Source: Natronoarchaeum mannanilyticum
Lineage (GTDB): Archaea > Halobacteriota > Halobacteria > Halobacteriales > Natronoarchaeaceae
NCBI RefSeq assembly: GCF_039522665.1
Contig: NZ_BAAADV010000001.1
Span: 620,001-684,000 of the forward strand
Length of the DNA: 64,000 nucleotides
Reading direction: 5' to 3'
Numbering within the stretch: position 1 is the stretch's first letter; the number at the start of each line of letters is the position of its first letter. The notes below the pieces were generated by a model. That model was not told the origin of the DNA. It worked only from the letters and a program-made list of their open reading frames with translations, and ran no database searches. Made by a program: the position numbers and the translations under genes. Positions 1-64,000 of this stretch are shown one piece after another.

Positions 1-1
1 C

Positions 2-85
2 GTGTTCAAGCTGGTCGACGCGCCGAACCTCGCCGACGGCGAGGCGATCATGCGCGTGCAGGACGAAGGCCTGAAGCCCGAGTAA
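2..85 (+). CDS. C-terminal fragment of an unidentified protein
   Basis: An open frame enters from the left edge and ends at a TAA stop. It gives 27 residues beginning VFKLVDAPN and ending DEGLKPE. Codon use is GC-rich at third positions, as in the neighbours, so this is probably the real 3' end of a gene that starts outside the window. The fragment is too short to assign a family, and I do not recognise it. Confidence 0.55.
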   Translation: MFKLVDAPNLADGEAIMRVQDEGLKPE

Positions 86-330
86 GCGACCCGACGGCGG
101 CGTTTTCTATCGCTTCGTCGTTTCTCGATACGCCCGATAGCGCAGCGAGCGCGAGGCTCACCTATTTTCTCGTGTTTGAGTCCCGCGTCGAAACCGCAGC
201 GTGGCCGGGCGCGACCTCCGTGTCGCGCCGAGGGGGAGGGCAGGCCGCGGTGCGGTTGCTGGGGCGGTGGCTGTGCAGAAGCGGTCCTGGCGGAATGCAA
301 GGGCGAGCGACCGGAGGGAGCGAGGGCTTG
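86..330. other. Intergenic gap with GAGCG-type repeats
   Basis: This gap of 245 bases lies between two convergent gene ends, and I see no credible gene in it. It holds two purine-rich clusters: GCGCAGCGAGCGCGAG near 140-155 and GGCGAGCGACCGGAGGGAG near 302-320. These resemble the GAGCG-loop hairpins found after proS, tRNA-Val and the thiolase further on. Unlike those loci, I see no copy of the flanking gene's 3' end here. Confidence 0.4.
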
Positions 331-2253
331 TTACACGAAGCGGAACGTCTCGAGGTTCTTCGGCGCGAACGTCCGCATGTTGTAATCGTGGTACAGCGCA
401 GATGAGAGATCCTGCGTCGAGGACTCGTCGCCGTGGACGCACAGCACCTTCTCCGGGCGGGGATTCATCGTCTTGACGAAGTTCTCCAGGCCCTGCCGGT
501 CGGCGTGACCGGAGAAGCCGTCGACCGTCTCGACGTCCATGTTCAGCGTGAGCGTCGACTGGCGGCCGGTGTCGGCGTCGTCGATCGGGATCTCGTCCCA
601 GCCGCTCTGGATGCGACTGCCGAGCGTCCCCTGAGCCTGGTAGCCGACGAAGGTCAGCGTCGAGTCCGGATCGCTGCCGAGATGGCGCAGCCAGGACATG
701 ATCGGGCCGCCCGTGACCATCCCCGACGTCGAGAGGATGATGCAGGGCTCGCCGTCGGCGACCTCCTGGCGTTCCTCCTCGCCGCCGTCGATGTGGTTGA
801 ACTCGTCGGCGAGGAACGGGTTCTCGTCGTCGTGGAAGATCCGGTCGCGAAGGTCGTCCCGGAGGTACTCGGGGTAGGTCGTGTGGATCGCCGTCGCCTC
901 CCAGATCATCCCGTCGAGGTGGACGGGCATCTCGGGGATGTCGCCGCTGCGCATCGCCTCCTCGAGAACGAGCATCATCTCCTGGGAGCGCCCGACGGCG
1001 AACGCCGGGATCAGCACCTTCCCGTCCTTCTCGTAGGTGTCCTTGATGACCTGCTTGAGGTTGCGCTCGGCGTCGTCCTGGTCGGTCTGGTAGTCGTTGC
1101 GACCGCCGTAGGTCGACTCGAGGACGAGCGTCTCGACGCGCGGGAAGTCGTTGACTGCGCCGTTGAACAGGCGCGTGTCGTCGTAGTGGATGTCGCCCGA
1201 GAACGCGACGTTGTACAGGCCGTCGCCGATGTGGAAGTGACAGACCGCCGACCCCAGAATGTGGCCGGCGTTGTGCAGCGTGAGCTTGACGTCCGGCGCG
1301 ATGTCGGTGACGTCGCCGTACTCCAGCGGGATGGTGTGCTTGATCGTCTCGCGGACCATCTCGGAGTCGTACGGCGGCGCGCGACCCTCCTTGGCGGCGA
1401 CGTCGAGGTAGTCCAGTTGGAGCAGGCCCATCAGGTCGCGGGTCGGCTCGGTCGTGTAGACGGGACCGTCGTAGCCGTACTTGAACAGGAGGGGAAGGAG
1501 CGCGGAGTGGTCGAGGTGGGCGTGGGTCAGCACGACGGCGTCGAGGTTCGACGCGCCGGCGCCCAGCGCCTCGGGCACCTGCAGGTACGGCACCTCGCCT
1601 TCGGCGCCGGGCTTGTCGCCGCAGTCGATGAGGATGCGCGTCTCGGGCGTCGAGAGGACGAACGCGGCGCGGCCGACCTCGCGACAGCAACCGAGCGTCG
1701 TGATGCGGACGTACTCCTCGTCGGACATCTCCTCGCGGTGGATCTGCCGGCCGACGCGTTCGAGGACGTCCCGGCGCTCGTCGCGCTCCTGCTTGAGGAA
1801 GTTCCGGACGTTCGAGACCGTCGAGGACTCGATCGGCGGCGTCCGGACGACTTCCGGCGTCCAGCCGACTTCCTTGGTGATCTCCCGAAGCGTCGAGCCG
1901 TGGCGGCCGATCACCATGCCGGGTTTCTCGGCCTCGATGACGACCTCGCCGGTGTCCTTGTGGAAATCCAGGTCGGACACGCCGGCGTCGTCGGGAATCA
2001 CCGAGAGGATCTGCTCGCGGGCCTCGCGAGGCTCGGACAGCACGTCCGGATCCGGTCGAACCGTGATGCGCTTGCGGAGCTTGCTGGCCAGCTGGCGGAT
2101 CAGATCGCCCTGCTGGGCGAACTCCTTGGGATCGCGCGTGTACACGACCAGCTCGGGGCCCTCGTACTTCACCTCCGAAACGGAGATGTCGCTCGGCAGT
2201 TCGCTCTTGATCTCTGTACGCAACTCGTCGAGTTGTTGGTCAACGGAACTCAT
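331..2253 (-). CDS. aCPSF1: FttA/aCPSF1, KH-domain beta-CASP ribonuclease and transcription terminator
   Basis: This 640-residue protein has the full architecture of archaeal CPSF1 (FttA). Two N-terminal KH-type RNA-binding regions occupy about residues 1-145, including VIGRHGS near 114-120. A metallo-beta-lactamase core follows, with HAHLDH at 244-249, and a beta-CASP region has the usual late histidines (FSGHAD, CVHGD). Known members cleave RNA at U-rich sites and drive factor-dependent termination of archaeal RNA polymerase, so this is probably essential. The length is normal and all metal-binding motifs are present. It reads away from the gene at 2585, with a promoter gap of about 330 bases between them. 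Confidence 0.95.
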   Translation of the reverse strand: MSSVDQQLDELRTEIKSELPSDISVSEVKYEGPELVVYTRDPKEFAQQGDLIRQLASKLRKRITVRPDPDVLSEPREAREQILSVIPDDAGVSDLDFHKDTGEVVIEAEKPGMVIGRHGSTLREITKEVGWTPEVVRTPPIESSTVSNVRNFLKQERDERRDVLERVGRQIHREEMSDEEYVRITTLGCCREVGRAAFVLSTPETRILIDCGDKPGAEGEVPYLQVPEALGAGASNLDAVVLTHAHLDHSALLPLLFKYGYDGPVYTTEPTRDLMGLLQLDYLDVAAKEGRAPPYDSEMVRETIKHTIPLEYGDVTDIAPDVKLTLHNAGHILGSAVCHFHIGDGLYNVAFSGDIHYDDTRLFNGAVNDFPRVETLVLESTYGGRNDYQTDQDDAERNLKQVIKDTYEKDGKVLIPAFAVGRSQEMMLVLEEAMRSGDIPEMPVHLDGMIWEATAIHTTYPEYLRDDLRDRIFHDDENPFLADEFNHIDGGEEERQEVADGEPCIILSTSGMVTGGPIMSWLRHLGSDPDSTLTFVGYQAQGTLGSRIQSGWDEIPIDDADTGRQSTLTLNMDVETVDGFSGHADRQGLENFVKTMNPRPEKVLCVHGDESSTQDLSSALYHDYNMRTFAPKNLETFRFV

Positions 2254-2584
2254 AGGTCATAACGTCGCGGTAGCGTGGTGTCCCCCCGTCGGACGGCACG
2301 GGCGACCGCCGGGCGGTCCCTCGGAAGCGGCGTCGAAGCGACGATACCGGGGCTCCGGCGCGACGGCGACAGCGACCGCACGACACGTCCGCCGTACGAT
2401 GTCTGAGTGCCGGAGAGTACGCATACTGATCCTTCGGTATCAGGGTTCCGTTCGCTTCGACCGGGAAATGGTCCAGGTCCGTGCGGGAGGATTCCAGGGA
2501 GAACCCGCTTGTTCGTCCGTATTAGCTCCGTGTTATAAAAGCCTTCGCAATAACGGGTAAGGGAACGCGCAAGTATCGCTTCGT
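2254..2584. other. Divergent promoter region between aCPSF1 and the gene at 2585
   Basis: This gap of 331 bases separates two divergent genes. A good TATA-like box, TTATAAAAG, lies at 2532-2540 and would serve the rightward gene at 2585. A small imperfect hairpin (CTGAT, loop, ATCAG) lies near 2427-2445. A 53-codon ATG frame starts near 2399 but has non-haloarchaeal composition (rich in Cys and Arg), so I do not call it. I see no RNA gene. Confidence 0.45.
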
Positions 2585-3085
2585 ATGCACGTTTCGCGCG
2601 CGACCGTCGAACGTGAGTACGAGTGGGTCCGGACTCGCGAGGCTGCCGTCGATCTCATCAACGACGTCCGCGCCGATCTCTCCGCGGTGTTCGACGCCGA
2701 GGTCGACGGCGTCACCGCCGAACGGTACCGCACCGAGGTCGACGCCGTGTTCGCCGACGGCGACCTCGCGGTCAACGTCGCCGCGCTCGTCGCGCTGCTG
2801 CGCGACCTCGACGTCGAGGACGACTACCCCGGGTTCGTCGTCGACGAACTCCTGGGGCGGCAGCTCGCGGCCGCGATCGCCGGCGCCCAGCCGTTCGGCC
2901 TGCTCGGCGAGGCGACGTTCCACTACGCCGACGTCACCCACCACCCCGACGAGGGCGGCGCCGGCGCCGACGATCTCGACGCCGCGCTCGCGGCGGGGTT
3001 CCAGACGCGCCTGCCCGGCTGGAACTGGACCGAAGGGGAGAGCCCCTTCGCGGTCGACGTCGCCGTTCGGCGCGCCGATCGGTGA
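2585..3085 (+). CDS. Haloarchaeal protein of unknown function, 166 aa
   Basis: This is a soluble, acidic protein of 166 residues with no signal peptide or membrane segment. The N-terminal half is predicted helical (VERE, RADLSAVFDAEVDG, VNVAALVALLRDL). The C-terminal part is glycine- and aromatic-rich (PFGLLGEATFHYADV, LPGWNWTEGESPF). I do not recognise a family. The ATG sits about 45 bases after a TATA-like box at 2532, so a short leader is expected. It converges on the DICT-domain gene, and three 21-base repeats lie just after its stop. Confidence 0.75.
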   Translation: MHVSRATVEREYEWVRTREAAVDLINDVRADLSAVFDAEVDGVTAERYRTEVDAVFADGDLAVNVAALVALLRDLDVEDDYPGFVVDELLGRQLAAAIAGAQPFGLLGEATFHYADVTHHPDEGGAGADDLDAALAAGFQTRLPGWNWTEGESPFAVDVAVRRADR

Positions 3086-3111
3086 ACCGGCGCGGTGACG
3101 AGGTGGAACTG

Positions 3112-3174
3112 CGGCGTCACGATGCCAAAGGTCGGCGTCAGGATGCCGAACCGCGGCGTCGAGACGCCGAAGCC
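3112..3174. repeat. Three-unit tandem repeat, period 21
   Basis: Units begin CGGCGTC at 3112, 3133 and 3154, an exact period of 21 bases, with moderate divergence between units (GATGCC or GACGCC in the middle). The array sits between the convergent stops of the genes ending at 3085 and 3211. In one frame it would read as a degenerate heptapeptide (RRHDAKG, RRQDAEP, RRRDAEA), but that frame belongs to no gene I accept. Confidence 0.6.
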
Positions 3175-3210
3175 TGACCGTCGGTCGTCGGGAGTCGTTC
3201 GGGCGACTCA

Positions 3211-4422
3211 CTAGTACGCCGCCGCGAGGTAGTCGTCAATCTCGGCGACGAACTCGTCGTCGTACGTCCAGAAGCCGAAGTACCGGTCGGGCTTGCGTTC
3301 TTCCGCGAGCAGGGCACAGGAGTTCGAGCCGCGGTTCGCGGCGGCGTCCGAGCCGCCGGCTGACCGGCCGGCGCCGTCCCGCTCGGCGGCGGTGTCGCGA
3401 AACACGACGAACCAGACTCGTCCGATATCCTCGTCGTCGGCCTCCTCGTGGAGCCGGACGCCCTCGACCGCCGGCGGCGTCCAGTCGGGCCGGCCGTACA
3501 CGTGAACGTCGAGGTCGGTTTCGGAGCCGAGCCGGCGATACACCGACAGCTGGGACTGATAGGCCGACAGCGACTGGAAGCCCGCGCGAAGCCGTCCCTC
3601 GCCCGTTCGCCAGGCCCGGTCCTCGATCTCGCGGGTCGTCGCGAGCAGCTCGCGCCGCGAGTCCGTGCTGAACGCTGTCTCCCGGAACAGCGACAGGAAC
3701 TGGCGGTACGCCGGGCTGTCGCCGCGGTCGCCCCAGGGCGGGGCGACCGTCGCCCGATCGGCCTCCCGGAGCGCGTCGAGGCCGATCGATCCCAGCGCCG
3801 CGCCGTTTTGCTGGACCAGCACGAACCCGTCGTCGGCGACCGCGGGCAGCGACTCGTGCGAGATCTCGACGTTACGGGTCGAAAACTGGTCGAGCAGCTC
3901 CTCGTGCGGTTCGGACGCGAAGACGGTGATCGTCGTCGCGGTTCGCTCGATGGCCGCGACGAGTTCCCGCAACGAGTCCACGCGCCCGGGCGCCCTAAAC
4001 GGGGGGATCTCGTCCGGGAGATCGACCGCGGCGGACGATCGCTCGACGGCCGGCGCTTCGAGGTCGCTCGTCCTGTCGAGCAACTCCGAGAGCGGTTCCG
4101 GAAGCGATCGGGCGCTCGCGTAGTTCGTCTCGGCGTCGTAGTCGAGGAGGCCGGCGTCGTCGAGCGTCGGAAGGTGGGTGTGGTGGAGCTCGAGTTCGAG
4201 CCGGTCGTGATCCGCGCTGGTCGTCAGCCCCGCGTCGCTCTCGGCGCCGATCCAGCCGGAGACGACCCGGGCCAGCGTCGTCAGGTCCGCGCCGTCGCGG
4301 TCCCGGAGGTAGTAGAGCACGTACCGTCGCCGAACGTCGGTCAGCGCGGTCAGCGCAGCCTGCGGAACGTCCTCGAGCGGGTCGTCCGCGTCCGGCCGGC
4401 GGTCCTCCTCGTCGACACCCAT
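3211..4422 (-). CDS. Transcriptional regulator: N-terminal winged helix plus DICT-like sensor domain
   Basis: This protein has 403 residues. Residues of about 20-110 look like the haloarchaeal winged-helix type (RRRYVLYYLRDRDG, then LHHTHLPTLDDAGLLDYD), known to me as DUF7344. The C-terminal half (about 155-400) fits a DICT sensory domain: LRELVAAIERTATTITVFAS, then a long alpha/beta region, ending GFWTYDDEFVAEIDDYL. DICT domains accompany light- or nucleotide-linked signalling modules, but the ligand here is unknown. A Ser/Gly/Ala-rich insert near 350-370 is probably a disordered loop. It is transcribed divergently from proS, so both genes share the 4423-4579 promoter region. The family call is from motif memory. 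Confidence 0.75.
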   Translation of the reverse strand: MGVDEEDRRPDADDPLEDVPQAALTALTDVRRRYVLYYLRDRDGADLTTLARVVSGWIGAESDAGLTTSADHDRLELELHHTHLPTLDDAGLLDYDAETNYASARSLPEPLSELLDRTSDLEAPAVERSSAAVDLPDEIPPFRAPGRVDSLRELVAAIERTATTITVFASEPHEELLDQFSTRNVEISHESLPAVADDGFVLVQQNGAALGSIGLDALREADRATVAPPWGDRGDSPAYRQFLSLFRETAFSTDSRRELLATTREIEDRAWRTGEGRLRAGFQSLSAYQSQLSVYRRLGSETDLDVHVYGRPDWTPPAVEGVRLHEEADDEDIGRVWFVVFRDTAAERDGAGRSAGGSDAAANRGSNSCALLAEERKPDRYFGFWTYDDEFVAEIDDYLAAAY

Positions 4423-4579
4423 GGTACGTTAACACACGAATCGAAGGCGGTTCACTCTTTCGACGATCCGAGAGGTCGAACGCCGATCGCGCGGTATCGA
4501 GCCGCAAGAACGACAGCGGCGTCCGACCGTATCGGTTCGTCTATTACCCCCGACGGATTCGTGTGGAACAAGGGACAGC

Positions 4580-6031
4580 ATGAGCGAGCAAGAACTCGGC
4601 ATCACGGAGAGCAAGGAGTACGCGACGGGCGACTGGTACGCGGAGGTCGTACAGAAGGCGGGGCTGGCAGATTACGCGCCGATGGGCGGCTTCATCGTCA
4701 CTAAACCCCGGGGGTACGCCCTCTGGGAGGCGCTGCAGGACAACCTCGACGGCTGGTTCAAGGACACCGGCGTCGACAACGCCTACTTCCCGATGTTCAT
4801 CCCCGAGAGCTTCCTCGAACGGGAGAAAGACATCGTCGAAGGGTTCGACCCCGAGGTGGCGTGGGTGACGCAGGGCGGCCACGAGGAACTCGAAGAACGT
4901 CTCGCGGTCCGCCCGACCAGCGAGAGCATCATCGCACCGTTCATGGCCGACTGGGTGCGCAGCCACCGCGACCTGCCCCTGCGGCTCAACCAGTGGTGCA
5001 GCGTCGTCCGGTGGGAGGCCACCGAGACGAAGCCGTTCTTCCGCACCAAGGAGTTCCTCTGGCAGGAGGGCCACACCGCCCACGCCAGCGAGGACGGGGC
5101 CTGGGACGAAACGATGCTCCGGCTCGACCAGTACGAACGCCTATTTGAAGACGTGCTGGCGATCCCGGTCATGCGCGGCCGGAAGCCGCCCCACGACAAG
5201 TTCCCCGGCGCCCACACGACGACGACCGTCGAGGCGCTGATGCCCGACGGCAAGTCGGTCCAGAGCGCGACCAGCCACTACCTCGGGACGAGCTTCGCCG
5301 AGGCGTTCGACATCACCTACACCGACGAAGACGAGGACGAGGCGGTCGCCCACACCACCTCGTGGGGCCTGTCCTGGCGCGCGCTCGGCGCGCTGATCAT
5401 GACCCACAGCGACGAGCAGGGGCTCGTCGTTCCCCCGACCGTGGCGCCCACGCAGGTCGCGATCGTCCCGATCTGGCAGGAAGACACCAAAGACGAGGTC
5501 CTAGAGTACGCCGAGGGGATCGCCGAGGAGCTCGAAGACGCCGGCATCAGCGTCGACCTCGACGACCGCGACGAGCGCAACCCCGGGTTCAAATTCAACG
5601 AGCACGAGCTCAACGGCGTCCCGGTGCGCTTCGAGATCGGCCCCAACGAGGTCGAGGACGAGGAGATCACGGTCGTCCACCGCCCCGACGGCGAGTCGAT
5701 CGTCGAGGACCGCGAGGAGATCGCGGAGACGGTCGAGGATCACTTCGACGACGTGTACGACAAGCTCTACGAGGCCGCCGAAGAGAACCTCGAAGAGAAC
5801 GTGCGCGAGGCCGACAGCGCCGAGGAGATCCTCGGGACGATCGGCCAGCACCGCGGCTACGTCAAGGCGCCGTGGTGCGGCGACGAGGCCTGCGAGACCG
5901 CGATCAAGGAGAAGATCGCCGCCGAGATCGTGATGTGTCCGCTCGATCGGGACGTCGAGCCCGAGAGCGACGAGTGCGCTATCTGTGGGGACGAAGCCCA
6001 CGAAGTGGCGTACTTCGCGAAGTCGTACTGA
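4580..6031 (+). CDS. proS: Proline--tRNA ligase
   Basis: This class II aminoacyl-tRNA synthetase (483 aa) charges tRNA-Pro in the cytoplasm. Class II motifs are visible: the VRPTSESIIAP stretch, motif 2 around RWEATETKPFFRTKEFLWQE, and a C-terminal anticodon-binding domain from about residue 290 (VAIVPIWQ). The short C-terminal zinc-type tail typical of archaeal/eukaryotic ProRS has cysteines in APWCGDEAC, MCPLDR and CAICGDE, ending FAKSY. Length is normal. The last 18 codons and stop are repeated about 195 bases downstream (see 6170-6226). Confidence 0.96.
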   Translation: MSEQELGITESKEYATGDWYAEVVQKAGLADYAPMGGFIVTKPRGYALWEALQDNLDGWFKDTGVDNAYFPMFIPESFLEREKDIVEGFDPEVAWVTQGGHEELEERLAVRPTSESIIAPFMADWVRSHRDLPLRLNQWCSVVRWEATETKPFFRTKEFLWQEGHTAHASEDGAWDETMLRLDQYERLFEDVLAIPVMRGRKPPHDKFPGAHTTTTVEALMPDGKSVQSATSHYLGTSFAEAFDITYTDEDEDEAVAHTTSWGLSWRALGALIMTHSDEQGLVVPPTVAPTQVAIVPIWQEDTKDEVLEYAEGIAEELEDAGISVDLDDRDERNPGFKFNEHELNGVPVRFEIGPNEVEDEEITVVHRPDGESIVEDREEIAETVEDHFDDVYDKLYEAAEENLEENVREADSAEEILGTIGQHRGYVKAPWCGDEACETAIKEKIAAEIVMCPLDRDVEPESDECAICGDEAHEVAYFAKSY

Positions 6032-6169
6032 GCGTACTGCGCGAGCGAAGTGAGCGCGGTTTCGCCGAGTGTGAGCGGAGCGAGCACTCGGTCGTTTTCA
6101 TCGACGTTTTGCGAGGAGTGGTGTGCGAGCGGCGAGAGCCGCGAGCACACCCGACGAAGTAAAAGGTCG
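6032..6169. repeat. Hairpin-rich insert between the two copies of the proS 3' end
   Basis: About 138 bases separate the proS stop from its duplicated 3' end. It contains nested hairpins: CCGAGTG/CACTCGG around a GAGCGGAGCGAG loop (about 6065-6091) and GTGTGC/GCACAC around GCGGC/GCCGC (about 6121-6150). A TTTTGCGAGG block lies at 6107-6116 and AAAAGGT at 6161-6167. Both blocks recur in the insert after the thiolase gene at 57.6 kb. There is no open reading frame and no integrase. I infer a small mobile or recombinogenic element. Confidence 0.65.
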
Positions 6170-6226
6170 TGTGCGATCTGCGGCGACGGTGCCCACGAGG
6201 TCGCGTACTTCGCGAAGTCGTACTGA
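6170..6226 (+). pseudogene. Duplicated 3' end of proS (18 codons plus stop)
   Basis: Read in frame, this stretch encodes CAICGDGAHEVAYFAKSY and a TGA stop. That matches the proS C-terminus (CAICGDEAHEVAYFAKSY at 5975-6031) with a single residue change. At DNA level there are several differences, mostly at third codon positions (for example TGT/TGC, GGG/GGC, GAA/GAG, GTG/GTC). That pattern indicates the two copies diverged under protein-level selection, so one copy probably came from a homologous gene in another lineage. It has no start codon and is not a gene. Confidence 0.85.
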
Positions 6227-6239
6227 CTGCGAAGTTCTC

Positions 6240-7103
6240 TTACTTTTCGACGGCTTCCGCAGGATCGACAACGGCACCCGATTCCGCGTCGACGCCGACC
6301 CGATCGCACAGATCCGCCATCGGACACTCCTCTCCCCCGTCGAGACACGCGGGCTTGCGCGCCGAGCAGTACTCGCGCCCGAACTGGATGCTCGCGGTGT
6401 GGCCGAACCCGCACTTCTCGGGCGGGACGTCGCGCTCCAGCGCCGCCCGAACGCCCTCGTGGTCGGCATCCGGCGGCGCGACGCCGATGCGGCGGTAGAT
6501 CCGGTGGACGTGAGTGTCCACAGGAAATACCCCCTCGCGCCCGCCCGCGAACAGTAACACGCAGTCGGCGGTCTTCGGACCGACGCCGCCGAAATCGAGC
6601 AGCGCGTCGCGGACGTTCGAAGGGTCCTCTTCCCGGACGAAGGCGTCGAACGCCGCCGTCGAGCCGTACTCGTCGAGCACGCGCTCGGACACGGTCTGGA
6701 TCACCTCCGATTTCCGGTTGTACAGTCCCGCCGGCCGGATCGTCTCGGCGAGCTCCTCGCGGTCGGCCGCCGCGAGCGCCGCGGCGAGGTCGGCGTCCGG
6801 CGTCGGCTCGGCGGAGTCGGCGTCTGACGTCGCTGCTTCGTCATCGTCGGGCGCGTACCGCTCCATCAGCGCGTCGTGAGCGGGCTGGCTCGCCACGTCG
6901 CTGGTGTTCTGGCTCAGGATCGTCCGGACGAGACACTCGAATGCGTCCCGGCCGCCGTAGGCTTTCTGCCAGTACAGTTCGCCGAGCCGGTCGACGACGG
7001 CCTCCGCACGAGTTTCCGCATCGGCCGGCTCGAACGTTGCTGTCGTACCCCCGCCGGCCGCGCCGCCGCTGATGTTCTCGGCGGGCTCGGGATCGTCTAC
7101 CAT
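6240..7103 (-). CDS. nth: Endonuclease III (bifunctional DNA glycosylase/AP lyase)
   Basis: This base-excision repair enzyme removes oxidised pyrimidines. It has the helix-hairpin-helix LLDFGGVGPKTADCVLL with the catalytic Lys in GPKTAD. The catalytic Asp is in VDTHVHR. A C-terminal four-cysteine iron-sulphur loop (spacing C-x6-C-x6-C-x5-C) runs from CSARKPAC to CPMADLC. An acidic, low-complexity insert near the middle (DDDEAATSDADSAEPTPDAD) is typical haloarchaeal padding. I chose the ATG at 7103 (287 aa). The longer frame to 7208 would run through the aIF5A promoter. It converges on the proS duplicate. Confidence 0.93.
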   Translation of the reverse strand: MVDDPEPAENISGGAAGGGTTATFEPADAETRAEAVVDRLGELYWQKAYGGRDAFECLVRTILSQNTSDVASQPAHDALMERYAPDDDEAATSDADSAEPTPDADLAAALAAADREELAETIRPAGLYNRKSEVIQTVSERVLDEYGSTAAFDAFVREEDPSNVRDALLDFGGVGPKTADCVLLFAGGREGVFPVDTHVHRIYRRIGVAPPDADHEGVRAALERDVPPEKCGFGHTASIQFGREYCSARKPACLDGGEECPMADLCDRVGVDAESGAVVDPAEAVEK

Positions 7104-7210
7104 GCGCGGGCGTTGGTCCGACAGCCACTTGAGGGCCCCGCTCAGCGATCGGCCCGGACGGCCAGAATCGGCCGTAGCTGTCCGGAATTCGACGCTCCGC
7201 GTTTCCAAAC

Positions 7211-7220
7211 CGTTTATACA
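7211..7220 (+). promoter_or_regulatory. TATA-like box for aIF5A
   Basis: CGTTTATACA lies about 26 bases before the aIF5A ATG at 7244. This is the spacing expected for a leaderless haloarchaeal transcript. Confidence 0.7.
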
Positions 7221-7243
7221 CCCGCGGATATTACGTCGCGGGT

Positions 7244-7627
7244 ATGGCGAAAGAGCAGAAGGAAGTGCGAGACCTTCAGGAAGGCAACTACGTGATGATG
7301 GACGACGAACCGTGCAAGATCACCTCCTACAGCACGGCCAAGCCGGGCAAGCACGGCAGCGCCAAGGCTCGCATCGAGGGCAAGGGCGTCTTCGACGACC
7401 AGAAGCGCAGCCTCTCCCAGCCCGTGGACGCGAAGATCTGGGTCCCGATCATCAACCGCAAGCAGGGCCAGGTCGTCAGCGTCGAGAGCGCCGACGTCGC
7501 GCAGGTCATGGATCTGGAAACGTACGAGACGATCTCGATCAAGACGCCCGGCGACGTCGACCTCTCGCCCGACGACGACATCGAGTACCTCGAGATGGAA
7601 GAGCAGCGCAAGATCCTGCAGGACTGA
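7244..7627 (+). CDS. eif5a: Translation factor aIF5A
   Basis: This is a 127-residue aIF5A, the homologue of eIF5A and EF-P, which relieves ribosome stalling. The N-terminal SH3-like domain carries the modification loop [11 protein letters not shown], with Lys36 the expected deoxyhypusine/hypusine site. An OB-fold domain follows (about 70-127). A TATA box 26 bases upstream predicts a leaderless mRNA. Its stop overlaps the agmatinase start (TGATG), so the two are translationally coupled. That fits the finding in Haloferax that an agmatinase-like enzyme takes part in hypusination. Deoxyhypusine synthase lies 2.7 kb downstream. Confidence 0.96.
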
Positions 7628-8436
7628 TGTTTCCCGGTGCCGGCGCCGCCCGCGACGACGCGAACTACGTCGTCGTCGGGGCGCCGCTGGACGTCTCGAC
7701 GACGTTCCAGCCCGGCACCAGGTTCGGCCCGGACCGCATCCGCCGGTTCGCCCGGACCTTCGACGACTACGATCGACGGACGGACGCGCACTTCTCTGAC
7801 CTCTTCGTGCACGATCAGGGCGACGTCCGCGCGTGGGACGACGCCGCCGAGTATCTCGACTACCTGGAGGGCGTCGTCACCGACGTCGTCTGGGACGACG
7901 CCGTCCCGCTCGTGCTCGGCGGCGAGCACACCGTCTCGGTCGCCGGCGTCCGCGCTGTCGACCCCGACGCGTTCGTCTGTCTGGACGCCCACCTCGATCT
8001 CCGCGAGGCGTACGACGGCAACGAGCTGAGCCACGCGACCGTCGCACGCCACGCGCTCGACGTCGCCGACGAGGCGTTCGTGCTGGGCGCGCGAACGGGG
8101 AGCGAGGACGAGTGGGACCGGGCCGAGCGCGACGACGTGACGGTCGTTCCGCCGGAGGACGTCGGCGAGTGGTCGCCACCGGAGCGCCTGCGCGAGCGGT
8201 CGGTGTATCTCAGCGTCGATATCGACGCGGCAGATCCGTCGGTGGCCCCGGGCACGGGCACGACCGAGCCGTTCGGGCTGGAGGGGCGCGAGCTGCGCGA
8301 CGTCGTCCGGGCGGTCGCGCCGCTCTCGGACGGATTCGACGTCGTCGAGGTGAACGACCGCGACGACGGGCAGGCCGCGACGCTGGCCGGGAAACTGCTC
8401 CGCGAGTTCGTGTTCACCCACGCGGCGAGCGAGTAG
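7627..8436 (+). CDS. speB: Agmatinase-family ureohydrolase, probably part of hypusine synthesis
   Basis: This 269-residue protein of the arginase/agmatinase family has the binuclear Mn site visible: GGEHT at 98-102, DAHLD at 120-124 and SVDID at 196-200. The family hydrolyses a guanidino group to release urea. In Haloferax the adjacent agmatinase is reported to be needed for maturing aIF5A, converting an agmatine-derived intermediate on the protein. The one-base overlap with aIF5A supports that role here. The start is fixed by the overlap. Substrate (free agmatine or modified aIF5A) cannot be told from sequence. Confidence 0.9.
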   Translation: MFPGAGAARDDANYVVVGAPLDVSTTFQPGTRFGPDRIRRFARTFDDYDRRTDAHFSDLFVHDQGDVRAWDDAAEYLDYLEGVVTDVVWDDAVPLVLGGEHTVSVAGVRAVDPDAFVCLDAHLDLREAYDGNELSHATVARHALDVADEAFVLGARTGSEDEWDRAERDDVTVVPPEDVGEWSPPERLRERSVYLSVDIDAADPSVAPGTGTTEPFGLEGRELRDVVRAVAPLSDGFDVVEVNDRDDGQAATLAGKLLREFVFTHAASE

Positions 8437-8488
8437 GCCAACGTAACGGGGGCTAACGGCTTTCGGCCGGCACGGAGTAGCAGGGTCT

Positions 8489-9022
8489 ATGGGAGATGCT
8501 TCGACCGATTCCGAGCGCGCGGGTCGCGGTGCCGCGCGGCCGATCGTAATCGCCGGGGTGGTGCTCGGCATCGGGTTCGGCGGCTTCTTCGACGGTATCG
8601 TCTTCCACCAGCTACTCCAGTGGCATCACATGCTGAGCCACCACTCGAACCCCGCGATCGCCGGCGATCTGCGGTTGAACGTGTTCGCGGATGGTCTGTT
8701 TCACGCGTTCGCGTATCTCGCGACGGCGGTCGGACTGGCGCTGCTCGTCCGCGCGGCGCGGCGGCCGAACGCCGTCGTGACGCCGCGCCTGCTCGGCGGG
8801 GCGCTGGTCGCGGGCTGGGGACTGTTCAACCTTCTGGAGGGGCTGATCAACCACCAGCTGCTCGGCATCCACCACGTCAATCCCGCCGGCCCCGGGCCGA
8901 CGCTGCTGTGGGATCTGGCGTTTCTGGCATGGGGTGCCGCGTTCCTGCTGGGCGGGGCGCTGATCGTCAGCCGGAGTCCGGCCGCGGGAACGGCGTCGAG
9001 CGGCCGGCCGACGCCCGAGTAG
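8489..9022 (+). CDS. DUF2243-type membrane protein
   Basis: This protein has 177 residues and about four hydrophobic helices (near 18-40, 70-90, 100-120 and 140-162). It is histidine-rich, with a recognisable FFDGIVFHQLLQWHHMLSHH near the first helix and HQLLGIHHVNPAGPGP before the last. This matches my memory of DUF2243, whose function is unknown. The clustered histidines suggest metal or heme contact, which is inference. It follows agmatinase by 52 bases and may be cotranscribed, but no functional link is evident. Confidence 0.85.
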   Translation: MGDASTDSERAGRGAARPIVIAGVVLGIGFGGFFDGIVFHQLLQWHHMLSHHSNPAIAGDLRLNVFADGLFHAFAYLATAVGLALLVRAARRPNAVVTPRLLGGALVAGWGLFNLLEGLINHQLLGIHHVNPAGPGPTLLWDLAFLAWGAAFLLGGALIVSRSPAAGTASSGRPTPE

Positions 9023-9071
9023 GAGTCCGCGAACCGCAACGCACAATCGGACGGTGACCAAACCGTCGGGC

Positions 9072-9839
9072 ATGGAACTCTCCGAACTCGTCGAGCGGTA
9101 CGACGACCGACTCGATACGGACGCCTACGCGGACGTCGACGCCAGCGCGAACGGGTTACAGGTCGGTCCCGAGGAGGCCGACGTCGAGCGCGTCGCCTTT
9201 GCCGTCGACGCCGGTCGCGCGACGATCGAGGACGCCGTCGACGCCGACGCGGACGCGCTGGTCGTCCACCACGGCCTCTCGTGGGGCGGCATCGAGCGCG
9301 TGACCGGGACGGAGTACGAGCGGATCGCGCCGCTGGTCGAGAACGACCTCGCGCTGTACGTCTCGCACCTACCGCTCGACGGCCATCAGGAACTCGGCAA
9401 CGCGGCGGGGATCGCGGAGCTGCTGGATCTGGACGATCGCGATCCGTTCGGCACCGTCGGCGGCGAGTACATCGGGCAGCGCGGCCGGGTCGACGAGCCG
9501 TTCGAGTCCGACGAGCTGACGACCGGATTACTCTCGCAACTGGACACCGACGGCGAGGACGTCCGCGCGATGACGTTCGGGCCCGACGAGATCGAGGACA
9601 TCGCGATCGTCACCGGCAGCGGCGTCGACTGGCTGGAGGACGCCGCCGCCGCCGGCGCGGACGCGCTGATCACCGGCGAGGGGAAACAGAAGGCGTACCA
9701 CCTCGCCCGGGAGCTGGAGATCAACGTGTTCCTGGCGGGCCACTACGCCACCGAGACGTTCGGCGTCCGGTCGCTGCAAGAGCTGGCCGAGGAGTGGGGA
9801 CTGGAGACGACCTTCATCGACCACCCGACCGGACTCTGA
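9072..9839 (+). CDS. Nif3-like dinuclear metal centre protein
   Basis: The 255-residue product fits the Nif3/YbgI (DUF34) family of hexameric dinuclear-metal proteins. Visible hallmarks are DALVVHHGLSWGG (metal-binding His pair), YVSHLPLDGH, and GADALITGEGKQKAYHLARE, LAGHYATETFGV near the C-terminus. The family's biochemical role is unsettled; damage-control hydrolase and GTP cyclohydrolase-like roles have been proposed. I prefer the ATG at 9072 (MELSELVERYDDRL). An in-frame GTG at 9054 would add six residues not typical of the family. Confidence 0.88.
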   Translation: MELSELVERYDDRLDTDAYADVDASANGLQVGPEEADVERVAFAVDAGRATIEDAVDADADALVVHHGLSWGGIERVTGTEYERIAPLVENDLALYVSHLPLDGHQELGNAAGIAELLDLDDRDPFGTVGGEYIGQRGRVDEPFESDELTTGLLSQLDTDGEDVRAMTFGPDEIEDIAIVTGSGVDWLEDAAAAGADALITGEGKQKAYHLARELEINVFLAGHYATETFGVRSLQELAEEWGLETTFIDHPTGL

Positions 9840-10315
9840 GGGGAGCAGTAGCTGTTCGGGGGCGAGCAGGCGACGCTTCCGATCGGGGACGATCGGTAAC
9901 GCGACGATCGTCCCCGCCGCGACGCGGTGCGTCGCACACCGGCTTACTCCTGCGTCGCGGCTAGCGAGTGGCGGATGGGGATTTTGGCCGCTCACTGTCG
10001 GATAAACCTGTGCTGCAGTAGCTGGAGAACAGAACAGCAACGAGACCTCCACCTCGAAAGCCCCCGACGGCCCCTTTCAGCCCCACCAGTACCGGCTACC
10101 CGGACAAGCGCACGGGTGGGACTGAAAGGGGCTGCCGTCTCGGGGAAGACGGCCGACGCAAGCACCGCAGCCGGTAGGCGAGGAGCACAGCGAGCCTCCC
10201 GAGCCCAGAAGTCAGGGCTTTCGAGGCGGTGTTGTAGATGCTTTCAGATCGATCTGCGCAACCAACCAATCCCAGGACCGTCGCGTTCAAATCGCTCGCA
10301 CCGCGAGAGAGTGGT
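9840..10315. other. Long intergenic region before deoxyhypusine synthase
   Basis: This gap of 476 bases contains no credible gene. The left part (9840-10000) is unremarkable GC-rich sequence. The central part (10050-10229) is a nested inverted-repeat element listed separately. The right part (10230-10315) should hold the promoter of deoxyhypusine synthase. I see no strong TATA box there; only weak AT-rich bits occur near 10240-10290. Confidence 0.5.
10050..10229. repeat. Nested inverted-repeat element (MITE-like or structured RNA)
   Basis: The outer arms are CACCTCGAAAGCCC at 10050-10063 and GGGCTTTCGAGGCGG at 10215-10229. Inside them, CGACGGCCCCTTTCAGCCCC (10065-10084) faces GGGACTGAAAGGGGCTGCCG (10118-10137), another near-complementary pair. 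The element could fold into one long cruciform or stem. There is no open reading frame of note. I believe similar CTCGAAAGCCC/GACTGAAAGGGG units occur in other haloarchaeal genomes, but that is memory and unchecked. It may be a non-autonomous transposable element or a non-coding RNA gene. Confidence 0.6.
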
Positions 10316-11347
10316 ATGACCGACGAGAGCCACGACGAGCACGCCGAGGAGCACGAACAGCCGCCGCGCGAGGAGTTCGGCCACGACCCGATCGGGCACG
10401 CCGACGTGCGCGACGGGATGTCGGTCGGCGAGCTCGTCGACCAGTACGGCGAGGCTGGTATCGGCGCGGCCGACCTCAACGCGGCCGTCGACATCTACGC
10501 GGAGATGCTCGGGGACGACGACGTGACGAACTTCTTCGGGCTGGCGGGCGCGATGGTGCCGACGGGGATGCGCAAGATCGTCGCCGACCTGATCCGGGAC
10601 GGCCACATCGACGTGCTGGTGACGACGGGCGCGAACCTCACCCACGACGCGATCGAGGCGATCGGCGGGAAGCACCACCACGGGCGCACCCACGGCGAGG
10701 GGACGATGCGCGAGCACGACGAGCAGCTGCGCGACGAGGGCGTCGACCGCATCTACAACGTCTACCTGCCACAGGAGCACTTCGCGCTATTTGAAGAGCA
10801 CCTGCGCTCGAAGGTGTTCCCCGAGGTCGAGGAGACGGTTAGCATCCAGCGACTCACGGAGGAGCTCGGGCGAGCGAACGCCGAGGTCAACGAGAACGAG
10901 GGGATCGACGAAGGCGCCGGCGTCGCCGCCGCGGCCTACGAGAACGACGTGCCGATCTACTGTCCGGCGATCCAGGACTCCGTGCTGGGCCTGCAGGCGT
11001 GGATGTACTCCCAGACGACCGACTTCGCGCTCGACGCGCTCGGCGACATGACGCCGCTGACCGATCTGGCGTTCGACGCGGAGAAATCGGGCGCGATGGT
11101 GGTCGGCGGCGGCGTCCCGAAGAACTTCGTGCTCCAGACGATGCTGGTCGCGCCCGACTCGTACGACTACGCCGTCCAGCTGACGATGGACGACGAGCAG
11201 ACCGGCGGGCTCTCGGGCGCGACCCTGGAGGAGGCCCGCTCGTGGGGGAAGATCGAGAAGGCCGGTCGGAACGCCAGCGTGTACGCCGACGCGACGATCA
11301 CGCTCCCGCTGGTGGTCGCCGCGGCGCGCGAGCGGATCGGGGAGTAA
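10316..11347 (+). CDS. dys: Deoxyhypusine synthase
   Basis: This NAD-dependent enzyme transfers an aminobutyl group (or, in haloarchaea, probably an agmatine-derived group) to the Lys of aIF5A. The 343 residues contain TTGANLTHD (106-110 region), GGGVPKN at 264-270 and SWGKI at 309-313. Lys312 is equivalent to the catalytic lysine of eukaryotic enzymes. An acidic, His-rich N-terminal extension (about 1-35) is haloarchaeal in style. I chose the ATG at 10316; the longer frame from 10238 overlaps the repeat element. Its proximity to aIF5A and agmatinase supports a shared pathway. Confidence 0.94.
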   Translation: MTDESHDEHAEEHEQPPREEFGHDPIGHADVRDGMSVGELVDQYGEAGIGAADLNAAVDIYAEMLGDDDVTNFFGLAGAMVPTGMRKIVADLIRDGHIDVLVTTGANLTHDAIEAIGGKHHHGRTHGEGTMREHDEQLRDEGVDRIYNVYLPQEHFALFEEHLRSKVFPEVEETVSIQRLTEELGRANAEVNENEGIDEGAGVAAAAYENDVPIYCPAIQDSVLGLQAWMYSQTTDFALDALGDMTPLTDLAFDAEKSGAMVVGGGVPKNFVLQTMLVAPDSYDYAVQLTMDDEQTGGLSGATLEEARSWGKIEKAGRNASVYADATITLPLVVAAARERIGE

Positions 11348-11426
11348 CTCGTGCGATCGGATGACGGAATAGCGAGCCAAACTACCTCGCCCGCGAGCCT
11401 AAACCGTTCGAGGGCGTACGACGGGT

Positions 11427-11825
11427 ATGAGTCACCGAGAGACGGTCGAGGAGGTCGAAGCGGAACTCGAGGAGGCGATCGTGGGGGGAACTGAGGGCGC
11501 ACTCAAGCGCATCGACGCCGTCGGCACGCTGCTCGACGACGCGTTCCGGGTCCCCGGGACTGACATCAGATTCGGGCTGGACCCGGTCGTCGGCGTCCTG
11601 CCGATCGCCGGCGACTGGGCGACGGCGGTCGTCTCGACGTACATCGTCGCGGAGGCCGTCAACCTCGGCGTCCCGAAGGGCGTGATCGGGCGGATGCTGT
11701 TCAACATCGGTCTCGACGCCACGGTCGGGATGGTCCCGATCCTCGGGACGCTGTTCGACACGGCGTGGAAGGCGAACCGCAGAAACGTCGAGCTGGTCGA
11801 AAAGCACGTCGACGCCGACGCGTAA
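11427..11825 (+). CDS. DUF4112 membrane protein
   Basis: This small protein (132 aa) has a hydrophilic acidic N-terminus followed by RIDAVGTLLDDAFRVPGTDI, FGLDPVVGVLPIAGD and GMVPILGTLFDTAWKANRRN. These are the features I recall for DUF4112. Two to three amphipathic or membrane-embedded helices are expected. The function is unknown. The ATG at 11427 follows an intergenic stretch of about 80 bases. It converges on the DUF371 gene, and a 19-base tandem duplication lies between them. Confidence 0.85.
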   Translation: MSHRETVEEVEAELEEAIVGGTEGALKRIDAVGTLLDDAFRVPGTDIRFGLDPVVGVLPIAGDWATAVVSTYIVAEAVNLGVPKGVIGRMLFNIGLDATVGMVPILGTLFDTAWKANRRNVELVEKHVDADA

Positions 11826-11829
11826 GTCC

Positions 11830-11867
11830 TCGCAGCGGCGCCACTCCATCGCAGCGGCGTCACTCCA
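11830..11867. repeat. 19-base tandem duplication covering the DUF371 stop
   Basis: Two 19-base units (11830-11848 and 11849-11867) differ at one base: TCGCAGCGGCGCCACTCCA versus TCGCAGCGGCGTCACTCCA. The second unit contains the final codons and stop of the leftward DUF371 gene. The duplicate therefore repeats that gene's 3' end immediately downstream, with the stop changed. Confidence 0.8.
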
Positions 11868-12285
11868 CGGACAGCGTCAGCGTCGCGTCGGCGCCGTCGG
11901 CCAGCGCCGCGACGATCTCGCGGTCGACGCCGAGCGCGGGGCTGTCGGCGTCGATCATCACCGTGCGCTCGTCGACGTGGTCGCTCGTTCGGCCGACGGC
12001 GCTGCGCTCGCTCGCGAAGGATAGCTCGGGGTGGCCGCTGCCGGTGATCGTCTCGACGCGGGTGCCGTCGGCGGTCTCGACGGCCAGCTCGGCGGTGATG
12101 GTGGCGTCGCGGTCTTGGCACGCTTCTACGAACTCGGCGTCGAAGTCGGCGGGCGCGCGGTCGGCCTCGATCGCGAGGATGCAGTCGCCGGCCGGTGTCA
12201 GGTAGTCGTCGGTCGTCACCTCGAACGTGCTGGTGTGTTCGGCGAGGACGTTCGGGTGACCCGTCGCTCGGATCACTTCTTCCAT
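11860..12285 (-). CDS. DUF371 domain protein
   Basis: This 141-residue soluble protein begins MEEVIRATGHPNVLAEH and continues with TTDDYLTPAGDCILAIEAD, a pattern I recall for the archaeal DUF371 family. The predicted fold is beta-rich. The role is unknown; members are widespread in Archaea, suggesting a housekeeping task. I chose the ATG at 12285. The frame continues 13 codons upstream, but that extension (MRALKSPDRESPP) looks non-coding. The last bases are part of a 19-base tandem duplication. Confidence 0.85.
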   Translation of the reverse strand: MEEVIRATGHPNVLAEHTSTFEVTTDDYLTPAGDCILAIEADRAPADFDAEFVEACQDRDATITAELAVETADGTRVETITGSGHPELSFASERSAVGRTSDHVDERTVMIDADSPALGVDREIVAALADGADATLTLSVE

Positions 12286-12364
12286 GGGCGGCGATTCTCG
12301 GTCGGGCGACTTGAGCGCACGCATCTCCGATCGCGAGCGCGGGGCGGTTCGATCCGGACAGCCG

Positions 12365-12520
12365 CTACTGCTGCACGACCGTGATCGTGACGGCGCCGCA
12401 ATCGCACTCGTAGGCGCGGCGCGTGCCGTGCTCAGTCTCCATCGCGAGCATCAGGTGGTCGTCGTCGAGCGCGCGGTCGCACCCCTCGGCCTCGCACGTG
12501 CTTGTGAGCCGTTCGAGCAT
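12365..12520 (-). CDS. Small zinc-binding protein, 51 aa
   Basis: This is a short leaderless gene beginning MLERLTSTCEAEGC and ending VTITVVQQ. Four cysteines lie in two pairs (C-x4-C near residues 9-14 and C-x-C near 39-41), which suggests a zinc-knuckle fold. A TATA-like element on the minus strand (AGTTTAAGGA, 12553-12544) sits about 24 bases before the start, as expected for haloarchaeal leaderless genes. A TTTCACTTTCACT motif lies just upstream of that box. The function is unknown. Small CxxC proteins are abundant in haloarchaea, and several affect growth or stress responses. Confidence 0.75.
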   Translation of the reverse strand: MLERLTSTCEAEGCDRALDDDHLMLAMETEHGTRRAYECDCGAVTITVVQQ

Positions 12521-12543
12521 ACTTCGAGGTGCGCCCGAGAGGA

Positions 12544-12581
12544 TCCTTAAACTGCGCCTTCCCCGGAGTGAAAGTGAAAGT
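12544..12581 (-). promoter_or_regulatory. TATA box plus upstream TTTCACTTTCACT motif
   Basis: On the minus strand, ACTTTCACTTTCACT (12581-12567) is followed after about 15 bases by the TATA-like AGTTTAAGGA (12553-12544) of the small zinc-protein gene. The same motif precedes the TATA box of the gene at 18815. I infer a shared activator or TFB-type element. Confidence 0.5.
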
Positions 12582-12660
12582 AGTCGATTCGACGCCGCGT
12601 CGCGCCGACGGCCGGCGATCCGGGGACTGTCGAGAGTAAGACCTATTTCGGTCCCGTGCG

Positions 12661-14523
12661 GTGGAGTGGGTAGTGATGCTGGGCCAGTGGCTGGGGACCG
12701 CGGTCGAACCGAGCGAGGACGACGCGCCGCCGGCGGTCGAGGATCCCCAACCCGTCGACGTTCCCGGGCGCCCGGACGCGCTGGCGGGAGCCGACGCCGT
12801 CGCCTACCGGACGACGTTTCCCGACCCGCGCGAGGGCGAGGCGACGCGCGCGACGCTCGTTCTCGAAGGGCTGTACGCGCAAGCGCGCGTCTGGCACGAC
12901 GGCGAGTTGCTCGGCGAGCACGACACCTACTTCGAACCCGCGCGCTTCGAGTTCGAGCCCTCGGCGGACAACGAACTGATCGTCGAGTGTCGACGACCGA
13001 CCGACGGCTTCGGCGGCGTCCACGAGACCGACCTGCTGCCGGAAACCGACCGGGTCCCGGGCATCTGGTGGGACGCCAGAGTCGAGACCCACGGTCCGGT
13101 CGCGCTCGTCGACCTCTCGGTGACGCCGACGCTCGGCGAGGAGCGGGCGACGATCGAAGCCGAACTGACCGTCGACGCCGCCGAGGCGGTCGACGAGCGC
13201 GCGACGCTGTCGCTCCGCCCCAAAGGGTTCCGCGGCGGCGGCGCGATGGAGCGGGCGCGGGTGCGGGCCGCGGCCGGCGAGCGCGTGACGGTGACCAGGG
13301 AGATCGAGGTCAGGGACCCGCAGTTCTGGTGGCCACGCGGACTGGGCTCACAGCACCGCTACGAGGTGACCGCGAAACTGGACGGCGCCGAGCGATCGGC
13401 GACGACCGGCTTTTGCACCGTCGAACTCGACGACGGGCTCGTCGTCAACGGGCAGCGGGCGCGCGCACGCGGACTCAACGTTCTCCCGAGCGAGGACCCC
13501 GAGGCGGACGTCGCGGCCGTCGCCGGCGCGAACGCGAATTTGGTCCGCGCACACGCGCACGTCCCGTCGCCGACGTTCCGCGAGGCCTGCGACGAGGCCG
13601 GGCTGCTGGTCTGGCAGGATCTGCCCCTGACCGGCGACGCCGACGTCGATCCCGAGCGGGGCGCCGAGCTGTCCGACGCGCTGGTCGAAACCTGCCGGTC
13701 CAGCCCGAGCGTGGGGATCTACGGCGTCCGGGACGACCCCCGAACTCCCTTCGAGCAGCCCCTCGGAAGCGGGAGGCTCGCCCGCTCCCGGCTGCGCTGG
13801 CGCGCCTGGCGGACGAACTACGACCGCTCGACCGACGACGAGATCGCGGCATCGTTCGACACCGACCGTCCGGTCGTGCCCGTCACCGGCCCGCCGGGAA
13901 CCGGCGCCGACGCCGCGACGTTGTATCCGGGGTGGGACTACGGCCGGGCTGACGACGTCGACCGGCTGCTGGACCGGTACCCCGGACTCGGCGACGTGGT
14001 CGCGGAGTTCGGCGCCGGATCGGTGCTCGACCGCGACGATGTCGAGCCGACCGCCGACCTCGAAGATCGCCTCGACACCGGCGATCCTCCGGCGACTCAG
14101 CGCGAGCAGGCCCGGACGCTCAAACGCGTCGGCGAAGGCCTTCGGCGTCGCGACGCCGACGTGCTCGCGGCGTTCGCGCTGCGGGACGTCCGGCCCGCGG
14201 GCGGGATGGGCGTCCTCGATGCCGACGGCCAGGAGAAGCCGGCCTACGAGGCGCTCGCGGACGCCTACGAGCCGGTGCAGGCCGTGCTCGACGCCGCGCC
14301 GAACCCGGGCGCCGTCGGCGTCACGGTGGTCAACGACGCCGCAGATCCGGTCGAAGCAGCCGTCGAGTGGACCGCCGGCGACCGCAGCGGCTCGTTCGAG
14401 GCGACGGTCGACCCGCTCGACAGCGAGTCCGCCGGCGGGCTGAAGATTCCGAAGGGCGCCGACGAGGTCGTCCTGACGACGACCGTCGACGGCGAGCGGG
14501 TTACGAACACCTACCGGCTGTAA
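12661..14523 (+). CDS. Degenerate GH2-family-like protein (possible pseudoenzyme)
   Basis: The 620 residues follow the layout of glycoside hydrolase family 2, as in beta-mannosidases: an N-terminal jelly-roll (YRTTFPDP, LVLEGLYAQARVWHDGELLG), an Ig-like domain ending DPQFWWPRGLGSQ, and a TIM-barrel-like part with REACDEAGLLVWQDLPL. The expected acid/base motif (Asn-Glu) is replaced by GIYGVRDDP. A glutamate near the usual nucleophile position remains (VAEFGAGS). I therefore doubt normal glycosidase activity. The start could be GTG 12661 or ATG 12676. No signal peptide is evident, so it is probably cytoplasmic. Confidence 0.7.
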   Translation: MEWVVMLGQWLGTAVEPSEDDAPPAVEDPQPVDVPGRPDALAGADAVAYRTTFPDPREGEATRATLVLEGLYAQARVWHDGELLGEHDTYFEPARFEFEPSADNELIVECRRPTDGFGGVHETDLLPETDRVPGIWWDARVETHGPVALVDLSVTPTLGEERATIEAELTVDAAEAVDERATLSLRPKGFRGGGAMERARVRAAAGERVTVTREIEVRDPQFWWPRGLGSQHRYEVTAKLDGAERSATTGFCTVELDDGLVVNGQRARARGLNVLPSEDPEADVAAVAGANANLVRAHAHVPSPTFREACDEAGLLVWQDLPLTGDADVDPERGAELSDALVETCRSSPSVGIYGVRDDPRTPFEQPLGSGRLARSRLRWRAWRTNYDRSTDDEIAASFDTDRPVVPVTGPPGTGADAATLYPGWDYGRADDVDRLLDRYPGLGDVVAEFGAGSVLDRDDVEPTADLEDRLDTGDPPATQREQARTLKRVGEGLRRRDADVLAAFALRDVRPAGGMGVLDADGQEKPAYEALADAYEPVQAVLDAAPNPGAVGVTVVNDAADPVEAAVEWTAGDRSGSFEATVDPLDSESAGGLKIPKGADEVVLTTTVDGERVTNTYRL

Positions 14524-14816
14524 CGATCCGCGGGAGGACGCCGCCACTCGGCGCACGGTCTTTTATATGTCGCTACGGCCCCATTGGCAACCCCTTACAC
14601 GGCCCGTCAGGCCGCTTGCTAACTGTTTTCACGGGGTAGATGACCGGTACTTTTAAATTGCAAGCCCCGTTAGTAACGGGTACCAGAACGCCACCGGCGT
14701 TCAGGCAGCATCGCTCGCAGACCAATGACAGGGGATCTTATCACTGAACCGTCGTCACACGTCGCGAGCTACTGCTGTCCCGCCGGTGCGGGTATGGCAC
14801 AGAGGCTTGACTAACA
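14524..14816. promoter_or_regulatory. Promoter and long structured leader of the coiled-coil gene
   Basis: A strong TATA-like TTTTAAAT (14651-14658) implies a start near 14683, about 130 bases before the ATG at 14817. That is long for haloarchaea, where most mRNAs are leaderless. Around and inside the leader are perfect or near-perfect hairpins: CCCGTTA/TAACGGG (14666-14680) and GAACGCC/GGCGTTC (14686-14702). A second AT-rich site, TTTTATATG, is at 14561-14569. The region may encode a regulatory leader or a small RNA. I see no open frame. Confidence 0.5.
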
Positions 14817-15713
14817 ATGGTAGAAGCACAAGAACTCGACGAAGCGGACAACGTCGAACTCACGGAAGACGACCTCGAGAACAAATCGAAAGGACAGCTC
14901 ATCAAGCTCGCAGGGCAGCTGCGAGACCGACGAAACGAGCTGAACCAGCTGGCGTCCGAACGCGCCTCCAAGCGGGACGACCTGAACGCGAAGACACGCG
15001 AGAAGGTCGACGAAGCCCAGGAACACCGCGAGAAGCGCGACGAGCTCAACGAGCAGGTTCAGGAGCACAAGGAGAAGCGCAACGAGCTCAACGCCGAGGC
15101 CAACGAGCTGTTCGACAAGGTCGAGGACATGAAGTCGGACATGGAGCTCGACGAGGGCAAGGACCTCGAGGAGCTCGAAGAGGAGATCGAGGAGCTGGAG
15201 TTTAAGCAGCAGACCGAGGTCCTCAGCACCGAAGACGAGCGCGAGCTCATCGAGAAGATCGAGGAGAAGCGCGAGGAGTACACCGAGCGCAAGGAAAAAC
15301 TCGACCAGAACGAGGAGCTCGACGACCTCGTCGAGGAGGCCGAGGAAGTGCGATCGGAAGCGTCCCAGCACCACCAGAAGGTGACCGAGCTCGCCGACAA
15401 GGCCCAGGAGCACCACAACCAGATGATCGAGGCCTATCGGGAGGCCGACGACATCCGCGACGACGCCGACGAGATGCACGAGCTGTTCGTGGAGGCCCAG
15501 GAGGCCGCCGACCGCCACCACGAGGACTTCGTCCGCGTCCAGAAGCGCCTGCGCGAACTCGACAAGGAAGAGGAAGAAGAGCGCAAGTCCGAGCGCGAGC
15601 AGGAGAAAGAGGAAGTCGAGCAGGAAGCCGAGGAGATCTACGAGCGGTTCAAGGACGGCGAGACTCTCGACACCGAGGACCTGATGAAGCTCCAGAAGGC
15701 CGGCCGTCTCTAA
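14817..15713 (+). CDS. Long coiled-coil protein (COG1340-like)
   Basis: The 298 residues are almost entirely heptad-rich, highly charged coiled coil (Glu, Lys, Asp, Arg, Gln), for example RDRRNELNQLASERASKRDD and LEELEEEIEELEFKQQTEV. There are few hydrophobic residues outside a/d positions. It resembles archaeal COG1340 coiled-coil proteins of unknown function, which have been loosely linked to SMC-like or cytoskeletal roles. No signal peptide or membrane segment is present. It ends LMKLQKAGRL. The long, hairpin-rich leader suggests post-transcriptional control. Confidence 0.85.
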   Translation: MVEAQELDEADNVELTEDDLENKSKGQLIKLAGQLRDRRNELNQLASERASKRDDLNAKTREKVDEAQEHREKRDELNEQVQEHKEKRNELNAEANELFDKVEDMKSDMELDEGKDLEELEEEIEELEFKQQTEVLSTEDERELIEKIEEKREEYTERKEKLDQNEELDDLVEEAEEVRSEASQHHQKVTELADKAQEHHNQMIEAYREADDIRDDADEMHELFVEAQEAADRHHEDFVRVQKRLRELDKEEEEERKSEREQEKEEVEQEAEEIYERFKDGETLDTEDLMKLQKAGRL

Positions 15714-15836
15714 CTAGGTAGCGCGTTCTTCTGCGGTTTTACGGCGAGCGCGTAGCGACGGCAAAGCGTCGCTTCGACCGCTGTCGGAGCGTCGTCCCGA
15801 ACTACCGAGCGCTGCGCCCGGTCGGGAAACCACCAC

Positions 15837-15845
15837 GCTTAAACG
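15837..15845 (+). promoter_or_regulatory. TATA-like box for L40e
   Basis: GCTTAAACG lies about 25 bases before the ATG at 15868, consistent with a leaderless ribosomal-protein transcript. Confidence 0.6.
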
Positions 15846-15867
15846 AGCGAGCGGCCAACGGGCGGGT

Positions 15868-16017
15868 ATGGCTACGTTCGAAAAAGCGGAGGGACGGCTG
15901 CTCAACAAGATGATCTGCATGCGATGTAACGCGCGCAACGCCGCCGAGGCCGACCGCTGCCGGAAGTGCGGCTACGGGAACCTGCGTCCGAAGGCGAAGG
16001 AAGCCCGCAGCGCCTGA
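15868..16017 (+). CDS. rpl40e: 50S ribosomal protein L40e
   Basis: This small basic protein (49 aa), [20 protein letters not shown], is followed by [20 protein letters not shown]. The four cysteines form a zinc ribbon (CMRC and CRKC). This is the canonical archaeal L40e, a structural component of the large ribosomal subunit. Length and motifs match the family. The DUF309 gene follows 32 bases later, with its own TATA-like box near the L40e stop. Confidence 0.95.
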
Positions 16018-16049
16018 CTATTTCCGTCTTCTCTCCGAACGCCCGCACG

Positions 16050-16670
16050 ATGGAGTCCCGACTCCGCGCGGGCGTCGCCGCGTACAACGCCGGCTACCAC
16101 CACGCGGCCCACGACGCCTGGGAAGAGTACTGGCTCGATCTGGAGCGCGGCACCGACGACGAGCGGCTGCTCCACGGGCTGATCCAGTTCACCGCCGCGG
16201 TCCACCACGCCCGCGGGCGCAACTGGGAGGGCGCGGTCGGGCTGGCCGAGAGCGCGGGCGAGTATCTCGCGGACCTCCCCGCGGACTACCGCGACGTGAA
16301 CGTCGAGACGGCACGATCCTTTCTCGCAACGCTCGCGGCCGATCCCGAGGCGATCGAGCGGCGGCATCCGCCGAAGCTGCGCGTCGACGGGCGGGCCGTC
16401 GAGCTGGCCGATCTCGACGTCGACGCGGTCTGGATCGCGGCGCCGCTGCTCGCGGAGGCGATCGACGGCTTCGACGACGCCGTCGTCGAGCGGGCCGTCC
16501 GGTACGCCCGCGAGGACCTCGACGCGGGCGACGAGGGCAGCAAGTACGTCACGTTCCTGCTCGATTTCGTCGGCGACGCCGAGAACAGAGGGATCATCTA
16601 CCAGCGGCTCGGACAGCACGTCGACCGGCGACGCTCGCGGGAGAAAGACGTCGAAGGGCTGTTCGACTAA
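16050..16670 (+). CDS. DUF309 domain protein
   Basis: The 206-residue, mostly helical protein has AYNAGYHHAAHDAWEEYWLD and HGLIQFTAAVHHARGRNWEGA, the hallmark of DUF309. The His/Glu pattern in the first helices resembles a metal or substrate pocket. The function is unknown. I chose the ATG at 16050. It has a TATA-like CTATTT about 27 bases upstream, overlapping the end of L40e, and the frame upstream of it is only read-through of the L40e region. Confidence 0.85.
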   Translation: MESRLRAGVAAYNAGYHHAAHDAWEEYWLDLERGTDDERLLHGLIQFTAAVHHARGRNWEGAVGLAESAGEYLADLPADYRDVNVETARSFLATLAADPEAIERRHPPKLRVDGRAVELADLDVDAVWIAAPLLAEAIDGFDDAVVERAVRYAREDLDAGDEGSKYVTFLLDFVGDAENRGIIYQRLGQHVDRRRSREKDVEGLFD

Positions 16671-16762
16671 GCTGCGCTGGGAGCAGTCGTTGACGAGTGT
16701 AGAGCGCATCGAGACGCCGAGCGACGGCGCCGGACGTCGAGCATTGGCGCCGGGCGCCGAAC

Positions 16763-17536
16763 TCAGGCTTCGGGACCGTGAACCCGCTCCTCGCCCTCGA
16801 AGTGCGCGGAGTTGTCCTGCGGGTCGTAGCCGAGCACGTCCTTCGCGCGATCGATCGAGTAGTACTTGCGGTCGTTGTCGGAGATGCCGTAGACGATCTC
16901 GTAGTCGTAGTCGGCCCGCAGGCAGCGGTCGAACAGGTGGGCGCAGTCCCGGTAGGAGAGCCACATCGCCTGGCCGCGCTCGTAGTCGATCGGCGGGTGG
17001 CCTTCGGTGAGGTTGCCGATCCGCACGCAAACGACGTCGAGGTCGTGCTCGTCGTGGTAGTACCGGCCGAGCACCTCGCCCGTCGCCTTGCTGACGCCGT
17101 AGAGGTTGGTCGGGCGGGGGAGCTCGGTGCCGTCGAGGCGGAGCTCGTGGTGATCTCGGTACATCTCGGGCGTGCGCTCGTCGGTCTCGTAGGCGCCGAC
17201 GGCGTGGTTCGAGGAGGCGAAGACGAACTTCTCGACGCCGGCGTCGACGGCGGCCTCGTAGACGGTCTTGGCGCCGTCGATGTTGTTCTCCAGCACGCTC
17301 GACCAGGGCGCCTCGGGGCGTGGATCGCCGGCGAGGTGGATCACCGCGCCGACGCCCTCCATCGCCGCCCGGACCTCGTCGTAGTCGGTGATGTCCGCGA
17401 CGACGTACTCGCCGGGATGGTCGCCGGTCGGCGGTTCGCGATCGAGGAGTCGCCACTCGTAGTCGTCCGCGATCCCGCCCAGGATGGCCTGCCCGACGCG
17501 CCCGCTGGCGCCGGTCAGGAGCACGGGGTCGTCCAT
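16763..17536 (-). CDS. azf: Azf, NAD-dependent glucose-6-phosphate dehydrogenase (extended SDR)
   Basis: The 257-residue extended short-chain dehydrogenase has TGASGRVG at 8-15 (NAD-binding loop) and the catalytic YxxxK as Y146-K150 in LYGVSK. It closely resembles the Haloferax archaeal zwischenferment, which opens an oxidative pentose phosphate pathway using NAD rather than NADP. Shared features I recall are AVIHLAGDPRPEAPW, FASSNHAVGAYET and GISDNDRKYYSIDRA. The related uronate dehydrogenases have similar motifs and are the main alternative. It is divergent from mptD. Confidence 0.85.
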   Translation of the reverse strand: MDDPVLLTGASGRVGQAILGGIADDYEWRLLDREPPTGDHPGEYVVADITDYDEVRAAMEGVGAVIHLAGDPRPEAPWSSVLENNIDGAKTVYEAAVDAGVEKFVFASSNHAVGAYETDERTPEMYRDHHELRLDGTELPRPTNLYGVSKATGEVLGRYYHDEHDLDVVCVRIGNLTEGHPPIDYERGQAMWLSYRDCAHLFDRCLRADYDYEIVYGISDNDRKYYSIDRAKDVLGYDPQDNSAHFEGEERVHGPEA

Positions 17537-17605
17537 TCAATATCTCAGTGGACGAGGGTCGGTAAGTACCATGCGATTTAGGACGCCGGACCCCGATCAG
17601 CTGAC

Positions 17606-17968
17606 ATGGACGAATCCGACGCGACGCCGACGGTCGGCGAGCGAGCGTGCTTCGAGGCCGGCGTCAAGTTCGGCACGCTGTACCACCAGTTCGCCGGGAC
17701 GCCGGTGAGCCCCGACAACGCGAGGAGCCTGGAGCGCGCCATCGAGGAGTCGATCGAGAACCAGCCCCACTGCGTCGGCGTCACCGTCGACATCCTCGAG
17801 GATCGCCTCGACGCTGCGATCGACCACGGCTACACCGAGCTGACGGGCGAGTTCATGGAGGTCGAGATCGTCGTCGACTACGAGGGCACCGAGGTCGTCA
17901 CCAGCATGGCGATGGAGGACGGCTACCCCCTGATGCGCGTCGAGGAAGTGCGGCGCGGCGGCGACTGA
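17606..17968 (+). CDS. mptD: MptD-type dihydroneopterin aldolase
   Basis: This 120-residue archaeal protein has the pattern CFEAGVKFGTLYHQFAGTPV, followed by LERAIEESIENQPHCVGVTV and a C-terminal acidic beta region. It matches archaeal MptD (formerly DUF372). MptD cleaves 7,8-dihydroneopterin to 6-hydroxymethyl-dihydropterin in tetrahydropterin/folate synthesis. Length is right for the family. The ATG lies close to azf, whose start is 70 bases away on the other strand. No other pterin genes are adjacent, so the call rests on family resemblance alone. Confidence 0.8.
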   Translation: MDESDATPTVGERACFEAGVKFGTLYHQFAGTPVSPDNARSLERAIEESIENQPHCVGVTVDILEDRLDAAIDHGYTELTGEFMEVEIVVDYEGTEVVTSMAMEDGYPLMRVEEVRRGGD

Positions 17969-18064
17969 CGGGCGCCGGCCGCCAGTCGATCGACGCCCGT
18001 CGGCGATCGATCAAGTTTTTTAGGGGCCAGCGGTTTCAGATCGGCCGGCGTACGTTTGGGCCCA

Positions 18065-18619
18065 ATGGTCGACGTGATGGGACACGTGGCGATGGGGTTG
18101 CTGTGGGCGATCCCGGCGTGGTTCGTCTGGACGGATCGCGCCAGCCTGGCGTTCATCGGGATCGCGGCCGTGGCCGCGCTGCTCCCGGACATCGACCTGT
18201 TTCTCAGTCAGTGGTTCCCGGCGGCGATCCACCACCACGGTATCACGCACACGGTCGTCGCGGTCCTCGGCGCGAGCGTCGTCGCCGGCGCGCTCACCGC
18301 CGTCGCGTTCGCCGGGCCGTTCGAGCGCTGGACCCGCGGCGAACGGTTCGACAGGACCAGCGCGTTCGTGTTCGCGGCCGCGGCGTACGCGGTGGGCGGG
18401 CTGAGCCACATCTTCGCGGACATGCTCTCGGCGCCGGACCTCTCCACGCCGATCGAACCGCTCTGGCCGTTCGTCCGGCAGTCGTGGGGACTCGACCTGA
18501 TCTGGTACAACTCGCCGTGGTGGAACATCGGGCTCCTGGCCGTCGCGCTGACGATCCACGCGGCGATCGCCGTCGCCGCGGACCCGCTGGATCATCCCTA
18601 TCGGCTCGGAGAGGCGTAG
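18065..18619 (+). CDS. YdjM-type metal-dependent membrane hydrolase
   Basis: The 184-residue integral membrane protein has about four helices. Conserved polar motifs sit at helix ends: VMGHVAMG, LLPDIDLF, HHHGITHTV and GLSHIFADMLS. This spacing of His and Asp is typical of the YdjM/LexA-binding metal-dependent hydrolase family; the substrate is unknown. I prefer the ATG at 18065 over an in-frame TTG three codons earlier. A TATA-like GTTTTTTAG at 18015-18023 is upstream. Confidence 0.85.
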   Translation: MVDVMGHVAMGLLWAIPAWFVWTDRASLAFIGIAAVAALLPDIDLFLSQWFPAAIHHHGITHTVVAVLGASVVAGALTAVAFAGPFERWTRGERFDRTSAFVFAAAAYAVGGLSHIFADMLSAPDLSTPIEPLWPFVRQSWGLDLIWYNSPWWNIGLLAVALTIHAAIAVAADPLDHPYRLGEA

Positions 18620-18759
18620 GCGAGCGCATCGCCGAGTTGCGGGTCGCAGCGCGGCGCGCCGACGCCGCCGACCGACGACGAGCGTTCGGCATTACGTTCG
18701 TTTCGGATCGTTCCCGCGGCGGAAGTCCGAACCGCTTTCTGGATCGCTCTTCGGTCGGA

Positions 18760-18790
18760 TTTCACTTTCACTTTCGGGCGACTTTTTAAC
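18760..18790 (+). promoter_or_regulatory. TTTCACTTTCACT motif and TATA box of the gene at 18815
   Basis: TTTCACTTTCACTTTCGGG (18760-18778) directly precedes ACTTTTTAAC (18781-18790), which is the TATA box about 26 bases before the ATG at 18815. The same motif in the same orientation lies upstream of the TATA box of the small gene at 12520. Confidence 0.55.
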
Positions 18791-18814
18791 CGTTGACGGG
18801 TCGAAGTGTTCGGT

Positions 18815-19282
18815 ATGAGCCAGTCGACGCTCGACGACGACGAACTGTTCGGCGAGGCCGCAAGCGAGATGCGCAAGGACGTCGAGGCGTCGCTCGACGA
18901 CGCCCGGGCCGCGCTCCCCGACAGCGACGAAGTCTGGGACGCGGAGGCCGACAACGTGCTCGGCGTGCTCAACGCGCTGCGCTCGGCGCTCGACGTCGAG
19001 GACGCCGCCGACGAGCTGCACGACGCCAAGAAGTGGTTCACGATGGGCCAGCGCGCCGACGCGTTCGACGACGCCGACGACCTCGAAGAATCGATCGAGG
19101 AGATCGAGGAGACGATCGAGACGATCGAGGACGCCCACGAGCAGGTCGGCGATCTCACCGCGACGATCCCGGACCTCCGGGGAACACTCGACGAGGCCGC
19201 CGAGGCGATCGAAGACGACGGTGCGGATGCGGACGCCGACGCCGATGCGGACGCCGACGCCGAGGAAGCCGAAGCGGAGTAG
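18815..19282 (+). CDS. DUF5790-type acidic protein with Asp-Ala tail
   Basis: The 155-residue, very acidic helical protein begins MSQSTLDDDELFGEAASEMR, a start I recall for the haloarchaeal DUF5790 family. A coiled-coil-like stretch (LEESIEEIEETIETIEDAHE) occupies about 92-112. The C-terminus is a simple (Asp-Ala)n run with a matching hexanucleotide-like DNA repeat, which may vary in length between strains. The function is unknown. I chose the ATG at 18815, which sits leaderless behind the TATA box; a GTG three codons earlier is less likely. Confidence 0.8.
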   Translation: MSQSTLDDDELFGEAASEMRKDVEASLDDARAALPDSDEVWDAEADNVLGVLNALRSALDVEDAADELHDAKKWFTMGQRADAFDDADDLEESIEEIEETIETIEDAHEQVGDLTATIPDLRGTLDEAAEAIEDDGADADADADADADAEEAEAE

Positions 19283-19310
19283 ACGCGGACGATTCGAGAA
19301 TCACGCCGCG

Positions 19311-20051
19311 CTACCGCCGATCGTCGGGCCGCTCCACGTCGCGCTCCGCGACGGCGTCGAGCAGCGCCGCCAGCGCGTCGGCCGCCAACTCGAGCAGTTC
19401 TTCGCCGCGCTCCGCGTCTCCTTCACCCGGGTCGCCGACGACGCCGTTCTCCGTGAACTCCGCGGAGTCGAACGCGAGGTTGACGCCGCTGACCCACTCG
19501 CCCCAGCCGTCGCTGGCGTCCTCGCGGGCCTCCTCGATCCGATCCTCGCGGACGAGTTCGGGCGCCACGGCGCGCAGCACCGCGGTCTCCAGCGGGCCGC
19601 CGTGACCCATGTCCGCCGAGTGGTCGCCGACCGCGTCGAACCAGGTGAAGGGGACCGCGTAGGCGTCGTCGCGGCGGACGATCCGGCCTGCGACCTCGCG
19701 CAGCGCGCCGACGTTGCCGCCGTGGCCGTTGACCAGCACGACCCGGTCCCAGCCGTGCTCGGCGAGGCTGGCGACCGTCTCGCGGACGTACGATCGGAAC
19801 GTCTCCTCGCTGACCCACAGGGTGCCGGAGAACTGGCGGTGTTCCTCGGCGACACCGACCGGGATCGCCGGCGCGACGACGACCTCGCCGTCGTAGCGCT
19901 CGACGCCCGCCTCGGCGACCGCCTCGGCCGTCAGGACGTCCGTCCCCAGCGGGGCGTGGGGGCCGTGCTGCTCGGTGCTGCCGATCGGCAGGATGGCCAG
20001 CTCCGTCTCGGCGTCGGCGGCGTCCGTCCAGGTCCGTTCGCTGAGGTGCAT
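19311..20051 (-). CDS. Creatininase-family amidohydrolase (possibly ArfB)
   Basis: The 246-residue protein has the creatininase-family metal site: ILPIGSTEQHGPHAPLGTD near the N-terminus, then VLVNGHGGNVGAL and DMGHGGPLETAVL. In Archaea one such enzyme is ArfB, the formylamide hydrolase of archaeal riboflavin and F420 synthesis, and that is my leading candidate. Other creatininase-family amidases cannot be excluded from sequence. I chose the ATG at 20051 (MHLSERTW). The upstream extension enters the promoter of the divergent DUF5789 gene. Confidence 0.8.
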   Translation of the reverse strand: MHLSERTWTDAADAETELAILPIGSTEQHGPHAPLGTDVLTAEAVAEAGVERYDGEVVVAPAIPVGVAEEHRQFSGTLWVSEETFRSYVRETVASLAEHGWDRVVLVNGHGGNVGALREVAGRIVRRDDAYAVPFTWFDAVGDHSADMGHGGPLETAVLRAVAPELVREDRIEEAREDASDGWGEWVSGVNLAFDSAEFTENGVVGDPGEGDAERGEELLELAADALAALLDAVAERDVERPDDRR

Positions 20052-20136
20052 GTTCTGTCTCTGGCGTAGCGGCGATAAATATGTGGGGCCAACGGGTTTG
20101 TGTGCGCCCGGCGTCACTCCGATAGAGGGATTCCAG

Positions 20137-20502
20137 ATGGCAAACGACAGCAACGCCGACGGGGGCGACAGCCGCGAGATGGGCGTCGATTTCGGCGAAC
20201 TCGACGAGGCGCTCGAGGAGAAGTCCTACCCGGTGACGACCGGCGAACTGCTCGACGAGCACGGCGACGTCGAACTGGAGTACGAGGGAGGGCGGGCGAC
20301 GCTTTCCGAACTGCTCGAACCGATGGGCGACCAGGAGTTCGACTCGAAGAACGACGTCCAGCAGGCCGCGCTCAACATGGTCGGCGACGACGCCATCGGG
20401 CGCAAGAACTACAGCGACCGGACGCCGCCGGCGACCGGCGAGGACCGGCAGGAGGAGGGCGCGCCGGGGCAGGACACCGGCGAGGGACAGGAGTCGCTGT
20501 AG
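20137..20502 (+). CDS. DUF5789-type small acidic protein
   Basis: The 121-residue acidic protein has MGVDFGELDEALEEKSYPVT, then ELLDEHGDVELEYEGGRATL and the helical DQEFDSKNDVQQAALNMVGD. It ends in a disordered Glu/Gly/Gln tail. It fits what I recall of haloarchaeal DUF5789, whose members are small proteins of unknown role. The ATG at 20137 is the only sensible start. It is transcribed away from the creatininase-family gene. Confidence 0.8.
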   Translation: MANDSNADGGDSREMGVDFGELDEALEEKSYPVTTGELLDEHGDVELEYEGGRATLSELLEPMGDQEFDSKNDVQQAALNMVGDDAIGRKNYSDRTPPATGEDRQEEGAPGQDTGEGQESL

Positions 20503-20658
20503 CGCCGAGGGACGGGTAAGCCGGAGCTATCGGCAGTTCGAAGGTCGTGCGGCCGAGCGCGGGAGGAGTAAGCGAGCGCTAATTTCGGACAGCGCCGACC
20601 GAACGATTCTGAACGGTGGGACGGCTTTTCCCCCTGACCGCCTCAACCGGCGAGGGGA

Positions 20659-22320
20659 GTGGGATATGACGAACGCACCGAGCGGATCGGACGGACGAGC
20701 GAGGAGTCGCGGACGTGCGGAGAACAGAGCGCGGACGGCGCCGTTCGCGTCCCGGAGCGTCCGCGGGGGGGGCCGGGCGTGACGCCGGAAGACGGGGCCT
20801 GGACCGACAGCGGCGACGACTCCAGGACGGCGGCGACCGAAGCCGCGGCGTCGTTCCTGGACGGCCGCAGCCCGGTGGTGATCTCCAATCGCCAGCCCTA
20901 CAGCCACGAGTACGAGGACGAGGAGGTCGTCGTCAACCGGCCCGCCGGCGGACTGACCGCCGCGCTCGACCCGGTGATGCAGACCGTCGAGGGCACCTGG
21001 GTCGCGTGGGGGAGCGGCGAGGCCGATCGGGTGGTCGCCGACGACGACGTCGTCCCCGTGCCGCCGGACGACCCCAGCTACGACCTGCGGCGGGTCTGGC
21101 TCGACGAGGACCAGGTCGACGGCTACTACTACGGCTACAGCAACCAGGCGCTGTGGCCGCTGAGCCACTCCGATACGACGCGAGCGACGTACTCCCAGTC
21201 GGACTGGGAGTGCTACCGGCAGGTCAACGAGCTGTTCGCCGAGGCCGCCGTCGAGGAGAGCGATGGCGAGACCCCGGTACTCTGGTTCCAGGACTACCAC
21301 TTCGGGCTGGCGCCCCGGATGGCCCGCGATCGGCTGGACGACGCCTTCATCATGCAGTTCTGGCATCTTCCCTGGCCCGGCTGGGACGTGTTCCGCGCCT
21401 GCCCGCAGGCCGACGAGCTCCTCGACGGGCTGCTGGCCAACGACATGCTCGGCTTTCACACCGAGGCGTACTGCCAGCACTTCCTCGACACCGTCGCCGC
21501 GCTGACCGATCTCGACGTCGACCGGGAGAGCCGAAGCGTCCGCCACGGCGACCGGCGCACGTACGTCCGGCCGTTCGGCATCGGCATCGACGCCGCGTCC
21601 CAGGCCGAGGCCGCCGCAACCGAGGAAGCCGAGGAGTTCTGGGAGACGTTCACGAGCGGCCACGGCATCGACGAGGATCAGCGCGTCGCCGTCGGCGTCG
21701 ACCGGCTGGACTACACCAAGGGCCTCGTCGAGCGCCTCGAAGCGCTCGAGCACTTCTGGGAGACGCGCCCCGAGTGGCGCGGCGAGCTCACCTACGTCCA
21801 GAAGGGCGCCGAGAGCCGGAGCCGGATCCCCGCCTACCGAAAGATCCAGGAGCGCGTCGAGGCGAAGGTCGCCGACGTCAACGCCCGGTTCGGGACGACC
21901 GACTGGCAGCCGATCGTCTACACCACCGAGATGCTCTCCGAGGAGGAACTGGCGGGGCTGTACCGCGGCGCGGATCTCTGTCTGGTCACGTCGCTGCGGG
22001 ACGGGATGAACCTCGTCTCGAAGGAGTTCGCCGCCGCCCAGCTCGACGAGGACGGCGTGCTCGTACTCTCGGAGCTGGCCGGATCGAGCGGCGAGCTCGG
22101 CGAGGACGCCCTGCTGGTCCATCCCTCGGACACGCCGGGCGTCGCCGACGCGATCGAGTCGGCGCTGACGATGCCCGACGACGAGCGCGCCGAGCGGATG
22201 CGCGCGCTCCGCGAGCAGGTGCTCGACGCCGACGTGTTCGACTGGATCGCCCGCCAGTTCTGGACCGCCGAGCGGATCGAGGGCGCCCGGAACCAGCAGG
22301 AGTCGACGCTCGAATCCTGA
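20659..22320 (+). CDS. otsA: Trehalose-6-phosphate synthase
   Basis: This GT20 glycosyltransferase makes trehalose-6-phosphate from UDP-glucose and glucose-6-phosphate for osmoprotection. The domain starts near residue 73 (VVISNRQPY). It contains WFQDYHFGLAPRM, FWHLPWPGWDVFRACPQ, GVDRLDYTKGL and ADLCLVTSLRDGMNLVSKE, all characteristic of the family. The first 60-70 residues are low-complexity and the start is uncertain. GTG 20659 is listed; a GTG at 20779 after a run of eight Gs is an alternative. otsB follows five bases after the stop, so the pair is an operon. Confidence 0.93.
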   Translation: MGYDERTERIGRTSEESRTCGEQSADGAVRVPERPRGGPGVTPEDGAWTDSGDDSRTAATEAAASFLDGRSPVVISNRQPYSHEYEDEEVVVNRPAGGLTAALDPVMQTVEGTWVAWGSGEADRVVADDDVVPVPPDDPSYDLRRVWLDEDQVDGYYYGYSNQALWPLSHSDTTRATYSQSDWECYRQVNELFAEAAVEESDGETPVLWFQDYHFGLAPRMARDRLDDAFIMQFWHLPWPGWDVFRACPQADELLDGLLANDMLGFHTEAYCQHFLDTVAALTDLDVDRESRSVRHGDRRTYVRPFGIGIDAASQAEAAATEEAEEFWETFTSGHGIDEDQRVAVGVDRLDYTKGLVERLEALEHFWETRPEWRGELTYVQKGAESRSRIPAYRKIQERVEAKVADVNARFGTTDWQPIVYTTEMLSEEELAGLYRGADLCLVTSLRDGMNLVSKEFAAAQLDEDGVLVLSELAGSSGELGEDALLVHPSDTPGVADAIESALTMPDDERAERMRALREQVLDADVFDWIARQFWTAERIEGARNQQESTLES

Positions 22321-22325
22321 TCAGC

Positions 22326-23222
22326 ATGGCACCTCACGACGCCGACGACCGATCGGCGACCGACCACCCCGTGCTCGACCCCGTCCTCGACGATCTCGCG
22401 GAGCGACTGGCGCGCGCGGACGGCCTGCTCTTTCTCTCGGACTTCGATGGCACACTCGCGCCGATCGTCGAGGACCCCGCCGCGGCGGCGCCGCTCGACG
22501 GCGTCCCCGAGAGCCTGCGCGAGCTTCGGGACGCCGACCGGGTCGCCGTCGGGCTGGTCAGCGGTCGCGCGCTGGCCGACCTCCGCGAACGCGCCGGCGT
22601 CTCCGGCGTCCACTTCGCCGGCAACCACGGGCTGGAACTGCAGGAGCCGGCGGACGCCGATGCGTCAGCGGCGTCCGGCGGCGAGGAGCGTCCGGACGCC
22701 GACGTCGAGATTCACCCCGCGGCCGAGTCTGCGGCCGACGCCATCGGGTCGGTGGCCGACGACGTGGCGTCGCGCCTGGACGAGATCGACGGCGCCCGCG
22801 TCGAGGACAAGCGCGTCACCGCGACGGTCCACTACCGCGGCGTCGACGACGACGCCGTTCCGGCGGTCGAGCGGGCGGTCAGCGAGGCCGTCGACGACGT
22901 CGACGCCGAACTGCGAATCACGTCCGGAAAGAAAATCTTCGAGATCCGGCCGGACGTCGACTGGGACAAGGGCGCGGCCGTCGAGTGGCTGCGCGACCGA
23001 CTCGTCCCGAAGAGCGAGAACTGGCTCGCGATCTACGTCGGCGACGACGTCACCGACGAGGACGCGTTCCGGACGCTGGAGGAAGGACGGGGGATCGCGG
23101 TCGGGCGCGAGGAGACCGAGGCGGACCACGTGATCCCCGACCCCGAGGCGGCCCGCGCGCTGACGCGGTGGGTCGCCGGGGCGGGGCGGCGTCACCTCGT
23201 GGGCGACGGCGGAGAAAACTGA
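22326..23222 (+). CDS. otsB: Trehalose-6-phosphate phosphatase
   Basis: The 298-residue HAD-superfamily enzyme dephosphorylates the OtsA product to trehalose. The catalytic motif SDFDGTLAPI carries the nucleophile at Asp39. HFAGNHGLELQ, SGKKIFEIRPDVDWDKGAAV and YVGDDVTDEDAFRTL (motif IV acidic pair) are all present. An acidic insert near 105-125 is haloarchaeal padding. Coupling to otsA is tight, with a five-base gap, so trehalose synthesis is probably one transcript. It converges on the ABC exporter. Confidence 0.94.
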   Translation: MAPHDADDRSATDHPVLDPVLDDLAERLARADGLLFLSDFDGTLAPIVEDPAAAAPLDGVPESLRELRDADRVAVGLVSGRALADLRERAGVSGVHFAGNHGLELQEPADADASAASGGEERPDADVEIHPAAESAADAIGSVADDVASRLDEIDGARVEDKRVTATVHYRGVDDDAVPAVERAVSEAVDDVDAELRITSGKKIFEIRPDVDWDKGAAVEWLRDRLVPKSENWLAIYVGDDVTDEDAFRTLEEGRGIAVGREETEADHVIPDPEAARALTRWVAGAGRRHLVGDGGEN

Positions 23223-23246
23223 CGGCGAGTCGGGTCCGGCCTTCGA

Positions 23247-25235
<1,989 letters not shown>

Positions 25236-25337
25236 GAGGTCGCTCTAGCGGATAGCCGTGCAAAAGGGTTTGCGAGCACCCGAACGGTGCCGGTTCTCGG
25301 GGTATCGATACCGATCGTCGGCGTCGCGCCGCGGCGT

Positions 25338-25607
25338 TCAGAGCTCGCGCCGTTCGACGTCGGCGTCGATCCCCGCGGCCGCCAGATCCTCGCGGATGCG
25401 CTCCCGGAGCGGCCCGGGCACCGTCTCCCGGGCGACCGGCACGGCCGTCTCGCCGTCGTCCTTGACTTTCCAGTAGAGCACGCACTCGCTGGGCTCGTAG
25501 AACTCGATGCTGTAGGCGTCGCCGGCGCCCTGATAGTGAACGCGAGCCGCGAAGTCCTCGGCGCGCCACCCCTCCCGCTCGGCGAGCGCGTCGACGTGAT
25601 CGCCCAT
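25338..25607 (-). CDS. Conserved haloarchaeal small protein, 89 aa
   Basis: This acidic soluble protein starts MGDHVDALAEREGWRAEDFA and contains ARVHYQGAGDAYSIEFYEPS and CVLYWKVKDDGETAVPV, then a C-terminal helix. The alpha-beta-beta-beta-alpha pattern suggests a small compact fold. I recall near-identical proteins in many haloarchaea but know no function. The gene sits between the ABC exporter and the DUF192 gene in the same orientation, with a 32-base gap from the latter. Confidence 0.8.
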   Translation of the reverse strand: MGDHVDALAEREGWRAEDFAARVHYQGAGDAYSIEFYEPSECVLYWKVKDDGETAVPVARETVPGPLRERIREDLAAAGIDADVERREL

Positions 25608-25639
25608 ACTAACGGCTGGACGAAGCGGGCGCGTATGCG

Positions 25640-26149
25640 TTACGATCCGTTGCCGTGGTACTCGATCTCGATCCGGTCGCCCTCGGTGACGTTGTTGTCG
25701 GCCATGTACCCCTTCGGAACCTCCAGGACGTACTTGCCGCGACCCGGATACTCCATGGAGCCGCCGTCCTCGTTCGGGCCGGGTTTTCGAGCCTCGTGGA
25801 TCTCATTGATCCGCTTGTCGCTTCCGACGTACACGATGTCAATGCCGAACGACATATTGGGCATTATGTACGTGTGCTGCCCCTCGCTGTCGTGGACGAA
25901 CAGCATTCCGTGTCCGTCGTCGAGCGAGTCGTGCTTACTCAGACCGATCCGGCGCTCGCGGTTCGTGTCCGCGACCTCCGTCTGGACGACCGCGAGTCGC
26001 TCGCCGCTCTCGTCGCTGATCGTCACCGTCGCCTCGCCGTACTGGTCGGCCCACGGCGTCGGGACGAACCCGGCCTGTACCGCGAGCGCGCCGACGAGCA
26101 GGAGGGCGGTCAGGCCGCCGATCGCCGCGGTCGCGCGCGTGTCCGCCAT
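25640..26149 (-). CDS. DUF192 protein with N-terminal membrane anchor
   Basis: The 169-residue protein has a hydrophobic N-terminal segment (about 8-27, IGGLTALLLVGALAVQAGFV) that should anchor it outside the membrane. The DUF192 domain follows: VVQTEVADTNRERRIGLSKH, GMLFVHDSEGQHTYIMPNM, SFGIDIVYVGSDKRI and a C-terminal KYVLEVPKGYMADNNV. The family is widespread in prokaryotes and its function is unsettled. The gene reads away from tRNA-Val and may be cotranscribed with the two genes after it. Confidence 0.9.
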   Translation of the reverse strand: MADTRATAAIGGLTALLLVGALAVQAGFVPTPWADQYGEATVTISDESGERLAVVQTEVADTNRERRIGLSKHDSLDDGHGMLFVHDSEGQHTYIMPNMSFGIDIVYVGSDKRINEIHEARKPGPNEDGGSMEYPGRGKYVLEVPKGYMADNNVTEGDRIEIEYHGNGS

Positions 26150-26234
26150 ACTCGGTGTGAGGGGCCGTTTCGCCGTAAGGCTACCGACCGAGAGAGAAAG
26201 CGTTATTTCGCCGGATCCTCTGGTTGGGAGTGAC

Positions 26235-26308
26235 GGGTTCGTAGTCTAGCTGGTTATGACGTGGCCTTTACAAGGCCGAGATCGGCGGTTCGAACCCGCC
26301 CGAACCCA
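26235..26308 (+). tRNA. tRNA-Val, anticodon TAC
   Basis: The cloverleaf folds fully. The acceptor GGGTTCG pairs with CGAACCC. The anticodon stem TGGCC/GGCCG encloses loop TTTACAA (anticodon TAC). The T stem GGCGG/CCGCC encloses TTCGAAC. The discriminator base is A and CCA is not encoded. The total is 74 bases with no intron. The last 22 bases are repeated exactly at 26419-26440. Confidence 0.97.
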
Positions 26309-26418
26309 TAGATTTTGACTGCGAACGAACGTGAGCAGTCAAATCTTTGACCGAGGGCGCGGTTCGAACCAGGGAGCGGGAGGTGAGCGAGCGCCAGCGA
26401 GCGAACGGGAGCGACCGA
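26309..26418. repeat. Hairpin-rich insert between tRNA-Val and its duplicated 3' end
   Basis: These 110 bases hold a hairpin made of GATTTTGACTGC (26311-26322) and GCAGTCAAATC (26334-26344), then GAGCG-rich repeats (GGTGAGCGAGCGCCAGCGAG). A degraded tRNA-like fragment GCGCGGTTCGAACC lies near 26350-26364. There is no gene. It is comparable in size and style to the inserts after proS and the thiolase, though it lacks their shared blocks at the same positions. Confidence 0.6.
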
Positions 26419-26440
26419 GGTTCGAACCCGCCCGAACCCA
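26419..26440 (+). repeat. Exact copy of the tRNA-Val 3' end
   Basis: These 22 bases are identical to 26287-26308, covering the T-loop, the 3' half of the T stem, the acceptor 3' strand and the discriminator base. This is what an attachment-site repeat left by tRNA-targeted integration looks like. No integrase or cargo is present, so it would be a scar or a very small element. Confidence 0.8.
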
Positions 26441-26634
26441 TCATTTTGCGACGGTCACGCGAACGGAGTGAGCGTGACATCGTGACGAACGGAGTGAGTC
26501 ACGGCAAACGGACGTGAGAAATCAAATCTCTGACTCGAGGTACGGGGCGAATCAGGCCTCACGTCGTCCGGGCCACCGACCCGACGCCTGCCGCGTACAC
26601 AACAACTTTGCCGCGCCGGACGCCGAGTTCGAGC
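26441..26634. other. Intergenic region with further GAACGGAGTGAG hairpins
   Basis: After the tRNA copy come two hairpins: GTCACGC/GCGTGAC with loop GAACGGAGTGA (about 26454-26481) and CGTGAC/GTCACG with loop GAACGGAGTGA (about 26479-26503). A TTTTGCGACGG block at 26444-26454 resembles TTTTGCGAGG in the proS and thiolase inserts. The remainder up to the PHP gene has no feature I can support. Confidence 0.5.
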
Positions 26635-27432
26635 ATGACCTACGCGGATCTCCACGTCCACACGACCGCGTCGGACGGCGAGTTGACGCCCGAGCGGCTG
26701 CCCGAGGCCGCGCGCGACGCCGGCGTCGAGGTCGTCGCGGTGACCGACCACGACCGGCTCCACCCCGATCTCGACCGGCCCGTGACGACGCGCGACAGCG
26801 TCACCGTGATCCGCGGGATCGAGCTGCGCGTCGAGGCGGCGGGCGGGCAGCGCGTCGACCTGCTGGGGTACGGCGCGCGAGCGACCGCGGGGCTCGACGC
26901 CGAGATCGAGCGGCTGCAGCGCGACCGCGTCGAGCGGGCCCGGGCGATCGTCGAGTCGGTCGAAGACCGGACCGGCGTCGACCTCGACGTCGAGATCCAC
27001 GAGGGCGTCGGGCGGCCCCACATCGCGCGGGCGATCGCCGCCGAGTCCGATCTTCCCCACAACTACCAGGACGCCTTCGACGAGCTGATCGGGAACGACT
27101 GTCCGTGTTACGTCGCTCGCTCGATCCCGTCGTTCGAGCGGGGCCGCCGGCTGCTCGACGACGCCTGCGGGCTCGTCGGGCTGGCCCACCCGCTGCGGTA
27201 CGGCGATCCCGCGGCGGCGCTCGAGCTGACGAGCGAGCTCGACGCCGTCGAGCGGTACTACCCCTACGGCCGGTCCGTCGATCGCGCGCCGGTCGAGCGG
27301 GCGATCCGCGAGCACGACCTGCTCGCGACGGGCGGCAGCGACGCCCACGACGAGCAGTTGGGGCTGGCGGGCCTCTCGGCGTCGGAGTACCGGCCGATCG
27401 CGGAGGCCGTCGAGGACGCCGGGGAGACGTGA
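26635..27432 (+). CDS. PHP-domain phosphoesterase
   Basis: The 265-residue protein begins MTYADLHVHTTASDGELTPE with the first PHP metal motif (H7, H9). It continues with VVAVTDHDRL, GIELRVEA, a C-terminal GLAHPLRYG and LLATGGSDAHDE. All four PHP motifs are present, so it should be an active metal-dependent phosphoesterase, similar to cyclic-phosphate or nucleotide phosphatases of the YciV/RNase AM type. The true substrate is unknown. The ATG at 26635 puts the DLHVH motif in its normal position near the N-terminus. Confidence 0.88.
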   Translation: MTYADLHVHTTASDGELTPERLPEAARDAGVEVVAVTDHDRLHPDLDRPVTTRDSVTVIRGIELRVEAAGGQRVDLLGYGARATAGLDAEIERLQRDRVERARAIVESVEDRTGVDLDVEIHEGVGRPHIARAIAAESDLPHNYQDAFDELIGNDCPCYVARSIPSFERGRRLLDDACGLVGLAHPLRYGDPAAALELTSELDAVERYYPYGRSVDRAPVERAIREHDLLATGGSDAHDEQLGLAGLSASEYRPIAEAVEDAGET

Positions 27433-27518
27433 TCGCGCCGTTGTGAGGCACTCTGCGATCGTGCGCGGACCGCGTCCGAAGCCGTAGCGTTCAAACTGCT
27501 CGGGCCGCTAGAGGAGGT

Positions 27519-27683
27519 ATGCAGTGTCATTACTGCGACGACGACGCCACCGTCGCCGCCGAATCCGACGGTATCAAAGTGGGCCTCTGCGAGATGCACT
27601 TTCAGGAGCGCCTCGAGGAGCTCGCGGAATCCGACGCCTTCGACGACCTTCGAGAGCAGATCGACGTCGATCACCGGGAGTGA
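27519..27683 (+). CDS. DUF6757-like small zinc protein, 54 aa
   Basis: The start is MQCHYCDDDATVAAESDGIK and the end QIDVDHRE. Cys3/Cys6 and Cys24/His27 (CHYC, CEMH) form a likely zinc site. I recall the family as DUF6757. A purine-rich GAGGAGG immediately before the ATG could act as a ribosome-binding site, which is unusual for a leaderless-prone genome. The function is unknown. It lies between the PHP gene and the PAP2-like gene, on the same strand. Confidence 0.8.
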   Translation: MQCHYCDDDATVAAESDGIKVGLCEMHFQERLEELAESDAFDDLREQIDVDHRE

Positions 27684-27850
27684 CCGGCCGGCGTGGCTCG
27701 TCGTTCGCGGCACCCGTCCTCGCGTCGTCCGTCGTCGGTCCCGACTTGATTCTCTGCAGATCGCCGGCAGTGGCGGCTACTGACGACGTTGATAGCGTTT
27801 GACAAAATGTATAGATTCTTTACGATCGAGACAGTAGATGTACGCATCTG

Positions 27851-28705
27851 ATGAATCTGCTGGAGATTCTGGTCATCGTCGCGCTGGTGTCCGGAACGGC
27901 CACCGGCGCCCTCCTGTGGACCTGCGTGGGTCGCACGCGTCTCGCGGAGACGCTGCGATCCGCCGCCGAGCGGCGGCGACGCTTTCGCGAGGTGCTTCCC
28001 TATCTCGCCGCCCTCGTCGCCGTGCTGTTGATCAACAAGGGACTGCTGCAGTACAGCCGCCAGACATCGTTCTACCTCGGAATCAAGCTCACCGGAACGA
28101 TCATCGAGATCGAAGGTGCGTTCGTATCGTGGGTACAGCAGCTGTTCCCGGCGGGTGCAGTGCTTTACTTCTCGGCCATCTACGTGTTCGGCTACGTCGT
28201 GTTGCTGATCTTTCCGATCCTCGCGTACTTCTTCACCGATCGTCTGCGGTACCTGAAAGTGCTGCTGACCGCGTACGCGATCAACTACGGCGCCGGCGTC
28301 GTGTGTTACACGGTCTTCGTCGCCTACGGGCCCCGGAACTCGATCCCCCAGGACGCCGCCCCGCTGATGTACGATCAGTTTCCGGCGGTGATGACGCTGA
28401 CGTCGATGATCAACTACAGCTCGAACGTGTTCCCGTCGCTGCACACCTCGATGGCGCTGACGGCGATGATACTCGCGATGATGAGCCGCGAGGAGTTCCC
28501 CAACTGGACGCCGATCGCGTCGGTGCTGGCAGTCAGCGTGATGATCGCGACGATGTATCTGGGCATCCACTGGCTCACCGACGTGATCGCGGGCATCGTG
28601 CTCGGCGCGGGCGCCGTGTACGCCGCCGATCGCATCGTCGATCGCACCGAAAAGATCCTCGTCCGGCGTCGCAAGCAGTCCCAGTCGCCCAACTGGTCCG
28701 ACTGA
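27851..28705 (+). CDS. PAP2-superfamily membrane phosphatase (AUR1-like)
   Basis: The 284-residue polytopic membrane protein has about six helices. PAP2 signature pieces are visible: YGPRNS before helix 4, NVFPSLHTSMALT (variant of the PSGH motif) and YLGIHWLTDVIAG near the end (HxxxD). Such enzymes remove phosphate or transfer head groups on lipid phosphates outside the membrane. The arrangement looks closer to inositolphosphotransferase (AUR1-like) members than to simple PAP2. An AT-rich promoter (CAAAATGTATAGATTCTTTA) lies at 27803-27822. Confidence 0.85.
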   Translation: MNLLEILVIVALVSGTATGALLWTCVGRTRLAETLRSAAERRRRFREVLPYLAALVAVLLINKGLLQYSRQTSFYLGIKLTGTIIEIEGAFVSWVQQLFPAGAVLYFSAIYVFGYVVLLIFPILAYFFTDRLRYLKVLLTAYAINYGAGVVCYTVFVAYGPRNSIPQDAAPLMYDQFPAVMTLTSMINYSSNVFPSLHTSMALTAMILAMMSREEFPNWTPIASVLAVSVMIATMYLGIHWLTDVIAGIVLGAGAVYAADRIVDRTEKILVRRRKQSQSPNWSD

Positions 28706-28708
28706 GCG

Positions 28709-30172
28709 CTAGAACCACCGGACGAGCGGCGCGAACACGACGGCGACCCACAGCAGGGCGCCGAGTCGCAACGACTGGCCTTTTTCGGCGGCGCCCGCGG
28801 CGAGCAGCCCGACCGCCAGCACGACCCCGAGCCGGTGGACCAGCGTCTCGACGGGCAGCACGGCGACGCCCAGCAGCGCGTAGTCGACCGTGATCCCGAG
28901 CGCGACGCCGGTCGAGGCGACCACGAAGCACCGGAACTCGTCGAGCCCGCGGGCGGGCAGGTACGCGACCAGCGGGACGCCGACCGGCACGAGCGGGTAG
29001 CACAGCGCGACGACGAGCTTCGGCGAGCCGGGGAGTACCTGTTCGAGGTAGATACCGGTGGTGCGGACGAACAACAGAACGGACAGCGTCGCACCGAACA
29101 GCACGAGGTAGCGGAGATCGACGTCAGCAGCGACGGCGACGAGCCGCTCGCGCGAGCGAGACAGGGTCCGCGAGATCCGATCCGGCGACACCGGCGCGCT
29201 CGCCGTCAGCGCCCCGACGAGGCCGGCCGCGAGTGCCGCGAGCGCGAGGATCCCACCAACTTGCGGGACGCCGACGCCCGGTAGCGCGGCGAGCGGAACG
29301 CCGACGAGCAGCTGCGCGGTGGCCGGAACGGCAGCAGTCGCGAGCGCGCCGTCGGCCGTCGAGTTCTCCGAGGCGTCCGCCTCGCCCTCGGTCGCGTTCG
29401 GAAGCCGAACCGCGCCGCCGCGCAGTTCGATCTCGGTCACCCAGCCGTCGGTGTCCAGCGGGTCGGACGTGGCGTAGTACTCACGGGAGACCGAGTCGAC
29501 GAACGGCTGGCCCATGAAGTCGGCCTCGACGTACTGCTGGGCGCGCTCGTTGCTGTCGACGCTGTGGCGCAGCCCGAACCAGTCCCAGTGCTCCTGGTGG
29601 GCCTGCATCGCCACCCAGCGCTCCTCGTCGTCGATCGGCTCGTACAGCCTGACGTGGTACCGCGATCCCAGGTAGTCGCCGTCGTGGAACTGGCCCGACT
29701 CGGCCATCCAGTAGCCCGCGGGCGTCCCGTCCTCGCGGGCGACGTTGGCGACGTACGTGTAGCGAGTCGCGCCGCGGGCGCTCTCCCAGGCGACCGCCGT
29801 CCCGTTGGGCCCGGGCGGCGCGGCGTCCGGATCGAGGTCGGACTGGTCGCTGGCGGTCTCGTTCCAGTCGGCGTCGGTCCGGGCGACCAGCGCGTGGCGG
29901 ACGTCGGCGGCGTCGCCGTAGACGACCACGTTGATCGACAGCGTCTTCGAGGGGAACGCCCGCGCCCGGCTGGTGTAGGGCCACAGCGCGGTGCCGTTGC
30001 TCGTCTCGACGAGCTGGACGTCCCGGTCGGGGTGGTACTGCGCGCCGGTCTCGTCGGTGAACGACACCGCGCCGGCGCCGGCCGCGACCGCCACCAGAAC
30101 GACCGCCGCCAGCGCGAGAACGACCAGCCGGTTCGTGTCCACCACGACGGCCGGTACGGCGACCGAGCGCAT
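28709..30172 (-). CDS. Large membrane protein with LssY-like extracellular domain
   Basis: The 487 residues begin with a hydrophobic anchor (about 15-36). An extracellular region of about 230 residues follows, with SINVVVYGDAADVRHALVAR and a Trp/Tyr-rich stretch (DYLGSRYHVRLYEPI). The second half is six or seven helices (from about 285). The first domain resembles the LssY C-terminal domain in my memory, in which SINVVV-type starts are typical. The function is unknown. It converges on the PAP2-like gene (3-base gap) and is divergent from MoxR. Confidence 0.75.
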   Translation of the reverse strand: MRSVAVPAVVVDTNRLVVLALAAVVLVAVAAGAGAVSFTDETGAQYHPDRDVQLVETSNGTALWPYTSRARAFPSKTLSINVVVYGDAADVRHALVARTDADWNETASDQSDLDPDAAPPGPNGTAVAWESARGATRYTYVANVAREDGTPAGYWMAESGQFHDGDYLGSRYHVRLYEPIDDEERWVAMQAHQEHWDWFGLRHSVDSNERAQQYVEADFMGQPFVDSVSREYYATSDPLDTDGWVTEIELRGGAVRLPNATEGEADASENSTADGALATAAVPATAQLLVGVPLAALPGVGVPQVGGILALAALAAGLVGALTASAPVSPDRISRTLSRSRERLVAVAADVDLRYLVLFGATLSVLLFVRTTGIYLEQVLPGSPKLVVALCYPLVPVGVPLVAYLPARGLDEFRCFVVASTGVALGITVDYALLGVAVLPVETLVHRLGVVLAVGLLAAGAAEKGQSLRLGALLWVAVVFAPLVRWF

Positions 30173-30290
30173 AAGGGTGTTAACCGGTTGCTACTCGGCG
30201 GTTACCGGTCGGTTGCGGGTCGCGGTCGGATTCGTCAGAAGAGTTCGAAGGGACGCCGCCGCAGTCCATCGCTTCCGAAGATCGATGACG

Positions 30291-30300
30291 AAATTTATAC
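30291..30300 (+). promoter_or_regulatory. TATA-like box for the MoxR gene
   Basis: AAATTTATAC sits about 25 bases before the ATG at 30324, fixing a leaderless start for the MoxR gene and arguing against the longer frame that begins near 29991. Confidence 0.7.
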
Positions 30301-30323
30301 CGGTGGACGGCGAAGCCGCGGTC

Positions 30324-31286
30324 ATGTCAGTATCACGATCGGAAACGATCGCCGACCGGGTGATCGACGAGGTGCTGGGCGCCGTCGTCGCCGACCGCCG
30401 CCTGATGGAGACGATCATGACGGGCGTGCTCGCGCGGGGGCACGTCCTGCTGGAGGACGTCCCGGGCACCGGGAAGACGCTGACCGCCCGGAGCCTCGCG
30501 ACCGCGCTCGGCCTGGAGTTCAACCGGCTCCAGTTCACGCCGGATCTGCTGCCCGCGGACGTGACCGGCTCGTACGTGTACGACGAGAACTCCGGCAGCT
30601 TCGAGTTCAACGAGGGGCCGATCTTCGCGAACGTCGTGCTCGCCGACGAGATCAACCGCTCGCCGCCCAAGACCCAGGCCGCGCTGCTGGAAGCCATGGA
30701 GGAAGGTCAGGTCACCGTCGACGGAACGACCCACGAGCTTCCAGAGCCGTTCCTGGTGATCGCGACCCAGAACCCCGTCGAGCAGGAGGGGACCTTCGAG
30801 CTGCCGGAGGCCCAGCGCGACCGCTTCACGGTCAAGACGTCGATCGGCTACCCCGACGCGGCCGGCGAGCGGGAGCTGATCGACCGGCGCGCCGATCGCA
30901 CGGCGCAGGCGCCGACGGTCGATTCGGTGATCGACGCGGAGGCCGTTCGCGCGCTGCGGCAGATCCCCGAGCAGGTCACCGTCGAGGACGAACTGCGGGA
31001 CTACGTCGTCGCGGTCTGTCGGGAGACCCGAGCCGATCGTCGCGTCGACGTCGGCGTCTCGCCGCGGGGCGTCCAGCGGCTGTTCGAGGCCGCCCGCGCC
31101 CGCGCCGCGATCGAGGGCCGCGAGTACGTCGTCCCCGACGACGTGCTGGCCGTCGCCGAGCCCGTGCTGGCCCACCGGCTCGTGCTGACGGCCGAGACGT
31201 CGGTGAGAGACACCTCGAGAAGAGACGTCGTCCGCGACGTGATCGATCGGGTGGAAGTGCCGGCGATGACGCCGCCGGAAAGCTAA
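30324..31286 (+). CDS. MoxR-family AAA+ ATPase
   Basis: The 320-residue ATPase has Walker A EDVPGTGKT (44-52), Walker B VVLADEINRSPPKTQ, sensor 1 LVIATQNPVEQEGT and the C-terminal lid (GVSPRGVQRLFEAARARA). MoxR ATPases act as chaperones that insert metal or remodel vWA proteins, usually with a DUF58 partner. A DUF58 gene is nearby, but on the opposite strand and in a convergent operon. The start is fixed by the TATA box. The stop lies 16 bases from the end of that operon. Confidence 0.94.
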   Translation: MSVSRSETIADRVIDEVLGAVVADRRLMETIMTGVLARGHVLLEDVPGTGKTLTARSLATALGLEFNRLQFTPDLLPADVTGSYVYDENSGSFEFNEGPIFANVVLADEINRSPPKTQAALLEAMEEGQVTVDGTTHELPEPFLVIATQNPVEQEGTFELPEAQRDRFTVKTSIGYPDAAGERELIDRRADRTAQAPTVDSVIDAEAVRALRQIPEQVTVEDELRDYVVAVCRETRADRRVDVGVSPRGVQRLFEAARARAAIEGREYVVPDDVLAVAEPVLAHRLVLTAETSVRDTSRRDVVRDVIDRVEVPAMTPPES

Positions 31287-31302
31287 GTTCGACGAACGCC
31301 CG

Positions 31303-32796
31303 TCAGGCCGGCGACGACGCCCGCTTACGAGCGTACAGCGCCAGCGCGACGACCAGCGCGGCGCCGACCCCGACCGCGAGCACGACCGGGCCGGCGACGA
31401 CCTGTTCGACCAGCGGTCCTATTCGGCGGATTCCGGCCGCCAGCGCGACCGCGACGACGGTCGCGAGCGCGCCGACCGCGACGCTGCCGCCGGGCCTGAC
31501 CAGCGCCGAGCGCTCGACGACGGCGTCGGCGCCGAGTTCGACGCCCATCGTCGCGCCCGTCCGGCCGACGTCCCAGACGATCGCCGCGGCGCCGATGCCG
31601 ACCAGCGGCGCGACGACGCCGCTCCCGCGCAGCGCGGCGACGACCGACGCCGCGAGCAGCCCGCCCGCGCAGACGTACGGACCGAGCGCCGTCCGGCGAT
31701 CGGACACGTCGGCGATCCCGCGGAGGCCGAACAGCACGACGGCGGTTCCGACCAGTGCGGCGGCGAGCCCGCCCCAGATCGGTGACCAGTCGCCCAGCGC
31801 CGCGGGGTGGACGACCGCGTTCCCGCCCGGGATCCGAACGAGCGCTGCCGTCGCGCCCGCGACGAGGCCGATCAGCGCGATCGTCCCGACGCCGCTCGTA
31901 AGCACCAGCACGCGAGTCGTGTCGGGGCCCTCCTCGTCCCACGCCCACGCGGCGCCGGCCCGGGCGGCGAACGCCAAGACGGCCACCGTCGCGACGGCGA
32001 CCGGGACGAGTCGGAGAGTCGGGCTGCCGGTCGCGACCGCCAGCGCGCGCCACAGCGGCGTCGCGACCTCGGACAGGAGCCGATAACCGCCCAGAACTCC
32101 GACGATCGCGGCGACGCCCGCGGCGCCGAGCAGCCGGCGACCGAGCCGCTTGGCGCGGCCCGCTCGTCGCCGGAGCTGCCGGTTGATCGGCCGCCGCTCG
32201 TCCGGCGCCGAGGGCGTCGCCCCGAGGACGGCGCCGACGATCAGCGCGGCCGTCCCGTATAGCGCCAGCACCGTGCCGACCGCGGGCGCACCGACGTTCC
32301 ACTCCAGCAGCGCCACGAGCCCGGCGGCCGCGAGGATCGACCCGCCGAAGACCGGGATCAGCACGCCCAGGGCGAGAAGCGCCGCGAACGCCCCGACCCC
32401 GCCGCCGGTGAGCGCGTGCGACGACAGGCTCCCGCGGCCGACGCCGAGCCCGCCCAGCGCGGCAACCCACAGTAAGGCCGCCAGCGACACCGAGACGTCC
32501 GCGGCGCCCGGCGCCTGCCCGGCGACGAACACCAGCGTCCCGACCGCCATCGACGCGGTCACCAGCGCGACGCCGCGAGCGATCTCCCGCGTCGGCGTCC
32601 GGGCGTCCTCGAACCGGGCGAGGCCCAGCGCCAGCAGCCCGCCGCTCATCGCTCCCAGCGCCGGCGCCGCGGACGTGGCCGTCAGCGAGAGCGCCGCGAC
32701 GCCGACGATCGCGGTCGCGGTCGTCACGAGCGCGACGGTTCGTGGGACTTCGGACGGACCGGCGTCGACGCTCACAGCGTCGGCGTCGTCGCTCAC
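31303..32796 (-). CDS. Polytopic membrane protein, last gene of the DUF58 operon
   Basis: The 497-residue protein has about 12 hydrophobic helices (Ala/Gly/Val/Leu-rich, for example VALVTTATAIVGVAALSLT), with a cytoplasmic Arg-rich loop near 205-225 (INRQLRRRAGRAKRLGRR). No catalytic motif is visible. It may be the membrane component of the MoxR/DUF58 system. The start overlaps the end of the DUF58 gene by four bases (ATGA), so it is the distal gene of the overlapping operon 37272-38450 to here. Confidence 0.8.
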   Translation of the reverse strand: MSDDADAVSVDAGPSEVPRTVALVTTATAIVGVAALSLTATSAAPALGAMSGGLLALGLARFEDARTPTREIARGVALVTASMAVGTLVFVAGQAPGAADVSVSLAALLWVAALGGLGVGRGSLSSHALTGGGVGAFAALLALGVLIPVFGGSILAAAGLVALLEWNVGAPAVGTVLALYGTAALIVGAVLGATPSAPDERRPINRQLRRRAGRAKRLGRRLLGAAGVAAIVGVLGGYRLLSEVATPLWRALAVATGSPTLRLVPVAVATVAVLAFAARAGAAWAWDEEGPDTTRVLVLTSGVGTIALIGLVAGATAALVRIPGGNAVVHPAALGDWSPIWGGLAAALVGTAVVLFGLRGIADVSDRRTALGPYVCAGGLLAASVVAALRGSGVVAPLVGIGAAAIVWDVGRTGATMGVELGADAVVERSALVRPGGSVAVGALATVVAVALAAGIRRIGPLVEQVVAGPVVLAVGVGAALVVALALYARKRASSPA

Positions 32797-34325
32797 AGGC
32801 CGTCACCTCCGGCTATCGCGGCCCCGAGCGAGGCGCCCAGCGGCCGGTCGCGATCCCAGTCGACGACATCGATCCGCTCGCTCCGGAGCGAGCGGAGCCG
32901 GTCGGCGCGCTGGATACGCCGGACGCCGAGCATCGAATCGTCGCCGTCGGTGACGTCCGGACTGACGAGCGTCACGTCGTACCCCCGGCGAGCGAGCCCG
33001 CGACAGAGGTTCGCCGGGAAATCGTCGAGCGCCGGCGAGAACACCAGCACCGTCGCGCCGTCGGGCAGCCGATCGAACGCCGCCTCGCCCACCTCGGCCG
33101 GTCGAACCGACCAGGCGTCGCTGTAGATCGACGACCGAACCGGACCGGTCGATTCGCCGGTTCGAAGCTCCTCCAGGCGACCGCGAGCGCGCTGGAGCGT
33201 CTCGGTGTCCGTGCCGGGCCCGATCGGCGCCTCCGCCTCGTCGGTCGCCGCCAGAAGGCAGATCGGCGAGGCGGCGTCCGCGAGGCGCTCGAGCGCCCGT
33301 TCGGCGGCATAAGCGGCCGTCGCCGCGGCCGTCGCGCCCCCAGACTCGGGCGCGAGATACGTCTCCGGACGCGCGTCGACGACCAGACCGACCGTGGCGG
33401 CCCGCTCGGCCCGGTACTCGACGGTCGTCAGGTCGCCCGATCGCGCGTAGCGCCGCCAGTCGATCGACCGGATCGGATCGCCGCGCTGGTACTCCCGGAT
33501 GGCGCGAAACTCGACGCCGCTGCCTCCCTCGTCGGCGGTCACGCGACCCGTCCGGTGGGAGGTCCGGCCGTCGAGGGGGACGTCCTCGACGGGGAGTTCG
33601 CAGACGATCTCCTCGGTGCCCGACGCGTCGATCTCGCCGGTTTCGACGACGGTGCCGACGAGATTGCGGGCCCGGAGCGTCGGCGCCTCGAAGCGGTGAG
33701 TTCCCCGTTTCGCCGCGAGTTCGTACTCGACGGTCGCGCGCTCGCCCGGCCCGAGCGCGACGCAGGCGCGGGGCGAGCCCTCGACGACCGCGAGCTCCTC
33801 GGGGACGCCGTCGACGACGCGCAGATCGGAGATCGGGTCCTCACCGACGTTCTCGACCGTCAGCTCGATCGACACCCGCTCGCCGGCCTCGGTGACGACC
33901 CGTGGGCACTCCCGGGCGACGGCGACATCGACCTCGCCCATCCCGGTGACGGCGGCGTACGCGAGGTACCACAGCGGGATCGTCGCGCCGACGACCAGCA
34001 CGGGCGTCCGGGTCGCGATGCCGATCGCCGCGAGCCCCAGCCCGATCCAGACGGCCCCGGAGAGTCGCGGAACGTGCTCGACCGTCGAATCGAAGGCGGA
34101 GCGGGTCGCGCGGGCGGAGCGCGGGTCGGATCGGTCGTCCAGCGGCTCGTAGCGATCGTTCGAGGGGCCAGTTCGATCGGACCGAGACGTGGTCCGATCA
34201 GCCGGCCCGGACGCCGTCGCGTCGGTCCGCGATCCGGGTTCTCGACGGCCCGATCGGTCGCTCCGATCCTGCGTGGACGGTTCTTCCTCGATCGACGCCG
34301 TCGTCGCGGTGTCTGATCCTGTCAT
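32793..34325 (-). CDS. DUF58 domain protein (vWA-like)
   Basis: The 510 residues have a Ser/Thr/Arg-rich disordered N-terminus (about 1-75) and two hydrophobic helices (about 88-130). A beta-rich extracellular region comes next. The DUF58 core then begins near 275: YQRGDPIRSIDWRRYARSGD, TVEYRAERAATVGLVVDARP. DUF58 proteins have a von Willebrand-type fold and are known partners of MoxR ATPases. Overlaps with both neighbours (four bases each) tie it to the operon. The extracellular role, perhaps surface or cell-wall maturation, is inferred. Confidence 0.9.
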   Translation of the reverse strand: MTGSDTATTASIEEEPSTQDRSDRSGRREPGSRTDATASGPADRTTSRSDRTGPSNDRYEPLDDRSDPRSARATRSAFDSTVEHVPRLSGAVWIGLGLAAIGIATRTPVLVVGATIPLWYLAYAAVTGMGEVDVAVARECPRVVTEAGERVSIELTVENVGEDPISDLRVVDGVPEELAVVEGSPRACVALGPGERATVEYELAAKRGTHRFEAPTLRARNLVGTVVETGEIDASGTEEIVCELPVEDVPLDGRTSHRTGRVTADEGGSGVEFRAIREYQRGDPIRSIDWRRYARSGDLTTVEYRAERAATVGLVVDARPETYLAPESGGATAAATAAYAAERALERLADAASPICLLAATDEAEAPIGPGTDTETLQRARGRLEELRTGESTGPVRSSIYSDAWSVRPAEVGEAAFDRLPDGATVLVFSPALDDFPANLCRGLARRGYDVTLVSPDVTDGDDSMLGVRRIQRADRLRSLRSERIDVVDWDRDRPLGASLGAAIAGGDGL

Positions 34326-35623
34326 CGTCGGTTCCCCAGGGATACTTCGTCGATTTCCAGTTCGTCATCGCCGTCCGAACTGCCGGCGTCGGACGACCAG
34401 CGGAACGCCACCTCGCGACCGGTATCGTCGCTCGTATCGGTGCCGCCGTCAGCAGCGGGGACCTCCCCGCCGGTCGCGGTATCGGCGGCGTCCGGACGGT
34501 CGTCGCCTGCGATCGCCGCCGGATCGGCCGAACCGAGGCCGTCACTGTCTTCGGCCTCGATCGAACCAGACTCGCAGCGATCGACCACTGCGCCCGCGGT
34601 TCGCCGGACGCGCCGGTCGAGCGCGCCGTTGGGATCGACCGCCCCGTAGAGGAGATCGACGAGCGATCGGTCGACGGCCGCGGCGGCGTCGGCGAGAAAC
34701 GCGGCCGCGACCGGGTCGTCGGTCCACTCGCCGTTTCTGACCGCCGTTCTGGCGTCCGCTTCGCGTTCGGAATCGGCGTCGACGGCCGCGGCCGCGGCCG
34801 CCCGGAGCCCCTCGCGGAGTGCCTGCTCGTCGGTCGTCGGCAGCGCGACGAGTCCCTCGGATGCTCCGGCCGCGACGGCGTCCGCCAGTTCGGGACCGAG
34901 CACGGCGGTCGCGGCGTCCGGCGCCTCGCTTGGAGCGACCGGACGCACCGGTGGCAGTCGCTCGGGATCGGGAACCGCGGCGCCCTCGGCCTCGTAGCGC
35001 TCTCGGACGGCCTCGGCCGCCCGCTCGGCCCGGCGCTCGAACGCGCCGCCCGGCGTCAGCCACTCGTAGAGGACGTGTCGGGCGGGGTAACGCACGTCGG
35101 CCTCCGGCGACGCGAGGAACGTCGCGACGACGGCGTCGTCAGTCCACCGGCCTTCGGCGACGCGCTCGCGGGCTTGCTCGGTCGACGCGCCGGTCGCGTG
35201 CTCCTCCGCGATGGCCGCCGCGGTCCTGATCTCCTTCCAGACGGCGTCGCGGGCCGTCGACGTGACGCCGTCGTCTCGCAAGTGTGCCGCCCGATCGACG
35301 CAGTCGCGAAGCGCCGCGCCGACCAGCGCGTCCTCGTCTTCGCCGCCGCGTTCCGGCGGCGTCTCGACCAGCGGCTCGACTCCGGCGTCGCTGCCGAGTC
35401 CACCGTCGATCAGCCCGTAGCCGACTACCGCCACAACCACCAGCGCGAGCAGGGATCCGAAGACGCCGACCAGGGCGCGAGCGACTTCGGGCTCGGTCGC
35501 CAGCAGGGAACGGTCGAGCGCCAGCGGGACCACTAGAACGGCCGCGAGGCAGCCGACGATCGCCGCGGCGGCGACGCGTCGGGGGATCGACGGGAGTCGC
35601 GGCGCGGGGAGTCCCCACCTCAT
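34322..35623 (-). CDS. Membrane-anchored acidic protein of the DUF58 operon
   Basis: The 433 residues start with two hydrophobic helices (about 15-36 and 48-70). A long acidic helical domain follows, rich in Ala, Glu and Asp. Two similar segments recur: GRWTDDAVVATFLASPEADVRYP near 190 and GEWTDDPVAAAFLADAAAAV near 320, each followed by LYEWLTPGGAFERR or LLYGAVDPNGALDRR. This suggests an internal duplication of about 100-130 residues. The function is unknown; I recall DUF7269-type annotation. It overlaps its neighbours by four bases. Confidence 0.8.
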   Translation of the reverse strand: MRWGLPAPRLPSIPRRVAAAAIVGCLAAVLVVPLALDRSLLATEPEVARALVGVFGSLLALVVVAVVGYGLIDGGLGSDAGVEPLVETPPERGGEDEDALVGAALRDCVDRAAHLRDDGVTSTARDAVWKEIRTAAAIAEEHATGASTEQARERVAEGRWTDDAVVATFLASPEADVRYPARHVLYEWLTPGGAFERRAERAAEAVRERYEAEGAAVPDPERLPPVRPVAPSEAPDAATAVLGPELADAVAAGASEGLVALPTTDEQALREGLRAAAAAAVDADSEREADARTAVRNGEWTDDPVAAAFLADAAAAVDRSLVDLLYGAVDPNGALDRRVRRTAGAVVDRCESGSIEAEDSDGLGSADPAAIAGDDRPDAADTATGGEVPAADGGTDTSDDTGREVAFRWSSDAGSSDGDDELEIDEVSLGNRR

Positions 35624-37275
35624 GGTTCATCGTCCTCCTCGGACCGGATCCGATCGAGCGCCTCGTAGGCGGCCCGCACCCGGTCGTCGCTCTCGGCCCG
35701 CCCGCCGTACTCGACGTCGCGGAACGCCGCCGTCAGCCGGTCGACGGCGTCGTCTGGGTAGCCGGCGTCGACCGCTCGTCGAGCGATCTGGCCGGGCGTT
35801 CGTGTCTCCCGACGCGAGACGCCGAGCCGGTCGACCAGCCGGTGCCACGCGCGACGAACGGTCGGCGTCGGCGCCGAGTCGTCCGCGTCGTCGGTCGGCT
35901 CGTCGGGAACCGACTGCGCCGCGTCGTTTCGATCGACAGCACTGCTGGACTCCGCGTCCTCGTCGACCGAGCGCGATCCGCGGTCGAGGCTCGGGAGCAG
36001 CGAGAGCGCCGGCAGGCCGCCCAGGGACGGGAGGCTCGGCAACCGGAACCGCGGCAGCCGCAGCGACGCGCCGAACTGCGACAGCCAGCCGACGCCGCCG
36101 CCGAGCCCGCCGAACAGCCCTGCGATCGCTCCGGCTCCACGCCGGAGCGCCGCGGGGACACCCGCGACGGCCGCGCCGAGTCCGGACAGCAGCCTGCTCG
36201 GCCAGAGAGTGCTCAACGAGAGTCCGTCGCCGATCCACCGCCGGTGTCGGCGTCGGGCCTGCAGGTCGAACAGCCGGAGGTACGTGATGATGCCCCCGAC
36301 CAGTAAGCTCAGCGCGCCCAGCACGCTCCACGCGAGTCTGAACACGAGCCCGTCGAGCTCCGTCGCCGCGCTCTCGCCCCGGACCTCGGTACCGATCGTC
36401 GCCGAATCGGACGCCGGCAGCCGGAACCCCGTTTTCCCGGTGGGGTCCGTCGTTCCCACCCGCTCGCCGTCGACCGTCACGGGCGCGTTCCGAACCGGGA
36501 CGCCGTCCATCTCCACCCGCGCCGTCGCCGGACCGAGGGGGAGCTTCGGCACGAACCACGCGCCCTGAACGGGGACCGCAACCTCGTCGGCGTCGATCAC
36601 CGTCGCGCCCTCGGCCGCGCCGCGGCGAACGCCGACGGCATCGCCGTCGGTCGGGACCGGAACCGTCGCGACGCCGCTCTCGTCGGTTTCGCCGACCCGT
36701 TCGTCGCCGACCGTCACGGTCGCGTCCGGAACCGATACGCCGTCGATCGTCGCTCTGACGGTCAGTTCCCCCGTATCGGCGTCGACGTACTGCGGCGTCA
36801 CGTCGACGTCGGCCGACAGCGCGACGCGCTCGCTCACGGTCCAGCCGGCGTACGACGCCGAGACGTTCAGCGACGATTCGTAGGGTACGGACGTTTCGAT
36901 AACGCCGCTTTCGTCGGTCGCGCCGATCCGTTCGCCGTCGACCGTGACCGTCGCATCCGACACCCGATCCCCGTCCGAGCGCACCGTCACGCGCATCTCC
37001 TGGCCGGGGGTCGTGTCGGCCACGCTGATCTCGCGAGAGACCGGATCGTCGCCCCCGCCGTCCTCGCCGCTCCCGTCGCCCGTTCCATCGTCGGCGGGAT
37101 CGTCGGGCTGCTCGTCGTTGACGATGCCCGCTCCGTCGGCGTCGCCGCCGACCTGATCGACCGCCGGGAGAAAGCCGGCGACGAGCACCAGCCCGAGGAT
37201 GCAACACGCGACGACCGCCGCGTGGGTCAAGTCGGGGCCGACGCGTCCGTCGTCGGCCGACGCGTCGCCGCTCAT
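35620..37275 (-). CDS. DUF4129-type protein with extracellular carboxypeptidase-regulatory-like repeats
   Basis: The 551-residue protein has an N-terminal anchor (about 18-40). Three extracellular beta repeats each carry a DGExxGxTDxxG-type motif (VDGERIGATDESG, VGDERVGETDESG, VDGERVGTTDPTG). These are typical of carboxypeptidase-regulatory-like or bacterial Ig domains. A second transmembrane helix (about 313-335) precedes Leu/Pro/Arg-rich repeats (LRLPRFRLPSLPSLGGLPAL) and a C-terminal helical DUF4129-type domain near 460-540. It is encoded between the M48 protease and the next operon gene, overlapping both. Confidence 0.85.
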   Translation of the reverse strand: MSGDASADDGRVGPDLTHAAVVACCILGLVLVAGFLPAVDQVGGDADGAGIVNDEQPDDPADDGTGDGSGEDGGGDDPVSREISVADTTPGQEMRVTVRSDGDRVSDATVTVDGERIGATDESGVIETSVPYESSLNVSASYAGWTVSERVALSADVDVTPQYVDADTGELTVRATIDGVSVPDATVTVGDERVGETDESGVATVPVPTDGDAVGVRRGAAEGATVIDADEVAVPVQGAWFVPKLPLGPATARVEMDGVPVRNAPVTVDGERVGTTDPTGKTGFRLPASDSATIGTEVRGESAATELDGLVFRLAWSVLGALSLLVGGIITYLRLFDLQARRRHRRWIGDGLSLSTLWPSRLLSGLGAAVAGVPAALRRGAGAIAGLFGGLGGGVGWLSQFGASLRLPRFRLPSLPSLGGLPALSLLPSLDRGSRSVDEDAESSSAVDRNDAAQSVPDEPTDDADDSAPTPTVRRAWHRLVDRLGVSRRETRTPGQIARRAVDAGYPDDAVDRLTAAFRDVEYGGRAESDDRVRAAYEALDRIRSEEDDEP

Positions 37276-38450
37276 GGATCGACCGCGGAGCGTTCGACGA
37301 GTCGTTCGACGCGCTCTTCGACCGGCGGGTGGGTGCCCGCGGTGCTGGCCGGTGCGGACGGCCGGTCGGCCAGCCAGTCGTCGATCCGGCGGGCCCGCGC
37401 GGCCCGCTCCGTCCCGGTGTCGTCCGACGCCGCGGCGGCGTCACGCGCGGATGAACCGTCCGATTCCGGCGCGGCGTCGGCGTCCGGAACATCCGCGTCC
37501 TCGACCAGCCCGCGTTCGACGTCGCGGACGCCGCCGAAGGGGACGAAACACAGCGCGCGAAGCCCCTCGGCGGAGCGCCTGAGATCCTCGTCGGGCTGGG
37601 GCGGTTCGTACTCGTACAGCGTCGTCAGCGCGCCCGCCAGCGCCAGCGGTCGGCCGGTGATCGCCGCGGCGGCGTCGTCGGCCGCGAACTCCCGCTGTCG
37701 GGACAGCGTCTCGTTGGCGAGTCGCGCCAGCGGCGGGAACAGCCAGAGGATCGGCGCGACGAACAGGTAGGAAACGATCACGACCGGGAGGAGCCAGTCG
37801 AGCGCGAGGCTCGCGCGGCGGCTCATCCCCTCGCGATCGAACCACTGCGCGCGTCGGAGCAGGCTGGTCGCACGGTAGGCCCGCTCGGCGATGGCGATAA
37901 AGAGGCTCGCGAGCGTCATCAGCGTCACGTCGCGGTTCTTGACGTGGGCGATCTCGTGGGCGAGCACGGCGTCTCGCTCGTCGGGATCGAGCGCGTCGAG
38001 CAGCGGGCGCGTCACGACGATCGTCGCGTTCCCGGCCCGGCCCACGGTGAAACAGTTGGGATGGGCGGCGTCGACGACGGCGATCGACGGCGCCGACACG
38101 TCGGCCTGGGCCGCCAGCCGCGTCACCGCGGCGTGGAGGTCGGGCGCGTCCTCGGGCGAGGCGGTCCCCTCCCAGACGTCGGAAAGCAGTCGCGTGTAGC
38201 CGTACCAGGCCTGGGCGACGAGAAACGCCGCCGTCAGGACGACCAGCGCGAGCGGCGACACCGCCAGGTCCAGAAAGTCGATCGTCGGCTGCTCGCCGAG
38301 CAGCGCGAGGAGGGCCCACGCGACGGCGCCGGGGATCACCGTACCGTACGCCCAGACGAGCGCGGCGACGAACAGCCCGTTGAGCGCAACCAGCAGGGCG
38401 AGGACGCCCGCGATCCGCAGTCGAAACGATCGGCGTCCGTTGGAGGTCAC
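37272..38450 (-). CDS. M48-family zinc metalloprotease (HtpX-like)
   Basis: The 392 residues have four membrane helices, two before and two after the zinc site. The HEIAH motif is at 165-169 (AVLAHEIAHVKNRD), with the expected downstream Glu in ETLSRQREFAADDAAAA. The family is HtpX, a membrane quality-control protease. It is the first gene of the five-gene operon (M48, DUF4129, unknown, DUF58, polytopic). The adjacent gene overlaps by four bases. The C-terminal tail is polar and predicted disordered. Confidence 0.92.
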   Translation of the reverse strand: MTSNGRRSFRLRIAGVLALLVALNGLFVAALVWAYGTVIPGAVAWALLALLGEQPTIDFLDLAVSPLALVVLTAAFLVAQAWYGYTRLLSDVWEGTASPEDAPDLHAAVTRLAAQADVSAPSIAVVDAAHPNCFTVGRAGNATIVVTRPLLDALDPDERDAVLAHEIAHVKNRDVTLMTLASLFIAIAERAYRATSLLRRAQWFDREGMSRRASLALDWLLPVVIVSYLFVAPILWLFPPLARLANETLSRQREFAADDAAAAITGRPLALAGALTTLYEYEPPQPDEDLRRSAEGLRALCFVPFGGVRDVERGLVEDADVPDADAAPESDGSSARDAAAASDDTGTERAARARRIDDWLADRPSAPASTAGTHPPVEERVERLVERSAVDP

Positions 38451-38580
38451 TGTACTGACATTCTTTGTCCCGAACCATAAAATTTCTTTTCGGTAGTTGG
38501 ATGCCGTAACTGTCGACCGGAGCTCACCGAAGCGGTAGTCGCAGCCGTTCGCCCAGTACAGTCTTATCGGAGATCGAGAG

Positions 38581-39774
38581 CTACTCGAAGGCGACGATGC
38601 CCGTGAGATCTTCCCCGAGGATCAGCGAGTGGATGTCGTGAGTGCCCTCGTACGTGTAGACGGTCTCCATGTTCGCGAGGTGGCGCATCGGCGGATAATC
38701 CGTCGTGATGCCGTTACCGCCGAGCATCTCGCGGGCGACGCGGGCCTGCTCGCGGGCCATCCGGACGTTGTTGCGCTTCGCCATCGAGACCTGCTGGGGC
38801 CGCAACTCGTCGCGCTCTTTCAGTTCGGCGAGGCGGTGAGCCAGCAGCTGGGCCGTGGTAATCCGGGTCGCCATCTCGGCGAGCTTCTCCTGCTGAAGCT
38901 GGAAGCCGCCGATCGGCTTGCCGAACTGATCGCGGTCTGTGGCGTACTCGCGGGCCGCCTCGAAGCAGTCCCGCGCGGCGCCGACGGCGCCCCAGGCGAT
39001 GCCGTACCGGGCCTGCGTGAGACAGGAGAGCGGCCCCTTCATTCCCGAGACGTCGGGCAGGACGTTCGCCGCGGGCACGACGGCGTCGTCGAGCGCGATC
39101 TCGCCGGTCACGGACGCGCGCATCGAGAGCTTGCCGTCGATCTCGTTCGTCGTCACGCCCTCGCGGTCGGTCTTGACGAGGAAGCCGCGGATCGGCCGGT
39201 CGGGATCCGAAGCGTCGCGCGCCCAGACCAGCGCGAGGTCGGCGATCGGCGCGTTCGTGATCCAGGTCTTGGTTCCGTTCAGCACGTAGCCGTCCGCGTC
39301 GTCCGCGCCGCGCCCGGCCGAGTCGTCGGCGCGCTCCGCAGTCGTCTCCATGCTGGCCGGATCGGATCCGTGTTCGGGTTCGGTCAGTCCGAAACAGCCC
39401 ACCGCGTCGCCCGAGCCGAGCGCGGGCAGCCAGCGCTCCTTCTGTTCTTCGGAGCCAAAGGCGCGGATCGGATACATCACCAGCGCGCCCTGGACGCTGG
39501 CCATCGATCGGATTCCCGAGTCGCCGGCCTCTAACTCCTGCATCAGCAGGCCGTAGGCCGTCTCGGTCACGTTCGGCGAGCCGTACCCCTCCAGATTGGG
39601 CGCGTAGAACCCCATATCGCCCATCTCTCCGATCAGCTCCTCGGGAAACGTTCCGTTCTCGAAGTGATCGCCGATCTCCGGTTTGACGCGGTCGGCGACG
39701 AACTCGCGGGCGGTGTCCCGGATCAGCCGCTCCTCCTCGTCGAGATCCGCTTCCAGCCCCACGTAGTCGAGCAT
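38581..39774 (-). CDS. Acyl-CoA dehydrogenase, glutaryl-CoA dehydrogenase-like
   Basis: The 397-residue flavoenzyme has the three-domain acyl-CoA dehydrogenase layout: FGLTEPEHGSDP (FAD-binding), TWITNAPIADLALVWARD and GKLSMRASVTGEIALDD. A catalytic Glu376 sits in YEGTHDIHSLILGEDL. The YEGTHDIH ending is typical of glutaryl-CoA dehydrogenase. Decarboxylating activity would need the corresponding substrate-binding Arg, which I did not verify. An Asp/Ser/Gly insert near 145-160 is haloarchaeal padding. It stands alone, and the nearest neighbour is a GNAT gene. Confidence 0.88.
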   Translation of the reverse strand: MLDYVGLEADLDEEERLIRDTAREFVADRVKPEIGDHFENGTFPEELIGEMGDMGFYAPNLEGYGSPNVTETAYGLLMQELEAGDSGIRSMASVQGALVMYPIRAFGSEEQKERWLPALGSGDAVGCFGLTEPEHGSDPASMETTAERADDSAGRGADDADGYVLNGTKTWITNAPIADLALVWARDASDPDRPIRGFLVKTDREGVTTNEIDGKLSMRASVTGEIALDDAVVPAANVLPDVSGMKGPLSCLTQARYGIAWGAVGAARDCFEAAREYATDRDQFGKPIGGFQLQQEKLAEMATRITTAQLLAHRLAELKERDELRPQQVSMAKRNNVRMAREQARVAREMLGGNGITTDYPPMRHLANMETVYTYEGTHDIHSLILGEDLTGIVAFE

Positions 39775-39819
39775 ACCGGATACTAGGGGAGCAGCGTGAA
39801 AAGTACGACCGCCGAGCGC

Positions 39820-40617
39820 TCACCCCAGCCGCGGGTCTTCGAGCATCACCGCCATCTGCTGCTCGGCGACGTACTCGTCGTCGATCTTGAAGTGCGCCCG
39901 GCGGATGGCCTCGGTCTCCCAGCGGTGGTTCTCCAGGAAGCGCACGGCGTCCTGGTTCGTCGCCGGAATGCTCTGATAGACTTTCTCGTAGCCGTTCGAG
40001 GCAGCCCAGTCGAGGCCCCGCTCCATGAGGTGGCTGCCGATGCCGTGGCCGCGGTACTCTTCGAGGACGCCCATCGTCAGCTCGGCGGTGTGGCGCAGCT
40101 TCGCGAAGTTGGGCGAGTCGAGGTGGATCCACCCGACCACCTCGCCGTCCCGACGAGTGTTCGAGTCGGGGCTCGAAGCGCTCTGCGCTTCGGCGTCGAC
40201 CGTCGCGACGAAGAACATCCGCGACTCGACGTCGTTGTGCCGGAACACGACCTCCTCGTGGTCGAGGAGATCCATCACCGACTCGGCGGTCAGGTACGCG
40301 CCCTCCTCGGAGACCGTCCGCATGACGTGGATCAGTCCCCGGAGATCCCCCTGCTTGGCCGGTCGAACGGTGAACTCGACGCCGTCGATCTCGTGGGTCG
40401 TCGGCTCGCCGACGTCGATCGCGATCCGGTAGATCCCGTCGCGCTCGTCGAGGTACCCCTCGTCGATCAGCTCCGACAGCTCCAGCTCGATCCGGTCGGC
40501 GTCCATCGCGAACTCGTCGTCCAGTTCGCCGCGCTCGACGACGCCGTTGCGCTCGACGTACTCGTAGATTCGCTTGCGGTCCTCGGTCTCGAACTCGGGT
40601 CGTTGCTGGACCTGCAT
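39820..40617 (-). CDS. GNAT N-acetyltransferase with N-terminal winged helix
   Basis: The 265 residues have a small helix-turn-helix-like segment (RKRIYEYVERNGVVERGELD, about 13-60). A GNAT domain follows, with the acetyl-CoA loop in TMGVLEEYRGHGIGSHLMER (Q/RxxGxG/A type). A short Ser-rich insert near 130 separates the halves. The fusion suggests a self-regulated acetyltransferase, possibly acting on a protein N-terminus or metabolite. The substrate is unknown. It is transcribed in the same direction as the glutamine amidotransferase upstream. Confidence 0.82.
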   Translation of the reverse strand: MQVQQRPEFETEDRKRIYEYVERNGVVERGELDDEFAMDADRIELELSELIDEGYLDERDGIYRIAIDVGEPTTHEIDGVEFTVRPAKQGDLRGLIHVMRTVSEEGAYLTAESVMDLLDHEEVVFRHNDVESRMFFVATVDAEAQSASSPDSNTRRDGEVVGWIHLDSPNFAKLRHTAELTMGVLEEYRGHGIGSHLMERGLDWAASNGYEKVYQSIPATNQDAVRFLENHRWETEAIRRAHFKIDDEYVAEQQMAVMLEDPRLG

Positions 40618-40736
40618 CGCGTGCGAAGCTACTCCGGCGGCTCACTTAGCCATTGTATATCGGTAACGAACAACATGGACGCCGGGGTTGAAACTGCCCT
40701 TGGCCGTCGAACGTCGTCGCGAAAAACGGAGATCGG

Positions 40737-41501
40737 TCAGTCCGCGCCGGCAGCGTCGGCCGACTCGGAATCGGCGTCGAGTTCGGCGTCGGCTTCTGCG
40801 GTGTCGGCAACGTCCGCGGACGCCCGAACGTCCTCGACGAACGCGAGCCAGTTCTCGAAGACGGTCTTGGCCTCGCAGGCCTTTGCGTAGTTTTCCTCGG
40901 TGATGCCGTCGAGCACGCGCCGGATGCGCTCGTCGGGCAGGTCCTTGCCGAGCGTCACGTCGCGGGCCGTCTCGGGGTCGTACTCGGGGTGGAACTGGAC
41001 GCCGAAGACGCGATCCTTGCGGAAGGCGTGGATCGAGTAGTCGTTCTCGGCGAGCACGTCGGCGCCGGGGGGTACCTCGGCGACCTCGTCGGAGTGGGTC
41101 GTGAAGGCGGTGAACCGCTCGTCGACGCCCTCGAACAGGACGGAGTCGCCGTCGTGTTGGATCTCCCGGTAGCCGATCTCGTACTCGCCCATCGCCGCGA
41201 CCTCGCCGCCCAGCGCGTGGGCCAGCAGCTGGTGGCCCCAACAGACACCCAGACAGGGGAGGCCGGCGTCGACGGCCTCGCGAACCCACGCCGCTGTGGG
41301 CTCGATCCACTGTTCGTCCCAGTACACCGACGACCGGGAACCTGTGACGACGACGCCGTCGAAGCCCTCGACCGACTCGGGGAGTTCGGACGCGTTGGCG
41401 TCGAACTCCGCCAGGTCGGCGTCGAGCTCCCGCCGGAAGTTCCGGGGGGTGTTGGCGTCGTCGTGGGCTGCGTTGAGCACGGCGATGCGCGGTCGACTCA
41501 T
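40737..41501 (-). CDS. Type 1 glutamine amidotransferase
   Basis: The 254-residue class I amidotransferase has the catalytic triad Cys87 in GLPCLGVCWGHQLLAHALGG, His171 and Glu173 in FGVQFHPEYDP. A glutaminase partner is not adjacent, so it may be a free-standing GATase-like hydrolase (for example the gamma-glutamyl type) rather than a GMP synthase subunit. The C-terminus ends in an Ala/Asp/Glu tail (DTAEADAELDADSESADAAG). I chose the ATG at 41501. Longer frames upstream run into the Ala/Arg repeat region and are not credible. Confidence 0.85.
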   Translation of the reverse strand: MSRPRIAVLNAAHDDANTPRNFRRELDADLAEFDANASELPESVEGFDGVVVTGSRSSVYWDEQWIEPTAAWVREAVDAGLPCLGVCWGHQLLAHALGGEVAAMGEYEIGYREIQHDGDSVLFEGVDERFTAFTTHSDEVAEVPPGADVLAENDYSIHAFRKDRVFGVQFHPEYDPETARDVTLGKDLPDERIRRVLDGITEENYAKACEAKTVFENWLAFVEDVRASADVADTAEADAELDADSESADAAGAD

Positions 41502-41602
41502 CGGTGTATCGTACAAGAGGATTCCACCCCATAGGGGTTTCGCCGCCCGCGAACGCTGCCACCAACTGTGACCGGCGCGCCCGCGCCATCCGGCCGCCGC
41601 CG

Positions 41603-41692
41603 CGTCCGCTGCGGACCGGCGTCGGGACGCCGCGGCGGCCGCTGCGGATCGGCGTCGGGACGCCGCGGCGGCCGCTGCAGACGCCGCGGCCG
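41603..41692. repeat. 33-base tandem array downstream of the alpha/beta hydrolase
   Basis: Two nearly identical 33-base units (41603-41635 and 41636-41668) and a shortened third copy follow the leftward hydrolase stop. Each full unit holds the inverted repeat GGCGTCGGGACGCC (41618-41631, 41651-41664). The same 14-mer occurs again at 50811-50824 upstream of the DUF5787 gene. The array has no spacers and no CRISPR-like structure. Confidence 0.75.
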
Positions 41693-42493
41693 CTACAGTT
41701 CCACGTCGCCGTGCTCCTCCAAGAATCCCAGCAGCCGGTCGTTGACCGCCGCGGAGTACTCGATCCCGACGAGGTGGCCCGCGTCGGGCGCGATCTCCAG
41801 TTCGGCGTTGGGCAGCCCCTCCGCGAGCGCCTCGGCGTTCGACGGCGGCACGACCCGATCCTCGCCGCCGTGGATCACGAGCGTCGGTAGCGTGATCTCG
41901 TACAGCGGGCCATCGCACTCGTAGCTCGCGAACGCCTCCTCCTGGGCATCCCAGGCGTCGCGCTCGGCGTCGTCCTCGGCGCGCCACGCGGCGATCCGAT
42001 CGAGCGCCTCCGGGTGTGCCTCCCGGAAGTCGGCAGAAAGAACCGGTTCCAGCGACGCGCGCAGCGCCGCCTGGTCGTCTGGCGGCGCGAACATCGCTTT
42101 TCGGGGGTCGGCGGGCAGATCGGCGTCCGGCCCGCCGGCGCTCGCGCCCAGCAGCGTCAGCGTCTTCGCGCGGCCGTGGCGCCGGGCGTGCTCCAGCGCG
42201 ACCATCCCGCCGAGTCCGGATCCCACGAGGTGGACGGTTCGAACGTCGTGCTCCGAGAGCACCGTCTCAAGGTCGGCGGCGAGCTGCGGGACGGTGTAGG
42301 GCCCCTCGGGCGCGTCCGACCGGCCGGTCCCGCGCAGGTCCCAGGTGACCGTCTCGAAGGGCCCGGCCAGCGCGTCGTACTGCCAGCCCCAGAGCCAGGC
42401 GCCGTAGCCCAGATCCTCGACGAACGCGACGGCCTCGCCGTCGCCGTCGGCCTCGTAGTAGAGTTCGACCCCCTCGCGCTCGATCGTCGGCAT
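41693..42493 (-). CDS. Alpha/beta hydrolase
   Basis: The 266-residue hydrolase has the nucleophile Ser92 in LVGSGLGGMVAL, the acid in VIHGGEDRVV and the base in APDAGHLVGIEYS. The architecture resembles haloalkane dehalogenase or 3-oxoadipate enol-lactonase types. The N-terminus (MPTIEREGVELYYEADGDG) is typical of small archaeal hydrolases. It is probably cytoplasmic. The substrate is unknown, and no pathway gene is adjacent. The array listed at 41603 follows its stop. Confidence 0.88.
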   Translation of the reverse strand: MPTIEREGVELYYEADGDGEAVAFVEDLGYGAWLWGWQYDALAGPFETVTWDLRGTGRSDAPEGPYTVPQLAADLETVLSEHDVRTVHLVGSGLGGMVALEHARRHGRAKTLTLLGASAGGPDADLPADPRKAMFAPPDDQAALRASLEPVLSADFREAHPEALDRIAAWRAEDDAERDAWDAQEEAFASYECDGPLYEITLPTLVIHGGEDRVVPPSNAEALAEGLPNAELEIAPDAGHLVGIEYSAAVNDRLLGFLEEHGDVEL

Positions 42494-42602
42494 GGGACGG
42501 GATCGGTCGCGCGGGGGTTTGTAACGTTCGGTCCGCTGCGCTTTCCGCCGACCCGCGGGCGAACGGTTAAGTGCGAAAATCCGCTAGGTTCGGGTACGGA
42601 TC

Positions 42603-42884
42603 ATGGCACTGCCCGAGGGACTCCCGCTCTGGGCCTACGGGTACGCGGCGGCGTTCGCGCTCGTCCACGGCGCCGTGCTGTACTACCTCTACCGATCGAC
42701 CGCGTCGACGCCGAGCGACGACGCCGCCGACACGGAGAGCGAGGCGACGACCGTCGTCTGCGAGCACTGCGGGACCGAGAACGACCTCGAGTACCGCTTC
42801 TGCCGAAACTGCGTGCAGGAGCTCTCCGGCCCGAGCGGGTCGGACGCCGGTGATGGCAAACCGGCCTCGCCGGGAATTCTCTGA
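42603..42884 (+). CDS. Membrane-anchored zinc ribbon protein, 93 aa
   Basis: The start MALPEGLPLWAYGYAAAFAL leads into one transmembrane helix, then a polar linker and a zinc ribbon with CEHCGTENDLEYRFCRNC (two CxxC pairs). I recall DUF7577-type annotation. It would sit in the membrane with the ribbon in the cytoplasm; the role is unknown. A TATA-like GGTTAAGTG lies about 37 bases upstream of the ATG. Confidence 0.8.
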   Translation: MALPEGLPLWAYGYAAAFALVHGAVLYYLYRSTASTPSDDAADTESEATTVVCEHCGTENDLEYRFCRNCVQELSGPSGSDAGDGKPASPGIL

Positions 42885-42951
42885 GTATCGGTCCGGAACT
42901 ACCGCACGGTTCGACGTTTTTACCCGTTAGTGGCCCGAACTTTCGACGACA

Positions 42952-43905
42952 ATGGCTGACAGGGACCCGGACGACCGGCGGGACGGCGACGACTGGGGAA
43001 ACCGCGACGACCGGGGAGACGGCAACGGCGAGGAGTGGGCAAGCGGCGACGATGACCGGTCGGAGGAACTGTCCTCGAACGGCGGCAGTCCGGACCCGGC
43101 GGGCGCCGCGCCGGGCGGAACCGACGGCCGGCTGACGATCAAGGGACTGCTCTCGACGACCGCGGTGTCGGCCGCGGTGCTCCTGCTCGGCGTCGCCGTC
43201 GGGATGGTCGGGCTGGTCGCCTCGATCACCGTGCTCTCCGTGGGGTTCGGCATGGGCTTTGACACCGGCCAGAACGTGACGGTACTCATCGTCCTCCAGC
43301 TCGTGCTGTTGCAGGGGGTCGGATTTGGCGTCGCCTCACTGGCCTATCTCCGGTACAGGGGCCTCGGCCTCGAGTACCTCCGCACTCGCTCTCCGACCTG
43401 GAGCGACGTCAAGTGGGTGGTCGGCATCTTCGTCGCGTCGTTCGCGATCCTGATCGCGGGCAACCTGTTCCTCTCGGCGCTCGGGCTCGGCGGGGAGGGC
43501 CACTCCATCGCCGAAACCGCGTCGGGGAACCCGGAGATCCTGCTCGCGCTGATCCCCCTGTCCTTTCTCCTGATCGGCCCCGGCGAGGAACTGCTGTTCC
43601 GCGGCGTCATCCAGAACGCGTTCGTCGACCGGATCGGCGTCAGAAGCGGCATCGCGGCGTCGAGCGCCTTTTTCGTCCTGATCCACCTGCCGAACTACAG
43701 CGGCCTCGAGGGGCTGCCGACGCTGGGACTGCTGTTCGTCATCAGCCTCACCTGGGGGTACGCCTACGAGCGGACGGACAGCCTGTTCGTGCCGGCGATG
43801 GCCCACGCCGCGTACAACGCCACGCAGTTCGGGCTCCTGTACATCACCCTGAAGTACGCGCCGGAGACGAGTTCGGCGCTGCTGAGTTCGGCGCTGCTGT
43901 TGTGA
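42952..43905 (+). CDS. CPBP-family intramembrane glutamic endopeptidase
   Basis: The 317 residues start with an acidic disordered region (1-60). About seven membrane helices follow, with the ABI motifs GPGEELLFRGVIQNAF (EExxxR type), FVLIHLPNYSG and MAHAAYNATQF. The family includes CAAX proteases and bacteriocin-related membrane peptidases. It stands alone. The C-terminus carries an exact 15-base tandem duplication (SALLSSALLL), discussed under findings. A TATA-like GTTTTTACC lies about 29 bases before the ATG. Confidence 0.9.
   Translation: MADRDPDDRRDGDDWGNRDDRGDGNGEEWASGDDDRSEELSSNGGSPDPAGAAPGGTDGRLTIKGLLSTTAVSAAVLLLGVAVGMVGLVASITVLSVGFGMGFDTGQNVTVLIVLQLVLLQGVGFGVASLAYLRYRGLGLEYLRTRSPTWSDVKWVVGIFVASFAILIAGNLFLSALGLGGEGHSIAETASGNPEILLALIPLSFLLIGPGEELLFRGVIQNAFVDRIGVRSGIAASSAFFVLIHLPNYSGLEGLPTLGLLFVISLTWGYAYERTDSLFVPAMAHAAYNATQFGLLYITLKYAPETSSALLSSALLL
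43869..43898 (+). repeat. 15-base tandem duplication near the CPBP stop
   Basis: Two perfect copies of GAGTTCGGCGCTGCT (43869-43883 and 43884-43898) lie inside the last codons, giving the repeated residues SSALL. It is a recent-looking in-frame duplication that extends the protein by five residues. Confidence 0.85.
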
Positions 43906-43926
43906 TCGGGTACGCTGCCCGTCTTC

Positions 43927-44082
43927 CTAGTCGCCGCGGAGCTTGTCGACCAGCCAGATCGCGGCGATGAACGGCGCCAGCGGTAACAGCAAGAACAGCG
44001 TGCCGGCGGCGAGCAGGAGCCCGATCGCGTTCATCCCGAGGTTCGGCTTGGCCGGGTTCGGTGACGTCGCCGAGCGAGTCAT
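43927..44082 (-). CDS. Small membrane protein, 51 aa
   Basis: MTRSATSPNPAKPNLGMNAI is followed by a single hydrophobic stretch (GLLLAAGTLFLLLPLAPFIA) and a charged end, VDKLRGD. It is a one-helix membrane protein; I recall DUF7535-type annotation. The ATG at 44082 is the only start in frame with a complete N-terminal. The function is unknown. It lies convergent with CPBP and is transcribed in the same direction as the carS gene upstream, with an 80-base gap. Confidence 0.7.
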   Translation of the reverse strand: MTRSATSPNPAKPNLGMNAIGLLLAAGTLFLLLPLAPFIAAIWLVDKLRGD

Positions 44083-44161
44083 ACGCTAGTGGTACGTGCC
44101 ACTTACCCAAGAAGTTTGCTCCGAACGAGCGTGTGCCGAGGTACGCAGCAGGCGACCGGCG

Positions 44162-44707
44162 CTACCAGGGCTCGTCCTTGAGGCCGAGCGCGTACGCGAT
44201 GCCGTTGGTCAGCAGGTGCAGCGCCGGCGTCAGCACGACGACGACGGCGAGCACGGGGAGGGTGAACCAGGCAGTGAACCAGTCGAACGCGACGATCGCG
44301 GTCAGGCCCAGCGAGACGATCACGAAGTCGAGCTGGTCGACGCCGGGGAACGCCGCGCCGCGCTCGCGACCCGTCCGGCGCTTGAGGAACGAAGCGAGGA
44401 TGTCGCCCAGCATCGCGCCAAAGGGGAGCGCGACCATCGCGGCCGCCGGGAACGTCGGCACTGCGACGCCGAGCGCGTCTTCGGCGCCGGGCGCCAGCGC
44501 GTTCAGCAGGGCTGCGAGCGCGACGCCGACCAATGTGCCGACCGCGGTGCCCCGCCAGGTCTTTCCGTCGCCGAGCACCCGGCGGCCGCCCCAGGTCCGG
44601 CCGCCGTCGATCGGTCGACCGCCCCCCGCGAGTACCGCCGCGTTGTTCGGCACGTACGCCGGGAGCATCGCCCAGACGGCGACGATCACGGCTTCGATAA
44701 CGCTCAT
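44162..44707 (-). CDS. carS: CDP-archaeol synthase (CarS)
   Basis: The 181-residue protein of archaeal phospholipid synthesis transfers CTP to 2,3-bis-O-geranylgeranylglycerol phosphate at the membrane. It has the hydrophobic N-terminus [20 protein letters not shown] followed by [38 protein letters not shown] and the C-terminal [17 protein letters not shown]. These are the CarS signatures. Five or six membrane helices are predicted. I chose the ATG at 44707. It is divergent from the proline dehydrogenase gene. Confidence 0.92.
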
Positions 44708-44839
44708 GCCCGGGACCAGTCGGCCCCGCGATATAAACGCTCCCGATTCCGGGCGCTCCGGCGGCCGGCGCGACGCCGGCTCCGCACCGGCGAGCGCGAG
44801 CAGGCAAACGTTACAAGCCGTCGCCCCGAATCCGCCGAC

Positions 44840-45676
44840 ATGATCCCACCGATCGCCGACAACTTCGTCGCGGGCGAGACCGCGCCGGAGGCGATCGACC
44901 GCGCTCTGGAACTCGACGAGCGGGGAGTTTCGACGATCCTGAACCTGCTCGGGGAACACTACGAGCGACCGGAACCGGCCGCCGAGGACCGCGACGCGTA
45001 CGTCCGCCTGATCGAGGATCTCGACGACGCCGGCGTCGAGGCGTGCGTCTCGGTCAAGCCGTCGCAGCTGGGACTGGACCTCGGCAAGTCGACGTTCCGG
45101 TCGAACCTCGAGACGGTGGTCGAGACGGCCGCCGAGCGCGACGCGTTCGTCTGGATCGACATGGAGAACCACGAGACGACCGACGCGACGCTCGACGCCT
45201 TCGAGGCGCTGGCGACGACCCACGAGTGGACCGTCGGCGTCTGCCTGCAGGCCAACCTCAAGCGCACGCGCAAGGACCTCGCACGGCTGATCGACGTCCC
45301 CGGGAAGTTCCGGCTGGTGAAGGGCGCCTACGACGAGCCCGAGGACATCTCCTACACACGGAAAGCGCGCGTGAACGAGGAGTACCGCGAGCTGCTGCGC
45401 TACGCGTTGGCGAACCGCGAGCGCGGCATCGCCGTCGGCAGCCACGACCCCGCGATGATCGAACACGCCGGCGCGCTGGCCGCCGAGCACGGCGCCGACT
45501 TCGAGATCCAGATGCTGATGGGCGTTCGCGAGCCGGCCCAGTTCGACCTGGCGGCGGACTACGACGTCTACCAGTACGTCCCCTACGGCGACCGGTGGCT
45601 GTCGTACTTCTACCGGCGGGTCGCCGAGCGCCGGGAGAACGCGCTGTTCGCGGTGCGGGCGGCGCTGGGGGTGTAA
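44840..45676 (+). CDS. Proline dehydrogenase
   Basis: The 278-residue flavoenzyme has the proline oxidase barrel: [43 protein letters not shown] and the ending [20 protein letters not shown]. That ending matches the family's substrate-binding region. It oxidises proline to pyrroline-5-carboxylate. No P5C dehydrogenase is adjacent. The ATG at 44840 follows the carS promoter; the upstream frame continues only as a shadow of carS. Confidence 0.88.
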
Positions 45677-45789
45677 ACGGGCCATTCTCCGCGGGACTGG
45701 ACGCGCGATTTGCGCTCGCCGCCCCGGCCGTGTCGTCACGCGATCAACAATAACAGCGCTGATTAGGCAGGGTTACAAAGGGGGTGGCA

Positions 45790-46548
45790 ATGGCAACGTG
45801 GAAGCGGGACTTCGCGAGCGGCCTCGTCGTTCTCGTCCCCATCATCGTCACGCTCTGGGTGCTGGTGTGGCTCTTTAACTTCATCTCGGGAGCGCCGCTG
45901 GTCAACGAGATCGACCAGGGACTGCTCGTCGACCTGGGGTTCGAAGGGATCGGCAACAGCGCCGTCAGCGCCGTTCGCGTGCTCGTGACGATCGTCGTGT
46001 TCCTGACCGTCGTGTTCGCGGTGGGCTACCTGATGCGTACGGCGCTGGGCAACGTCGCCGAGGACAAGCTCGACGACCTGATCAACCGCCTGCCGGGGCT
46101 TCGAGTCGTGTACAACGCCTCGAAGATGGCCGCCGAAACCGCGCTCGGGGGCACCGAAGCCCTCCAGACGCCCGTCAAGGTGGAAGTGTGGGACGGCGTC
46201 CGCATGACGGCGTTCAAGACGGGCAAGCGAACGGACGACGGCCGCGAGCTGCTCTTTATGCCGACGGCGCCGAACATCACCACCGGGTTCGTGATCGAGG
46301 TCGAGCCCGAGGACGTCCAGGAGATCGACGAGCGCGTCGAGGACGCGCTGACCCGGCTTCTGAGCGCGGGCTTCGGCGACGCCAAAAACACCGGTAGTAG
46401 CGGCCTCCACGGCGTCCCGATCGACGTCCACGAGGCCGACGACGAAGCGGGGCGGCTCGCGGGCGGCGAGAGCGGGGGACGAGCGGGAACAGCAGGCGAC
46501 CGCCGCGACGACGCCGACGGCCGGGTCGACGCCGGCGCGGACGAGTAG
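45790..46548 (+). CDS. DUF502 membrane protein
   Basis: The 252-residue protein has two hydrophobic helices (about 10-34 and 60-82) in the DUF502 pattern: WKRDFASGLVVLVPIIVTLW, RLPGLRVVYNASKMAAETAL, GTEALQTPVKVEV and LLFMPTAPNITTGFVIEVEP. A polar C-terminal tail follows (residues 215-252). The function is unknown; the family is widespread in prokaryotes. I chose the ATG at 45790; a GTG two codons earlier is possible. It converges on ilvE. Confidence 0.9.
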   Translation: MATWKRDFASGLVVLVPIIVTLWVLVWLFNFISGAPLVNEIDQGLLVDLGFEGIGNSAVSAVRVLVTIVVFLTVVFAVGYLMRTALGNVAEDKLDDLINRLPGLRVVYNASKMAAETALGGTEALQTPVKVEVWDGVRMTAFKTGKRTDDGRELLFMPTAPNITTGFVIEVEPEDVQEIDERVEDALTRLLSAGFGDAKNTGSSGLHGVPIDVHEADDEAGRLAGGESGGRAGTAGDRRDDADGRVDAGADE

Positions 46549-46611
46549 ACGCCGCGCTCTCGGACCTGTTTTGCGGAAATCGGGCCGTCGAACGGCCGAT
46601 GTTGCGCCGAC

Positions 46612-47541
46612 TCAGACGTACGTGAACCAGTCGGCGTACTCGTCGCCGGGGTCCTCGACGAGATCGAAGAAGCGCTGCTGGATCTCCTCGGTGACCGGGC
46701 CGCGCGTGCCCGAACCGATCTCGACGTTGTCGACCTGCCGGATCGGCGTGACCTCGGCGGCGGTACCGGTGAAGAACAGCTCGTCGGCGGTGTGGAGCTG
46801 GCCCCGCGAGATCGTCGCGTCGTCGTGGACCGTGTATCCCAGGTCGCGGGCGACCTCGATGACGCTCTGGCGCGTGATGCCGTCGAGGATCGACTGGGAC
46901 AGCGCCGGTGTGTACAGCTCGCCGTCGTTGACCATGAAGATGTTCTCGCCGGGGCCCTCCGCGACGTAGCCTTCCTTGTCGAGCACGATCGCCTCGGTGT
47001 ACCCGTTGCGCCGGGCCTCCTCGCCGGCGAGCATGCTGTTGACGTACAGTCCGGTCGTCTTGGCGTTGGTCGGAATCTGGCTCGAGGAGTGCTTGCGCCA
47101 CGAGGAGACCATCACCTCGACGCCGTTCTCCAGGGCCTCCTCGCCGAGGTACGCGCCCCACGGCCAGCAGGCGATGGCGACCCGCGTCGGACAGTCCTTC
47201 GGACTGACGCCGAGGCTGTTGTAGCCGTAGAACGCGATCGGGCGGATGTAACACGACTCGAGGTCCTGACGCCGGATGAGCTCCATCGTCGCCTCGGTGA
47301 GCTCCTCGCGGTCGTGCTCGATGTCCATCTCGTAGGGCTTTGCCGACTCGTAGAACCGGTCGAGGTGGGCGTCCCACCGGAAGACTGCCGGGCCGTCCGC
47401 GGTGTCGTAACAGCGGACTCCCTCGAAGATGCCGGTGCCGTAGTGAAGACCGTGCGTGAGGACGTGCACCTGGGCGTCGTCCCAGTCCTGGAACTCGCCG
47501 TCCATCCAGATGGTGTCGACGTCCATCTCGTCAAATCCCAT
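46612..47541 (-). CDS. ilvE: Branched-chain amino acid aminotransferase
   Basis: The 309-residue class IV PLP aminotransferase has the catalytic Lys161 in IPTNAKTTGLYVNSMLAGEE, the substrate-side arginine region YIRPIAFYGYNSLG and the glutamate in YVAEGPGENIFM. It interconverts Val/Leu/Ile with their keto acids. Length and motifs are standard. The gene is on the opposite strand to DUF502 and is followed in the same direction upstream by the information-processing operon, with a gap of about 95 bases. Confidence 0.94.
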   Translation of the reverse strand: MGFDEMDVDTIWMDGEFQDWDDAQVHVLTHGLHYGTGIFEGVRCYDTADGPAVFRWDAHLDRFYESAKPYEMDIEHDREELTEATMELIRRQDLESCYIRPIAFYGYNSLGVSPKDCPTRVAIACWPWGAYLGEEALENGVEVMVSSWRKHSSSQIPTNAKTTGLYVNSMLAGEEARRNGYTEAIVLDKEGYVAEGPGENIFMVNDGELYTPALSQSILDGITRQSVIEVARDLGYTVHDDATISRGQLHTADELFFTGTAAEVTPIRQVDNVEIGSGTRGPVTEEIQQRFFDLVEDPGDEYADWFTYV

Positions 47542-47637
47542 AGGCGCCCAATTGGACCCCGTCGTTAAGAGTGTTCACGGTTTGCAGGCGGGACGTTCCC
47601 GGGGCATCCGGCCGTCGGTCGGCGACCTCGGAGGACG

Positions 47638-48276
47638 CTACGCGTCAGTGTCCAGCAGCTCCCAGAGCCGATCGCGGTCGCCGTCCATGCGCTCCAGCAG
47701 ATCCCGAAACTCCGCGCGCGTCTCCGGCGTCACGTCGACGGCGACCATCCCGCGGTCGGGCTGGCCGTAGACGACCGTCGCGCCCTCGGGCGCGGCCAGC
47801 ACCGCCGGGAGCGTCGCGAGGTCCTCCTCGCCGTCGACGACGATCGTGGTCGGGCCGTCCCGCGCGACGGCGTCGCGCAGCGCGATCAAGAGCTCGTCCG
47901 TCAGGGTTCCCGCCGGGTTAGCGGCCTCGATGCGGTCCGCTCCGGCGTCGACTGCGTCGCGCACCTCGTCGTCGACCGCGTGGCGCTTCGTCCGGCCGTC
48001 GACCAGCGCGACGTCCGGTCGGCGGTCGGCGCGCTCGAAATGGTAGGTCACGATGTCGCCGACGGCGATCAGGGGATCGCCGGCCTCGTTCAGCAGTTCC
48101 TCAGCGTCGGTGTACAGCGGTCCGAGCGGATCTTTGAACGCCGCCCGCAGCTCGTCGGGGAGCCGGACGATGACCGTCGCGTCGCCGTCGGCTTCAGAAG
48201 GAGCACAGTCGCTGTCGGACGCCGACGGATCGGCGTTCTCGTCGTCTGCGGGAGAGTTGCCGTCGTCGCGGGCCAC
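47638..48276 (-). CDS. GTP-dependent dephospho-CoA kinase (DUF359)
   Basis: The 212-residue protein matches the archaeal DUF359 family (PF04019), now known as a GTP-dependent dephospho-CoA kinase, the last step of CoA synthesis. Visible features are IVRLPDELRAAFKDPLGPLY, VGDIVTYHF, LVDGRTKRHAVDDEV and TTIVVDGEEDLATLPAVLAA. I chose a GTG start at 48276, five bases after the Spt4 stop. An acidic N-terminal extension of about 30 residues precedes the domain. Operon position with Rpo7 and Spt4 is conserved in Archaea to my knowledge. Confidence 0.85.
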   Translation of the reverse strand: MARDDGNSPADDENADPSASDSDCAPSEADGDATVIVRLPDELRAAFKDPLGPLYTDAEELLNEAGDPLIAVGDIVTYHFERADRRPDVALVDGRTKRHAVDDEVRDAVDAGADRIEAANPAGTLTDELLIALRDAVARDGPTTIVVDGEEDLATLPAVLAAPEGATVVYGQPDRGMVAVDVTPETRAEFRDLLERMDGDRDRLWELLDTDA

Positions 48277-48281
48277 GCTGG

Positions 48282-48479
48282 CTACCGGACTTTCAGCGCG
48301 TACGCGCCGGGTTCGGTCACTTCCATCTCGGTGGCGATCCGGCTCTCCTCGGGGTGGGCGACGATGACGTAGCCCGCCCAGTCCTCGGTGAGGCTGCTCG
48401 ACCCGCAGGCGACGCAGGTCTGGTCGTCGGGGTCGTTGACGCGGTGGCACTCGCGACAGACGAGTCGATCCTCGGCCAT
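48282..48479 (-). CDS. spt4: Transcription elongation factor Spt4
   Basis: The 65-residue zinc protein MAEDRLVCRECHRVNDPDDQ has cysteines 8, 11, 22 and 25 for one zinc. It binds Spt5 and, with it, RNA polymerase to support elongation. The start overlaps the Rpo7 stop by one base (TGATG), indicating translational coupling. It is also called RpoE2 in older annotation. Spt5 is not in this window. Confidence 0.95.
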   Translation of the reverse strand: MAEDRLVCRECHRVNDPDDQTCVACGSSSLTEDWAGYVIVAHPEESRIATEMEVTEPGAYALKVR

Positions 48480-49051
48480 CAGCTCTCACCGGCTTGCGCC
48501 TGGCGCTCCTGGCGGTCCTCCTCGAGCCAGCCGTGCTTGCCGAGCCCGGGCTGCTTGGCCGTCAGGCCGATCTTGGAGTCCCGCGGGTTGCGCTCGTCGA
48601 TGCTCTTGGTGACGATGCGTGCGCGGACGGCGTCGTCGGTCCCCAGCGCGCGGTCGGACTCGTTGGAGGCCAGCCGCTGGTTCTCCGAGTCGAACGCGAG
48701 GTACTCGTTGGAGATCTGGGAGACGTGGAGCAGCCCGTCGACGGGGCCGATCCCGACGAACGCGCCGAACTCCACGGTCTCGACGACCGTCCCGTCGACG
48801 ACCTCCTGCATCTGGGGGTCGAACGTGACGGCGTCGAACTCGGCCTCGTAGTAGACGCCCGGCCGGTTGGGCAACACGGCGCCCTGTCCGATGTCGTGGA
48901 CGTTGACGACGCTGACGACGGAGCCCACGTCCTCGTCCATGCGCCCCTCGAGTTTGTCCTGCAGCAGCTTCTTGACGAGCTCCGGCGTGACGTTCGCGAG
49001 CTCGCGCGGCGGTACCTCGACCGTGTCCTTCAGTCTGACCCGTTTGTACAT
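48479..49051 (-). CDS. rpo7: RNA polymerase subunit Rpo7 (E')
   Basis: The 190-residue homologue of Rpb7 has a tip domain beginning MYKRVRLKDTVEVPPRELAN and an S1-like OB domain (EVVDGTVVETVEFGAFVGIG, HVSQISNEYLAFD). It forms the stalk of RNA polymerase with Rpo4 and binds exiting RNA. Rpo4 is not in the window. The stop overlaps spt4 by one base. The PIN-domain gene lies two bases upstream in the same direction. Confidence 0.95.
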   Translation of the reverse strand: MYKRVRLKDTVEVPPRELANVTPELVKKLLQDKLEGRMDEDVGSVVSVVNVHDIGQGAVLPNRPGVYYEAEFDAVTFDPQMQEVVDGTVVETVEFGAFVGIGPVDGLLHVSQISNEYLAFDSENQRLASNESDRALGTDDAVRARIVTKSIDERNPRDSKIGLTAKQPGLGKHGWLEEDRQERQAQAGES

Positions 49052-49053
49052 TG

Positions 49054-49440
49054 CTATGGTTGAGTAACTGCGAGTTTGTTCTTGCCCCTTAAACCAATTA
49101 CTGCGACGCCCGCGTCGAGCGCCCGCTCCTGTAAGGGCTGGTCGTTCGTGACGACGTAGTCCGCGACGCCCTCGCGGGCGAGTTCGACGACCGCGTCGTC
49201 GGCGTACGACGCCTCCGTGTCGACGAGCAGGCAGCGATCCGTCGCCAGATCGTGGCCCACGCTCGCCGCGATGCCCTCCTCGCCGCCCTTCTCGGCGAGC
49301 TTGCGGAGCTCCTCGACGACCGCCTGCGGGGCGGTCGGCTCGTGTCCGTCGAGGAGCCGTTCGAGCTCGTCGAACAGCCGGACGTCGAGTTCGACTGGCA
49401 TCATCAAGGCGTTCGTATCGACGACGACGGTCGAGACCAT
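49054..49440 (-). CDS. FCF1/Utp24-like PIN-domain protein
   Basis: The 128-residue PIN domain has the first acidic residue Asp8 in VVVDTNALMM, then Glu/Asp positions in ASYADDAVVELA and VVTNDQPLQERA. That tetrad makes a metal-dependent ribonuclease plausible. Its place between aIF2-gamma and Rpo7 is characteristic of the archaeal FCF1/Utp24-like protein, a probable pre-rRNA or ribosome-related nuclease. It is less likely to be a toxin, since no antitoxin is next to it. Confidence 0.88.
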   Translation of the reverse strand: MVSTVVVDTNALMMPVELDVRLFDELERLLDGHEPTAPQAVVEELRKLAEKGGEEGIAASVGHDLATDRCLLVDTEASYADDAVVELAREGVADYVVTNDQPLQERALDAGVAVIGLRGKNKLAVTQP

Positions 49441-49441
49441 C

Positions 49442-50674
49442 CTATCCCTGTAGCGTTCCGATGCCGATCAGCCGCCAGCGCGCGCCGACCCGGCGGTTGA
49501 TCGCGATTTTCGCGCCCTCGGCGGCGCAGACGGGCCGCTTGAGCGCGACCTCGCACTCGTCGTCGCGGGCGCTCGTGACCGATCCGACCGTCGTCGCGGT
49601 GCCGATCGTCAGCATCAGCGGCTCGCCGGTCGAGATCTCGTCGACCTCGCCGCTGTCCTGCCCGACGATCCGGTCGAGCAGGTCGACCTCCATCTCGAAG
49701 GAGTTCCACGTCGGCGGCAGCGTCCCCGGCGGTCCGGCGAGCTGGCCCGCGAGCGCGTCGCCCTTGGTGAGACTGGGATCGAGTCCGGTGCCGACGCCGA
49801 GCAGTCCGCCCGGCGTGACCGTCTCGACGTTCTCGCCGCCGGCCTGCAGCGAGCGGATCTCGGTCGTGATCGGCCGATACTCCGACTGTCCGCCCTCCTC
49901 GACCTCGCGACCGGGGCGGACCTCGATCTCCTCGCCGTCGTTCAGTTCACCTTGCGCGAGCGAGCCGCCCAGGACGCCGCCGGTGAGGTCCTCCCAGGTC
50001 GTGCCCGGGCGATTGATGTCGAAGCTGCGCGCGACGTGCATCCGGGCGTCGGCGTCGGGATCGCGATCCGGCGTCGGGATCTCCTCCTCGATCGCCTGGA
50101 TCAGCACGTCCATGTTGACCTCCTGCTGGGCGCTGATCGGGACGATCGGGGCGTCCTCGGCGACGGTTCCCTCGACGAACTCCTGGATCTCCTCGTAGCT
50201 CTCGCGGGCCCGATCGGCGTCGACGAGGTCGACCTTGTTCTGGACCACGACGATGTTGTCGATGCCGATGATGTCCAGGGCCATCAGGTGCTCTTCGGTC
50301 TGGGCCTGCGGGACCGGCTCGCTGGCGCTGATCACCAGCACCGCGCCGTCCATGATCGCCGCGCCCGAGAGCATCGTCGCCATCAGCGTCTCGTGACCCG
50401 GCGCGTCGACGAACGAAACGGTTCGGAGCGGTTCGCTGGGGGAGCCGTCTGCGCACTCTTCCTCGACGGTGTAGCGCTCGGGTTCCTCCAGGTCCGGACA
50501 TTCGCGGAACGTCGCGTCCGCGTAGCCGAGACGGATAGAGATACCCCGCTTCATCTCTTCGGAGTGCTGGTCGGTCCACTCGCCGGACAGGGCCTGCACG
50601 AGCGTGGTCTTGCCGTGATCGACGTGGCCGACCAGTCCGATGTTCACCTCCGGTTGTCGGTGATCGTCTGACAT
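49442..50674 (-). CDS. eif2g: Translation initiation factor aIF2, gamma subunit
   Basis: The 410-residue GTPase has G1 [18 protein letters not shown] (Walker A, 16-23), G3 [11 protein letters not shown]4 NKVDLVD and G5 SAQQEVNMD. It delivers initiator Met-tRNA to the small subunit, with alpha and beta subunits encoded elsewhere. Later OB-like domains complete the EF-Tu-type architecture. I chose the ATG at 50674. A TATA-like TTTATC on the minus strand lies 40 bases upstream. It heads the operon leading to the PIN gene, Rpo7, Spt4 and the DUF359 kinase. Confidence 0.95.
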
Positions 50675-50894
50675 ATGGGGAGTAATCTTGGTAGTTTTTC
50701 GCCCCGAACGACTGATAAACCTACTGTTCTCGACGCGCGATCCGGGGCGTGCGCCCCGCTCGCTCACAGCACTGTGGCCCGGGCCGCGTCGGTACCGGCC
50801 CGTGCGCTTCGGCGTCGGGACGCCGCTGCGGGGGCGCCGATCCGCGCTTCGGCGTCGTCGGTCGACTTTTGTTCGCCCGCGCCTACCTCCGGAC

Positions 50895-51878
50895 GTGCGC
50901 GAGTTCGCGTTCGAGCTGTCGCTGTGCGCCCACCTGGAGGCGACGACCGAGGACGTCGTGAGCCGCCAGCTCGGCGCCGGCGTCGACCGGCCGGGCAAGC
51001 GGATCGTCGACGTCGTTTGCGTCGAACCGGGGCCCGCCTTCGACGAGCGGACCGCGATCACCCCCGCCGTGATTCCCGACGCGGCGATCGAGTGCGACGC
51101 CGGACCGGGCCGGTTCCAGCCACGCGGCCGAGTCATCGACGGGCCGCCCGAGCACAAGCGTCACGTCGTCGAGCGGGCGGTCGAGGCGGGCTTTTTCGAG
51201 CGCGAGCGCCGCGGCGGCCGCGAGTACGTCCGACAGGTCGCGCGGTATCCCGACGACTGGTTCGGTCGGATCGTCGGCATCGAGAACAAGCCCGACCTCG
51301 GGACGCCGGGCGATCTCGAAACCCAGCTCCGCAAGGACGTCAGTCTCGCGCTGGTCGACGAGGCGATCCTGGCGACCGAGAGTCACGTCACCGGCGCCCA
51401 CCTGAACCGCATTCCCGAGGAGATCGGCGTCTGGCGCGTGGATCCGGACGCCGATCCCGAGAATCAGATCGACGTGCTCCGCGAGCCGACGCCGCTGGAC
51501 GTCGACGGACCGGGGATCGAACTCCACGACGAACGACCCGCCGAAGCCGGGATCTATCCGGCGACCGCCGCGGAGAAGGCCCGAGCGCGGCGTCAACTCG
51601 CCGAGCGCGCCTACGGGAAAGGGTGGCGCACCTACGAACTGCCGGGCTGCGGCGCCGCCGAGGCCGGCGAGCGCGAGGGCGTCGCCGGATTGCCCTACTG
51701 CGCCTGGAAGGGTCGGCTGGTCGATCCGGCGAGCGAGTGCGGACCGACTTGCGGCGGGTACGAGTCCGCTGAGCCGCCCGACGCCGACCTCGCCGCGGCG
51801 CGCGCGGAGAGCGCGCCGTGGGTCGCGGACCCCGAGGGGCGACAGCGGCGCCAGGCCGGGCTCGATCGGTTCGGGTGA
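50895..51878 (+). CDS. DUF5787 protein
   Basis: The 327-residue protein begins at a GTG ([17 protein letters not shown]) and ends with a Cys-rich patch ([20 protein letters not shown], then CGGY). The middle has [20 protein letters not shown] and [20 protein letters not shown], which resembles a restriction-endonuclease-like core (D...E-x-K). I recall the family as DUF5787. A nuclease role is a hypothesis. Upstream frames continue to 50688 but are Arg-rich and overlap a repeated segment, so the GTG is preferred. Confidence 0.8.
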
Positions 51879-51971
51879 GACTGCTCCGGTTTCGTAGCGC
51901 GTATAGGCGCGGAATCGCCTACGATCCGACACGCACTCGGCGGGCGCCGTCCGCCGATTCTTCGATCTTCA

Positions 51972-52784
51972 ATGCGACGTGACAGCACCGATTCGGCGGA
52001 TAGCACCGCAACGGAAGGCGCGAACTCGACGGGGAACTCGTCCGAGAGCGGCGGCCCGACGAGCACCGACGCCGGCGACGGGCGTGCCGATCAGGACCAG
52101 CCCGTGACGTTCACCCGACGAGGAATCCGAGACGGGTTCGTCAAGTGCGTCCCCGTCTCGCTCGGCGTGGCGGGCTACGGGATCGCGTTCGGCGTCCTCG
52201 CCCAGCAGGCCGGACTCAGCGTCGCCGAGGCGACCCTGATGAGCGCCGTCGTGGTCGCCGGGGCGGCCCAGGTGATCGCGGTCGAGCTCTGGGCCGATCC
52301 GATCCCGGTCGCGCTGGTCGTCGGCACGGCGTTCGTCGTCAATCTCCGGTACACGCTGATGGGGGCGGCGCTGCGGCCGTGGCTGCGCGATTTGACGCCA
52401 CTGCAGGCGTACGGCAGCGTCTTTTTCATGGCCGACGAGAACTGGGCGCTGACGATGGGCGAGCTCCGATCGGGAGGTACCAAGGGAGCGTTCCTGCTCG
52501 GCAGCGGGCTCGCGATCTGGGCGTTCTGGGTCGGCTCGACGGTGCTGGGCGCGACGGCCGGAGCGACGATCGGCGAGCCCTCCCGGTACGGCCTGGACTT
52601 CGTGCTGGTGGCCGTGTTCCTCGCCATCGCGGTGTCGCTGTGGGACGGCGCGTCCGATCTCGTTCCGTGGGCCGGCGCGCTGCTCGTCGCCGTGCTGAGT
52701 TCCCAACTGCTTCCCGGAAGCTGGTACATCCTGGCGGGCGGGATCGCCGGGTTCGTACTGGAGGTGGCGCGCTTTGAGTCCTGA
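51972..52784 (+). CDS. azlC: AzlC-type branched-chain amino acid exporter subunit
   Basis: The 270-residue membrane protein has an N-terminal Ser/Thr/Asp tail (about 40 residues) and then seven helices. The AzlC motif is GFVKCVPVSLGVAGYGIAFG, then ATLMSAVVVAGAAQVIAVEL and MADENWALTMGEL. Together with AzlD it exports branched-chain amino acids. The next gene overlaps by 11 bases, so the two are one unit. The start ATG at 51972 is clear. Confidence 0.9.
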   Translation: MRRDSTDSADSTATEGANSTGNSSESGGPTSTDAGDGRADQDQPVTFTRRGIRDGFVKCVPVSLGVAGYGIAFGVLAQQAGLSVAEATLMSAVVVAGAAQVIAVELWADPIPVALVVGTAFVVNLRYTLMGAALRPWLRDLTPLQAYGSVFFMADENWALTMGELRSGGTKGAFLLGSGLAIWAFWVGSTVLGATAGATIGEPSRYGLDFVLVAVFLAIAVSLWDGASDLVPWAGALLVAVLSSQLLPGSWYILAGGIAGFVLEVARFES

Positions 52785-53088
52785 CCTCTCGCTGACGCCG
52801 GTCGTCGTCGGCGTCGTGCTGGCGATGGCGCTGGGGACCTACGTCACCAAGGCCGGCGGGCTGTGGCTGCTGGGTCGGATCGACGTCTCGGAGCGCGTCG
52901 AGGCCGGGCTCGAAGTGCTTCCGGGCGCGATCGTCGTCTCGATCCTCGGGCCGGAACTGGTCGAGGGGGGCCCCGCGGAGTGGGGCGCAGCGGCACTCGT
53001 ACTGTTGGTCGCCTGGAAAACCGAGAGCGTGCTGCTGGCGATCGTCGTCGGCGCGGGAGCCGTCGTCGCGCTCCGGGGCGTTTTGTAG
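52774..53088 (+). CDS. azlD: AzlD-type exporter subunit
   Basis: The 104-residue partner of AzlC has three or four hydrophobic helices, with LAMALGTYVTKAGGLWLLGR and GLEVLPGAIVVSILGPELVE. The start is a TTG at 52774 that overlaps the end of azlC; a start codon further inside would remove the first helix. The pair is small enough to be a standard AzlCD two-component exporter. Confidence 0.88.
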   Translation: MSPDLSLTPVVVGVVLAMALGTYVTKAGGLWLLGRIDVSERVEAGLEVLPGAIVVSILGPELVEGGPAEWGAAALVLLVAWKTESVLLAIVVGAGAVVALRGVL

Positions 53089-53102
53089 CGGTCGGTCGCC
53101 GT

Positions 53103-53927
53103 TCAGAGTTCGTAGCGTTCGCCGTCGACCGCCAGCGGCTCCTCGAACGCTTCCTCGACGGGATAGAAGTGTGCGAGGTGGACCAGCCGCGTCTCGTCGG
53201 CGTCGAGCTCGTCGGCCAGATCGAGCGCGCCCTCGCGGGTCATGTGCTTGGTGCCGAACGTCCGCGGGACGCCGTCGTCGTCGTGGTCGGCGCCGCCGAT
53301 CGGGTGGTGGTCACAGAGGCTGGCCGGGACGATGGCGTCGGCGAGAAAGAGGTCCGGATCGGCCAGCGCGTCGCGCGAGCGCTCGGGGATGTCGTAGCTC
53401 GTGTCGCCCGACAGCGAGAGCGTCGCGCCCGTCTCGGGATCCTCGATCGCGACGCCGTAGCAGACCAGCGGCGGGTGGTCGACCGGCACGAGCGTCACGT
53501 CGAGCCCACAGGTCCGGATCGTCTCGAACGGCGTCGCGGGCCGGGGCTCGACGGCGTCGAGGTAGCTGTACTTGCGCTCGATCGTCTCGACGACGCTCTC
53601 GCCGGTCTGGGGGTCGGTCTCGTCGGCGGCGTACACCGGGACGCCGTCGAGCAGCCGGTAGGCGTTTCCGAGGCCGTCGAGGTGGTCGAAGTGAACGTGA
53701 GAAATCAGGACGGCGTCGGGCAGGTCGACGCCCTCGCGGAGGAACTGGTAGCGGAAGTCCGGGCTGGCGTCGATCAGCAACGACTCGCCGGTGCGCTCGT
53801 TCCGGACGTGGACCGAGAAGCGCGTGCGCTCGACGCCGAGCTGGCGGCTGCGCTCGCAGGTGTCGCAGTCGCAGCCGACGGTCGGCGTCCCCGTCGTGTC
53901 GCCCGTTCCGAGTAGTGTGATCTCCAT
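53103..53927 (-). CDS. MBL-fold metallo-hydrolase (PhnP-like)
   Basis: The 274-residue protein is a metallo-beta-lactamase fold with HVHFDHLDGLGNAYRLLDG (HxHxDH), GVAIEDPETGATLSLSGDTS and a late CDHHPIGGADHDDDG region. The N-terminal part contains CDCDTCERS, a PhnP/RNase Z-like zinc element. The function is unclear: PhnP hydrolyses cyclic phosphates, and RNase Z type cannot be excluded. It is transcribed in the same direction as the AAA ATPase upstream (80-base gap). Confidence 0.88.
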   Translation of the reverse strand: MEITLLGTGDTTGTPTVGCDCDTCERSRQLGVERTRFSVHVRNERTGESLLIDASPDFRYQFLREGVDLPDAVLISHVHFDHLDGLGNAYRLLDGVPVYAADETDPQTGESVVETIERKYSYLDAVEPRPATPFETIRTCGLDVTLVPVDHPPLVCYGVAIEDPETGATLSLSGDTSYDIPERSRDALADPDLFLADAIVPASLCDHHPIGGADHDDDGVPRTFGTKHMTREGALDLADELDADETRLVHLAHFYPVEEAFEEPLAVDGERYEL

Positions 53928-54007
53928 AGCGTAGAGTAGTGTTCGGCGTCAGCGCTCCGTTCGGTCAGTCGCGACGCGCGGGCGGTGAAGCGGCGAAGGC
54001 GCTTGCG

Positions 54008-55354
54008 TCAGTGCTCGTGGGCGTGGTCGTGCCCGCCGCCCGACTCGCCGCCGTCCGCGCCGATGTCGCCGCCGGCGACCAGCGCGTCGTGATCGCCGTC
54101 CATCATGTCCATGTTCTTGAGGTTGTCCCGCTCCTCGAAGTCCTCGACGGCGTCGACCAGATCCTGCTGGGTGAGCGTCGTCCGCTCCTCGGTCAGCGCG
54201 TCGAGCACGGCCTCCCGGAGCACCATCCGCAGGTCGCTGCCGGTCAGCCCCTCGGTGAGATCGGCGATCGCTTCGGGGTCGAACTCGTCTATATCCATCG
54301 CGCGCGTGATCACGCGCAGGATGTCCGCGCGCATCCCGGAGTCGGGCTTCGGGAAGTTGACGATCTCGTCGAAGCGGCGCCACGCCGCGGCGTCTAACTG
54401 GTCGGGGTGGTTCGTCGCGCCGATCAGCAACACGTCGTCCTCGATGAGGCTGACGTCGTCGATCGACTTCAGCAGCGTGTTGACCGCCCGCTTGATCGCG
54501 GCGTGCTCGTCGGACGCGCGGGTCTTCGCGACGAAGTCGAACTCGTCCATGAAGAGGATACACGGCGAGAGTCGCTTCGCCACCTCGAACACCTTCTCGA
54601 CGTTCTTGGCCGTCTCGCCGAGGTACTGGCTGGTGATCATCGAGAGCTTGACCTCCACGAAGGGGAGATCGAGCGAGTGAGCCAGCCCGCGGGCGACCGA
54701 CGTCTTCCCCGTTCCCGGCGGCCCGACGAACAGCAGCTTGCCGATCTCGCGCAGGCCGATCTGGGCGAGGTAGTCGCGGTGCTCGATCGCCTTGACGATC
54801 TTGTGGATCTCGTTTTCCTGGTCGGTCGTCAGCACCAGGTCGTCGAGCGTCATCTCGATCTCCTCGGGCGCGCGGATGTCGACCAGGTCGAGCATCTCCT
54901 CCTCGTCCTCGTCGTCGAAGTACTCCTCGAGCAGGCTGTCGATCCACACCCGGTCGGCCTGAATCGGCCGGTTGGCCTCGCGAGCGCGCTCGTAGTCGAT
55001 CTCGCGGTCCTCGCCGAAGCGGTAGGCGAGCGTCGGGTTCGTCCGCAGGCGCTCGTCGTCGGCCCGCTCGAGGAACCACTCCTCGGCCATCTCGGGCTGG
55101 TTGATCGAGATCGAGCCCGAGAACTCGTCGCGCTCGGTGAACATCAGGTCCGAGACGGCCTCCCAGGGCTGGTCGACGCCCGTCCCCGCTCTGGCGGTGC
55201 TGTTCGTCGCCGACAGCGGGCGCTCGATCTCGCCGTCGCTCCAGAACACCCGCCGGAACCGCGGGGGGAGGTCGTTGGCGTCGAGGTCCCGCTCGTCCGT
55301 GAAGATCCGCGTCGTCAACAGAAACTCGACGACGTCCATCGCCGCGTTGCTCAT
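54008..55354 (-). CDS. AAA+ ATPase with His-rich tail
   Basis: The 448 residues contain an N-terminal region of about 170 residues with no clear family. The AAA core follows: Walker A VGPPGTGKTSVAR (about 213-225), Walker B CILFMDEFDFVAK, sensor LLIGATNHPDQLDAAAWRRF and the lid ending LKNMDMM. The tail (DGGESGGGHDHAHEH) is His-rich and may bind metal. It resembles Cdc48/proteasome-like AAA proteins in the core, but the N-domain differs. The substrate is unknown. It stands between an MBL hydrolase and a membrane gene. Confidence 0.88.
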   Translation of the reverse strand: MSNAAMDVVEFLLTTRIFTDERDLDANDLPPRFRRVFWSDGEIERPLSATNSTARAGTGVDQPWEAVSDLMFTERDEFSGSISINQPEMAEEWFLERADDERLRTNPTLAYRFGEDREIDYERAREANRPIQADRVWIDSLLEEYFDDEDEEEMLDLVDIRAPEEIEMTLDDLVLTTDQENEIHKIVKAIEHRDYLAQIGLREIGKLLFVGPPGTGKTSVARGLAHSLDLPFVEVKLSMITSQYLGETAKNVEKVFEVAKRLSPCILFMDEFDFVAKTRASDEHAAIKRAVNTLLKSIDDVSLIEDDVLLIGATNHPDQLDAAAWRRFDEIVNFPKPDSGMRADILRVITRAMDIDEFDPEAIADLTEGLTGSDLRMVLREAVLDALTEERTTLTQQDLVDAVEDFEERDNLKNMDMMDGDHDALVAGGDIGADGGESGGGHDHAHEH

Positions 55355-55437
55355 TCCCCGATAGGTTGGTTCGGACGACTCTTAAGGCCGTCGAAGCGTC
55401 ACGGCCCCGAGCTGTCGATCCGACGCCGGAACGGCCG

Positions 55438-56307
55438 CTACCAGTACTCCTCGGTGTCGTCGCGTCGCGAGGAATCGTCCTCGTCGTCGTTCCACGAAGG
55501 ACTCGAGTCGTCGCGCCGAGAATCGTCGTCCGCGGCGCCGAAGCCGCCGCGTTCGTCCCGTGACTGTCCGAAGTCGCTCCGATCGTCGCGGGCCTGTCCG
55601 AACCCGTCGTCGCGCCGGTCGCGGTCGTCGGTCGTTCCCCAGCCGTCGTCGACCTCCGGCTCGCCGCCTCGCGGACCGTCGCCCCACTCGTCGCCGCCCG
55701 AGGCGCCCTCGCGGGCGCCGTTGCGGAAGTGCTGGATCACCGCCCCGAGACCCAGCGAGATCGCTGCGAGGCTGACGAGTATGTTCAGCACCGGGATCTG
55801 ACCCAGAAGTGCCAGGGCGACGAAGCCGACCAGGTAGCCGATCCACAGGTTCTTCGCGGTGAGTTCGGTCCGGCGGTCGCTCGACGCGATCCGGTACAGC
55901 ACTAGCCCGAGCGCGATGTTGATGACGGCCGAGGCAGGGATGAACAGAAGAATCAGAGCCAGCAACAGCGGGATCCCGAGCACCGCGCCGATCAGGGTTA
56001 CAAACAGGATGACCGCCACGATGAACGTCCCGACGATCGTGGCGAATCCGACGATGCCGGTCTCGGCGGTATCCTCGCGAACGTACCGGACCGTGGACCG
56101 CGTGAACCCGGGCGCGAGGTGGATGAGCAGCGCGGCAACGATCACACCGAAGATCAACTGTGCGAGAACGGACCCCAGCCTGAACTCCGGGGAGAAGTAC
56201 ACCGACGGATCGGTCGGGACGTCACCAGCCTGCTGGGCACTCACGACTGCCGGAACCAGCAGCCCGAGCAGAATCGTCAGTACCGTGCGCCGAATCGTGC
56301 GTCTCAT
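55438..56307 (-). CDS. Membrane protein with long charged repetitive tail
   Basis: The 289-residue protein starts MRRTIRRTVLTILLGLLVPA (signal-like) and has about five helices (to residue 190). A tail of about 85 residues follows, rich in Asp, Arg, Gly, Ser and Phe (DDGFGQARDDRSDFGQSRDE). I recall DUF8173-type annotation for the membrane part. The tail has an imperfect DDGFGQxRDDRSDFGQxRDE repeat. The function is unknown. I chose the ATG at 56307; the upstream frame extends only into the divergent thiolase promoter. Confidence 0.78.
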   Translation of the reverse strand: MRRTIRRTVLTILLGLLVPAVVSAQQAGDVPTDPSVYFSPEFRLGSVLAQLIFGVIVAALLIHLAPGFTRSTVRYVREDTAETGIVGFATIVGTFIVAVILFVTLIGAVLGIPLLLALILLFIPASAVINIALGLVLYRIASSDRRTELTAKNLWIGYLVGFVALALLGQIPVLNILVSLAAISLGLGAVIQHFRNGAREGASGGDEWGDGPRGGEPEVDDGWGTTDDRDRRDDGFGQARDDRSDFGQSRDERGGFGAADDDSRRDDSSPSWNDDEDDSSRRDDTEEYW

Positions 56308-56399
56308 ACATTTAGTCCGCTGGCAAAATACGATAAAATTGGTGGTCGACGCGAACGCCGACCGTAAACTCCGGAGGGGAGCGCGCCGAGTTCTACGCC

Positions 56400-56407
56400 C
56401 TTTTAAG
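56400..56407 (+). promoter_or_regulatory. TATA-like box for the thiolase gene
   Basis: CTTTTAAG lies about 25 bases before the ATG at 56432, giving a leaderless start for the thiolase gene. Confidence 0.65.
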
Positions 56408-56431
56408 TTCACGAACGACCATTCGGATAGT

Positions 56432-57574
56432 ATGAGCGACGATACCACTCCCGTCATCGCGGCGGCCTACCGAACACCGCAAGGGAAGGAAGACGGCGCG
56501 TTCGCCGACGTGCGTAGCGAGGACCTCTCGGTCCCGCTGATCGACGAGATACTCGCCAAAACCGGACTGTCCGGCGACCAGATCGACGATCTGATGTGGG
56601 GGTGTGCCCAGCAGCGCGGCGAGCAGGGCAACAACCTCGCGCGCGTCATCGCGCTGCTCTCGGAGCTGGGCGAGTCGGTGCCCGGGACGACGATCAACCG
56701 CTGGTGCGCCTCCTCGATGCAGGCCGTGATCTCGGCGTCCGACGCCGTCCGAGCCGGCCAGCGCGACGCGATCATCGCGGGCGGCGTCGAGTCGATGAGC
56801 CGCGTGAAGATGGGCGAGAACACCCACAACGTCCACCCGCGGATGAACGACCTGTACAACGTCGGCGAGCTCCAGATGGGGATGACCGCCGAGAAGGTCG
56901 CCGACGAGTACGACGTCAGTCGCGAGGAACAGGACGAGTACGCGCTGCGGAGCCACGAACGCGCCGCCGCGGCGACCGACGAGGGCCGGTTCGACGACCA
57001 GATCATCCCGATCGAGACCGAGGACGGCGTCGTCGACGAGGACGAGGGGATCCGCCGCGACACCTCGCTCGACAAGCTCGCCCAGCTCCCGACCGTGTTC
57101 AAGTCCGACGGGACGGTGACGCCGGGCAACGCCTCGCAGGTCAGCGACGGCGCCGCCGCGACGCTCGTGACGAGCAAGGCGTTCGCCGAGGACAACGGGC
57201 TGGACGTGCTCGCCGAGATCGGCTCGAACAACGTCGCGGGCGTCGATCCCACGGTGATGGGGATCGGCCCGGTGCCCGCGACCGAGGGGCTCTTGGAGCG
57301 CACGGGGCGAGAGATCGACGACTACGATCTGGTCGAGCTCAACGAGGCGTTCGCCAGCCAGACGGTGTACGCCCAGCGCGAGCTCGGCATCGAGGACGAG
57401 CGCTACAACGTCAACGGCGGCGCCATCGCGCTGGGCCACCCGCTGGGCGCCAGCGGCGCCCGGCTGCCGGTGACGCTCGTCCACGAGATGATCGAGCGCG
57501 ACGCCGACCGCGGGCTGGCGACGCTCTGTGTCGGCTTCGGGCAAGGTGCGGCGATCGAGTTCGAGCGGCCCTGA
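56432..57574 (+). CDS. Acetyl-CoA C-acyltransferase (thiolase)
   Basis: The 380-residue thiolase has the acyl-binding cysteine in [12 protein letters not shown] (near residue 89), the catalytic His in [20 protein letters not shown] and the second Cys in [15 protein letters not shown]. It works in fatty-acid degradation or acetoacetyl-CoA formation. Length is standard. The last 35 bases of the gene are repeated, with one mismatch, 122 bases downstream (57663-57697), one of three such 3'-end duplications in the window. Confidence 0.92.
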
Positions 57575-57662
57575 GGCAACCGATTTTTGGCTTTTGTCCC
57601 AGCTTTTGCGAGGCCGAGCGCGAGCGCAGCGAGCGACTCGGCCGAGACAAAAGGTGGTCGCG
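57575..57662. repeat. Hairpin-rich insert between the two thiolase 3' ends
   Basis: This insert of about 88 bases contains the palindromic pair CTTTTGTC (57592) and GACAAAAG (57646), nested around GGCCGAG/CTCGGCC with a GCGAGCGCAGCGAGCG loop. A TTTTGCGAGG block lies at 57604-57613 and AAAAGGT at 57649-57655. Both are shared with the insert after proS. It has no reading frame. Confidence 0.65.
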
Positions 57663-57697
57663 GCAGGGTGCGGCGATCGAGTTCGAGCGGCCCTGAG
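57663..57697 (+). pseudogene. Duplicated 3' end of the thiolase gene
   Basis: These 35 bases repeat the end of the thiolase gene (57541-57575) with one base difference. In frame they spell [10 protein letters not shown] and a stop. The single change is synonymous (CAA/CAG). It has no start codon and no coding role. Confidence 0.85.
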
Positions 57698-57802
57698 ACG
57701 GCGAAGCTGCTATTTTCGGCACCCGGATTCGCAGCGGCGCCCTGACGCCGCGGCGTCCGTCCGCGACGCCGACGCCCGGGTTCGGTTCACGAACAGCGGC
57801 AG

Positions 57803-57813
57803 ACATTTTATCC
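57803..57813 (+). promoter_or_regulatory. TATA-like box for the ABC transporter pair
   Basis: ACATTTTATCC lies about 25 bases before the GTG at 57837. It supports a leaderless GTG start and gives the transporter genes their own promoter rather than read-through from the thiolase. Confidence 0.6.
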
Positions 57814-57836
57814 TCGGCCAATAAATCGCCGGTACC

Positions 57837-58613
57837 GTGACCGACCTCGCCATCGAGACGCGGGCGCTGACGAAACGCTACGGCGACGCGGCCGCCGTCG
57901 AGGATCTGACGCTCTCGATCTCCTCCGGCTCAGTGTACGGCTTCCTCGGGCCGAACGGCGCCGGGAAGACGACGACGATGCGGATGCTGACGACGCTGAC
58001 GAAGCCCACCTCGGGCACCGCGAGCGTCGCGGGACAGTCGATCGAGGACCGCGACGCCGTGACGCCACACATCGGCTACCTCCCCGAGGAGCCGCCGCTG
58101 TACGACGAGCTGACCGGGCGCGAGCAACTGGAGTACATCGCCGGGCTACGGGACATCCCCGAGGACGAGGCCGACGAGCGGATCGGCTCGATGCTCGACC
58201 GGTTCGAGCTTGCCGAGGACGCCGACAAGCGCATCGACGCCTACTCGAAGGGGATGCGCCAGAAGGTCGGCGTCATCCAGGCCGTGCTCCACGAACCAGA
58301 CGTCGTCTTCCTCGACGAGCCGACCAGCGGGCTCGACCCGCGCGCGGCGCGGACGATGCGGGACACCATCGCCGAGCTCGCCGAGCGCGAGATGACCGTC
58401 TTCCTCTCGACGCACATCCTTCCCGTGGTCGACGAACTCGCCGACACCGTCGGCGTGCTCCACGACGGCCGGCTGGTCGCCGAGGGGACGCCAGACGGGC
58501 TCAAAAATCGCGCCGAGGCCGGCGAAGAACGGAGCCTCGAAGACGCGTTCCTCGACATCACCCACGACCACGGCGCCGAGCGGCTCGACGAGGAGTCCAC
58601 GACGACGGCATGA
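57837..58613 (+). CDS. ABC transporter ATP-binding protein
   Basis: The 258-residue ATPase has Walker A FLGPNGAGKTTT (about 37-48), signature YSKGMRQKVG and Walker B VVFLDEPTSGLDP, plus an H-loop in VFLSTHILPV. This is the CcmA/NatA-type exporter ATPase group (drug, Na+ or polymer export). It starts at a GTG at 57837. The permease gene begins four bases before its stop, so the two form a two-gene transporter. Confidence 0.92.
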   Translation: MTDLAIETRALTKRYGDAAAVEDLTLSISSGSVYGFLGPNGAGKTTTMRMLTTLTKPTSGTASVAGQSIEDRDAVTPHIGYLPEEPPLYDELTGREQLEYIAGLRDIPEDEADERIGSMLDRFELAEDADKRIDAYSKGMRQKVGVIQAVLHEPDVVFLDEPTSGLDPRAARTMRDTIAELAEREMTVFLSTHILPVVDELADTVGVLHDGRLVAEGTPDGLKNRAEAGEERSLEDAFLDITHDHGAERLDEESTTTA

Positions 58614-60289
58614 GCGGCCGGCTCCGCGAGAGCCCCGGCACGATCGATCGACTCCGCGACGCCGCGAGGATTGCGCGGGTCGAGACGGTGCGCCACTACC
58701 GCCGGCAGCGCGAGCACTCCTGGCGAGCGTTCTCCGAACTATTCCTCGTCGTCGTCGCGGCGTTCGTCGTGGTCGGGCAGGTGCCCGGCGCCGAAGGGTG
58801 GTCCTACCCCGACCCGGGCGCGTACTATTACGCAGCGGCCATCGCTGCCGGTGGGGGAGGCACAACGGCAGCGACCGGTCAGGACGCCGCCGTCGCCGCG
58901 GTGCGGGGGTTCGCCGGCATCGCGTTCGTGCTCGTCGCGCTGGTGACGATGCTCTGGACGGTGAAGGGCCAGGGCTGGCGCGAGCGCGACGACGGCCTGC
59001 TCGCGACGATCCCGATCGGGACGATCGTCGTCGGCGACGCGCTGGCCAAGATGATCAAGGCCGGACGGTTCCTCTCGCTGGCGATCGGCGGCGGCGCCGT
59101 CGCGTTCGCCGCCGGCTCCGGGCGCCCGCTCGGGATCATCGGCTTCGTCCTCGCGGCCGCGGGCCTGATCGCGACGGCGACCGCCTGCGGCTACGTCGCC
59201 GGGCTCGGAGCTCTCGTCGCGCTCCGGCGTTCGACGTTCGTCCGCGAGCACAAGCTGCTGGTCGGTTCGCCGCTGGTCGCGCTGTACTTCGGGCTGTTCG
59301 TCGGGAGCCGACAGGCCGGCGCGCTGCTGGGCGAGTGGCCGATCGCGTGGCACGCCGACGTCGCGCTGGCGTCGATCGGCGGCGGCGATCCCCGGCTCGC
59401 TACCGCCGCGCTGGTCGGGACGCCGCTTGCGCTCGCCGGACTCTGGGCCGTCGCGACGACGCTCGCCCGGTTAGCGTGGCTCGCCGACCCGTCGAAAGCG
59501 CCCGCGGTCGACACCGAAGCCGACCCGGCGAGATCCGGCATGTTCGGCCCGCTCGACCGGGTGCTCTCTGCGACCTGCTCCCGACCGACCCGCGCCGTGA
59601 CCCGCGCGCTCTGGCTCCGGGTGCGACGTAGACCCCAGGCGCTGTTGTACGTGCTGCTCCCGCTCGTCGTGCTGATCTCGGTCGGGTACGAGTTCGCACG
59701 CGCCGTTCCGGGGGCGCTGCCGGCGCTGGTGGCCGTCTACGGCGCCGGCGCGGTCGGCGCCGGGGCGACGCTGAACCCGCTCGGCAACGAGGGGCGCGGG
59801 CTCCCGGCGACGCTGACGACGCCGGGGAGCGCACGTCACGTGGTTCGCGGGTATCTCGTCTCCGCGGCGCTCCCTGGGGGTGCCCTCGTCGCGGCGCTGA
59901 CCGTCGGCGTCGCCGCGAGGACGACGGGATCGGCCGTCGTCGCCGCGAGCGCCGGCCTGTTCGCCGCCGCACTGGCGGTCTGCCTGCCGGCGGTCGCGAT
60001 CGGCGTCGGAACCCTGCTCCCGGAGTTCGACGCGATCAGGCCCGCCGAGAACGCCGGCGTGACGGTTCCCCACGTGTACGCCGTGGTGGCGTACTCGGGG
60101 ACGATCGGGATCGTCGGGACGCCGGTGCTCGCCGGGCTGTATCTGGCGGGCGAGGGCGCAACCGAGATGCCGGTAGGCGTCGTCGTCACCGCGGGCGCCA
60201 TGGCGACGCTGCTCGTCGCTGGCGCGCTCGCGGGGCCGAGTTACCGGCGCGCCGTCAGGACGTTCGAGACGTATCTCGTCGGCGAGTGA
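58610..60289 (+). CDS. ABC transporter permease
   Basis: The 559-residue membrane protein has about 10-12 helices, with two roughly equal halves (a large polar loop near 285-335). The first half has YYYAAAIAAGGGGTTAATGQ, FLSLAIGGGAVAFAAGS and GYVAGLGALVALRR. It partners the upstream ATPase, whose stop it overlaps (ATGA). The substrate is unknown. I chose the ATG at 58610. Confidence 0.85.
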   Translation: MSGRLRESPGTIDRLRDAARIARVETVRHYRRQREHSWRAFSELFLVVVAAFVVVGQVPGAEGWSYPDPGAYYYAAAIAAGGGGTTAATGQDAAVAAVRGFAGIAFVLVALVTMLWTVKGQGWRERDDGLLATIPIGTIVVGDALAKMIKAGRFLSLAIGGGAVAFAAGSGRPLGIIGFVLAAAGLIATATACGYVAGLGALVALRRSTFVREHKLLVGSPLVALYFGLFVGSRQAGALLGEWPIAWHADVALASIGGGDPRLATAALVGTPLALAGLWAVATTLARLAWLADPSKAPAVDTEADPARSGMFGPLDRVLSATCSRPTRAVTRALWLRVRRRPQALLYVLLPLVVLISVGYEFARAVPGALPALVAVYGAGAVGAGATLNPLGNEGRGLPATLTTPGSARHVVRGYLVSAALPGGALVAALTVGVAARTTGSAVVAASAGLFAAALAVCLPAVAIGVGTLLPEFDAIRPAENAGVTVPHVYAVVAYSGTIGIVGTPVLAGLYLAGEGATEMPVGVVVTAGAMATLLVAGALAGPSYRRAVRTFETYLVGE

Positions 60290-60575
60290 GCGGCGGTCGC
60301 AGGACGCCTTCGCGCCACAGGTTTATCCCGGAAAGCGCGGCCAGTCGGGGCCGTGAACTGATCAGTCGCGCGACGCGGGCCCGGGCGGGTGTGCGACACG
60401 CCCGCGTCGCGATCGGGGAGTGTCGCCTGTTCGCCACGCTGTGAGTGATCGCTGTCCGCGCTTCGGGTGACGCCGAACCGCGTCGCGAGCGAGCGGCGGC
60501 GTCGTAGCGCCGCCGTCGCTCGGTCGCCGGACGGTACCACTAACCGTTTTAACCTTCTGTGCCCTAATCTCTCGC
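60290..60575. other. Intergenic region with a 12-base inverted repeat
   Basis: The gap of 286 bases has a perfect inverted repeat, CGCGACGCGGGC (60369-60380) and GCCCGCGTCGCG (60400-60411), separated by 19 bases. A TATA-like GGTTTATCCC lies near 60331-60340 and a good one (GTTTTAAC, 60546-60553) before the DUF5808 gene. I see no open frame. It may hold a terminator for the transporter operon or a small RNA. Confidence 0.5.
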
Positions 60576-60848
60576 ATGGCCGACAAGCCGACCTCCGGCG
60601 AGATCCTGGGCGTACCGTACAACTTCGAGCGACCGAACTTCCGGCGCATGCTCTCGTCGTACTGGGAGCCCGGCGAGGGGATGCTCGTCGAGAAGCCGTT
60701 CGGCGTCGGCTACACGCTGAACCTCGCGAACTGGCGCTCGTGGATCGTGCTGGCCGTCGCCGGCGCGCTGCTCTGGCACGAGCAGGGCAGCGGCGACGAC
60801 GAAGAGGCGACGGACGAACCGGTCGAGGTCGTCGTCGACGACGACTGA
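60576..60848 (+). CDS. DUF5808-type small membrane protein
   Basis: The 90-residue protein starts MADKPTSGEILGVPYNFERP, then NFRRMLSSYWEPGEGMLVEK, a hydrophobic segment (WIVLAVAGALLW) and an acidic tail. This is the DUF5808 pattern as I recall it. The function is unknown. The TATA box at 60546-60553 places the ATG leaderless. RdgB follows 38 bases later. Confidence 0.85.
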   Translation: MADKPTSGEILGVPYNFERPNFRRMLSSYWEPGEGMLVEKPFGVGYTLNLANWRSWIVLAVAGALLWHEQGSGDDEEATDEPVEVVVDDD

Positions 60849-60886
60849 TCGACGGCTATTTTCGCCGCCGGCGTCCACCGCCGGGT

Positions 60887-61426
60887 ATGATCCGCTTCGT
60901 CACCGGCAACGAAGGAAAGGTCCGCGAGGCCCGCGAGTACCTGCCGGCCGAGGTCGAGCAGGTCGACTACGACTACGCCGAGGTCCAGAGCGACGACCTC
61001 GAGACGATCGTCCGGCGGGGCGCTCGCGAGGCGTACGAAGAACTTGGCGCCGATGGAGGGGTCCTCGTGGACGACACCGGACTGTTCGTCGAGGCCCTTT
61101 CGGGGTTCCCCGGCCCGTACTCGGCGTACGTCGACGACACCCTCGGCATCGAGCGCGTCTGGGAGCTCGTCGAGAACGAAGAGAACCGCAAAGCGGCGTT
61201 CCGAACCGTGATGGCCTACTACGACGGCGAGGACGTCGCGACGTTCGAGGGAGCGGTCCGCGGGCGGATCGTCGCGCCGCGGGGCGACGGCGGGTTCGGG
61301 TACGACCCGATCTTCGAGTACGACGGCGAGACGTTCGCCGAGATGAGCACTGACGAAAAGAACGCGATCTCCCACCGCGGGCGGGCCCTGGAGAAGTTCG
61401 CCGACTGGCTGGCCGAGCGGGAGTAG
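60887..61426 (+). CDS. rdgB: Non-canonical purine NTP pyrophosphatase (RdgB/HAM1)
   Basis: The 179-residue house-cleaning enzyme hydrolyses ITP/XTP. It begins MIRFVTGNEGKVREAREYLP and has VLVDDTGLFVEALSGFPGPY and GDGGFGYDPIFEYDGETFAE, followed by SHRGRALEKFADWL. These are the substrate- and Mg-binding motifs. Length is normal. A TATA-like CTATTTT lies about 30 bases before the ATG. The end faces the PIN-like gene on the other strand with a four-base gap. Confidence 0.94.
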   Translation: MIRFVTGNEGKVREAREYLPAEVEQVDYDYAEVQSDDLETIVRRGAREAYEELGADGGVLVDDTGLFVEALSGFPGPYSAYVDDTLGIERVWELVENEENRKAAFRTVMAYYDGEDVATFEGAVRGRIVAPRGDGGFGYDPIFEYDGETFAEMSTDEKNAISHRGRALEKFADWLAERE

Positions 61427-61430
61427 TCTC

Positions 61431-61922
61431 TTATTCGCGGGGGTCACGGTCCGGTCCCGGGTACTCGCCCCCGACGACGGCGTCGTAGAGGCTCGCGGGG
61501 TCGAACACGGCGTCGAACGCCTTCGGGTGCCGGACGCTCATCGCGATCCGGCCTTGAAGCCGAGCGGCGGTTTCGACGCTGCCGAGTTCGTCGTCAAAGG
61601 ACAGCACGTGCGCGGCGTCACCGCGGTAGGCGCTGGCCAGCGCGGGCTGGTCGTCCGGCGGGTGTTCGACGGGGACGCGCTCGCGCTCGATCCGATCGCG
61701 CCAGTTCGCGGCCAACTCGTCGTCGGCCAGATCTGCGATCACCGCTTCGGCGTCGTCCAGCAGGTGGTCGCTGGCGACGAGATCGATCCACGAGTGCGAG
61801 CGGACGTGATCGAGCGCCGCGCGGGCCGGCCCGCCGACGAGCACGTCCGCCGCGAGCACGTCGGCACCGGCGACGACTCGCGAGGGATCGGGCGCATCGC
61901 TCCTCTCAACGTCGTCACTCAT
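61431..61922 (-). CDS. PIN-like acidic protein
   Basis: The 163-residue protein has RVVAGADVLAADVLVGGPAR, WIDLVASDHLLDDAEAVIAD and GDAAHVLSFDDELGS, a pattern compatible with a PIN-like metal site (conserved Asp residues in ADVL and SFDDEL). I recall DUF7384-type annotation. Its start overlaps the end of a 35-codon gene upstream by eight bases, so the two are translationally coupled. A toxin-antitoxin-like pair is one possibility; a ribosome-related nuclease is another. Confidence 0.75.
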   Translation of the reverse strand: MSDDVERSDAPDPSRVVAGADVLAADVLVGGPARAALDHVRSHSWIDLVASDHLLDDAEAVIADLADDELAANWRDRIERERVPVEHPPDDQPALASAYRGDAAHVLSFDDELGSVETAARLQGRIAMSVRHPKAFDAVFDPASLYDAVVGGEYPGPDRDPRE

Positions 61923-62022
61923 CCGCGTCCCCCTTCTCGCGGTGGCGTGCCAGCGCGTCGCTCACGTCGTTCTCGTCGACGTCCCAGCGCTCGGTTCGGT
62001 CGAACAGTTCCGTCCAACTCAT
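61915..62022 (-). CDS. Small acidic protein (possible antitoxin-like partner), 35 aa
   Basis: MSWTELFDRTERWDVDENDV and a C-terminal SDALARHREKGDADE form a short acidic helical protein. The ATG at 62022 is the sensible start; the upstream extension is Arg-rich and unconvincing. The stop overlaps the PIN-like gene by eight bases. The size and coupling are reminiscent of an antitoxin with its PIN toxin, but there is no family evidence for that. Confidence 0.6.
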   Translation of the reverse strand: MSWTELFDRTERWDVDENDVSDALARHREKGDADE

Positions 62023-62320
62023 GACGCCATCGAAGCGCCGGCGCCACAAAAACGGCGCGGAGCCGATCGGTCCGACGAGCGTCGTACGCCCGTCTGACGG
62101 GTGTTTAAGTCGTCCGCCCGCCTGCCATTCGACGGGCGCGCACTGGCCTTTCAATCCCATCCTCCCGACTCGCGCGCCCGCACACCGCTCTCCCCCACTC
62201 TCACGCGGCGGCGTGCCCCCCGCACGCCGCCGCGACGCTCCCCCTCGCTTCCACCGCTCGGAGATGTCAGAAGTGCCCGCGTCGCGAGTCGCAACGATCA
62301 GAAAGAGCGGCGAAACGGAG
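62023..62320. other. Non-coding region with a 13-base hairpin and TATA-like sites
   Basis: The gap of 298 bases contains a perfect 13-base-pair hairpin (CGCGGCGGCGTGC at 62204-62216, loop CCCCC, GCACGCCGCCGCG at 62222-62234). A TATA-like TGTTTAAGTC is at 62101-62110, also readable on the other strand as GACTTAAACA. A CCTTTCAATCCCAT string at 62148-62161 recalls the CTTTCAGTCCCA of the element at 10 kb. I see no open frame. A small RNA, or a terminator of the wHTH gene to the right, are possible. Confidence 0.5.
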
Positions 62321-62602
62321 TTACTCGGCGCACGTACCGGGTTCCGCGCAGCCCTCGGCGGTCGCCATCGCCTCCTCGTCGAGCTCGTAGAGGCTCTGGC
62401 GCGCGTCGGCGAAGTAGACGTCCTCGTCGACGATGCCGATCTCCTCGAGGCGCTCCAGCGCGTAGCGAACGGTCCGGGCCGACAGCATCGACTCCTCGAC
62501 GATCTGTTTCTGGGTCAGCGGCCCGTCGTACTCGAGTACTTTGAACACCAGCTTCGCGCTCGGCGGAAGGTCTTCGATCTCCTCCCCGTCAGTGCCAGCC
62601 AT
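62321..62602 (-). CDS. Small winged-helix regulator, 93 aa
   Basis: The 93-residue protein has PPSAKLVFKVLEYDGPLTQK, SARTVRYALERLEEIGIVDE and DARQSLYELDEEAMATAEGC, a MarR/ArsR-like winged helix with a Cys-containing tail (CAEPGTC). I think it is a DNA-binding regulator of unknown target. A minus-strand TCTTTATGC (62636-62628) lies about 26 bases before the ATG at 62602, which fixes the start. The Cys pair could sense metal or redox. Confidence 0.82.
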   Translation of the reverse strand: MAGTDGEEIEDLPPSAKLVFKVLEYDGPLTQKQIVEESMLSARTVRYALERLEEIGIVDEDVYFADARQSLYELDEEAMATAEGCAEPGTCAE

Positions 62603-62627
62603 CGTTACGAATCGAAAGGTCCCAGCA

Positions 62628-62636
62628 GCATAAAGA
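62628..62636 (-). promoter_or_regulatory. TATA-like box for the winged-helix gene
   Basis: On the minus strand TCTTTATGC lies about 26 bases before the ATG at 62602, consistent with leaderless transcription of the small regulator. Confidence 0.6.
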
Positions 62637-62857
62637 TTGATACGAGAGTTCGTCCCGCCGAACCGTTCGGTCGACGGGACCGAAGAATCGTGTCGAGATC
62701 GGGAGGAGCACCTCAGATGGTGGGGCGCAATCGTGCCCCGACGGACCGGATCGACGGATCGCCTCGGACGCGTCGGGAACTGGCGAGGGCGCCGAGAACG
62801 CCGAGCTGTTGAAGTCCAAGCGAACGGCTTTTTACGGCAGGTCACCGAGCACACCGT

Positions 62858-63175
62858 ATGTCGACCGAGACCGCCGACGGGAGGGAGTCTCACCTCCGGT
62901 CGGTCACCATCACGACGATCACCGCGCTCGCGGGCGTCGGCGCCGCGATCGCGTCGGCGTACATCGCCGGCGACGTGAGCGCGGGCGAGGCCGCCAAGAA
63001 CCAGCAGGCCCAGCTGGTCGTGCTCGCGGCCATCGTCGTACAGTACCCGCTGTTCAGCGTCATGGGCTACGACGACTTCGGAGGCGTCAAGGACTACCTG
63101 TTCGTCGCGTTCATGACGTTCTCGCTGTGGTTCATCACCTGGGGAATCATCCTGATGACCGGCGTCACCTTCTAA
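62858..63175 (+). CDS. EMC6-like membrane protein
   Basis: The 105 residues have a short polar N-terminus and three hydrophobic helices (VTITTITALAGVGAAIASAY, LVVLAAIVVQYPLFSVM, LFVAFMTFSLWFITWGII). I recall such genes annotated as EMC6-like in haloarchaea. It may assist membrane-protein insertion. The stop TAA is followed one base later by the ABCE1 ATG, so they form an operon. A TATA box (CTTTTTA, 62828-62834) lies about 27 bases before the start. Confidence 0.75.
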   Translation: MSTETADGRESHLRSVTITTITALAGVGAAIASAYIAGDVSAGEAAKNQQAQLVVLAAIVVQYPLFSVMGYDDFGGVKDYLFVAFMTFSLWFITWGIILMTGVTF

Positions 63176-63176
63176 C

Positions 63177-64000
63177 ATGGCCAGCGACAGTATCGCCGTC
63201 GTCGACCTGGAGCGGTGCCAGCCCGACCGGTGCAACTACGAGTGCAAGAACTACTGCCCGCCGAACCGCACCGGCAAGGAGTGCATCACGCTCCGGGGCG
63301 AGGAGGCCGAGGAAGGCCAGCCCGAGCAGGTGCGCATCTCCGAGGAGATCTGCCTGGGCGAGACCTGCGGCATCTGCGTCGAGAAGTGTCCGTTCGACGC
63401 CATCGAGATCATCAACCTGCCCCAGGAACTCGACAACGATCCTTCGCACCGCTACGGCGAGAACGCGTTCTCGCTGTACGGGCTGCCGGTCCCCGAGGAG
63501 GGCCAGGTGACCGGCATCCTCGGGCCGAACGGGATCGGGAAGACGACCGCCGTCCGGATCCTGGCCGGCGAGATGGCGCCGAATCTCGGACAGCACGAGG
63601 ACCCGCCGGACTGGGACGAGGTGCTCGACGAGTTCCGCGGCACCGAACTGCAGGACTACATCGCCGCCGTGCGCGACGGCGACGTCAGCGTCGCGCGCAA
63701 ACCGCAGTACGTCGACGAGATCCCCGGCCAGTTCGACGGCAACACGCGCCAGCTGCTCGAGCGGACCGACGAGCGCGGCGAGCTGGACTACCTCGTCGAT
63801 CGCATGGAGATCCGCCCCGTGATGGACCAGGACATCGACAACCTCTCGGGCGGCGAGCTCCAGCGGGTCGCCATCGCGGCGTGTCTCGCGCGGGACGCCG
63901 ACTTCTACTTCCTCGACGAGATCACGCCGTACCTCGACATCGGCCAGCGGATGACCGTCGCGCGCCTGATCCGCGAGCTCGCCGAGGAGGGCGATCGGTC
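63177..64000 (+). CDS. rli1: ABCE1/RLI ribosome-recycling ATPase (partial)
   Basis: The gene runs off the right edge; the first 274 codons are visible. The N-terminus has two iron-sulphur cluster motifs (CQPDRCNYECKNYC and CLGETCGICVEKC). The first ATPase domain follows with GILGPNGIGKTTAV (Walker A), LSGGELQRVAIAACLARDAD and FYFLDEITPYLDIGQR. ABCE1 splits ribosomes after termination. The EMC6-like gene is one base upstream. The second ATPase domain lies outside the window. Confidence 0.95.
   Translation, partial: MASDSIAVVDLERCQPDRCNYECKNYCPPNRTGKECITLRGEEAEEGQPEQVRISEEICLGETCGICVEKCPFDAIEIINLPQELDNDPSHRYGENAFSLYGLPVPEEGQVTGILGPNGIGKTTAVRILAGEMAPNLGQHEDPPDWDEVLDEFRGTELQDYIAAVRDGDVSVARKPQYVDEIPGQFDGNTRQLLERTDERGELDYLVDRMEIRPVMDQDIDNLSGGELQRVAIAACLARDADFYFLDEITPYLDIGQRMTVARLIRELAEEGDR

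Follow-up and report, generated by a model that had tools for sequence, protein, structure and literature searches.

The window analyzed here is a 64,000-nucleotide stretch of the Natronoarchaeum mannanilyticum genome (contig NZ_BAAADV010000001.1), and coordinates are counted from its first base. The features at its proS locus are collected in Table 1; the gene convergent with proS is one that we take, from our own reading of its protein, to be nth-like. A 58-nt direct repeat (5974-6031 and 6169-6226, 195 nt apart) is 86% identical without gaps and covers the end of proS. In the proS frame, the upstream copy, E1, reads CAICGDEAHEVAYFAKSY and the downstream copy, E2, reads CAICGDGAHEVAYFAKSY, each followed by a stop, with a single amino acid change of E to G (GAA/GGT). 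The repeat and the translations agree with the original prediction that the last 18 proS codons and the stop recur at 6170-6226 with one amino acid change, and its statement that the copies differ mainly at third codon positions is likewise borne out: of 8 nucleotide differences, 7 fall at third positions and 1 at a second position (p = 0.0026 for 7 of 8 against one-third). The same prediction took this synonymous pattern as an argument against a simple recent duplication. For a single pair the pattern is suggestive and not decisive, since the bias could also come from an old duplication whose upstream copy alone had evolved under selection; it is the pooled pairs from the wider family, described below, that make the point.

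Table 1. Features at the 3' end of proS, in window coordinates
Feature	Position	Strand	Basis or remark
proS, prolyl-tRNA synthetase, 483 aa	4580..6031	+	Full-length match in all close relatives; ends in the upstream 3'-end copy
Putative inserted unit of 195 bp: replacement 3' end, terminator hairpins and hairpin X	5975..6169	+	Absent from congener G001; length equals the copy spacing
E1, working upstream copy, last 18 proS codons and stop	5975..6031	+	Repeat and codon comparison
T, post-stop stretch with two hairpins (6036-6060, 6063-6094) and a T-run	6032..6101	+	Folding energy; comparable T at other proS genes
X, terminal hairpin CGACGTTTTGCGAGGAGTGG..ACCCGACGAAGTAAAAGGTCG, conserved family end	6102..6169	+	Recurrence, covariation, stem retention
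E2, displaced downstream copy of the proS 3' end	6170..6226	+	Followed by sequence collinear with the congener's post-stop DNA
Endonuclease III gene, presumably nth-like, convergent, native right flank	6240..7208	-	Collinear with the congener

An empty site, of the kind that the original prediction would expect in a relative, is present in G001, the sole congener genome compared: its proS stop directly joins the nth-side sequence that is found after E2 in the window. The two species are 96% identical in the ProS protein, and the nth-side flank is 86% identical across 497 nt. Because this alignment to G001 runs from the first base past E2, the window has gained the 195 bp, with E2 continuous with the native flank. 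The 3' end of G001 differs from E1 at 6 of 57 positions and from E2 at 7 of 57, and E1 and E2 differ at 8 by the same count. The distance between the copies is that between two species of the genus, and the relative's 3' end is identical to neither, so that the result that would have refuted a foreign origin, a relative whose 3' end is the same as both copies, was not obtained. Third-position identity of proS to G001 stays at ∼80% along the gene with no clear step, and because of this steadiness we cannot say whether E1 or E2 is the foreign copy at proS; both are of the window genus's type.

Among the ∼110 proS loci that were checked, a long copy of the 3' end is present in the window species only. 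Further proS cases are found in another genus, belonging to a second family: G298, G093 with intact extra copies, and G145 with a decayed copy. No copy is seen in G077 of that family and no insert in G163, G281, or G331. A T resembling that of the window lies at proS in G298, G145, and G093. The proS-linked T-X stretches of G000 and G298 are near-best partners across families at ∼74% identity, a kinship that is suggestive only, because GC-rich hairpins resemble one another. We also note a Salinarchaeum MAG (L024, L073) in which the final 24 nt of proS recur behind the gene as about four altered copies in tandem.

The DNA between the two copies is structured, with a minimum free energy for 6032-6170 of -35.9 compared with a shuffled mean of -27.2 (z = -3.2). 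The demonstrably conserved part is the right end of X, which consists of TTTTTCGAGGAGTGGT, then a variable hairpin, then ACCCGACGANNAAAAAGGTSG. In the outer stem, the second base pair is C-G at 64 sites, G-C at 27, and broken at 2, and is therefore covarying in 91/93. The inner stem keeps at least 4 pairs in 57 of 79 sequences versus 5% of shuffles, and its first six bases occur in 33 different versions. On these comparisons, which are of sequence alone, X is maintained as a hairpin, and the hairpin base is the junction to E2; the right end of the unit is always at the X base, GGTSG. An Rfam search with six X-bearing loci returned no credible match. In G191, X (L175/L176, G231/G191) has a ∼58-nt nested hairpin in its left arm, and this left arm, GAGCAGAGAGTGG, is shared with several other sites. 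At spt5 of G316 (L296), the X end beside the displaced spt5 end is reversed (CCACTCCTCGAAAAACGTG), as if X can flip. In one genus of the family to which the window species belongs, and also in a different family, X often lies directly against a convergent gene's stop, and we infer that between convergent genes it may serve as a two-way terminator.

These features are not confined to one genome. When the DNA between the two copies was used as a query, all eight members of the family yielded related stretches, several of them also flanked by a duplicated gene 3' end, and the right-end pattern CCGACGAN{1,5}AAAAGGTSG is dispersed across the class, in 158 of 391 haloarchaeal genomes; the reversed control pattern has two occurrences in all. 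We read 117 distinct X sites together with 233 control positions 700 bp away, scoring a duplication when a copy of upstream DNA was found no more than 20 nt right of X. Duplication is observed at 54 of the 117 X sites versus 3 of the 233 controls (Fisher p = 9e-27). The same gene is occupied in several species and genus-mates share history, and the sites are therefore not all independent events. The duplicated copies are 24 to >200 nt long and 74-100% identical, and most are 3' ends of long reading frames with the stop included; from the protein ends, we take them to include ProS, IleS, Spt5, NuoI, and ETF alpha. Arrays of the form E-X-E-X-E exist. The E1-to-E2 offset is ∼130-410 bp at nearly all sites, which leaves no room for a gene, and no motif is common to the E1/E2 start, the insertion point, across sites.

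No duplication was found at the remaining 63 of 117 X sites. Erosion of E2 over time is a likely cause for part of them, because the proS genes of the second family grade from an intact copy (G093) through a decayed one (G145) to none (G077); erosion is seen only at G145 proS and is assumed for the rest.

Several neighboring observations concern related architectures. No duplication accompanies the X copy at G000:C1:612288 (L032/L127), whose right end adjoins a convergent tRNA gene at the 3' end of that gene. The ileS 3' ends of G177, G086, G137, and G133 (L247-L250) carry another short repeat, CAGGCGAGCGGCGACTAAGAGGAGCCGCGAGCC, which cuts the gene short, and beyond this repeat lies a displaced end reading VAAAEASD and a stop; from these cases, hairpin families other than X may act likewise. 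In the window itself, the end of a tRNA-Val gene (26235-26308) recurs exactly, with the 23 nt at 26287-26309 found again at 26419-26441, 132 bp downstream, and hairpin-rich DNA in between. This is the same architecture as at proS but without a recognizable X. At G003:C1:2623318 (L125), a tRNA 3' end is followed by repeated self-copies separated by hairpins.

Pooling the pairs addresses what the single proS pair could not. Across 51 distinct pairs and 988 codons, the differences at codon positions 1/2/3 number 31/33/195, so that 195 of 259 are at third positions, and the changed codons comprise 170 synonymous and 63 nonsynonymous cases. The third-position share of 75% gives p = 7e-17 against one-half, with the caveat that sites within a genus share history. 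Had E2 drifted as junk after a local duplication, this share should be well below 75%, and E1 and E2 thus both appear to have evolved as gene ends. Several pairs are 98-100% identical, some including the terminator (L157, L200, L215, L129), and because some are 100% identical a foreign donor is not needed for every insertion.

Which of the two ends is the newcomer can be decided at ileS, which we compared in 32 genomes of one genus. E1 of G231 and E1 of G191 are 99% identical at third positions, versus 83% in the gene body and 69% for E2 against E2. These E1 sequences are 70-78% identical to most congeners, reaching 87-89% only with G209 and G089, whereas E2 of both genomes is closer to most congeners than E1 is, at up to 94%. 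Ahead of the tract that they share, G231 and G191 last differ at codon 211, and the start of E2 lies at codon 224; the foreign tract thus begins within codons 212-224, ∼12 codons or less from the start of the displaced end. Because E1 is common to two species at 99% of third positions versus 83% in the rest of the gene, the comparison demonstrates, as far as sequence relationships can, that at ileS the working upstream copy is foreign and the downstream copy native. The DHH-family gene of G163 can be set against that of sister species G298, which is 86% identical to E2 (third positions, 66%), 82% to E1 (third positions, 52%), and 96% in the body. At spt5, the post-stop DNA of empty relatives is homologous to the sequence after E2 in occupied genomes, and in G146 the E2 stop codon matches the empty relatives. 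In all three genes, then, relatives indicate that the downstream copy is the native one. Where it can be tested, the working upstream end arrived with T-X, and the downstream end is the old one. The claim that one copy is of foreign origin accordingly stands for ileS, where the upstream copy came with the hairpin DNA, and is left unresolved for proS. The broader suggestion, that the insert enters at gene 3' ends carrying a replacement end, is supported by the empty G001 site, by X at many duplicated gene ends, and by the foreign ileS E1; it holds beyond proS and is not unique to it.

Taken together, we think it probable that a 195-bp insertion from a class-wide family left the duplicated proS end as its footprint, with the left side joined through homology and the right side set by X. 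The unit (E1 + T + X) would have inserted within the proS coding region, 57 bp ahead of the stop, with E1 restoring the reading frame and the previous end, E2, being pushed to the right of X, where it would be unused. The same process may have operated at ileS, spt5, nuoI, the ETF alpha gene, and others. On the left, E1 would recombine homologously with the resident gene when DNA is exchanged with related strains or species, and cell fusion is one way in which haloarchaea can make such exchanges. On the right, an illegitimate join would take place at the X base, with the hairpin defining the end of the incoming strand. Both the homologous left joint and the hairpin-defined illegitimate right joint are inferred. 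The observed left side of the unit is seamless, the X-E2 joint carries 0-7 nt of mismatch or filler, and microhomology at this joint is not apparent. At several loci, the GGTSG is followed by a few gene bases, often by one extra base (commonly C), and then by the continuation of E2; the extra base may be a trace of the joining process.

X might perhaps be cut in trans by a single-strand transposase (HUH, IS200/IS605-type). A Y1 transposase is present in 16 of 17 X-bearing genomes versus 6 of 12 X-poor genomes (p = 0.01), an association that is small, confounded by phylogeny, and no more than a weak hint. X was found near only 1 of 14 Y1 transposase loci, and for this reason it is not the usual end of Y1 transposons; where X does lie near a Y1 gene, in G289, the repeat search found no flanking duplication.

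The alternative that survives best, though we consider it unlikely, is that X, alone or together with T, is a small transposable repeat of the ordinary kind whose target-site duplications, made at gene 3' ends, are very long. E1 and E2 would then be the same at birth, and replacement of the gene, E1 included, by interspecies recombination would later have left E2 as a fossil. The nearly identical pairs, some with the terminator, fit this proposal, as do the E-X-E-X-E arrays and the fact that recombination between haloarchaeal species occurs. The duplication length, however, varies from 24 to >200 nt, a range unlike any transposase stagger known to us. Moreover, gene replacement should include the gene body, whereas the foreign tract shared at ileS comprises E1-T-X only and the bodies of G231 and G191 have diverged.

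A second alternative, less credible still, is that the unit depends as a satellite on an integrative element, with a tyrosine recombinase acting in trans to integrate a tiny circle that has a gene 3' end in its attP. The precedent is e14 (or phage 21) at icd of Escherichia coli, where the prophage supplies a new 3' end and the displaced end is left as a 163-bp pseudo-icd fragment (PMC6379469); Hill 1989 and Wang 1997 on icd are cited there and in PMC12803456. The footprint is the same, since with such an element the gene regains its end from the incoming DNA and the displaced end, which differs mostly at synonymous sites, comes to lie downstream, and the haloarchaeal unit likewise restores a 3' end and leaves the old one at its far side. 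However, e14, a prophage, has an integrase and a single target, whereas the haloarchaeal unit is ∼130-400 bp, gene-less, ends in a conserved hairpin, and occupies many unrelated genes. Circles of that size have no room for an integrase gene between the copies, and the targets share no crossover core at the insertion point. No viral contig carrying X was found: a scan for the X pattern gave 7 matches, all by chance, with no T-X structure or duplication and mostly inside reading frames.

If the proS end had simply been duplicated locally in tandem and had then drifted, the direct orientation of E1 and E2 and their 195-bp spacing would be accounted for, and 7 of 8 changes at third positions are possible if mostly the upstream copy changed. 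This reading leaves unexplained the presence of X at the same place in 54 sites, the pooled third-position bias, and the foreign ileS E1, and we regard it as very improbable. Retro-insertion, in which a reverse transcriptase copies an mRNA end from the X base and the cDNA is installed in the gene, matches the precise X end and variable left end of a 3'-anchored, 5'-truncated event, but it needs a foreign mRNA for a foreign E1 and, barring an unrecognized reverse transcriptase, is largely refuted by the absence of RVT_1 (PF00078) domains from all 29 genomes searched, 17 of them with X, in a search that did give matches in control genomes, so that we give it almost no credence.

The reading that we favor, insertion of a unit with one homologous and one hairpin-defined joint, resembles several known systems in part. 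The PATEs, MITEs, and small mobile repeats of Haloquadratum walsbyi are, like X units, short, gene-less, palindrome-bearing, and dispersed, and PATEs make no target duplications and are tied to IS605 ends (PMC3119063). The nested second hairpin inside X resembles the small mobile repeats inside PATE palindromes. Unlike PATEs, X units carry gene 3' ends, show long duplications at 54 of 117 sites, and are rarely near Y1 genes. In homology-facilitated illegitimate recombination, one side is homologous, the other is joined illegitimately, and foreign DNA is added (PMC6819513). The X unit shares this pair of joints, but its right end is fixed at the hairpin base, whereas the joint in that process is arbitrary with 3-12 nt of microhomology. 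The deletion-coupled insertions of Haloquadratum place foreign DNA at exact positions by an undescribed mechanism, with sequence being replaced (PMC3119063). Foreign DNA is placed just as exactly by X-unit insertion, in which, by contrast, nothing is lost and the old gene end remains. We found no published description of X units beyond the accounts of PATEs, small mobile repeats, and deletion-coupled insertions, and we propose them as a new category only provisionally, because the literature searched lacked most subscription journals.

X may be a selfish element or a by-product of repair. We hold evenly balanced confidence in the more general proposal that these are class-wide, gene-less mobile units with interchangeable 3' ends, whose conserved hairpin end can be joined to almost any conserved gene, which spread across species by gene homology and replace the C-terminal coding end without breaking it. 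If this is true, short noncoding DNA has a harmless way into conserved and often essential genes (ileS, proS, spt5), because it brings the missing end along. It would also point to a process, as yet unknown, by which an end set by homology is joined to an end set by a hairpin. Past interspecies exchange would be readable in single genomes, as a working foreign end beside a displaced native end, and gene exchange among haloarchaea would become directly countable.
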